DNA from: Halobacteriales archaeon SW_9_67_24
GTDB lineage: Archaea > Halobacteriota > Halobacteria > Halobacteriales > Halococcaceae
Assembly (NCBI GenBank): GCA_003022685.1
Contig: PXSV01000080.1
Span: 1-32,044 of the forward strand
Reading direction: 5' to 3'
DNA length: 32,044 nt
Below are positions 1-32,044 of this stretch, piece by piece. The first letter of the stretch is position 1, and each line of letters opens with the position of its first letter. Position numbers and translations under genes: made by a program. A model generated the notes under the pieces. The model searched no databases. It was not told the DNA's origin and was given only the letters and a program-made list of their open reading frames with translations.

Positions 1-230
1 CGTCGCCCTTCTTGTCCTGGCTGTCCGGCGTTCGGCCAGTCTCGGCGGAAGCGCTGTCGTACTGTCCGACTCCGTTGATCTTCGTGACGAGGGCGACGGT
101 GGCAGTGAACATTCCGACCAGCAGTAGGCCGAACGTGACGGCGCTCGGAAGCAGACCGAAAACACCCAGCAGTAAGCCGAAAAGCATGGCCGAAAGGAAG
201 AGCGCGAACACGGTCCGGGTTCGACTCATG
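1..230 (-). CDS. Small membrane protein, truncated by the window edge (C-terminus missing)
   Basis: Reverse complement from ATG at about 230 reads MSRTRTVFALFLSAMLFGLLLGVFGLLPSAVTFGLLLVGMFTATVALVTKINGVGQYDSASAETGRTPDSQDKKGD with no stop to the window edge; two hydrophobic segments then a polar tail. Confidence 0.7.
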
Positions 231-271
231 GCTCGACGTATCGGACGATAGCACATCAAACCCCGGCATCG

Positions 272-2563
272 TCACGTTCGCTGATCGCTATCGGGAACGA
301 ACGGCGAAAGCCCGGGGAGGCCGACCGATCGATCCGTCGTTCGGTCCGCGGTGCGGTTCGACGTCTCGATCGTCGCGTTCGCCGAGACGCCCGGAAGGTA
401 ATCGTCCGCGCTGGGCACGTAGGTTCCCTCGTGGCCGCAGTCGGTGGTGAGCCGACAGACCTCGGTTTCGGGTGGCCAGAGCAGTCGAGCGCGCCCGTCA
501 TCGACGCTCGTGACGATCTCGTAGCGGTAAGTCACCGTCGCCCCGCCAGGCTGGACGAACGTCACGACGAGCGCGAGTTCGTCCCCGATCGAGACGGTCG
601 TCGTCCCGTCGAACCCCCGTGACCCCGCGCCGAGGATCCGTGTGCCGTCGGGCGTGACCTGCCACTCGACGGCGAGCGTTCCGTTGAACTGGCCGCCGAC
701 GGTGCGTTGGACCGCCCCGCCGTCGGCGACCAGTCTCACCGAGGCAGTGTCGCTGCCGTTCGGCACCCCGACGGTCGTCGTGATTCGGTGGCTCGTGCCC
801 GAGCGCACCTGGAGGCGCTGGAGGTGGGGGACGATCCGACCAGTGGCCATCGCGTCGGGCTGCCACTCGCCACGATACGTGTAGCGATACGGCGTCCGGT
901 TCGCGAACGAGCCGAGGACCGCGAGGTTCCCGCCGCCGCGATCGAGCGCGTACACCCGATCGCCGGCGAACCCCGGTTGGTTGTAGAGCGACTGGAAGGG
1001 GTGGGCGAGCCAGTCGCCGTACGGCGTCGGCACGAACACGAGCGCGCGGTCGAACGCCCGGTTCTCGAAGGGATCGTACGCTCTCTCGTAGCGTTCGGTG
1101 TACGCCCGGTGTTCGTCGAGCGGCGGCCCGACGGCGTTCTGCTCCGCCACCGCCAGCACCGGGGCCGCGACGAGCAGGAGGGCGAGCACGACCGCGCGGA
1201 CGCCACGCGCCGACAGCCGGGTGCGTGCGATCGACGCGACCCCACGAAACAGCCAGAGCGCGCCCGCCGCGCCGAAGACCGACAGCGGCGCGAGGGCGTC
1301 GAAGTGATAATACGGGCCGAACCCGGCAATCAGCCCGTCGGTCGGATCGGATAGCGTCCCGAGAACGTTCAGGTTCCCCCAGAACGCGACGTTGCCGACC
1401 GCGACCGCGACGAGCACGCCGACCAGCAGCCATCGAACGTGGCGGTCGGGGAGTGTAGCGCGGCCGTCGGGGAGCGCGGGACGGTCGTCGGCGATCGATC
1501 GGTCGCTGTGCCCGGCGCTCGCGTCGCCCCGAACGCGATCACGAAGCCACCCGACCGCCGTGCGCCCGACCGTCGCCGCGATGCCGATCCCGGCCAGCGC
1601 GGTTCCAAGCGGGCCGAAGGCGGTCCATCGCGTGGCGAACTCATAGAGGACGTGTGCGTTCGCCCGGAGCGCGAGGGTCGGCGTGTAATCGACCACGCGG
1701 CCGAGAATGCGCCGCCGACCGAACCCGAGCCCGTCGAGCGGCGCGAACGCCGCGTAGGGAAAGCGGAGCGCGGCCCCGGTCACGACGTGGTTGTACGCGA
1801 GCGTGAGGGCGACGAACGCCAGCCCGGGAAGCGCGACGGCGGCGTACCGTGCGATCGCCGCACGGACATGAGTGTTCGAACCACCCCGCAGGGCGCGCGC
1901 GAGCGACCAGAGCGCGTGGCAGATGAACGGCGTGGCGAACACCACGGCGGTGTAGGGCCGCGCGAAGAACGCGATCCCGATAGCCGTCCCCGCGAGCGCG
2001 GCGTATCGCAGGCTCTGCCGGCGGTGCGCCCGGATGTAACAGACCACGAACCCGAGGTCGAACATCGCGGTCGGCGCGTAGGGAAGGAAGACCGACGAGG
2101 TGAACACGAACAGCGGCGAGGCGGCGAGGAAGACGACCGCGAGGGCCCCGGTTCGAGCGTCGAACGCCGCGCTGGCGAGCCACGCGAGAAGGCCGGCGTT
2201 GGCGACGGCGACGAGCGCGAGCGCAAGTCGGGGGACGTCGACCGCGACCCCGAGTGCGAAGACTGCAGCAGGAACGGGCGAGTATTTGGGGTAGAGTCGC
2301 GCGCCGTCGTGGACGAAGAACCACGGCCGGAACGCGGCCGGATGATCGGTCGTGAACCACAGCCGGCCGTCGAGCAGGAGGTGGGCCTGCTGGAGGTACA
2401 CCGCTTCGTCGTGGTTGGCCGAGTGATACGGGAAGAGATCGGTCGCGACGAGAAAGACAAGGACGCCAGCAAGCACCGAGAGGAGGGCGGCGAGAGCCGC
2501 CGGCGTCGTCCGGTCGGCGATCCCTCGGAGGCGACCCTCGTGGAGCGAATCGAGGGGGCTCAC
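272..2563 (-). CDS. Polytopic membrane glycosyltransferase-like protein (GT39/ArnT/PMT_2-like)
   Basis: Long ORF with many hydrophobic segments and the GT-C-like motif NHDEAVYLQQAHLLLDGRLW. GTG start at 2563 overlaps the upstream stop (GTGA), so the 801-aa ORF is probably over-extended at its N-terminus. Confidence 0.75.
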   Translation of the reverse strand: MSPLDSLHEGRLRGIADRTTPAALAALLSVLAGVLVFLVATDLFPYHSANHDEAVYLQQAHLLLDGRLWFTTDHPAAFRPWFFVHDGARLYPKYSPVPAAVFALGVAVDVPRLALALVAVANAGLLAWLASAAFDARTGALAVVFLAASPLFVFTSSVFLPYAPTAMFDLGFVVCYIRAHRRQSLRYAALAGTAIGIAFFARPYTAVVFATPFICHALWSLARALRGGSNTHVRAAIARYAAVALPGLAFVALTLAYNHVVTGAALRFPYAAFAPLDGLGFGRRRILGRVVDYTPTLALRANAHVLYEFATRWTAFGPLGTALAGIGIAATVGRTAVGWLRDRVRGDASAGHSDRSIADDRPALPDGRATLPDRHVRWLLVGVLVAVAVGNVAFWGNLNVLGTLSDPTDGLIAGFGPYYHFDALAPLSVFGAAGALWLFRGVASIARTRLSARGVRAVVLALLLVAAPVLAVAEQNAVGPPLDEHRAYTERYERAYDPFENRAFDRALVFVPTPYGDWLAHPFQSLYNQPGFAGDRVYALDRGGGNLAVLGSFANRTPYRYTYRGEWQPDAMATGRIVPHLQRLQVRSGTSHRITTTVGVPNGSDTASVRLVADGGAVQRTVGGQFNGTLAVEWQVTPDGTRILGAGSRGFDGTTTVSIGDELALVVTFVQPGGATVTYRYEIVTSVDDGRARLLWPPETEVCRLTTDCGHEGTYVPSADDYLPGVSANATIETSNRTADRTTDRSVGLPGLSPFVPDSDQRT

Positions 2564-3745
2564 TCGTGGTCGGCAAGGTCGTCGGCGCGCGGGAACCACG
2601 CGAGATCGTGGTCGGCGGTCAGGTCGACGGTGACGAACGTGTCGAGATCGATCCGCGCGGCGTGGTTGTGCATGCACTCGACCACGCCACCGTCGTCGAG
2701 CTCCACCCGGTAGAGAACTGTGGGCCCGAGATACCGCCGGTAGACAACGCGGCCGTCGGCGCTCGCCTCGGGCGCGGGCTGGGCGAACACGTCGTCCGGG
2801 CGAACCAAAATGTCGATCTCGGTGCCGTCGTACGCCGCGGTCAGCCCGTGGATGCGCTCGCGCGCGAGGCGGCCGAGCGGCGTTTCGACCGCATCGCCCG
2901 TCACCGACCCAGCGAGAAAGCTCGCGTGGCCCAGAAAGCCGCGACGAACCGCGATTCGGGCTGCTGGAACACTCGCTCGGGCGTACCGACCTGCTCGATC
3001 GACCCCTCGCTCATTACCGCGACCCGATCCGAGATCGAGAACGCCTCCTCCTGGTCGTGGGTCACCGAGACCGCGGTGACGCCCGCCTCGTGGATGATCC
3101 GGCGGGCCTCCTCGCGCATCTCGACCCGGAGATCGACATCGAGGTTCGAGAAGGGTTCGTCGAGCAGCAAAATGGAGGGCTCGGGCGCGAGCGAGCGCGC
3201 GAGCGCGACCCGCTGGCGCTGGCCGCCGGAGAGCTGGTCGGGCTTTTTGTCGCGGTGTCCTTCGAGACCGACGAGTCCGAGCATCTCATCGATGCGGTCC
3301 GGGTCTCCGTCGTCGAGACCGAACCCGACGTTCTCCCCGACGGTCATGTGCGGAAAGAGTGCGAACTCCTGGAAGACGAGTCCGACGTCGCGGTCCTCGG
3401 GTTCGACGACGTTTCCGTCGCCGGCGACCGACTCGCCCGCTATGCGTACCTCTCGCCGTCGAGCACCGACAGCGAGAGATGGTCGAGAACGGTCTCGCTC
3501 CCGTACTGCTTCGCGAGCCCGTCGAGTTCGAGCACCGTCTCGGGCGCGGCGGCCGGCTCGGTGGTGGTCGGTGCGCCGGCGGTGGCGTTGGTGTGCCCGT
3601 CGGCTCCGGACTCGTTCGATGTGGGTTCTCTGGATTCCCATTCGCCGGAGCGAGGGCTGTCGGTCGGGTCCGCTCGTTCCGCCGATCCGACGCTATCGGT
3701 CGTCCGGGGCGAGCGCGATCGGTCGGTGAGGTCGCTATCTCCCAT
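2560..3745 (-). pseudogene. ABC transporter ATP-binding protein (iron/FbpC-PotA-like), disrupted: Walker A region absent and a 3' frameshift before the TOBE domain
   Basis: Fragments in three frames: 3440-3745 (N-terminal VLELDGLAKQYGSETVLDHLSLSVLDGE), 2901-about 3452 (EVRIAGESVAGDG...VGLVFQEFALFPHMTVGENV...LSGGQRQRVALARSLAPEPSILLLDEPFSNLD...VTHDQEEA) and 2560-about 2940 (FLGHASFLAGSVTGDAVETPLG... TOBE). No GPSGCGKS/T motif between the first two. Confidence 0.8.
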
Positions 3746-5342
3746 CGTATCCCTCCTGTGAGAGCAGCACGAGCATCGAGAGCCCGGAGACGAGCACGAG
3801 GACGAGCGCGGGTACAGCCGCCTGGCCGAAGTATCCGGCGCTTTCGGCCTGCCAGACTCTGGTCACCAAGGTCTCGAATCCGGTCGGGCGGAGCAGCAGC
3901 GTCGCCGGCAGCTCCTTCATCGTGGTCAGAAAGACCAGCGCCGCGCCCGCGAGCAGGCCGGGCGCGATCAGCGGGAGTGTCACCCGACGGAACGACTTCA
4001 GGGGGCCGTCGCCGAGCGTGCGCGCCGCGCCGGGGAGCCGGTCGTCGACCCGGCCGAACGCGGCTCGAGTCGAGCCGATCGCTTGGGGAAGAAAGCGGAC
4101 GACGTAGGCGAACACCAACAGCGGAAGGGTCTGGTAGACGGCGGGGAGATATCGTGAACCGAAGAAGACGAGCGCGAGCCCGAGCACGACGCCAGGCATC
4201 GCGTAGCCGACGTAGGTCGCGCGCTCGAACAGGGCGGCGACCCGCGATCGGTGAAACGCCGCGAGGTACGCGATCGGGAGACAGCACGCCGCCGCGACCG
4301 CTGCCGTCGCACCCGCGGCCACGACCGAGTTGATCACGGTGTCGAGTTCGAGCGCCCCCGCACCCGCCTCGCTTCTGACCAACCAGCCCACGAGCACGCC
4401 GATCGGGACCGCGAGCCCAAGCAGGCTGACGCCGGCGGGAAGTGCGAGCGCGGGCCAGCGCCACCGGCCGAGCCGCACGGTCGAGGTGCGCCGCGACCCA
4501 CCACCGGAGGCCGACCGGGACCGGACCCGGGATTCGAGCGCGAGGATCACCAGCGTGATCGCCACCAACTGAAGCGAGAGCACGGCGGCGAGGTCGCGCC
4601 CGAACGCGTTGAGCTCGACGTAGATCACCCGCGTCAGGACGTCGACGCCCATGATCGACGGCGTCCCGAAATCCGAGAGTGCGTAGAGCGCGACCAGCAG
4701 CGCGCCCGCGGCGATCGCGGGTCCGATCTGCGGAAGCGTCACCCGGCGGAACGCCTTCCAGCGCGAATCGCCGAGGGTGCGGGCGGCGTCCACCAATCGA
4801 GTATCCATCGTCTTCAGCGCCGCCCGCGTCGCGATGAACACGTACGGATAGGTGTACAGCGTGAGCACGAACACGACGCCGAGGAAGCCCTCGACCGCGG
4901 GCAGCCACCCGATCCCGAACGTCCGTGCGAGAATGCCGTTCGCGCCGAACGCCGAGACGAACGCGAACGCGCCGATGTAGCTCGGGATCACGAGCGGCAA
5001 CGAGATCGCGACGGTCCAGAACCGGCGGAACGGGAGGTCGGTCCGGGTAGTGAGGAAGGCGAGCGGCACGGCGAGGCCGATCGAGAGTCCCGTGACCGCG
5101 ACGACCATCGCCGCGCTGTTGAGGAGGACCTCGATCGTCCCTGGCCGCGTCAGGAGGGCGAGCGCGTCAGGGCCGACGTCGACGACGGCGAGGAGCACCC
5201 AGAGCAGCGGCGTGAGGACGGCGGCCGCGATCGCCCCCGCGAGCACGACGAGTTCGAGCGGGCCGCGGTCGTCGCTGTCGCTCGTGGTGTCGTCGCTCGT
5301 CGACGGTCGGTCGCTTCGCGATACTTCCGTGTTCGTGGCCAT
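3735..5342 (-). CDS. ABC transporter permease, fused two-domain (Fe3+/FbpB-type)
   Basis: 535 aa, about 12 hydrophobic segments, two EAA-type loops (LGDSRWKAFRRVTLPQIGPAIAAG and LGDGPLKSFRRVTLPLIAPGLLAG); adjacent to SBP and ATPase. Confidence 0.88.
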   Translation of the reverse strand: MATNTEVSRSDRPSTSDDTTSDSDDRGPLELVVLAGAIAAAVLTPLLWVLLAVVDVGPDALALLTRPGTIEVLLNSAAMVVAVTGLSIGLAVPLAFLTTRTDLPFRRFWTVAISLPLVIPSYIGAFAFVSAFGANGILARTFGIGWLPAVEGFLGVVFVLTLYTYPYVFIATRAALKTMDTRLVDAARTLGDSRWKAFRRVTLPQIGPAIAAGALLVALYALSDFGTPSIMGVDVLTRVIYVELNAFGRDLAAVLSLQLVAITLVILALESRVRSRSASGGGSRRTSTVRLGRWRWPALALPAGVSLLGLAVPIGVLVGWLVRSEAGAGALELDTVINSVVAAGATAAVAAACCLPIAYLAAFHRSRVAALFERATYVGYAMPGVVLGLALVFFGSRYLPAVYQTLPLLVFAYVVRFLPQAIGSTRAAFGRVDDRLPGAARTLGDGPLKSFRRVTLPLIAPGLLAGAALVFLTTMKELPATLLLRPTGFETLVTRVWQAESAGYFGQAAVPALVLVLVSGLSMLVLLSQEGYDGR

Positions 5343-5343
5343 C

Positions 5344-6636
5344 TCAGACGTCGAGTCCCACCTCGCGCATCAGTTCGATCGTCGGTTCGAGGTTCGATAG
5401 CTGGGTGAGGTCGAGATCCCCGGGCGGGTTCAGGTCGTCGATCCGCGGGAGTGCGCCGATCGGCGCGACCGCCGGCACGAGGGGATACTCCTTCGTGGTG
5501 CGCGCGAAGTAGTCCTGGGCCTCCGACGAGAGGAGGTGCCGGACGAAGTTCGCGGCGAGTTCGGCGTTCCCCGCCGTGTCGAGGACGGTCGCACCGGCGA
5601 CGTTGAAGACCGAGCCGGCGTCGTTCTGGGTGAACGCGGTCGACAGCGGCGCGTCGGTCCGGGCGGCGAGAACGCGCTGGATGTAGTAGTGGTTGGTGAA
5701 CCCGGCCTCGATCTCGCCGTCGGCGACCGCTTGGGCGATCAGGAACTCGTCGGAGTACGACTCGATGCCCAGATCCTGCATCCCCTGAAGCCACTGTTTT
5801 GCCTGCTCCTCGCCATTGAGAACGCGCATCGCGGTGACGAACGCCTGGAACGAGCCGTACGTCGGGGCCCACCCCATCACGCCCTCGAACTTCGATTGTT
5901 CCGGGAACGCGAAGATGTCCGTCGGGATGTCGCTGCTGTCGAACGCGTTGGTGTTGTAGGGAATCGAGCGCGCGCGCCCCGAGATCCCGGTCCAGTTGCC
6001 CTCGGGATCGCGGAACTGCTGTGGAACCTTCGAAAGGACGTTTTGGGGCAGTTCCTGGGTCCGGCCCTCCTCGGTGAGCAGGCCGAGCGAGCCGGCGTTG
6101 ACCGAGAAGAAGACGTCGGCGGGGCTGCTCTGTCCTTCGGTCAGGACCTGGTTCGCGAGCTCGGTCGATCCCTGATACCGCATTTCGAGGGTGAAGTCCG
6201 GATAGAGGTCCCGGATGTACTCCATGAGTTCGCCGACGAGCGCCTCGCCCCGGCCCGAGTAGATCTGGAGGGTGCCGCTCAGCGCCGGCATTGCGGCCAT
6301 CGAGGTGCCGCCGAGCGCCGCGGGGTCGCGCGACCCGGAGCCGACGAACTCCGCGCTGCCGTTGCCGTCGCTCGCGTTCGCCGTGGTGGCGTCCGCCGTG
6401 CCGTTCGTTCCGTTGCCGCTCGTGGTTGCCGCCGGTGTCGACCCGTCCGTCGTACTGGTCGTGTTGTCGTCACTCCCGTCTTCGGTGTCGCCCCCGCCGC
6501 CCTGGCAGCCCGCAAGCGCTGCGACGCCCGCGATGGGGACAGTTCGCAGAAAGCGCCGGCGAGCGACGCTCGCCGAACGGTTCCCTCGGTCGCTGTCCTC
6601 CGCCTCGGCCGAATCGCCCGTGTTCCGTTGCGTCAT
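5344..6636 (-). CDS. Extracellular iron-type solute-binding lipoprotein (FbpA/FutA-like)
   Basis: Twin-Arg/lipobox N-terminus RRRFLRTVPIAGVAALAGCQGG; LQIYSGRGEALVGELMEYIRDLYPDFTLEMRYQGSTELANQVLTEG...ADVFFSVNAGSLGLL is FbpA/FutA-like; directly upstream of the permease. Confidence 0.87.
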   Translation of the reverse strand: MTQRNTGDSAEAEDSDRGNRSASVARRRFLRTVPIAGVAALAGCQGGGGDTEDGSDDNTTSTTDGSTPAATTSGNGTNGTADATTANASDGNGSAEFVGSGSRDPAALGGTSMAAMPALSGTLQIYSGRGEALVGELMEYIRDLYPDFTLEMRYQGSTELANQVLTEGQSSPADVFFSVNAGSLGLLTEEGRTQELPQNVLSKVPQQFRDPEGNWTGISGRARSIPYNTNAFDSSDIPTDIFAFPEQSKFEGVMGWAPTYGSFQAFVTAMRVLNGEEQAKQWLQGMQDLGIESYSDEFLIAQAVADGEIEAGFTNHYYIQRVLAARTDAPLSTAFTQNDAGSVFNVAGATVLDTAGNAELAANFVRHLLSSEAQDYFARTTKEYPLVPAVAPIGALPRIDDLNPPGDLDLTQLSNLEPTIELMREVGLDV

Positions 6637-6648
6637 TGTCCCACCATA

Positions 6649-6666
6649 TTTTAGGCAGCCCTAAAA
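6649..6666. promoter_or_regulatory. Palindromic operator, DtxR-family-like iron box (TTTTAGG-CAGC-CCTAAAA), upstream of the SBP operon
   Basis: Perfect 7-bp arms with 4-nt spacer, 13-30 nt upstream of the SBP ATG at 6636. Confidence 0.75.
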
Positions 6667-6693
6667 GACCTGTCGTTCCGCGGTCGTCGTGGG

Positions 6694-7860
6694 TCAGTCA
6701 TCGGCGCGCGCGGCGGCCGGGGTCGCGACGTCGTCCGACCCGAGCGCCGCGAGGCAGTCGAGCCAGTCGTGCATGTGCTCGCCGACGTACGTGAGAAAGT
6801 CGCCGTTCTCGTAGTCGTCCCACTCGCCCGCGACGAGCGCGTCGGCCATCGCGGCGTACGCCTCGGCGTAGCCCTCGGCACCTTCGGCGGCGTCGTCGAC
6901 GATCGTCCAGAGGTGTTCGTTGGCTTCGAGCGCCGGGAGTTCCGAACGGAGGTCGTCGAACGTCGAGCGCGGGGCCTTGTGGTGTTCGCACAGCGGCCCT
7001 CCATTAATGATCTGCGTGCCGAGCACGTCGCAGGCGCGCTTCAAGAACACGCCGCTCCAGATGTCGTCGAACCGGCCCACGTCCCACGGGTTGTCGTCCA
7101 TCGGGAGCTGGTAGAACGCGGGCACGACCTCGCGCCGGAAGGCGAGGTTCATCGAGCACACGGTCAGAAACTGGCCCTCGCCCGCGACGAAGTCCTCGCC
7201 GTAGTCCGCGCGCGACAGGCGGGTTTCGGACTGTCCTCGGAGATCGCCGTCGGCGAGGATGCGTGCCGCGTCGAGGTCGGGGACGTGCGTCCAGAGGCCT
7301 TGGGAAGCAACCACGTTGTCGACGTGTGTCTCGTCGGTCTCGATCGTCTCGTCCATCGCGGAGTAGGGATACCCCCGGGGGTAGAGACCGTGCTCGTCGG
7401 CGTTCTGATGCAGGACGTTCACCCACTGCTCGTCCGAGCGGACCGATTCGATCCCGCCCTCGTACGCGAGGTTCGCGAGGTGAGTACCGAAGAAGTCGTC
7501 TTCGGGGTCGGGTCGGGTGTCGTCGTCGATGAAGACCCCGTACTCGAACTCGTTGGCCCAGAGGTAGAGCAGCCCGAAACTGGTCTCGGCGTGACTCGCC
7601 GCCGGCACCAGGTGCGAGAACTCCGCGATCCCCTGCTCGGCGTACCACTCCTCGCGGGCGGTCCCGTCGAAGATTTCTCCCGTGAGATCGAGGTCGTCGA
7701 GCATCGACGCCATCGCGTCGGTTGCACAGAAGTCCTCGGTGACGAGCACGGCGTGGAGTCGGTCGATGTCGAACCCGTGTTCGTGGGCGTTCTCGACGTA
7801 CGAGCGCAGACACTCGTACTCGCGGATCGTCGGCACGATAACGCAGATGTCGGCGGTCAT
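6694..7860 (-). CDS. Reversibly glycosylated polypeptide / alpha-1,4-glucan-protein synthase-like glycosyltransferase
   Basis: MTADICVIVPTIREYECLRSYVENA...GVFIDDDTRPDPEDDFFGTHLANL...NLAFRREVVPAFYQLPMDDNPWDVGRFDDIWSGVFLKRACDVLG...GGPLCEHHKAPRS: RGP/UDP-arabinopyranose-mutase-like features including a DDD nucleotide-sugar motif. Confidence 0.78.
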   Translation of the reverse strand: MTADICVIVPTIREYECLRSYVENAHEHGFDIDRLHAVLVTEDFCATDAMASMLDDLDLTGEIFDGTAREEWYAEQGIAEFSHLVPAASHAETSFGLLYLWANEFEYGVFIDDDTRPDPEDDFFGTHLANLAYEGGIESVRSDEQWVNVLHQNADEHGLYPRGYPYSAMDETIETDETHVDNVVASQGLWTHVPDLDAARILADGDLRGQSETRLSRADYGEDFVAGEGQFLTVCSMNLAFRREVVPAFYQLPMDDNPWDVGRFDDIWSGVFLKRACDVLGTQIINGGPLCEHHKAPRSTFDDLRSELPALEANEHLWTIVDDAAEGAEGYAEAYAAMADALVAGEWDDYENGDFLTYVGEHMHDWLDCLAALGSDDVATPAAARADD

Positions 7861-7877
7861 TGCGGTACGCCCGTGTT

Positions 7878-7893
7878 TTTAGGACGGCCTAAA
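7878..7893. promoter_or_regulatory. Palindromic operator, DtxR-family-like iron box (TTTAGG-ACGG-CCTAAA), upstream of the RGP-like gene
   Basis: Perfect 6-bp arms with 4-nt spacer, 18-33 nt upstream of the ATG at 7860. Confidence 0.72.
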
Positions 7894-7938
7894 GAAACTG
7901 TCGTTGTGGGATCGAATGGCCGCCCGCTCGAACCGTTC

Positions 7939-8018
7939 ATAGGGTCGGTTGGAAGTCCGTCCGGGATCGACCGCAGGCGCGTGCGGTCGCACCGGTAACC
8001 GCTTCCAACCGACCCTAT
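7939..8018. repeat. 17-bp perfect inverted repeat with a nested inner hairpin
   Basis: ATAGGGTCGGTTGGAAG (7939-7955) and CTTCCAACCGACCCTAT (8002-8018); the loop contains a smaller inverted repeat GACCGCA...TGCGGTC. Confidence 0.9.
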
Positions 8019-8147
8019 CAGTCGTCTATGGCCGAGCAAGGGCGTTCCGTATCGGGAAACGGCGCAGTCCGACGGCACCCCCAAGGGCTACCACAGGAAC
8101 AGTCTCACTGGACCGGTTCGTGACCGGCAGTCGTTTCGTCGTCGGCG

Positions 8148-9659
8148 CTATTCGGCGTCGGTCGCGTCGTCCGCGTCGTTCTCGCCGGGAAGATCGACGG
8201 TGAGGGTGTGGGTACCCGACTCGAAGGTTCGGGTTTCGCTGTCGGCGAACTCCTGGAACGCTTCGGTCTCGGGACTCCAGCCCGGGCCGACCTTCTCGTA
8301 GCTCGCGAGCGTCAGGGTGATCGACTCGCCCTCGGCGACGGCGAACGTCGTGGTCGCAGTACCGTTTGCGACCTCGATGGCCTGGCTTTCGATCCGATCG
8401 GCCAACAGGTGGTCGGTGGTGAACTCGCCGTCGGAACGTCGCGTGATCGGCTCGTCGGTGCTGCCGTGGGCGAAGCGGAGCAGTTGGTCGCTGGTGTAGG
8501 TGCCGTTCGGTCCGCGGAGGTCCTCGATCGGCTCGCCGGCCACGAGGTCCACCTGGTAGTACGTCACGCCCGCTTCCCCGAGGAAGCCGAGCGCGTCGCG
8601 TTCCGCGTCCGTGAGTCGACCGTCGCTCAGCGCGTCGCCGAGTGCTCGCAACTGCTCGTCGCTGAGGCCGCCGGCCGCGACGATGTCGGCAACCGATTCC
8701 CGCTGTTCGTCCGTCAGGTCGTCGCCGGCGAGCGCGTCCGTGATCGCAGTGACTTCCGCGTCGGTGAGATCGCTCGCGCCGAGCGCCGAACCGACGTTCT
8801 CGACCTCGTCCTCGGAGAGCCCGCTATCGGACAACGAGTCGGCGATGGCGGACTCGTTGAGCGTTCGCTCGCCCCCGTCGGTCGTGGTCGTCTCCGTCCC
8901 GGTTCCGGTCGTGGTGTCGGTGGTCCCCGTTTCCGTCTCGTTCGCAGTATCGGTCGTTTCCGTCTCAGATTCGGTCGTGGTGTCGGTGGTTTCCGTTTCG
9001 CTTGTCGTGCCGGTGGTCTCCGTTCCCGTCTCGGCCGTGGTCTCGCTCGGCGTCGTCGTGGTCTCCGTTTCGGTCGGCGTCTGTGTGGCGGTCGTGGTGT
9101 CGGTCGCGGTCGTGGCCGTCGTCTCGGCGGTCGTGGTTTGGCCGCCGACGGTGAGGGACGCCCCGTCGGTCCCGGTTACGTCGTACACGTCGCCCGCGGC
9201 GTCGCTGATCTCGGTTACGTCGAGCGAGAGACCGCTCGATCCTGCTTCGGAGCCCCGGACCGTGACCGTCGCGATCGTGACGCCGTCGGGGTCGTCGGAC
9301 AGTGCGTTCCCGAAGTAGATGGCGTCGAAGGCGACGCTGGAGCCGTCGTCGGCGATCGTGACGTTCCGGTTCGCTGGGTCGCCCGTGATCGCGAGATCGG
9401 TGATCGTGCCGACCGACGGATCGTCAAGCGCGACGGCTGCGTCGATCGTGCCGATCCCGTTGTCGGTGTTCTCGACGACGACTTCGTAGGTCGTCGTCCT
9501 GCCGGGGTCAACCTGCTGTTCGCTTGGCGAGAGCGAAACGGTGGTGCTGCCGGCCGCGCTGGCGGTGAACGTCACGGCCGAACCGGCCGAGACGAGCACG
9601 AGGGCGGCGAGTGCGAGGCTGAGAACCGATCGGCGTCGTGTGTCGAGGAGTTTCGTCAT
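8148..9659 (-). CDS. Secreted protein: cohesin-like N-terminal domain, Thr-rich linker, five 17-aa tandem repeats, C-terminal beta domain
   Basis: Signal peptide (SVLSLALAALVLVSAGSAVTFTASAAG), then TTVSLSPSEQQVDPGRTTTYEVVVENTDNGIGTIDAAVALDDPS...VTIATVTVRGSEAGSSGLSLDVTEISDAAGDVYDVTGTDGASLTV (cohesin-like pattern), then a T/E-rich linker. Confidence 0.75.
   Translation of the reverse strand: MTKLLDTRRRSVLSLALAALVLVSAGSAVTFTASAAGSTTVSLSPSEQQVDPGRTTTYEVVVENTDNGIGTIDAAVALDDPSVGTITDLAITGDPANRNVTIADDGSSVAFDAIYFGNALSDDPDGVTIATVTVRGSEAGSSGLSLDVTEISDAAGDVYDVTGTDGASLTVGGQTTTAETTATTATDTTTATQTPTETETTTTPSETTAETGTETTGTTSETETTDTTTESETETTDTANETETGTTDTTTGTGTETTTTDGGERTLNESAIADSLSDSGLSEDEVENVGSALGASDLTDAEVTAITDALAGDDLTDEQRESVADIVAAGGLSDEQLRALGDALSDGRLTDAERDALGFLGEAGVTYYQVDLVAGEPIEDLRGPNGTYTSDQLLRFAHGSTDEPITRRSDGEFTTDHLLADRIESQAIEVANGTATTTFAVAEGESITLTLASYEKVGPGWSPETEAFQEFADSETRTFESGTHTLTVDLPGENDADDATDAE
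8571..8825 (-). repeat. Five in-register 17-residue protein repeats (255 nt)
   Basis: SGLSEDEVENVGSALGA / SDLTDAEVTAITDALAG / DDLTDEQRESVADIVAA / GGLSDEQLRALGDALSD / GRLTDAERDALGFLGEA. Confidence 0.85.
8880..9140 (-). repeat. Low-complexity Thr/Glu linker coding repeat (degenerate ETTDTTT units)
   Basis: Translation TTTAETTATTATDTTTATQTPTETETTTTPSETTAETGTETTGTTSETETTDTTTESETETTDTANETETGTTDTTTGTGTETTTTDGG. Confidence 0.8.
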
Positions 9660-9677
9660 GATGGCGTTGGGTTTCGA

Positions 9678-12173
9678 TCAGTTGGTGTTCGACCACTCGG
9701 CGTAGAGCGCCTGGGCGTCGGCCTGGGTTACGCTACTGTCGCCGTTGAAGTCGAACGCGTCGACGTTGTTCTGGACTACTGCACTATCGAGGTTGTCGTA
9801 GAGCGCCTGGGCGTCGGCTTCGGTCAGGCTGCCGTCGCCGTCGCCGTCCTCGTACAGCCCATCGTCATCGACGTCCGAGGGCGGGTTCTCGGCGTCGCCG
9901 GTCGGCTCGATGCCGGTGTCGGTTCCGTTTTCGACCACGGTTTCATCGGGCTGGTTCACGTCGCCGTCCTCGCGCGTGGTGTCCTCGCCGACGACCGCGT
10001 TGGCGTCGACCGATCCCCCGACCGCGTTGGTCGAGGCGTTCGCCTGTGGCTCGAATCGCACCGAGACGACCGTCGTGTTGTTCGTCAGGCCGACGTTCTG
10101 CGCGTCGGTCTCGACGCCCTCGGCGTCGTAAAAGTTGAACCCGCTTGTGTCGCCGATCTCCGAGAGGCTCTCGTCGAACGCGAACAGGAGTTCGTTCTCG
10201 CTCCCCGACGTCACCGACACGAGGCCGGGGTTCGCCGAGTTGCCACCGTTCGAGACGTCGGCGGCTTGCTTCGGGTTGGTCGGCGGACTCTGGGTGTCGA
10301 CTTTCGCGACCGTCCCGCTATCGACGAACCCGCGAGCGACGACCGACTCGTTCACCTTCTCGTCGAACGCGACCGTGACCGTTTCGGTGCCATCGCCCGC
10401 GACGACCTCACCCTGGCCGTCGAACAGCTGGTTCTCGAAGTTCCGGCTGTCGACCGGCACGAGCTGGAAGTTGCCCGCGTCCCCGACCAGATCGACCGGC
10501 TGATCGAAGGTGAAGTTGACGAACGTCTGCTGGCCGCCCTGTGAGGCGAGGTTGCCGGTACAGAATCCGCTGATCGCGCCGAGGTCGGGCGCGGCGGTCG
10601 GTCCGGAGTCGTTCGCCACCGTGGCGTTTCCGCACTCGACCGTTCGATCGCCGGTGAGTTCGGCCTCGTCGGGCTGGTTCACGTCGCCGTCCGCACGGCC
10701 GGTGTCCGCGCCGACGACCGCGTTCGCGTCGACCGATCCTCCGACCGCCTCGCTCACCGGCGAGTTGTCCGGCTCGAACGCCACCGAGAGCACCGTCGGA
10801 TCGTCGGTCATGGCGACCTCCTGGGCGGCCGTCTCGGTGCCGGTCGCGTCGTAGTATCGGAACCCGCTCGTGTCGCCGATTTCGGAGACGTTCTCGTCGA
10901 ACTCGAACAGGAGCGCGTTGTCCGGCGCGTCGCTCTCGGTGACGCTCACGAGGTCGGGGTTGGCGGTGTTGCCGTCGTTGTTGAGATCGACCGCCTGTTT
11001 GGGGTTGAGCGTTTCGTCGCCCTCGCCCGCCGTCTGGACGGTGTTCGGGTCGACGAACCCGCGAGCGATCGTGTCGGGATCGATCCGGCCGTCGAAGGGG
11101 ACCGTGAGCGAGGTGGTTTGGTTCGTCTCGCCCACGATCTCGTTGTTGCCGTCGAACGTGCCGTTGCCGTCGATCGGGATCAGCTGGAAGTTGCCCGCAC
11201 CGCCCTGGAGGTTCACCTCCTCGTCGAAGTCGAACTCCACGAGCGTCTGGCAGTTCTGCCCCTCGGGGTTCTGCCGGTAGGTGACGTTGTCGATGTCCAC
11301 GAGGTCGGGGGCCTGCGTCGGGCCGCCGGCCTCACCACCGTCACCGTTGTCCGCAGTGCCGTTCCCGCCGCACTTGCTGAAGGTGGGCCCCGACTCGCCG
11401 ACCGTCTGCACCCCGTCGAGGGAGTTCGTTCGATTACCGTCGCTCGCGTTCGAGACCGTCCCCTCGGTGACCGACGCCCCGACGGCTTGCGAGGCGTTGA
11501 GGCCGTCGAACGTGACCTTCACGAGCGTCGGTTTCGCGAGCGATCCCGTTGCCACGTTGCCGGTTCTCAGTGTCGTGTTCGTGTAGTACGCCTGGAACCC
11601 GCTGTCACTGTTGACCGTGACGGGGTCGTCGAACACATAGATCAGCGCGTCGCCGGTCTCGTTCTTCGTGACGCTCACCAAATCAGGGTCGTCGGAGTTG
11701 CCGTCGTTCGAGACGGCGGCCGCCTGCAGCGGGTTGTTCGTCTCGTCGCCCTCGCCCGTCACGCGGACCGTGTTCGCCTTGACGACGCCGCGAGCGATGT
11801 CGCTCCGGGTTACCGGCTCGTCGAACGCGACCGTGATCGTCTTCGTTCCCTCCCCCGCGGTGACGTTCACGCCACCGATATCCGTGCCACCGTCGGTCGG
11901 AACGAGCTTGAAGTTCCCGCCCGAACTCACGAGCGTCGCGTTCTCGTCGAACGTGAAGTCGACGAGCACCGCGCCTTCGCTGCTCAAATCGTTCTCCCGG
12001 AAATTATCGACCGACTGGAGGTCAGCCGCTTGCGTCGGGCCGCTCGCCTGGCCGGCGACTCCGCCGGCGAGCGCGCCCAGCCCGACGACGGCCGAACCGA
12101 TCACCACCGTCACGAGAACGATTCCTGTCAGGTATTTCGCCTTCCGATCGAGTTGCATTTCATATCCGAACAC
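9678..12173 (-). CDS. Secreted repeat protein with C-terminal dockerin type I-like domain
   Basis: N-terminal signal/TM (KAKYLTGIVLVTVVIGSAVVGLGALAGGVAGQA), three repeats of about 230 aa, and the C-terminal pair EDGDGDGSLTEADAQALYDNL / FDFNGDSSVTQADAQALYAEW (dockerin Ca-binding duplicated loops). Confidence 0.82.
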   Translation of the reverse strand: MFGYEMQLDRKAKYLTGIVLVTVVIGSAVVGLGALAGGVAGQASGPTQAADLQSVDNFRENDLSSEGAVLVDFTFDENATLVSSGGNFKLVPTDGGTDIGGVNVTAGEGTKTITVAFDEPVTRSDIARGVVKANTVRVTGEGDETNNPLQAAAVSNDGNSDDPDLVSVTKNETGDALIYVFDDPVTVNSDSGFQAYYTNTTLRTGNVATGSLAKPTLVKVTFDGLNASQAVGASVTEGTVSNASDGNRTNSLDGVQTVGESGPTFSKCGGNGTADNGDGGEAGGPTQAPDLVDIDNVTYRQNPEGQNCQTLVEFDFDEEVNLQGGAGNFQLIPIDGNGTFDGNNEIVGETNQTTSLTVPFDGRIDPDTIARGFVDPNTVQTAGEGDETLNPKQAVDLNNDGNTANPDLVSVTESDAPDNALLFEFDENVSEIGDTSGFRYYDATGTETAAQEVAMTDDPTVLSVAFEPDNSPVSEAVGGSVDANAVVGADTGRADGDVNQPDEAELTGDRTVECGNATVANDSGPTAAPDLGAISGFCTGNLASQGGQQTFVNFTFDQPVDLVGDAGNFQLVPVDSRNFENQLFDGQGEVVAGDGTETVTVAFDEKVNESVVARGFVDSGTVAKVDTQSPPTNPKQAADVSNGGNSANPGLVSVTSGSENELLFAFDESLSEIGDTSGFNFYDAEGVETDAQNVGLTNNTTVVSVRFEPQANASTNAVGGSVDANAVVGEDTTREDGDVNQPDETVVENGTDTGIEPTGDAENPPSDVDDDGLYEDGDGDGSLTEADAQALYDNLDSAVVQNNVDAFDFNGDSSVTQADAQALYAEWSNTN
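9915..12040 (-). repeat. Three tandem protein repeats of about 230-240 aa within the dockerin protein
   Basis: Each begins GPT(Q/A)A(A/P)DL and shares GNF(K/Q)L(V/I)P, (I/V)ARG(V/F)V, A(A/V)(A/D)(V/L)(S/N)N(D/G)GN, LVSVT motifs. Approximate boundaries 12040-11340, 11326-10625, 10606-9915. Confidence 0.8.
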
Positions 12174-12341
12174 GCGTAACTGGTCTATACCTTGTGCTTG
12201 CCATGGACATCGTGCGCCGTCGGTTCGTCGTGTGCCCGAACGATGGATGGCCGCAGTCGTCGACTCGGCGAGTCGAAACGCACCGTCGGTCGGTTCGCTT
12301 CGAGTCCATGGGTGTCCCGGGCCACGAGTCTCGGACTGGAA

Positions 12342-13046
12342 CTACCACTCCACCTCGACGGCGACCTCGTTCGTCCGGAGGAAGGGAGGGGTGCCAGGAG
12401 CGTCGTAGCCGAGGCTGAACGGTTCGCCGATCGGCGTGGCGTCGGATCCGGCGAGCGTTTCGAGGAGCTTCGACTGTTGGCGGCTCGTCCGCCGGGCGGT
12501 CGCCCACCACGAGAAGCGCCGCGCCGCGACCGACCGCGGCGGTTCGACGACGAGCGAGACTGCTGGATCGGTCGGCCGTGGGGCCGTGTTCGGGGTGTAG
12601 GCCCCGGGGAGATAGAACCCCATCCGTACCCCGTCGCCGCCGTCGTCGCCGTCGTCGGTGCGAACCGGTGACGTCATCGGCACCGACTCGCCCTCCGCCT
12701 CACGCTCCGGTTCGGTGCGGACCGGCGACGTCATGTCGATCGATTCGCCGTCGGCCTCCCCGTCGGTGCGGGCGGGCGCGGTCATCGTCACCTCCGAGCG
12801 CGACTCGTTCGCGCCCTGGAGGTACTCGAACAGTCGGCCGAACGCCTCCCGGTTCGAGGACCCCGTCGTTTCGACCCGGACGAGTTCGGGATACCGTCGG
12901 ATCTCCGTGCGGTCGTCGAGGGTTCGCTCGACGGTGTAGTCGACGCTTTCGGTCGATCGCGACGCGAGCAGGCTGTACCCGCTCCACAGAGCCACCGCAC
13001 CGCCGACGGCGGCCGCGCCGACGAGTCCGAGACGTGTTCGGTTCAT
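12342..13046 (-). CDS. SOUL family heme-binding protein with N-terminal membrane anchor
   Basis: MNRTRLGLVGAAAVGGAVALWSGYSLLA...YTVERTLDDRTEIRRYPELVRVETTG...VTMTAPART...MTSPVRT...GFYLP: SOUL signature. ATG overlaps the upstream stop (ATGA). Confidence 0.82.
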   Translation of the reverse strand: MNRTRLGLVGAAAVGGAVALWSGYSLLASRSTESVDYTVERTLDDRTEIRRYPELVRVETTGSSNREAFGRLFEYLQGANESRSEVTMTAPARTDGEADGESIDMTSPVRTEPEREAEGESVPMTSPVRTDDGDDGGDGVRMGFYLPGAYTPNTAPRPTDPAVSLVVEPPRSVAARRFSWWATARRTSRQQSKLLETLAGSDATPIGEPFSLGYDAPGTPPFLRTNEVAVEVEW

Positions 13047-14014
13047 GTTCGTCCGAAGGAGGGGGTCCCGAGTTCGGCGGTGCAGTGGGTCGCGAACGTT
13101 TCGGCCGACCCATGATGGGTGTAGACCACCTCCGGGTCGACCGCTTCGACCACGGCTTCGAGTTCGGTGAAATCGCAGTGATCCGAGAGCGGGAAGGTCA
13201 CGTCGTAATCGCCGCGGTACTTGAAGCTCGATTCCACTGCCCACCCCGAAAACCCCGCCTTCGTCGCGCCCGTTGCCTCCACGATCCGATCGACAAAGGC
13301 GAGGTTGTTGGTCTGACTTGGCAGCACGAGCGCGTCACCGGCTTCGAGATCGACGTCGGGCGAGGAGCGCTCGGCCCCGAACGCGACATCGAACGCCACC
13401 TCGATCGGTTCGTTGATCCGTGCGATGGCGTCGGAGACGAACAGCCGCGAGCGTCCCGAGCGCGCGACCAGGCGCTGGAGCTTCTGGGCGCGTCCGAGCG
13501 AGTAGCCGAACAGGAGCACCGGCCGGTCGGTCGTGTCGTCGAGCCAGTCGACGATCTCGCGTTCGAGGGCGTTCTGGGGCGGGAGGACGAACTCGGGGCT
13601 TCCGTAGGTGGTTTCGGTGATCAACACGTCGGCATCGGGCGGTTCGAATCCCGAGAGGTAGCACCGATCCCGCGTCGAGACGTCGCCGGTGTAGAGATAG
13701 GTGCGCCCGGCCGCCTCGTCCTCGATCAGCGCGGCCCGCGAGCCGGCGACGTGGCCGGCGTTCACGAGATCGACCGCCGGATGGGTCGTTCGATTCAGTT
13801 CACCGTAGTCCGCTTCGTCCCGACGGGTCCGGGCGAGCGCGGCGGTCGTCTCCGAACAGACCAGTTTGGAGGGGGCCTCGCGATAGAGGTGGTCGCCATG
13901 GGCGTGACTCAGTACGTTGATGTCGCCGGCCGGCTGCGTGGCGTCGGCGACCACCGTCTCGCCCGTCGCGAGGTCGATCCGGAGGCCGTCGCTGAGCCGG
14001 ACGCGCTCGGTCAC
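13043..14014 (-). CDS. MBL-fold (beta-CASP-like) mRNA 3'-end-processing/ligase-associated exonuclease family protein
   Basis: INVLSHAHGDHLYREAPSKLVCSETT...GHVAGSRAALIEDEAAGRTYLYTGDVSTRDRCYL...ETTYGSPEFVLP...PLSDHCDFTEL; HxHxDH motif; adjacent to ligase. Confidence 0.8.
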   Translation of the reverse strand: MTERVRLSDGLRIDLATGETVVADATQPAGDINVLSHAHGDHLYREAPSKLVCSETTAALARTRRDEADYGELNRTTHPAVDLVNAGHVAGSRAALIEDEAAGRTYLYTGDVSTRDRCYLSGFEPPDADVLITETTYGSPEFVLPPQNALEREIVDWLDDTTDRPVLLFGYSLGRAQKLQRLVARSGRSRLFVSDAIARINEPIEVAFDVAFGAERSSPDVDLEAGDALVLPSQTNNLAFVDRIVEATGATKAGFSGWAVESSFKYRGDYDVTFPLSDHCDFTELEAVVEAVDPEVVYTHHGSAETFATHCTAELGTPSFGRT

Positions 14015-14063
14015 CGTGCCGGCCCCCGAATCATGCGGCGGATCGGATCGACAGTGTGGTCGG

Positions 14064-15866
14064 TCATTGCTGGTCGTGGAGGGTACTCACGCGATCGAGC
14101 GTGTCGGCGTCGGTCGGTCGGAGGTCGTCGCGAACCCGGACGAACCGCGGGAAGCGGAGCGCGAACCCCGAGTCGTACTCCGGCGAGGGCTGGATCTCCT
14201 CGTACTCGATTTCGAGTACGACCTCGGGCTGGAGTTCGAGCTGTCGGCCATCGCGTTCGGTGACGAGCGGTTCGAGCCGCGCGGTCAGGTCGCGGAGTTC
14301 CTCGTCGGTGTACCCCGTAGCGAGCCGGCCGACCTCGCGGAGATCGCCGGACTCGGCGTCCCGGCACGCCAGAAAGAGTCGGCCGAGGAACTCGCTCCGG
14401 CGACCCTCGCTCCACTGCGCCCGCGTCACCACGAGGTCGAGCGGCTCCATCGTCGGCTTCACCTTCATCATGTAGCCGACGCGCCGGCCCGGCTGGTAGC
14501 TCGCGGCCGCGTTCTTGAGCATCACGCCCTCGTGGCCGGCGTCGAGCGCCGCCGCGTAGAACGCACGATCCGCCTCGGCGGCGACAGTCTCGCCTGCATC
14601 GTCCTTCGCCCGGCCGCTCGCCGTGTCGTCACCGCGTCCGTCGTCACCGCTTTCCCCGCCGTCGGCCGTCGATTCGGCGGCCTGGTGTGTCGCCAGTTCG
14701 ATCGCGCCCGGTTCGGGTGCGAGAATCCTTTCGAGCGCGGTGAGACGTTCGCGGAGCGAGGCGTCGAGCAGCGATTCGTTGTCGCGGTAGAGACAGTCGA
14801 AGAGGTGAACCGTGACCGGGATTTCCGCCGCCGTCTCCTCGACGTCGTACTTGCGCTTGATGCGCTTCGAGAGGGTCTGGAAGGGGAGCACCTCGCCCGT
14901 ATCGGGGTCGTAGCCCACGATCTCGCCCTCGACGATGCACTCGGTCGCGTCGACTCCCTCGCGGACCGCCGCCACCACGTCGGGGAACTGCGCGGTGACG
15001 TCTTCGAGCCGGCGGGTGAAAACCCGAATCTCGTTGCCCTGCTTGTGGATCTGCGTGCGGACCCCGTCAAACTTGTGTTCGAGTCGGACGGCCGCGCCCT
15101 CGTCGGCCACCTCGTCGATTCCCTCGGGGAGTCCCTCCGCTTTCTGTGCCAGCATGACCTCGACCGGTCGAAAGAGTTCGACGTCGAGTTCGGCGAGGCC
15201 GTCGACGCCGTCGCGTTTCGCGGTTCGAGCGACGGTCCGGTAGTCGTTCGTCACCTGGTACGCGCGCTCGACCGCTTCGATCGCCGCGTCGCTGCCGTCG
15301 AGAAAGGCGTCGGCGATCGCGTCGCGAACGGTACCGTCACCGATCCCGACCCGGAGATGGCCCAACACCGTGCGGACGACGTACCGTGCCTCCGAGGCAT
15401 CGGCGTCGTTCAGGAGTCCGGCGACCGCCTCGATCCGGCGCTCCTGGCTGCCCTCGCCCTCGTAGGTCGCCAGTTCCTGGAGCGTGTCGTGGACGGTGCG
15501 AACGTCGAGTCGGGTCGTAACCAGGGTCCGCTGTTTCCGGTTCGCGACCGCCTCGGCAGCGGCGTCGCCGAGATCGCCCGTATCGCGCCACGTGGCCTCG
15601 ATCGCGTCCTCGTCGACGCCGGTCGCGGTCGCGATTGCCTCCGTCGTGAGCCGTGAGGAGATCCCGAGCTCCTCGGCCTCCCACGCCGCGAACGGCGTCC
15701 CACGGAGGAGTTTGACGAGAATCGGGAGCTGCGCTTCGTCGGCGTCCGCGAGCGCCTCGGCGAGGATCGCGGTCTTCTCGAGGTTCGACGACGTGGCTTC
15801 GAGGCGCTCGTAGACGTCGACCAGCGCGGCGTACTCCATCACCGTCGATAGCGGGTCGACCCGCAA
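14064..15866 (-). CDS. ligA: ATP-dependent DNA ligase
   Basis: LEHKFDGVRTQIHKQGNEIRVFTRRLEDVT (KxDGxR-type nucleotidyltransferase motif I), EGEIVGYD, EGVMLKNAAASYQPGRRVGYMMKVKP; 600 aa. Confidence 0.9.
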   Translation of the reverse strand: MRVDPLSTVMEYAALVDVYERLEATSSNLEKTAILAEALADADEAQLPILVKLLRGTPFAAWEAEELGISSRLTTEAIATATGVDEDAIEATWRDTGDLGDAAAEAVANRKQRTLVTTRLDVRTVHDTLQELATYEGEGSQERRIEAVAGLLNDADASEARYVVRTVLGHLRVGIGDGTVRDAIADAFLDGSDAAIEAVERAYQVTNDYRTVARTAKRDGVDGLAELDVELFRPVEVMLAQKAEGLPEGIDEVADEGAAVRLEHKFDGVRTQIHKQGNEIRVFTRRLEDVTAQFPDVVAAVREGVDATECIVEGEIVGYDPDTGEVLPFQTLSKRIKRKYDVEETAAEIPVTVHLFDCLYRDNESLLDASLRERLTALERILAPEPGAIELATHQAAESTADGGESGDDGRGDDTASGRAKDDAGETVAAEADRAFYAAALDAGHEGVMLKNAAASYQPGRRVGYMMKVKPTMEPLDLVVTRAQWSEGRRSEFLGRLFLACRDAESGDLREVGRLATGYTDEELRDLTARLEPLVTERDGRQLELQPEVVLEIEYEEIQPSPEYDSGFALRFPRFVRVRDDLRPTDADTLDRVSTLHDQQ

Positions 15867-16060
15867 AAGCCCCGCTGCTCCGGCGCGACTGGCTCCTTTC
15901 CCGACAGTCGGCCTTCGGAACCGGAGCGGATCCCGTGAACGTGAACCGAAACGGGGTTTCGAGCCGTTTGAACGGCGAATGCAGGCGTCTCACGATTACT
16001 GACTCTACTTTCAGTGCGGTGTAAACGCCCGCTTATGCCGGCAGATCGGCAAGCAAGGGT

Positions 16061-16558
16061 ATGGCAACGACAGCGGCACTGGGGACCGTCCCCGATGGCG
16101 AGGCCGGAATGGGCGTCGAGGAAGCGGACCTCACTGTTGAACAACGACCGGAGTCGATCCACTCAATGAGCACATCGTACAACGAAGCACTCGCGACGCG
16201 ACCGTTCAAGCACCGCATCGACAAACGCGACCGGCGGGCGGTCGGCGAACGGCTGACCGTTCTCGAATACGCTCCCGACATCTATCAGGTGTACAGCGAG
16301 GCGGGCGAGGAGTACCTCGTCGAGACCCGTGCGCCGTCGTGTACCTGTCCGGACTTCCGGTATCGCGAGGCCGACTGCAAGCACATCCGGCGCGCGAGGA
16401 TCGAGGCGGGCGAGTACGACCTCGACGGACTCGCGACGGAGATCGACGACGCCATCGACACCCTCGACAACCGTCTCGCGAACCTCGCGGCACAGCGGTC
16501 CGAGCTCGTCGGCTTCCGGCGCGAGGTCGATCGGCTTCGCGACGGGACGGACGAGTAA
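16061..16558 (+). CDS. SWIM zinc finger domain protein
   Basis: SCTCPDFRYREADCKHIRRARI = CxCx(n)CxH SWIM motif; short haloarchaeal-type protein. Confidence 0.78.
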   Translation: MATTAALGTVPDGEAGMGVEEADLTVEQRPESIHSMSTSYNEALATRPFKHRIDKRDRRAVGERLTVLEYAPDIYQVYSEAGEEYLVETRAPSCTCPDFRYREADCKHIRRARIEAGEYDLDGLATEIDDAIDTLDNRLANLAAQRSELVGFRREVDRLRDGTDE

Positions 16559-16685
16559 GCGAGGGAACCGAACACGGCTCGTGGCCCACCGGTTTCGGTG
16601 GGGGATCCCCCTCGTGCGTTCGTGCGAAAATTCCCCGCCGACAGTACACTTACGTACCCTGGCGTACAGCTTCCGGGTAGAGTTC

Positions 16686-17429
16686 ATGTCGCTCGAAGAT
16701 CAAACGTGTGTGGTCACGGGTGCGTCGCGGGGGATCGGCCGGGGAATCGCCGAGGAGTTCGGCCGGTGTGGTGCGAACGTCGTGGTGAACTACCGCTCCT
16801 CGGAGGCGGCCGCCCACGAGGTCGTCGACAGCATCGAGGACGAGGGGGGCGAAGCGATCGCGGTCCAGGCCGACGTCGCCGACTACGACGCGGTCGCGGC
16901 GATGACCGAAACGACCCACGACGCCTTCGGCCCGGCCGACGTGCTCGTGAACAACGCGGGCCTCACCGTCGATCGCACCTTCGAAAACATGTCCCGCGAG
17001 GACTGGGAGCGCGTCATCGACGTGAACCTCGGCGGGGTGTACAACTGCACGCACTGCCTGTTCGACGACATCACCGACGCCGAGCACGGCCGGCTGATCA
17101 ACATCTCGAGCGTCGTCGGCCAGCAAGGCAACTACGGCCAGGCCAACTACGCCACCACCAAGAGCGGTCTGTTCGGGTTCACTCGGACGATCGCGCTCGA
17201 GTTAGCGAGGACGGATTCGACCGCGAACTGTGTCGCGCCGGGGTTCGTCGAGACCGACATGCTCGACGAAGTCTCGGAAGAAGTCAAGGAGAAGATCCTC
17301 GATCGCATCCCCTTGAACCGGTTCGCCGAGGTCGAGGACGTCTCCGGGATCGTCCGGTTCGTGGCGAGCGAGGAGTCCTCGTATATGACCGGCCAGATCC
17401 TCGCGGTCAACGGCGGCATGGAGTGGTAA
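16686..17429 (+). CDS. phaB: SDR family beta-ketoacyl/acetoacetyl-CoA reductase (PhaB/FabG-like)
   Basis: VVTGASRGIGRGIAEEFGRCGANVVVNYRSS...NNAGLTVDRTF...NISSVVGQQGNYGQANYATTKSGLFGFTRTIALELA; ATG at 16686 (the longer ORF start at 16329 overlaps the SWIM gene). Confidence 0.82.
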   Translation: MSLEDQTCVVTGASRGIGRGIAEEFGRCGANVVVNYRSSEAAAHEVVDSIEDEGGEAIAVQADVADYDAVAAMTETTHDAFGPADVLVNNAGLTVDRTFENMSREDWERVIDVNLGGVYNCTHCLFDDITDAEHGRLINISSVVGQQGNYGQANYATTKSGLFGFTRTIALELARTDSTANCVAPGFVETDMLDEVSEEVKEKILDRIPLNRFAEVEDVSGIVRFVASEESSYMTGQILAVNGGMEW

Positions 17430-17430
17430 A

Positions 17431-19032
17431 GTGACGACGGACGAGCGCGCCAACGTCGACGAGGACCCCGGCGCGGCGGACGATTCCGGGGCCGAGACGC
17501 CGATCGAGGAGCTCCGACGGCGGCGCGCGGTGGCGGCAGCGGGCGGCGGCGAGGAGCGGGTCGCGGCCCAGCACGCAAAGGGGAAGCTGACCGCGCGCGA
17601 GCGGATCGAGTACCTCCTCGACGACGACACGTTCCGCGAGATGGGGACGTTCGTCGAACACCGCGCGACGAACTTCGACATGGACGAGCGCGGCGTGCCA
17701 GGCGACGGCGTCGTCACGGGCTACGGCGAGATCGACGGTCGCACGGTGTTCGTCTTCGCTCACGACTTCACCGTGCTCGGCGGGTCGATCAGCGAGGCGG
17801 TCGCCGAGAAGATCTGTACGGTGATGGACAAGGCGATCGAGACCGGCGCGCCGATCGTCGGGCTGAACGACTCGGCGGGCGCACGCATCCAGGAGGGGAT
17901 CGACTCGCTCGCGGGCTTCGCGAGGATCTTCCGGCGAAACGTCGAGGCCAGCGGGCTCGTTCCACAGATCTCGGCGATCATGGGTCCCTGCGCCGGCGGC
18001 GCGACGTACTCGCCCGCGCTGACGGACTTCACGGTGATGGTCGAGGACACCAGCCACATGATGATCACCGGACCGGACGTGATCGAGACCGTCACGGGCG
18101 AGGAGATCTCGATGGCCGAACTCGGCGGGGCGCGAACCCACGCGACCGAGAGCGGGGTCGCTCATCGTGCCTGCGCCACGGAACTGGACGCTCTCGACGA
18201 CGTCCGGCGGTTGCTCGCTTATCTCCCGACGAACAACGCCGAGGACCCGCCACGGATCGACTCGGGGTACGATCCCCAGCACCAGGGCGGGATCGGTTCG
18301 GTCGTGCCCGACGAGCCACGGAAACCCTACGATGTGTGCGAGGTCGTCTCGGGGATCGTCGACGAGAGCTCTTTCTTCGAGGTTCATGACGGGTTCGCCA
18401 GGAACCTCGTGACCGGGTTCGCCCGCCTCGACGGCCGGCCGGTGGGCGTCATCGCGAATCAGCCACGGGTCAACGCGGGCACGCTCGACATCGATGCGAG
18501 CGGGAAGGGCGCGCGGTTCGTCCGGTTCTGTGATTCGTTCAACCTCCCCGTCGTGACGCTGGTCGACGTCCCCGGGTTCATGCCCGGCACCGACCAGGAG
18601 CACGACGGCATCATCCGCCACGGCGCGAAGCTGATCTCCGCCTACGCCGGGGCCACCGTTCCGCTTCTCACCGTGATCCTCCGGAAAGCCTACGGCGGCG
18701 CGTACATCGTAATGGGATCGAAGCTGCTGGGTGCGGACGCGAACTACGCGTGGCCCGGTGCCGAAACTGCCGTGCTCGGCCCGCGCGGCGCGGTTGACAT
18801 CCTCTACGGCGACGAGATCGAGGCGGCCGACGATCCCGAAGCCACTCGCGCGGCGCTGATGGACGAGTACCGCGAGGCGTTCGCCAACCCCTACTCGGCG
18901 GCCGAACGCGGCTACGTCGATGGCGTGATCGAGCCGCACGAGACGCGCGAACGCCTCGTCAATGATCTCGACGTGCTCGCCCGCAAGCGCGTCGACAGTC
19001 CCTCGAAGAAGCACGGCAACATCCAACTCTAA
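17431..19032 (+). CDS. pccB: Acyl-CoA carboxylase carboxyltransferase subunit (propionyl-CoA carboxylase beta-like)
   Basis: KLTARERIEYLLDDDTFREMGTFVEHRATNF...DSAGARIQEGIDSLAGF...GPCAGGATYSPALTDF...VPGFMPGTDQEHDGIIRHGAKL...SKKHGNIQL; GTG start 1 nt after the upstream stop. Confidence 0.9.
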   Translation: MTTDERANVDEDPGAADDSGAETPIEELRRRRAVAAAGGGEERVAAQHAKGKLTARERIEYLLDDDTFREMGTFVEHRATNFDMDERGVPGDGVVTGYGEIDGRTVFVFAHDFTVLGGSISEAVAEKICTVMDKAIETGAPIVGLNDSAGARIQEGIDSLAGFARIFRRNVEASGLVPQISAIMGPCAGGATYSPALTDFTVMVEDTSHMMITGPDVIETVTGEEISMAELGGARTHATESGVAHRACATELDALDDVRRLLAYLPTNNAEDPPRIDSGYDPQHQGGIGSVVPDEPRKPYDVCEVVSGIVDESSFFEVHDGFARNLVTGFARLDGRPVGVIANQPRVNAGTLDIDASGKGARFVRFCDSFNLPVVTLVDVPGFMPGTDQEHDGIIRHGAKLISAYAGATVPLLTVILRKAYGGAYIVMGSKLLGADANYAWPGAETAVLGPRGAVDILYGDEIEAADDPEATRAALMDEYREAFANPYSAAERGYVDGVIEPHETRERLVNDLDVLARKRVDSPSKKHGNIQL

Positions 19033-19077
19033 CCGCGCGTCGAAACACCCATACCGTCGCCGGTGGAGTCACGTCGT

Positions 19078-20235
19078 ATGACTACCAACGTCGCGGTCAT
19101 CGGAGCGTCGATGACCCAGTTCGGCCAACGCGACGCGTGGGTGCGCGAGCTGCTGGCCGAGGCGGGCGCGGCGTGTCTCGACGATGCAGGCGTCGATCCC
19201 GAGAGCGTCGAGCACTGCTACGTCTCGAACATGGCGAGCGGCGAGTTCGAGGGGATGACGGGCGTCCCGAACGCGCTCGCACACGACCTCGACTGCCTGC
19301 CGGCGTACACCCAGCGGGTCGATCAGACCTCGTCCTCGGGTGGGGCCGGGATGTACGCCGCCTGGCAGTCGATCGCGTCGGGCGCGAGCGAGATGACCCT
19401 GCTCGTGGGTGGCGAGAAGATGACCCACCGATCGACGAGCGAGGCCACCGACATCATCGCCTCGCTCACCCATCCAGTGGAGTACAAACACGGCGTCACG
19501 CTCCCGAGCTTTGCGGGCCTCACCGCACGCCTGTACCTCGATGGGTACGACGCGCCGCGCGAGAGCCTCGGGAAAGTCGCGGTCAAGAACCACAAAAACG
19601 GCGTCGACAATCCCCACGCCCAGTTCCGAAAGGAGGTCGACCTCGAAACGGTCCTGGAGAGCCCGATCGTCGCCGATCCCCTCCGACTGTACGACTTCTG
19701 TCCCATCACCGACGGCAGCGCGGCGCTCCTCTTTTGTCCGGAGTCGATAGCCAAAGAGTACACCGACGAGTACGCCGTGATCGCGGGCGTCGGCGGTGCG
19801 ACCGACACTCACGTGGTTCACGAGCGGAGCGACCCGACGACGATGAACGGTGTGGTCGAATCCGGTCGCCAAGCGTACGAGCGTAGCGGCTACGATCCTG
19901 ACGACATCGACGTTGCCGAACTCCACGACATGTTCACGATCCTCGAGTTCCTCCAGATGGAGGGCCTCGGGTTCGCCGAACCGGGGAAAGCGTGGAAGGC
20001 AACCGAGGACGGTCGGACCGAACGCGACGGCGAGCTGCCGATCAACACCTCGGGAGGGTTGAAGTCGAAGGGGCATCCACTCGGCGCGAGCGGCGTCGCG
20101 CAGGGCTACGAGATCTACAAGCAGGTGCTCGGCGAGGCCGGGCCGCGCCAGGTCGACGCCGACGTGGGGCTCGCCTGTAATGTCGGCGGGTTCGGCAACT
20201 GCGTCATCACCACGATCATGGAGGCGGGCGCATGA
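19078..20235 (+). CDS. Beta-ketothiolase alpha (catalytic) subunit, haloarchaeal Ser-type
   Basis: Thiolase fold motifs NMASGEFEGMTGVPNALA, HDMFTILEFLQMEGLG, SGGLKSKGHPLGASG; VDQTSSSGGAG in place of the usual Cys-containing VExACASG. Confidence 0.82.
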   Translation: MTTNVAVIGASMTQFGQRDAWVRELLAEAGAACLDDAGVDPESVEHCYVSNMASGEFEGMTGVPNALAHDLDCLPAYTQRVDQTSSSGGAGMYAAWQSIASGASEMTLLVGGEKMTHRSTSEATDIIASLTHPVEYKHGVTLPSFAGLTARLYLDGYDAPRESLGKVAVKNHKNGVDNPHAQFRKEVDLETVLESPIVADPLRLYDFCPITDGSAALLFCPESIAKEYTDEYAVIAGVGGATDTHVVHERSDPTTMNGVVESGRQAYERSGYDPDDIDVAELHDMFTILEFLQMEGLGFAEPGKAWKATEDGRTERDGELPINTSGGLKSKGHPLGASGVAQGYEIYKQVLGEAGPRQVDADVGLACNVGGFGNCVITTIMEAGA

Positions 20236-20654
20236 GCCACGAGGACGAGGGATCGGCCACATCGGTCGACCGGGACCCTGACGCCGACGGCACGCCCCCG
20301 ATGGAAGCGACCCGGTACGCCGACGGTTCGATCACCTATCCGGGTCACCCGGTCGCCCCGGGCGGCGCGGAGCCGGTCGGAACTGTCGACCTGAGCGAGT
20401 ACACCGCGACGGTGGTGACATGGACCACGAGCACCGCGCCGCCGCCTGGCGTGGACGCACCCAACCACCTCGCGATTGTCGAGTTCGATGTCGATGGTGA
20501 ACCAGTCCGGGCGCTCGGCCAGCTCACGACCGACGAAATCGGGATCGACGATGAGGTCACGCCGGTGTACGCGGCGGAACTCCGCGACCCCGAGGCTGGA
20601 ATCCGCGAACCCGAAAGCCAGGACTGGGACGGGTATCGGTTCGAACCGGTCTGA
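20232..20654 (+). CDS. Beta-ketothiolase beta subunit / DUF35 OB-fold protein
   Basis: Small OB-fold-like protein (GTVDLSEYTATVVTWTTSTAPPPGVDAPNHLAIVEFDVDGEPVRALGQLTT) overlapping the thiolase stop by 4 nt. Confidence 0.75.
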   Translation: MSHEDEGSATSVDRDPDADGTPPMEATRYADGSITYPGHPVAPGGAEPVGTVDLSEYTATVVTWTTSTAPPPGVDAPNHLAIVEFDVDGEPVRALGQLTTDEIGIDDEVTPVYAAELRDPEAGIREPESQDWDGYRFEPV

Positions 20655-20713
20655 GTCGCCGGCGCGAACCCGGTCTCGGACCACGTGGTTCGAGCCGGGA
20701 CGGCGAGCCGATT

Positions 20714-21445
20714 CTACAAACCTTCGCCGTTACCGCTCTCATCGTCGTAGTCGTCATCGCCATCGTCGCCGTCGACCTCGTCCCGGATCGAGTCGAGCTC
20801 GGAATCGACATCGATGGCGACGCCCTCGTCCGGGTAGTCGGTCGCGCCCGGCTCCACGTCGTCCCGTTCGTCGTCCGTAGTGTCGTGCGATCGGGTCGCG
20901 TCCGGACGGCGACCGTTGCCCGCTTCGGCGAGACGGTCGTCGATCTCGTGGCGGAGCGCGCGAGCGTCGTCGAGTAAGGTCCTGGCCTCGGGGTTCTCCG
21001 GCCGGCCGTCGAGCACGTCCTGGAGATCCACGAGCACGTCGTCGAGCCGGTCGAGGCCGTCACGGCCGAGCTCCTCGGTCAGCGCCCGCATCTCGCGCCC
21101 GCGCTCGCCGGCCGCCTGGCCGGTGCGCGCCAGCCGGATCGCCCCTTGAAGCGCTTCGAGCAGCCGGATGTTGGCTTCGAGCAGCGCGATCAGGGTCGGG
21201 ATCGTGTACTCGTCGGTGAACCGGACGAGCTCGCCGGGCGTCGGCGGTCGCGGCAGGCCGAGCGGTCCCCGCCGCGGACCGCGCTCGCCCTCCAACTCGT
21301 TGCGGAGATCGTCCAGCGTTGTCGAGAGGTCGTCGGCCAACCGCCCGAGACCGGGGTCTGCTCCGCGATCGGGGTCGCGGTCACGGCCGCGCTCTTGGCG
21401 TCGATCGTCACGCGATCGCCGGTCGTCGTCCGGTCGGTCGTTCAT
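20714..21445 (-). CDS. Conserved haloarchaeal hypothetical protein (charged, helical; GLPRPPTPGELVRFTDEYTIPTLIALLEANIRLLE)
   Basis: Acidic ORF with a conserved-looking central helix; ATG at 21445; strongly charged tails. Confidence 0.65.
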   Translation of the reverse strand: MNDRPDDDRRSRDDRRQERGRDRDPDRGADPGLGRLADDLSTTLDDLRNELEGERGPRRGPLGLPRPPTPGELVRFTDEYTIPTLIALLEANIRLLEALQGAIRLARTGQAAGERGREMRALTEELGRDGLDRLDDVLVDLQDVLDGRPENPEARTLLDDARALRHEIDDRLAEAGNGRRPDATRSHDTTDDERDDVEPGATDYPDEGVAIDVDSELDSIRDEVDGDDGDDDYDDESGNGEGL

Positions 21446-21546
21446 GGCGCCTCGTTGGCGGCGCATGGGGAAAAGGACGGGTGCTCGGGACGGGCGAGGG
21501 ACTACTCGCCCACGCCGGAGCTAGGCCGACCGAAACCCTTTTAGAA

Positions 21547-21560
21547 TTAGGCTCGCCTAA
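21547..21560. promoter_or_regulatory. Palindromic operator, DtxR-family-like iron box (TTAGG-CTCG-CCTAA)
   Basis: Perfect 5-bp arms with 4-nt spacer, 8 nt upstream of the ATG at 21569 and adjacent to an AT-rich TTTTAGAA element. Confidence 0.75.
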
Positions 21561-21568
21561 TCCCTCGC

Positions 21569-21730
21569 ATGGCAGTCCCCGCCCGCGAACAGGACGCCGA
21601 TCCCGACTCCTCCACGCCGAAGACGGCCGTTTCGATGCACTCGACACGACCCGAACGAACCGTGTTCGTCGAGGAGGACAACGCCGACGGCTGGATCGCG
21701 ACCGATCTGACCGTCGAGTTGCGGCAGTAG
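21569..21730 (+). CDS. Small (53-aa) uncharacterised protein downstream of an iron box
   Basis: MAVPAREQDADPDSSTPKTAVSMHSTRPERTVFVEEDNADGWIATDLTVELRQ; acidic composition; positioned directly after the palindromic operator; absent from the supplied ORF list as an independent frame start. Confidence 0.6.
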   Translation: MAVPAREQDADPDSSTPKTAVSMHSTRPERTVFVEEDNADGWIATDLTVELRQ

Positions 21731-21774
21731 GCACGCGGCTCGGCTCGCACCAATTTCTGAATTACTCATATCCG

Positions 21775-22813
21775 ATGGTGCTTGGTGGTCTCCTTCCAAA
21801 CACGCCGGTGGTGAACGTCGCCGTGATTCTCGTCGCTACCGGCTTTATTTGGTTCGGGAGCGGGTGGCTCGAAGGATCCGCCGAGCAACTTTCGGCATAC
21901 TACGGCTTGCCGGCGGTCGTCCAGGGATCGATCGTCGTCGCGGTCGGCTCCAGTTTTCCCGAGCTTTCGAGCGTCACGTTCACTGCACTCGCCGGTTCGT
22001 TCGACATGGGTGTCGGAGCGATCGTTGGCTCTGCGGTGTTCAACGTGCTCGTGATCCCGGGACTCTCAGGGATCACGACGGACGACGATCTCGAAACCAG
22101 CCGAGCGATCGTCTACAAGGAGGCACAGTTCTATATGATTGCCGTCTCTGCGCTGGTAATCACGTTCGCCCTCGCAGTCATCCTACGTCCCGGTAGCCGA
22201 CGGTTCGACGCTCACCGGCCAAATCACGCGCCTGCTCGCGACGATTCCACTCCTGCTGTACGGGCTCTATCTCTTCATTCAGTGGCAGGACGTCGGGGAC
22301 CACGAGGCCGAGGACGTCAGTGAGGGGATCGCGGTGGGCCGTGAATGGGGGAAGCTCGCGGTCGGGCTCATCGTCATTCTCGTGGCAGTCGAACAACTGG
22401 TGGGTGGCGTCGAATCGCTCAGCCACACGTTCGGGATTCCGGAGTTCCTCGCTGGCGTGACGATCATCGCGGCGGCGACGAGCCTCCCGGATAAGCTGGT
22501 GAGCGTGCGCTCGGCTCGCGCCGGCAAGAGGGCCACCAGTCTCGGCAACGTCTTCGGATCGAACACATTCGACCTGCTCGTGGCAATCCCAGTGGGGGTG
22601 CTCATCGTCGGCAGCGTCCCCGTCGACTTCGCGGTGGCCATCCCGATGTTCGGCGTCCTCACGCTCGCGACCGTCCTGCTATTCACCATTCTGCGTACTG
22701 ATCTATCGCTTACCGGCGTCGAATCGTACGGTCTTCTCGCCGCATATCTCCTGTTCGTCGCCTGGGTGATCGCCGAGACCGTCGGTGTGACACAGCTGAT
22801 CCAGGGGGGCTGA
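21775..22813 (+). pseudogene. CaCA family cation antiporter (Ca2+/Na+ exchanger-like), frameshifted in the middle
   Basis: First half (MVLGGLLPNTPVVNVAVIL...VAVGSSFPELSSVTFTALAGSFDMGVGAIVGSAVFNVLVI) and second half (DGSTLTGQITRLLATIPLLLYGLYLFIQWQDVG...GVTIIAAATSLPDKLVSVRSARAGKRATSLGNVFGSNTFDLLVAIP) lie in different frames; switch near 22180-22205. Confidence 0.78.
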
Positions 22814-22957
22814 TCACGCCGACGCCCTGGGTGCGTGCCGCATCGAACTCCCGGAAGTCGACCGTAGGCCCCATCTTCCTGGGAACTAAAGTCGGTCAAA
22901 CATATCCACCTTCTGTCGAGCGATTCGAGCGTATCCAATACGGATGGGTAACACCCC

Positions 22958-23449
22958 TCAACTGTCGAGAGATTGTGAACTATCTTCTTGATTGAGAAAA
23001 CCGTGAAACGGGCAAACGAACTCTTCGCGGATGAGCTGCTCATCGGCGATTTTCAGTCCGATTCCGTCGAGTTCTTCGCTGATTCGATTGAGGTCATCGT
23101 GATCCGCCCCGATGGCGTTCACGTACACGTTCCGTTCACCGGTCATTATCTCCCGAACGGCCGTAACCCCGCGTACGTCACGGGCCCGGCTTGCGGTGTC
23201 AGCCCGTTCTGGAATGGATGCTGTGCAAATGATTTTCGTATAGAGCGGGTAGCCCGCGAGATCGTAGTCGATATCGATGTGGTACCCACGAATGATACCG
23301 CTCTCTTCGAGTTTGTTGATACGGGTTCGTACGGTACTCGGCGAGAGATCGAGCTTCTCCGCAATGTCGCTGGACGAGGTTCTTCGGGCGTCCTGCCGAA
23401 GATAGTAGAGAATGTGTTTGTCTACTGAATCCAATTCGCCGTTTTTCAT
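22958..23449 (-). CDS. Lrp/AsnC family transcriptional regulator
   Basis: MKNGELDSVDKHILYYLRQDARRTSSSDIAEKLDLSPSTVRTRINKLEESGIIRGYHIDIDYDLAG (Lrp HTH) plus RAM-like C-terminus; start at 23449 preferred because a palindrome lies just upstream. Confidence 0.85.
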   Translation of the reverse strand: MKNGELDSVDKHILYYLRQDARRTSSSDIAEKLDLSPSTVRTRINKLEESGIIRGYHIDIDYDLAGYPLYTKIICTASIPERADTASRARDVRGVTAVREIMTGERNVYVNAIGADHDDLNRISEELDGIGLKIADEQLIREEFVCPFHGFLNQEDSSQSLDS

Positions 23450-23462
23450 CTGTAACGTACTA

Positions 23463-23483
23463 TAATACTCCGTGCGAGTATTA
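23463..23483. promoter_or_regulatory. Palindrome TAATACTC-CGTGC-GAGTATTA upstream of the Lrp gene
   Basis: Perfect 8-bp arms with 5-nt spacer, 14-34 nt upstream of the ATG at 23449. Confidence 0.7.
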
Positions 23484-23591
23484 GTCTTGTTTCTCTCGAC
23501 CATCAGCACCGACCAGTCAGGGGATGACGAGAGGGGAGTCGAGATGTTCGCCAGTCGCTTGATGACGGATGAAGACTGACACGATTAATTG

Positions 23592-23608
23592 TTTGACGAT
23601 CCGTCAAA
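23592..23608. promoter_or_regulatory. Palindrome TTTGACG-ATC-CGTCAAA in the divergent intergenic region
   Basis: Perfect 7-bp arms with 3-nt spacer, about 90 nt upstream of the TrkA-N gene. Confidence 0.65.
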
Positions 23609-23699
23609 GAAATCCGCTAGTTTAAGCACTTCCGTTACCAACACAGCGGCACAGGCACTCAGTCGTAACGAGCCCTCATTTGACACCAAATCCACCATC

Positions 23700-24122
23700 A
23701 TGACGTCGAACCAAACCGTTGTAGACGAGCGACCGACGGAGTGTGAACGGAGCGAGTACTACGTCCTGGGTGGCAGACACCTCGGTTCTGCTGTCGCTCA
23801 CCGTCTCCGCGCGGACGGCCCCCCCGTCTGTATCGTGGACGAGTCTTACGATCAGTCCGAAACGTCCGGATTCCGCGGTGATCCAACGGATATCCGAACC
23901 CTCGAAGAAGCCGGCGTCGCGACCGCATCGACGGTCGTCGTGGCCACGGCGTCGGACAGCCGCAACTTGCTCATCGCACAGCTCGTTCGAGCCTACTTCG
24001 ACGAGATAACCATCATCGTGTTGACCAACGTTCCGGACCGCCTCGAGTTGTTCACGGAGGCGGGTCACGACCCGGTTTCCGCGACGTCCGCCCTGTCGGA
24101 CGCGATCATGGATGCGATATGA
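23700..24122 (+). CDS. TrkA-N domain NAD-binding protein
   Basis: EYYVLGGRHLGSAVAHRLRADGPPVCIVDESY...GDPTDIRTLEEAGVATASTVVVATASDSRNLLIAQLVR: Rossmann/TrkA-N pattern; ATG at 23700. Confidence 0.8.
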   Translation: MTSNQTVVDERPTECERSEYYVLGGRHLGSAVAHRLRADGPPVCIVDESYDQSETSGFRGDPTDIRTLEEAGVATASTVVVATASDSRNLLIAQLVRAYFDEITIIVLTNVPDRLELFTEAGHDPVSATSALSDAIMDAI

Positions 24123-26239
24123 AAGAGCTAGAACGCGACCTCGGGCTGCCGTCCGTCCTCGCGATCAGTATCGGGGCCATGATCGGGAGTGGGATATTCA
24201 TCCTGCCAGCGCTCGCGCTCGAGATCGCCGGGCCGGCAGTGATACTCGCGTATCTGATCGCCGGGCTCCTCGTGGTGCCGGCCGCCCTCTCGAAGTCGGA
24301 GATGGCGACCGCGATGCCCGAGGCCGGCGGGACCTACATCTACATCGAGCGGGGAATGGGTCCGTTGCTCGGCACCATCGCCGGCGTCGGAACGTGGTTC
24401 TCGCTTTCGTTCAAAGGCGCACTCGCGCTCGTGGGTGGGGTTCCGTACCTCCTCTTGCTGTTCGATCTTCCACTCAAGCCGGTTGCTCTCGGGCTCGCTG
24501 CGGTGCTGATACTCATCAATATCGTCGGCGCGAAGCAGACGGGGCGGCTACAGGTCGCGATCGTCGTCGTCATGTTGGCTGCCCTCGGTTGGTTCACCGC
24601 TGGGAGCGCACCCAACGTCCAGTCGGGCAACTATATCGGCTTCTTCGATACCGGGGTCGGTGGACTCCTTGCTGCAACCGGCTTGGTGTTCGTCTCGTAC
24701 GCTGGCGTCACGAAGGTTGCGAGCGTGGCCGAAGAGGTCGAAGATCCGGGTCGCAACATTCCGCTCGGCATCCTCGGTTCGCTCGCGTTCACGACACTCC
24801 TGTACGTGGCTATCGTGGCGGTATTGGTCGGAGTAACGGAACCAGGAAGCGTCGCCGGATCGCTGACGCCGGTAGCGGTCGCCGCAGAATCGACGCTCGG
24901 CCGGATCGGTGTCATCGCGGTCATTCTCGCAGCCATCCTCGCGCTCGTTTCGACGGCCAATGCGGGCATCCTCTCCTCGTCTCGTTACCCGTTTGCCATG
25001 AGCCGGGACGATCTCGCGCCACCGTCTCTCTCGTCGATAAGCGATCGCTTCGGGACCCCCGTGACCTCGATCACGCTCACCGGGGCCGTGCTGTTGGTAC
25101 TCATCGCGTTCGTCCCGATCCTCGAAATCGCGAAGCTCGCCAGCGCGTTCCAGATCCTCGTGTTCGGACTCATCAATCTGGCCGTAGTCGCCTTCCGTGA
25201 GGGCAGCAAAGAGTACGAACCGGAGTTCACCTCGCCACTATACCCGTGGATCCAGGGGTTCGGTGCCATCACGAGCGCACTCTTGCTCACACAGATGGGA
25301 ACTGTTGCACTCATCGGAGCAGCCGTCATCATTCTCGGGAGTATCGGCTGGTATGTCATGTATGTTCGACCGCGGGTCAACCGCGAAGGGGTGGCGACGG
25401 ATGCGGTTCGGCGACGAGTGGGAAGAACACTGGTCACGGAAACGGAATCCGCAATAGACGACGGACCCCGCGAGGTTCTCGTCGCACTCACGAAGGACAT
25501 CGGTGAGCAACGCGAACGATCACTGATTGCCATTGCGGCCGATCTGATCCGCTCGGATGGTGGCAGTGTCGTGGTCGTTCGGTTTCAGGAAGTCCCCGAC
25601 CAAGCCCCGCTCACCGAGGACATAGCAGTACAGTCATCGTCCGATGTTTCGTTCGAAACCCGAATCAAAGCGTTTTCGACGGAGTTGGATGTCGACATCG
25701 AAGCCGACGAGATCGTCAGCCACGATACGAAACACGCAGTCGTCAACTTCGCGGACGCTCGGGGGGTAGGCACGATCATCACCGAAAACGAGCCGCTTCG
25801 GGTCCGATCCCAACTGCTCGGCTACGACCATCCAGACCGCGTCGTTCTTTCCGGGAAGGGTGGATCGTACTCACCGTTATCGGTGAACGTCGCCGAGGCC
25901 ATTACTGTCGCAAACCAGGGAGAGCTCACGCTTTGGACGCCCGCTGATCGCGAGGGGGCCGACCAGTACAATCGCACGCTCGACGACTATCGGGCTGAAA
26001 TCACGGAGATGCTCTCCGTTCCGGTGCATGCTGAATCGATTCGGGCCGACGGTGGGAGTCGGTCGGACTCCGACGTGGTAGTGTACCGCGGAACTACCGA
26101 ACGAGTTCGGAGCACCGTATTCGGTACTCGTCCGATCATCCCGAGTACAGGTTGTACGACGATCGCGGTGTATCCCCACGAATCACGGCGGCCGCGATTC
26201 GTGCGTCGGCTGCTCGAGCAGATCACGTATGGATTCTAA
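24119..26239 (+). CDS. APC family amino acid permease fused to C-terminal UspA-like domain(s)
   Basis: MKELERDLGLPSVLAISIGAMIGSGIFILPALALEIAGPAVILAYLIAGLLVVPAALSKSEMATAMPEAGGTYIYIERGMG plus cytoplasmic USP-like tail; ATGA overlap with the TrkA-N gene. Confidence 0.87.
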   Translation: MKELERDLGLPSVLAISIGAMIGSGIFILPALALEIAGPAVILAYLIAGLLVVPAALSKSEMATAMPEAGGTYIYIERGMGPLLGTIAGVGTWFSLSFKGALALVGGVPYLLLLFDLPLKPVALGLAAVLILINIVGAKQTGRLQVAIVVVMLAALGWFTAGSAPNVQSGNYIGFFDTGVGGLLAATGLVFVSYAGVTKVASVAEEVEDPGRNIPLGILGSLAFTTLLYVAIVAVLVGVTEPGSVAGSLTPVAVAAESTLGRIGVIAVILAAILALVSTANAGILSSSRYPFAMSRDDLAPPSLSSISDRFGTPVTSITLTGAVLLVLIAFVPILEIAKLASAFQILVFGLINLAVVAFREGSKEYEPEFTSPLYPWIQGFGAITSALLLTQMGTVALIGAAVIILGSIGWYVMYVRPRVNREGVATDAVRRRVGRTLVTETESAIDDGPREVLVALTKDIGEQRERSLIAIAADLIRSDGGSVVVVRFQEVPDQAPLTEDIAVQSSSDVSFETRIKAFSTELDVDIEADEIVSHDTKHAVVNFADARGVGTIITENEPLRVRSQLLGYDHPDRVVLSGKGGSYSPLSVNVAEAITVANQGELTLWTPADREGADQYNRTLDDYRAEITEMLSVPVHAESIRADGGSRSDSDVVVYRGTTERVRSTVFGTRPIIPSTGCTTIAVYPHESRRPRFVRRLLEQITYGF

Positions 26240-26399
26240 TAGTGATATAAAAGAACAATCAGCCGGCTACTTAGGGGGAAAGCTATTCGTTCGTCTATCC
26301 TCATAGTCTAACATTCACAGACGGCCGTACATAATAGACCCAGCTAACCGATCTCAGGCAGTTTATAAAAAGAGATCGAATCGGCGCTATCGCCAGGTC

Positions 26400-26957
26400 T
26401 CAGTGGGTCGCTTCTTCGAGCACGAGGGTGTCGTCTTCGAGGTAGTGTTCGAGGTGGTGGGCGTACTCCTCGTAGTCGGCGATCGCTCCCCGAAAGACTT
26501 CCTCGGAGGTGTAGTCGCCGAGGTTGTTCGTGAGCTCGATGTGATCGCGCATCCGCTGGATGATGTCGCTGAACATCACCATATCGTTGTAGAGCGACGT
26601 TCGGACGTCGTAGACGTCCTCGCCCTCGAACTCCACGTAACTGTGCTCGGCGAGGTTCACGGGGCCGGCGACCGGGACGCCTCCGAGCGCCTGGGCGCGC
26701 TCGGCGATCACGTCCGAGTGGTGCTCGACGGCCTCGTAGGCCTCTTCGAGGAAGCGGTGAACTTCGAGGAACTCCGCGCCCTCGACGTTCCAGTGGTGTT
26801 TCTTGAGCTGGTGGTACAGCACGTACGACGACGCGAGGTCGGCGTTCAGCGCGTCGATGATCTGCTCGGCCCGCTCGCCCTCGATCCGGAGCGCCGGCGA
26901 TTCCTCGACGGTCCCGAACTCCTGGCGGAGTCGTGCGTCGGATTCCTGGCTGCTCAT
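26400..26957 (-). CDS. dpsA: Dps family DNA protection / ferritin-like protein
   Basis: ALNADLASSYVLYHQLKKHHWNVEGAEFLEVHRFLEEAYEAVEHHSDVIAERAQALGGVPVA...HHLEHYLEDDTLV; closely resembles halobacterial DpsA. ATG at 26957 or 26993. Confidence 0.9.
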   Translation of the reverse strand: MSSQESDARLRQEFGTVEESPALRIEGERAEQIIDALNADLASSYVLYHQLKKHHWNVEGAEFLEVHRFLEEAYEAVEHHSDVIAERAQALGGVPVAGPVNLAEHSYVEFEGEDVYDVRTSLYNDMVMFSDIIQRMRDHIELTNNLGDYTSEEVFRGAIADYEEYAHHLEHYLEDDTLVLEEATH

Positions 26958-27201
26958 TGCATCCTCAGCTACGGCCCCCGTCCACTTAGTCATTGCTATC
27001 AAGAAAAATCGCTTTCGGGTAGCCAAAACAAAGTTCGCGCTTTCCCGGTCCGATCGGTCGGCGCTCGACGGCCGCCGGCGATGCGGTGAGCACGACCCGT
27101 ATCGGGTCGCGGAACAGGCTGCCGGGGGTGACAAACTTTAACATACTTCGGCCCGTTCGTTCGAGTGTCGAGTGAAAACGACGGCAGCAACCCAGACAAC
27201 A

Positions 27202-27375
27202 ATGAGCACGTCCCCGCACGAGACTCCCTCCGAGTCGTCCGATGACGCGCCAGTGACGGCCGAACGCATCGCCGCCTTCGAGCGCGACGACGGCGCGGTC
27301 GTCGTCTACGACGAGCGCGAGCACACGGCGTGGATCCAATCGAGCGGCGCGGTCGACATCGAGGAAGCGCGCTGA
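27202..27375 (+). CDS. Small haloarchaeal hypothetical protein (DUF7331-like)
   Basis: MSTSPHETPSESSDDAPVTAERIAAFERDDGAVVVYDEREHTAWIQSSGAVDIEEAR. Confidence 0.6.
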   Translation: MSTSPHETPSESSDDAPVTAERIAAFERDDGAVVVYDEREHTAWIQSSGAVDIEEAR

Positions 27376-27413
27376 CCCGTAGCGTTTTCTCGCCGGCAGT
27401 GTGAGCGACCGGT

Positions 27414-27887
27414 ATGCATCCCCGAGCACGTTCGTTCGCCGAGCGCGCCGCCGCCGAACACGATCTCGAGGTCGACGTCCACGAGTTCCCCGAAGGCACG
27501 AAAACGGCGGCCGACGCCGCCGACGCGATCGGGTGTGACGTCGCCCAGATCGCCAGCTCGCTCGCTTTCCATGCACCTGGCCTCGTCGTCGTGGTCACGA
27601 GCGGGGCCAATCGTGTGAGTGAGGGCCACCTCGCCGAGCTGCGGGACGTTCCGGAGAACGAGGTGGGGATGGCCGACGCCGACGACGTGCGCGAGGCGCT
27701 CGGCTGGTCGATCGGCGGCGTCCCGCCCTTTTGTCACGAAACGGACGTACCAGTGTATCTCGACGAGACGCTCACCGGGTTCGAGACGGTCTGGGCCGCC
27801 GCCGGCACCCCCGAAGCGGTGTTCCCGATCGCACCGGACCGACTCGAAACACTTGCGGGCGCGCAGTCGGTCGACGTGACCGAGTGA
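27414..27887 (+). CDS. YbaK/aminoacyl-tRNA deacylase family protein
   Basis: FPEGTKTAADAADAIGCDVAQIASSLAFHAPGLVVVVTSGANRV...SIGGVPPFCHETDVPVYLDETLTGFETVWAAAGTPEAVFPIAPDRL. Confidence 0.87.
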   Translation: MHPRARSFAERAAAEHDLEVDVHEFPEGTKTAADAADAIGCDVAQIASSLAFHAPGLVVVVTSGANRVSEGHLAELRDVPENEVGMADADDVREALGWSIGGVPPFCHETDVPVYLDETLTGFETVWAAAGTPEAVFPIAPDRLETLAGAQSVDVTE

Positions 27888-27952
27888 CGAAACGCTCCTG
27901 ATCCGCCACGCGTCGGCACAACGCAGATACCCTTCCGCGTCGAACCCGTCGT

Positions 27953-28678
27953 GTGAGCGAGCAACGCTACCTCCCCGACGACGAGTACACCCGCGAGTTC
28001 GAAGCCGAGGTGACGAGCGTCGACGAGACGGATCGTACCGCCGTCCTCGACGGCACCTACTTCTACAAGGAGGGCGGCGGCCAGCCCGCCGATCACGGGA
28101 GCCTCTCGTGGGACGACAGCTCGGCGCGCGTGGTCGACGTCCGTCAGGATCACGGCGAGATCCGCCACACCCTGGAGGGCGATCTCCCCGAGCCGGGCAC
28201 GACGGTCCACGGCGATCTCGACTGGGACCGACGCTACGCCCACATGCGGTATCACACCGCCCAGCACGTCGTCTCGAAGGTCGTGCTCGACGAGTTCGAT
28301 GCGAGCACGGCCGGCAACCAGATTCACGCCGACCGCGCCAGGATCGACTTCGAGCCCGCACACTTCGACGCCGAGGACTTGCGAACGATCGAACGACTGT
28401 CGAACGACCTGATCGAGCGGGACCTCCCGGTCGAGAAGTCCCGCCGGTCGCGCGATGCGCTCGAAGCCGAGACCCCCGATGGCCGGACGAACCTCGATCT
28501 CGTTCCCGATCACGTCGACCCGCTCCGGGCGGTCACGATCGGCGACGTCGACGTCTGCCCGTGTGGCGGGACCCACGTCGACAACCTCGGCGAACTCGGC
28601 GAAATCGAGATCGTCGAGCGCACCTCGAAAGGGGCGGACGTCGAGCGGATCGAGTTCGTGCTCGCCGATCCCGACTGA
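27953..28678 (+). CDS. Alanyl-tRNA editing protein (AlaX-like)
   Basis: FYKEGGGQPADHG, MRYHTAQHVVSKVV (HxxxH), VCPCGGTHVDNLGELGEIEI (CxxxH); GTG start at 27953. Confidence 0.88.
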   Translation: MSEQRYLPDDEYTREFEAEVTSVDETDRTAVLDGTYFYKEGGGQPADHGSLSWDDSSARVVDVRQDHGEIRHTLEGDLPEPGTTVHGDLDWDRRYAHMRYHTAQHVVSKVVLDEFDASTAGNQIHADRARIDFEPAHFDAEDLRTIERLSNDLIERDLPVEKSRRSRDALEAETPDGRTNLDLVPDHVDPLRAVTIGDVDVCPCGGTHVDNLGELGEIEIVERTSKGADVERIEFVLADPD

Positions 28679-28750
28679 CATTCCGCCGGTCACACTCCAT
28701 CCGCCCGAAACCCGGGAACCGTTTTTATCCGTTGCGCCCCGAAAGTGTTC

Positions 28751-29047
28751 ATGCGCGAAGCGGACGAGGACGCGACGACGCGCCAGCGGATCGCGGCGTA
28801 CCTTCGCGGGGAGACGGCACCGCCTGGCGTCCTCGCGGAGGAATTCGCGATCACGACCGGGGCGGCGCTGGACCACGTCGAGCACATCGCCCAGTCGCTC
28901 GAAACCGAGGACGAACAGCTCCTCGTCGCCCCGCCGGAGTGTCGCGACTGCGGGTTTTCGGCGTTCGACGACCACGCGAACCGCCCCTCACGGTGTCCCG
29001 AATGTCGGAGCGAATCGATCGAGGAACCGCTCTTTCGGATCGAGTGA
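28751..29047 (+). CDS. Predicted transcriptional regulator, HTH plus zinc ribbon
   Basis: TTRQRIAAYLRGETAPPGVLAEEFAITTGAALDHVEHIAQSL then CRDCGFSAFDDHANRPSRCPECRSESIEEPLFRIE (CxxC...CxxC). Confidence 0.78.
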   Translation: MREADEDATTRQRIAAYLRGETAPPGVLAEEFAITTGAALDHVEHIAQSLETEDEQLLVAPPECRDCGFSAFDDHANRPSRCPECRSESIEEPLFRIE

Positions 29048-29091
29048 GCGAGCGTCGCGAGCGCCGCGGGAACCGAATTTCGAGAAGGGCG

Positions 29092-29508
29092 TCAGGTCCC
29101 CGAGAAGTCGATCCGCCCGCGCGAGGAGAGGTCGTGCTCGCCCGACGGCCCGAGCTTCTCGAACTCGTAGTCGGGTTCCGTGAGGTAGACCGCGCCGTCC
29201 GCCACGGCGACATCGACGGTTTCGAGCGTCGCACCCTCGCAGGGACCGGTCGTGCAGTAGCCCGTCCCCTGCTCGAACAGCGCGCCGTGGCGCTGACAGA
29301 GGAGTTCGCCGTCGCGCATCGCTGCCCCATCGCCCGAATCAAGCCTGACGTCGGTCCAGTGTTGGCAGTGATTCCGATACGCCGCAACCTCGTCGGCGAG
29401 CTTCGTCAGAATTGCTTCTTCCCGGTCGAACCCATCGCGGATCGTGAAGAGGAGCGTGCCGTCGGCGGGGACCTCGTCGAGGGCGGCGATCCGGCTCGCG
29501 GCGTCCAT
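29092..29508 (-). CDS. Rieske [2Fe-2S] domain protein
   Basis: YRNHCQHWTDVRL ... LLCQRHGALFEQGTGYCTTGPC: CxH...CxxH Rieske ligands; ATG at 29508. Confidence 0.82.
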   Translation of the reverse strand: MDAASRIAALDEVPADGTLLFTIRDGFDREEAILTKLADEVAAYRNHCQHWTDVRLDSGDGAAMRDGELLCQRHGALFEQGTGYCTTGPCEGATLETVDVAVADGAVYLTEPDYEFEKLGPSGEHDLSSRGRIDFSGT

Positions 29509-29537
29509 GCCGATCGTGCGTCCCCGATCGGTTTGAA

Positions 29538-30304
29538 TCACTCGTAGTGTGCCCGCTCGATCCGCTCGTCGAACAGCCGCGAGAGCAATCGCGTCACCGG
29601 TCCGCCGCCGACCGCGACCCCGTCGGCGCGCGCGATCGGTCGGAGCTCCCACGTCGTGTTGGTGAGGAAGGCTTCGTCGGCCTCACGGACGTCGGCGGTC
29701 GTGTACGTGCCGGTTTCGACGGGGAACTCCTCGCCGGCGGCGAGATCGAGCACGACCGATCGCGTGATCCCGTCGAGCAGCGCTCCGTCGGTGCGTGGCG
29801 TCTTGAGCGTTCCCTCCTCGACGAGGAAGACGTTGCTCGTCGCGCCCTCCGTGAGGTTCCCCTCGCCGTCGCGCACCAGGGCTTCGTCGGCTCGGTATTC
29901 CTCGTTCGCCGCTCGCCGGAGTTCGAGCCGCGCGAGGATCCCGTCGAGGTAGTTGTGGGTCTTGGCGTCGCTCGGCACCGCCGCGTCCGGCACCGCGCGG
30001 GTCTTCACTGTCTGAACCGTCGCCGGCCCGTCCCACACCGATTCGCCGGCAAGGCCGCCCCGCGGGAGCTCCTCGACGATGATTCCCGGACCCGCTCCCG
30101 GAGGTCGTCGGGCACCGCGTCGGCGAAGCCCAGTTGTTCGGCGGTCCGGCGGAGCCGCGCCTCGTGGGCGTCCCACTCGAAAATCGACCCGCCGTAGGCT
30201 CGGAGGGTCTCGAACGCGGCGTCGCCGTAGCGAAACCCCCGGTCGCGGACGTTCACGCTCGCCTCGTCGGCGGGCACGAGGTCGCCGTCGACGTGATACT
30301 TCAT
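29538..30304 (-). pseudogene. Aminotransferase class IV (PabC/IlvE-like), disrupted by an apparent internal deletion plus frameshift
   Basis: N-part MKYHVDGDLVPADEASVNVRDRGFRYGDAAFETLRAYGGSIFEWDAHEARLRRTAEQLGFADAVPDDLRERVRE (ATG 30304) and C-part IIVEELPRGGLAGESVWDGPATVQTVKTRAVPDAAVPSDAKTHNYLDGILARLELR...EGNLTEGATSNVFLVEEG in different frames; the expected AYVRLSVTRG segment is absent. Confidence 0.8.
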
Positions 30305-30371
30305 CGATCGTCTCCCCGCCGGAGCGCCCCGTGCTGTCGGCAGTGTCGGGTCGTGGCCACTCGCACGCCGA

Positions 30372-31169
30372 CTACTGCCGGCGCGCCTTCGCGCGCTCGG
30401 TCCAGCGCTCCAGCCGGCTCGCGGAGATGTCGGTTTCGTCGGCGATCGCCTCGGGATCGGCGTCGGCGAGGTCGGCGACGGTCTCGACGCCGGCGGCTTC
30501 GAGCTGTTCGGCGTAGGAGGGGCCGATCCCCTTGAGCACGTCCACGTCGTGTTCGGCGGCATCGTCGCTCGGGTCCGCCCCGGTCGGCCCGGCTGCCTCG
30601 GCGTTCTCGGCCGCCGAGATCGACTCGTTCGCCTCCTCGGTGATCGAACCGGTCGATCCCGCCGCATCGCCACCGGCCGCAGCGCTCTCGTCGGCGTGGT
30701 CGGTCGCGCCGGCCGCGTCGTCGGCAACGGTGTCGCTCCCGTGTCCCTCATCGGTCGTGCCGGTCTCGGGTTCCTCGCCACCCGATTCGGTCGTCCCGGC
30801 ATCCCCGCTCAGATCGGGTTCCGTCGTCGATCCCCCCTCGACCTCGCCGCCGGAGTCCCGCCCCACCACCTCGCCCGGCTCCGCGCCGCCCTCGGCGTCC
30901 GCGTCGACCATCGACTCGGTCGATCCCGCGGCGTCGCCCCCTGTAGCTGCCGGTTCGTCCACGCCGGCGTCGCCCTCGTCGTGGTCCCCATCGCTCGTGT
31001 CCGTGCCCTTCACCGCCTCCTCGGACCCCGTTTCGACGCTCGCCCCCGAATCGTGGTCGCCCGGCTCGTGTTCGACCGTCACGCCGCCACGGTCGTCGTT
31101 CGACCGCTCGTCGCTCGAGTCCCGACCGTCGATACCAAGAATCGACTTGATCGTATCCAGCAGCGTCAT
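30372..31169 (-). CDS. Helix-hairpin-helix domain protein with long acidic low-complexity region
   Basis: C-terminal DVLKGIGPSYAEQLEAAGVETVADLADADPEAIADETDISASRLERWTERAKAR (HhH); middle D/E/G/T-rich with two copies of GGDAAGST(E/G)S. Confidence 0.82.
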   Translation of the reverse strand: MTLLDTIKSILGIDGRDSSDERSNDDRGGVTVEHEPGDHDSGASVETGSEEAVKGTDTSDGDHDEGDAGVDEPAATGGDAAGSTESMVDADAEGGAEPGEVVGRDSGGEVEGGSTTEPDLSGDAGTTESGGEEPETGTTDEGHGSDTVADDAAGATDHADESAAAGGDAAGSTGSITEEANESISAAENAEAAGPTGADPSDDAAEHDVDVLKGIGPSYAEQLEAAGVETVADLADADPEAIADETDISASRLERWTERAKARRQ

Positions 31170-31193
31170 GAGTGATGCTATCTCCCTCGGGAC

Positions 31194-31991
31194 TTAAATA
31201 CGTGCCCGAAGCGCTTCGTTCATCGCGTCCACTGGAGCGTCCCGACCGGTCCACCGCTCGAACGCCGCGACGCCCTGGTACAGCAGCATCCACCCGCCGT
31301 CGATCGTCGTCGCGCCCGTCGCCGCGGCCTCGCGCAGCAGTCGCGTCTCGATCGGCGTGTACACCGCGTCGAGCACGGCGAGATCGGCATGAAGCGTTTC
31401 GGGGGGAACCGGCGTCTCGTCGCTCTCCATCCCGACGCTCGTGGCGTTCACCAGAACGTCGGCGTCGGGAACGAGCGCTTCGAGCGCGTCGAGGCCGTGC
31501 CCGCTCGCACCGTCGACCTCGTCGGCGAGGTCGTGTGCGCGCTCCACCGTGCGGTTGGCAATCACGACGTCCATTCCCCTATCGGCGAGCGCGAACGCCG
31601 CCGCACGGCCCGCCCCGCCAGCGCCGACGACGACCGCTCGTCCGTCGAGCGCGACATCGTGGTGGGCGAACGCCCGTCTGACGCCGGCGGCGTCGGTGTT
31701 GTGGCCCGTCGGTTTTCGTCCACTGAAATCGACCGTGTTGACCGCGCCGATCCGCGCCGCGAGGTCGTCGGGGTCGACGAGGGCGAGGACGTCCTGCTTG
31801 AACGGGATGGTGACGTTCAGCCCCTGGATGCCGAGTGCGCTTGCACCCACGATGGCATCCTCGATGTCCTCGGTATCGGGCTCGAACGTCACGTACCGCG
31901 CGTCGATCCCGCGTTCTTCGTAGGCCGCCTCGTGCATCGGCGGCGACAGCGAGTGGGAAACGGGGTTGCCGAGTAGCCCGAACACCTGCAT
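31194..31991 (-). CDS. aroE: Shikimate dehydrogenase
   Basis: [37 protein letters not shown]...[13 protein letters not shown]...[11 protein letters not shown]...[15 protein letters not shown]...NATSVGM. Confidence 0.93.
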
Positions 31992-32044
31992 GGAAGCACG
32001 CTCGCGGCACGGCCCGATAAGCGCGGTGGTCGGCCGCTAACGGG

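Follow-up and report, generated by a model that had tools for sequence, protein, structure and literature searches.

The window analysed here, a stretch of 32,044 nucleotides from contig PXSV01000080.1 of Halobacteriales archaeon SW_9_67_24, raises the question of whether two neighbouring genes encode the two halves of one extracellular complex: gene A, an exported repeat protein ending in a dockerin, and gene B, a secreted protein starting with a cohesin-like domain. A sequence-only reading of this DNA had placed the second gene 18 nt downstream of the first on the same strand, which the open reading frames bear out. The features considered are listed below by window position.

9678..12173, minus strand: gene A, repeat protein with a dockerin, exported; 831 aa counted from a GTG start (ORF listing)
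12045..12158, minus strand: gene A, N-terminal hydrophobic segment, putative export signal (from sequence)
9879..12041 (approximate bounds), minus strand: gene A, three tandem Ig-like repeats of ~245 aa (repeat alignment; LRR_adjacent)
9705..9854, minus strand: gene A, type I dockerin with two Ca-binding F-hands, class I (PF00404)
9660..9677, minus strand: 18-nt gap between A and B, co-transcription presumed (median gap at dockerin-to-cohesin junctions in relatives, 42 nt, n=68)
8148..9659, minus strand: gene B, secreted, putative cohesin receptor protein, 503 aa (ORF; adjacent orthologue in 9 genomes and G033)
9552..9659, minus strand: gene B, putative signal peptide, MTKLLDTRRRSVLSLALAALVLVSAGSAVTFTASAA (from sequence)
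9147..9551, minus strand: gene B, cohesin domain, class I, aa 37-172 (family profile, hhalign, PDB profile matches)
8874..9140, minus strand: gene B, Thr-rich spacer (sequence)
8586..8867, minus strand: gene B, predicted helical segment (sequence; sub-threshold match to the Glycos_trans_3N helical bundle)
8187..8561, minus strand: gene B, uncharacterised C-terminal domain A4, at the position taken by a membrane anchor in other terminal cohesin proteins (profile search)
6694-7860: RGP-like glycosyltransferase-type protein, downstream of B
5344-6636: solute-binding protein, downstream of B
3735-5342: ABC permease, downstream of B

The downstream trio (3735-7860) is kept beside the A-B pair in three relatives (G002, G003, and G008). 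Just downstream of B, at 7939-8018, lies a near-palindrome of ~80 bp with 40-nt arms that are 78% complementary and with ends ATAGGGTCGGTTGGAAG. Copies occur in at least 40 places in the same genome, mostly at 88-99% identity, and none was found in 20 relatives, nine of them of the same genus; we class it as a dispersed palindromic element specific to the species, resembling a MITE or REP. Elsewhere in the window, G+C falls to 0.555-0.63 around 22-27 kb (22001-27000), against 0.65-0.73 in the rest, in a stretch that includes an amino-acid permease gene (24119-26239) and is possibly acquired DNA.

The first in-frame ATG of gene A is at 12158, five codons past the GTG, and orthologues of the gene at 64-82% identity are present in six genomes (G002, G003, G006, G007, G008, and G010). 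The terminal duplicated dockerin motif ascribed to the 831-aa product is present as described: the Ca-binding motifs DGDGDGSLTEADAQALYDNL and DFNGDSSVTQADAQALYAEW lie in two F-hand repeats of ~22 residues with the Ca-coordinating residues at positions 1, 3, 5, and 12, and with Q at position 14. The Dockerin_1 model scored 21.5 bits against the whole protein, under the cut-off of 22.9, and 27.5 bits, above the cut-off, at 9705-9854 in the genome search (PF00404); the orthologues mostly scored 32-40 bits, with 21.6 for L065. The Ig-like LRR_adjacent model scored 24.9 bits in gene A, and among the orthologues it rose to as much as 37.5 bits. No glycoside hydrolase (GH) or carbohydrate-binding module (CBM) domain was detected by Pfam in A or B. 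A carries a single dockerin and lacks any cohesin, and B carries a single cohesin; the roles of docked cargo or stalk for A and of receptor for B therefore fit better than that of a large repeat scaffold, proposed earlier for A.

The cohesin-like domain at the start of B also proved real, and its position had to be corrected: it spans 9147-9551 instead of 9460-9630, an interval largely taken up by the signal peptide and the initial strands. The domain's own sequence had no Pfam match, and a single-sequence PDB search with it did not recognise a cohesin. The Pfam cohesin search of the whole genome (72% complete) was likewise empty, which shows how insensitive the Pfam model is in this case. Profile comparison, which the sequence-only reading had put forward as a check, aligned the window family to Pfam cohesins over the full length: with ~120 window-family domains against 29 Pfam-recognised haloarchaeal cohesins, hhalign gave a probability of 96.6 and E 5.7e-10 over 114 columns, while the controls (NEW3, CARDB, PKD, shuffled, and reversed) reached at most 2.8, with the caveat of a local match, at 45, between NEW3 and the Pfam cohesins themselves. 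In the PDB, the top six matches of a 23-sequence profile were cohesins (four NagJ, 2jh2/2ozn, and two scaffoldin) and the top two of a 61-sequence profile were scaffoldin cohesins over the full length, in both cases at a marginal E of about 0.04; the scaffoldin entries among the best matches were 5m2o/5aoz. Seven of the 61 family members matched Pfam Cohesin (PF00963) directly. Single-sequence AlphaFold models, run without an alignment, were too weak for use (pLDDT 42 for the B cohesin and 58 for the A dockerin).

The family profile is found in 128 of the 301 genomes of the order and strongly tracks dockerins, so the B cohesin is more than a chance resemblance. At the level of family membership, the B domain is thus classified as a cohesin by homology; it may have the nine-stranded jelly-roll fold, the profile matches in the PDB being for the most part cohesins, at an E of about 0.04. 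This family is largely missed by the standard domain databases.

The survey of other haloarchaea, also suggested in the sequence-only reading, showed that adjacency is retained. The A-B pair is side by side in nine relatives (G002-G010) and in a member of another family (G033), over about five neighbourhoods and with three unrelated A bodies: the triple Ig-like repeat (in the window's own genome, G000, and in G002, where it is shortened, G003, G006, G007, G008, and G010), a protein of YCF48-like repeats that appears to have a Tat signal (G004, G005, and G009), and a pair of NEW3 domains together with a cohesin (G033). A single dockerin and a single cohesin per genome, next to each other, were detected in G000 (72% complete), G004, G006, G007, G008, and G009, and no genome of the genus yielded a Pfam cohesin. 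G005 holds eight dockerins and four cohesins. This close relative carries a second system (L217-L218, G005:C1:144000-180158), in which an adaptor made of three cohesins and a dockerin is surrounded by six dockerin proteins whose second hands are class II.

Across the 301 genomes of the order, dockerins are present in 130 and Pfam cohesins in 119. Dockerin presence is associated with the window-type family with an odds ratio of 13 (p 2e-23), against 2.4 for Pfam cohesins, and the window-type family is found in 47 of the 63 haloarchaeal genomes that have dockerins without any Pfam cohesin; the alignment used for the genome search (A3) left out the plasmid loci. Among loci hand-picked from cohesin matches, which biases the percentages, a dockerin gene adjoins a cohesin gene in 35 of 38 distinct cases (L149-L167 and L170-L188), six of the 35 being divergent. 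The usual order is that of the window, with a dockerin ending the first gene and a cohesin starting the second, and plasmid operons are found in Haloarcula sp. JP-L23, Halobellus sp. DFY28, and Halarchaeum sp. CBA1220. It had been noted that the operon contains no recognisable enzyme; this holds for A and B, but not for the equivalent operons elsewhere, where the cargo includes PhoX phosphatases, nuclease-like proteins, subtilases, and cellulases (GH5/GH9/GH12).

The comparison among relatives also revealed a natural replacement at the predicted interface. Between G004 and G009, the A body is 88.7% identical and the first F-hand 91.5%, whereas the second F-hand is 28.6% and the cohesin 30.4%; the spacer (84.7%) and the B C-terminus (96.9%) are again similar. 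In the DNA alignment, an identity of 90-97% gives way to 22-48% over ~600 bp only, and returns to 99% at the cohesin end, the replaced cassette containing exactly the second dockerin hand and the cohesin. G005 and G009 share both parts (95% for the second hand and 75% for the cohesin). Both incoming parts, the second hand (GRIDYDDIV) and the cohesin (GVSGYDL...), are of a second class and are paired elsewhere too; G004 is class I in both parts and G009 class II. The replacement shows that the interface moves as one block spanning the junction of the two genes. The replaced halves are contiguous, so a single recombination could carry both without selection for matching.

The dockerin class equals the cohesin class in 39 of 39 operons (22 class I and 17 class II; Fisher 2e-11, uncorrected for phylogeny, with class motifs picked after inspecting the sequences). 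The Mantel correlation with the cohesin, also uncorrected for phylogeny, is higher for the second hand (r = 0.80) than for the first (0.62). Internal cohesins were of no use as a negative control for coevolution, since their correlation with the dockerin was as good as that of the terminal cohesins.

Could the two genes be simple neighbours, the A dockerin being an independent tail for substrate binding or for stabilisation by Ca, and B an unrelated protein with an Ig-like domain? The literature does describe haloarchaeal enzyme dockerins as substrate-binding modules (PMC10963439, PMC13260240), and Pfam alone would leave B with no cohesin. We consider this improbable given the homology of the B domain to cohesins, the adjacency kept over the different neighbourhoods, the co-replacement of the cohesin with the second F-hand, and the genome-wide co-occurrence. 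A comparably small chance is assigned to the idea that both modules are real and have their partners elsewhere, with A docking on another cohesin or B receiving other dockerins. Multi-gene operons in which several cohesins and dockerins follow one another (L103, L158, and L160) make pairing ambiguous, and G005 has several modules of each type; against it stand the six genomes with one detected module of each type, although one of them is 72% complete, and the lack of Pfam cohesins throughout the genus. The earlier proposal of a secreted non-cellulosomal pair is well supported by family evidence, adjacency, co-occurrence, and co-replacement.

Where B resides is less firmly indicated. B could be soluble and secreted, giving a free extracellular complex or a link between cells or to extracellular material, in line with the absence of a C-terminal membrane helix from the B proteins of the window's genus and with A4 being only a putative anchor. 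We regard this as the less likely course, because in other families the equivalent terminal proteins carry C-terminal membrane anchors (a hydrophobic helix closes 34 of the 51 terminal single-cohesin proteins, several with PGF-like motifs) and because a protein of G253 (L158) has A4 at the same place and in the same operon position as B.

The A4 domain, which has no match in Pfam or NCBIfam, is present in 20 of the 301 genomes of the order and in 9 of the 10 genomes of the genus, where up to six copies per genome occur in many exported Thr-rich proteins; it is also scattered in other haloarchaea, with up to 14 copies in G242. In a plasmid collection, B had six matches, of which the only one bearing A4 was from Halococcus dombrowskii (55%), and A had no match. 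The Halococcus match points to that genus or a near relative as the probable source of the window. We had considered A4 as a genus-specific cell-wall anchor, an idea weakened by its occurrence in other families and in mid-protein positions. Since A4 lies mid-protein in other exported proteins of the genus and is missing from the B homologue of G010, the proposal that A4 may retain B at the surface is a guess, to which we give somewhat less than even odds.

Our preferred reading is that A and B form a Ca-dependent extracellular cohesin-dockerin pair in which B is a surface receptor and A is held at the surface, with a probability of roughly three in four. It builds on the domain identities, their order and conservation, the co-occurrence, and the joint replacement of the interface halves demonstrated above. 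Both proteins would be exported, and the N-terminal cohesin of B would bind the C-terminal dockerin of A in a Ca-dependent manner, the second F-hand being the main determinant of specificity. B would then be retained at the surface: other families probably achieve this through a C-terminal transmembrane helix, which often bears a PGF-like motif; in the window's genus the Thr-rich spacer, the helical segment, and A4 stand in place of the helix. In this way A, a stalk of three Ig-like repeats, would be surface-held, probably as an adhesin or a surface-layer component.

The window pair is one use of what may be a general display system. We lean slightly towards the view that haloarchaea commonly display proteins by docking them onto an anchored cohesin of the family that domain libraries mostly miss, which would be the partner of most orphan dockerins; the system would include cellulosome-like clusters, and the placing of dockerin and cohesin on either side of the gene junction would make its specificity swappable as a ~600-bp cassette. 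One cellulosome-like cluster (L165, G045:C1:843000-862000) encodes a protein with seven window-type cohesins and a dockerin, together with an anchored single-cohesin protein and dockerin proteins carrying GH5, GH9, and GH12 domains. At another locus (L168, G261:C1:76000-95000), a 2087-aa protein with 14 cohesins of the Pfam-recognised type and a PGF-like C-terminal anchor neighbours subtilase proteins with cohesins and a dockerin.

If the family is the partner of the dockerins, many exported haloarchaeal proteins, phosphatases, proteases, and cellulases among them, are probably displayed on receptors at the surface, and cellulosome-like complexes of haloarchaea become open to direct testing. 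The natural cassette replacement would supply orthogonal salt-tolerant pairs ready for use, and would allow one to ask whether a single F-hand determines specificity. A full-text survey of haloarchaeal cellulose use mentions neither dockerin nor cohesin; judged against the open-access literature, the haloarchaeal cohesin family is provisionally new.

The pair shares with the clostridial cellulosome the dockerin on the cargo, the cohesin on a surface-held receptor, and the type I F-hand dockerin. It differs in having one cohesin and one dockerin, the only ones detected in its own genome (72% complete), and in lacking carbohydrate-binding module, glycoside hydrolase, and SLH domains, so that it does not qualify as a cellulosome. 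The cohesin-like module of Clostridium perfringens NagJ, among the best PDB profile matches, is also non-cellulosomal, but it is bacterial and sits on a secreted glycoside hydrolase, and its similarity to the window family is sub-threshold (E 0.04). The dockerin and cohesin proteins of ANME are, like A and B, archaeal, extracellular, and non-cellulosomal, with diverse cargo; they belong to another lineage and include scaffoldin-like proteins with up to five cohesins, and the excerpted parts of that account describe no two-gene receptor/cargo unit (PMC9012536). The same excerpts report that archaea were said to lack large multi-cohesin scaffoldins, a statement credited there to Peer 2009, and that ANME examples were then added; by their predicted domain content, L165 and L168 are further exceptions.

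The closest likeness is with AF2375 and AF2376 of Archaeoglobus fulgidus, whose dockerin (aa 432-506) and cohesin (aa 29-162) are reported to bind strongly and specifically (PMC9705933, with reference to Voronov-Goldman 2011 and Haimovitz 2008). For the window pair, the class agreement in 39 of 39 operons and the cassette replacement lend such binding indirect support. When the layouts are compared by published description, both systems have adjacent genes, a C-terminal dockerin, an N-terminal cohesin, secretion of both products, and a non-cellulosomal nature. The window pair differs in the Pfam-unrecognised family of its cohesin, in the three Ig-like repeats of A, in the Thr-rich spacer and A4 domain of B, and in the natural cassette replacement seen in its relatives. 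By analogy, the mechanism proposed for A and B would resemble that of the AF2375/AF2376 pair.
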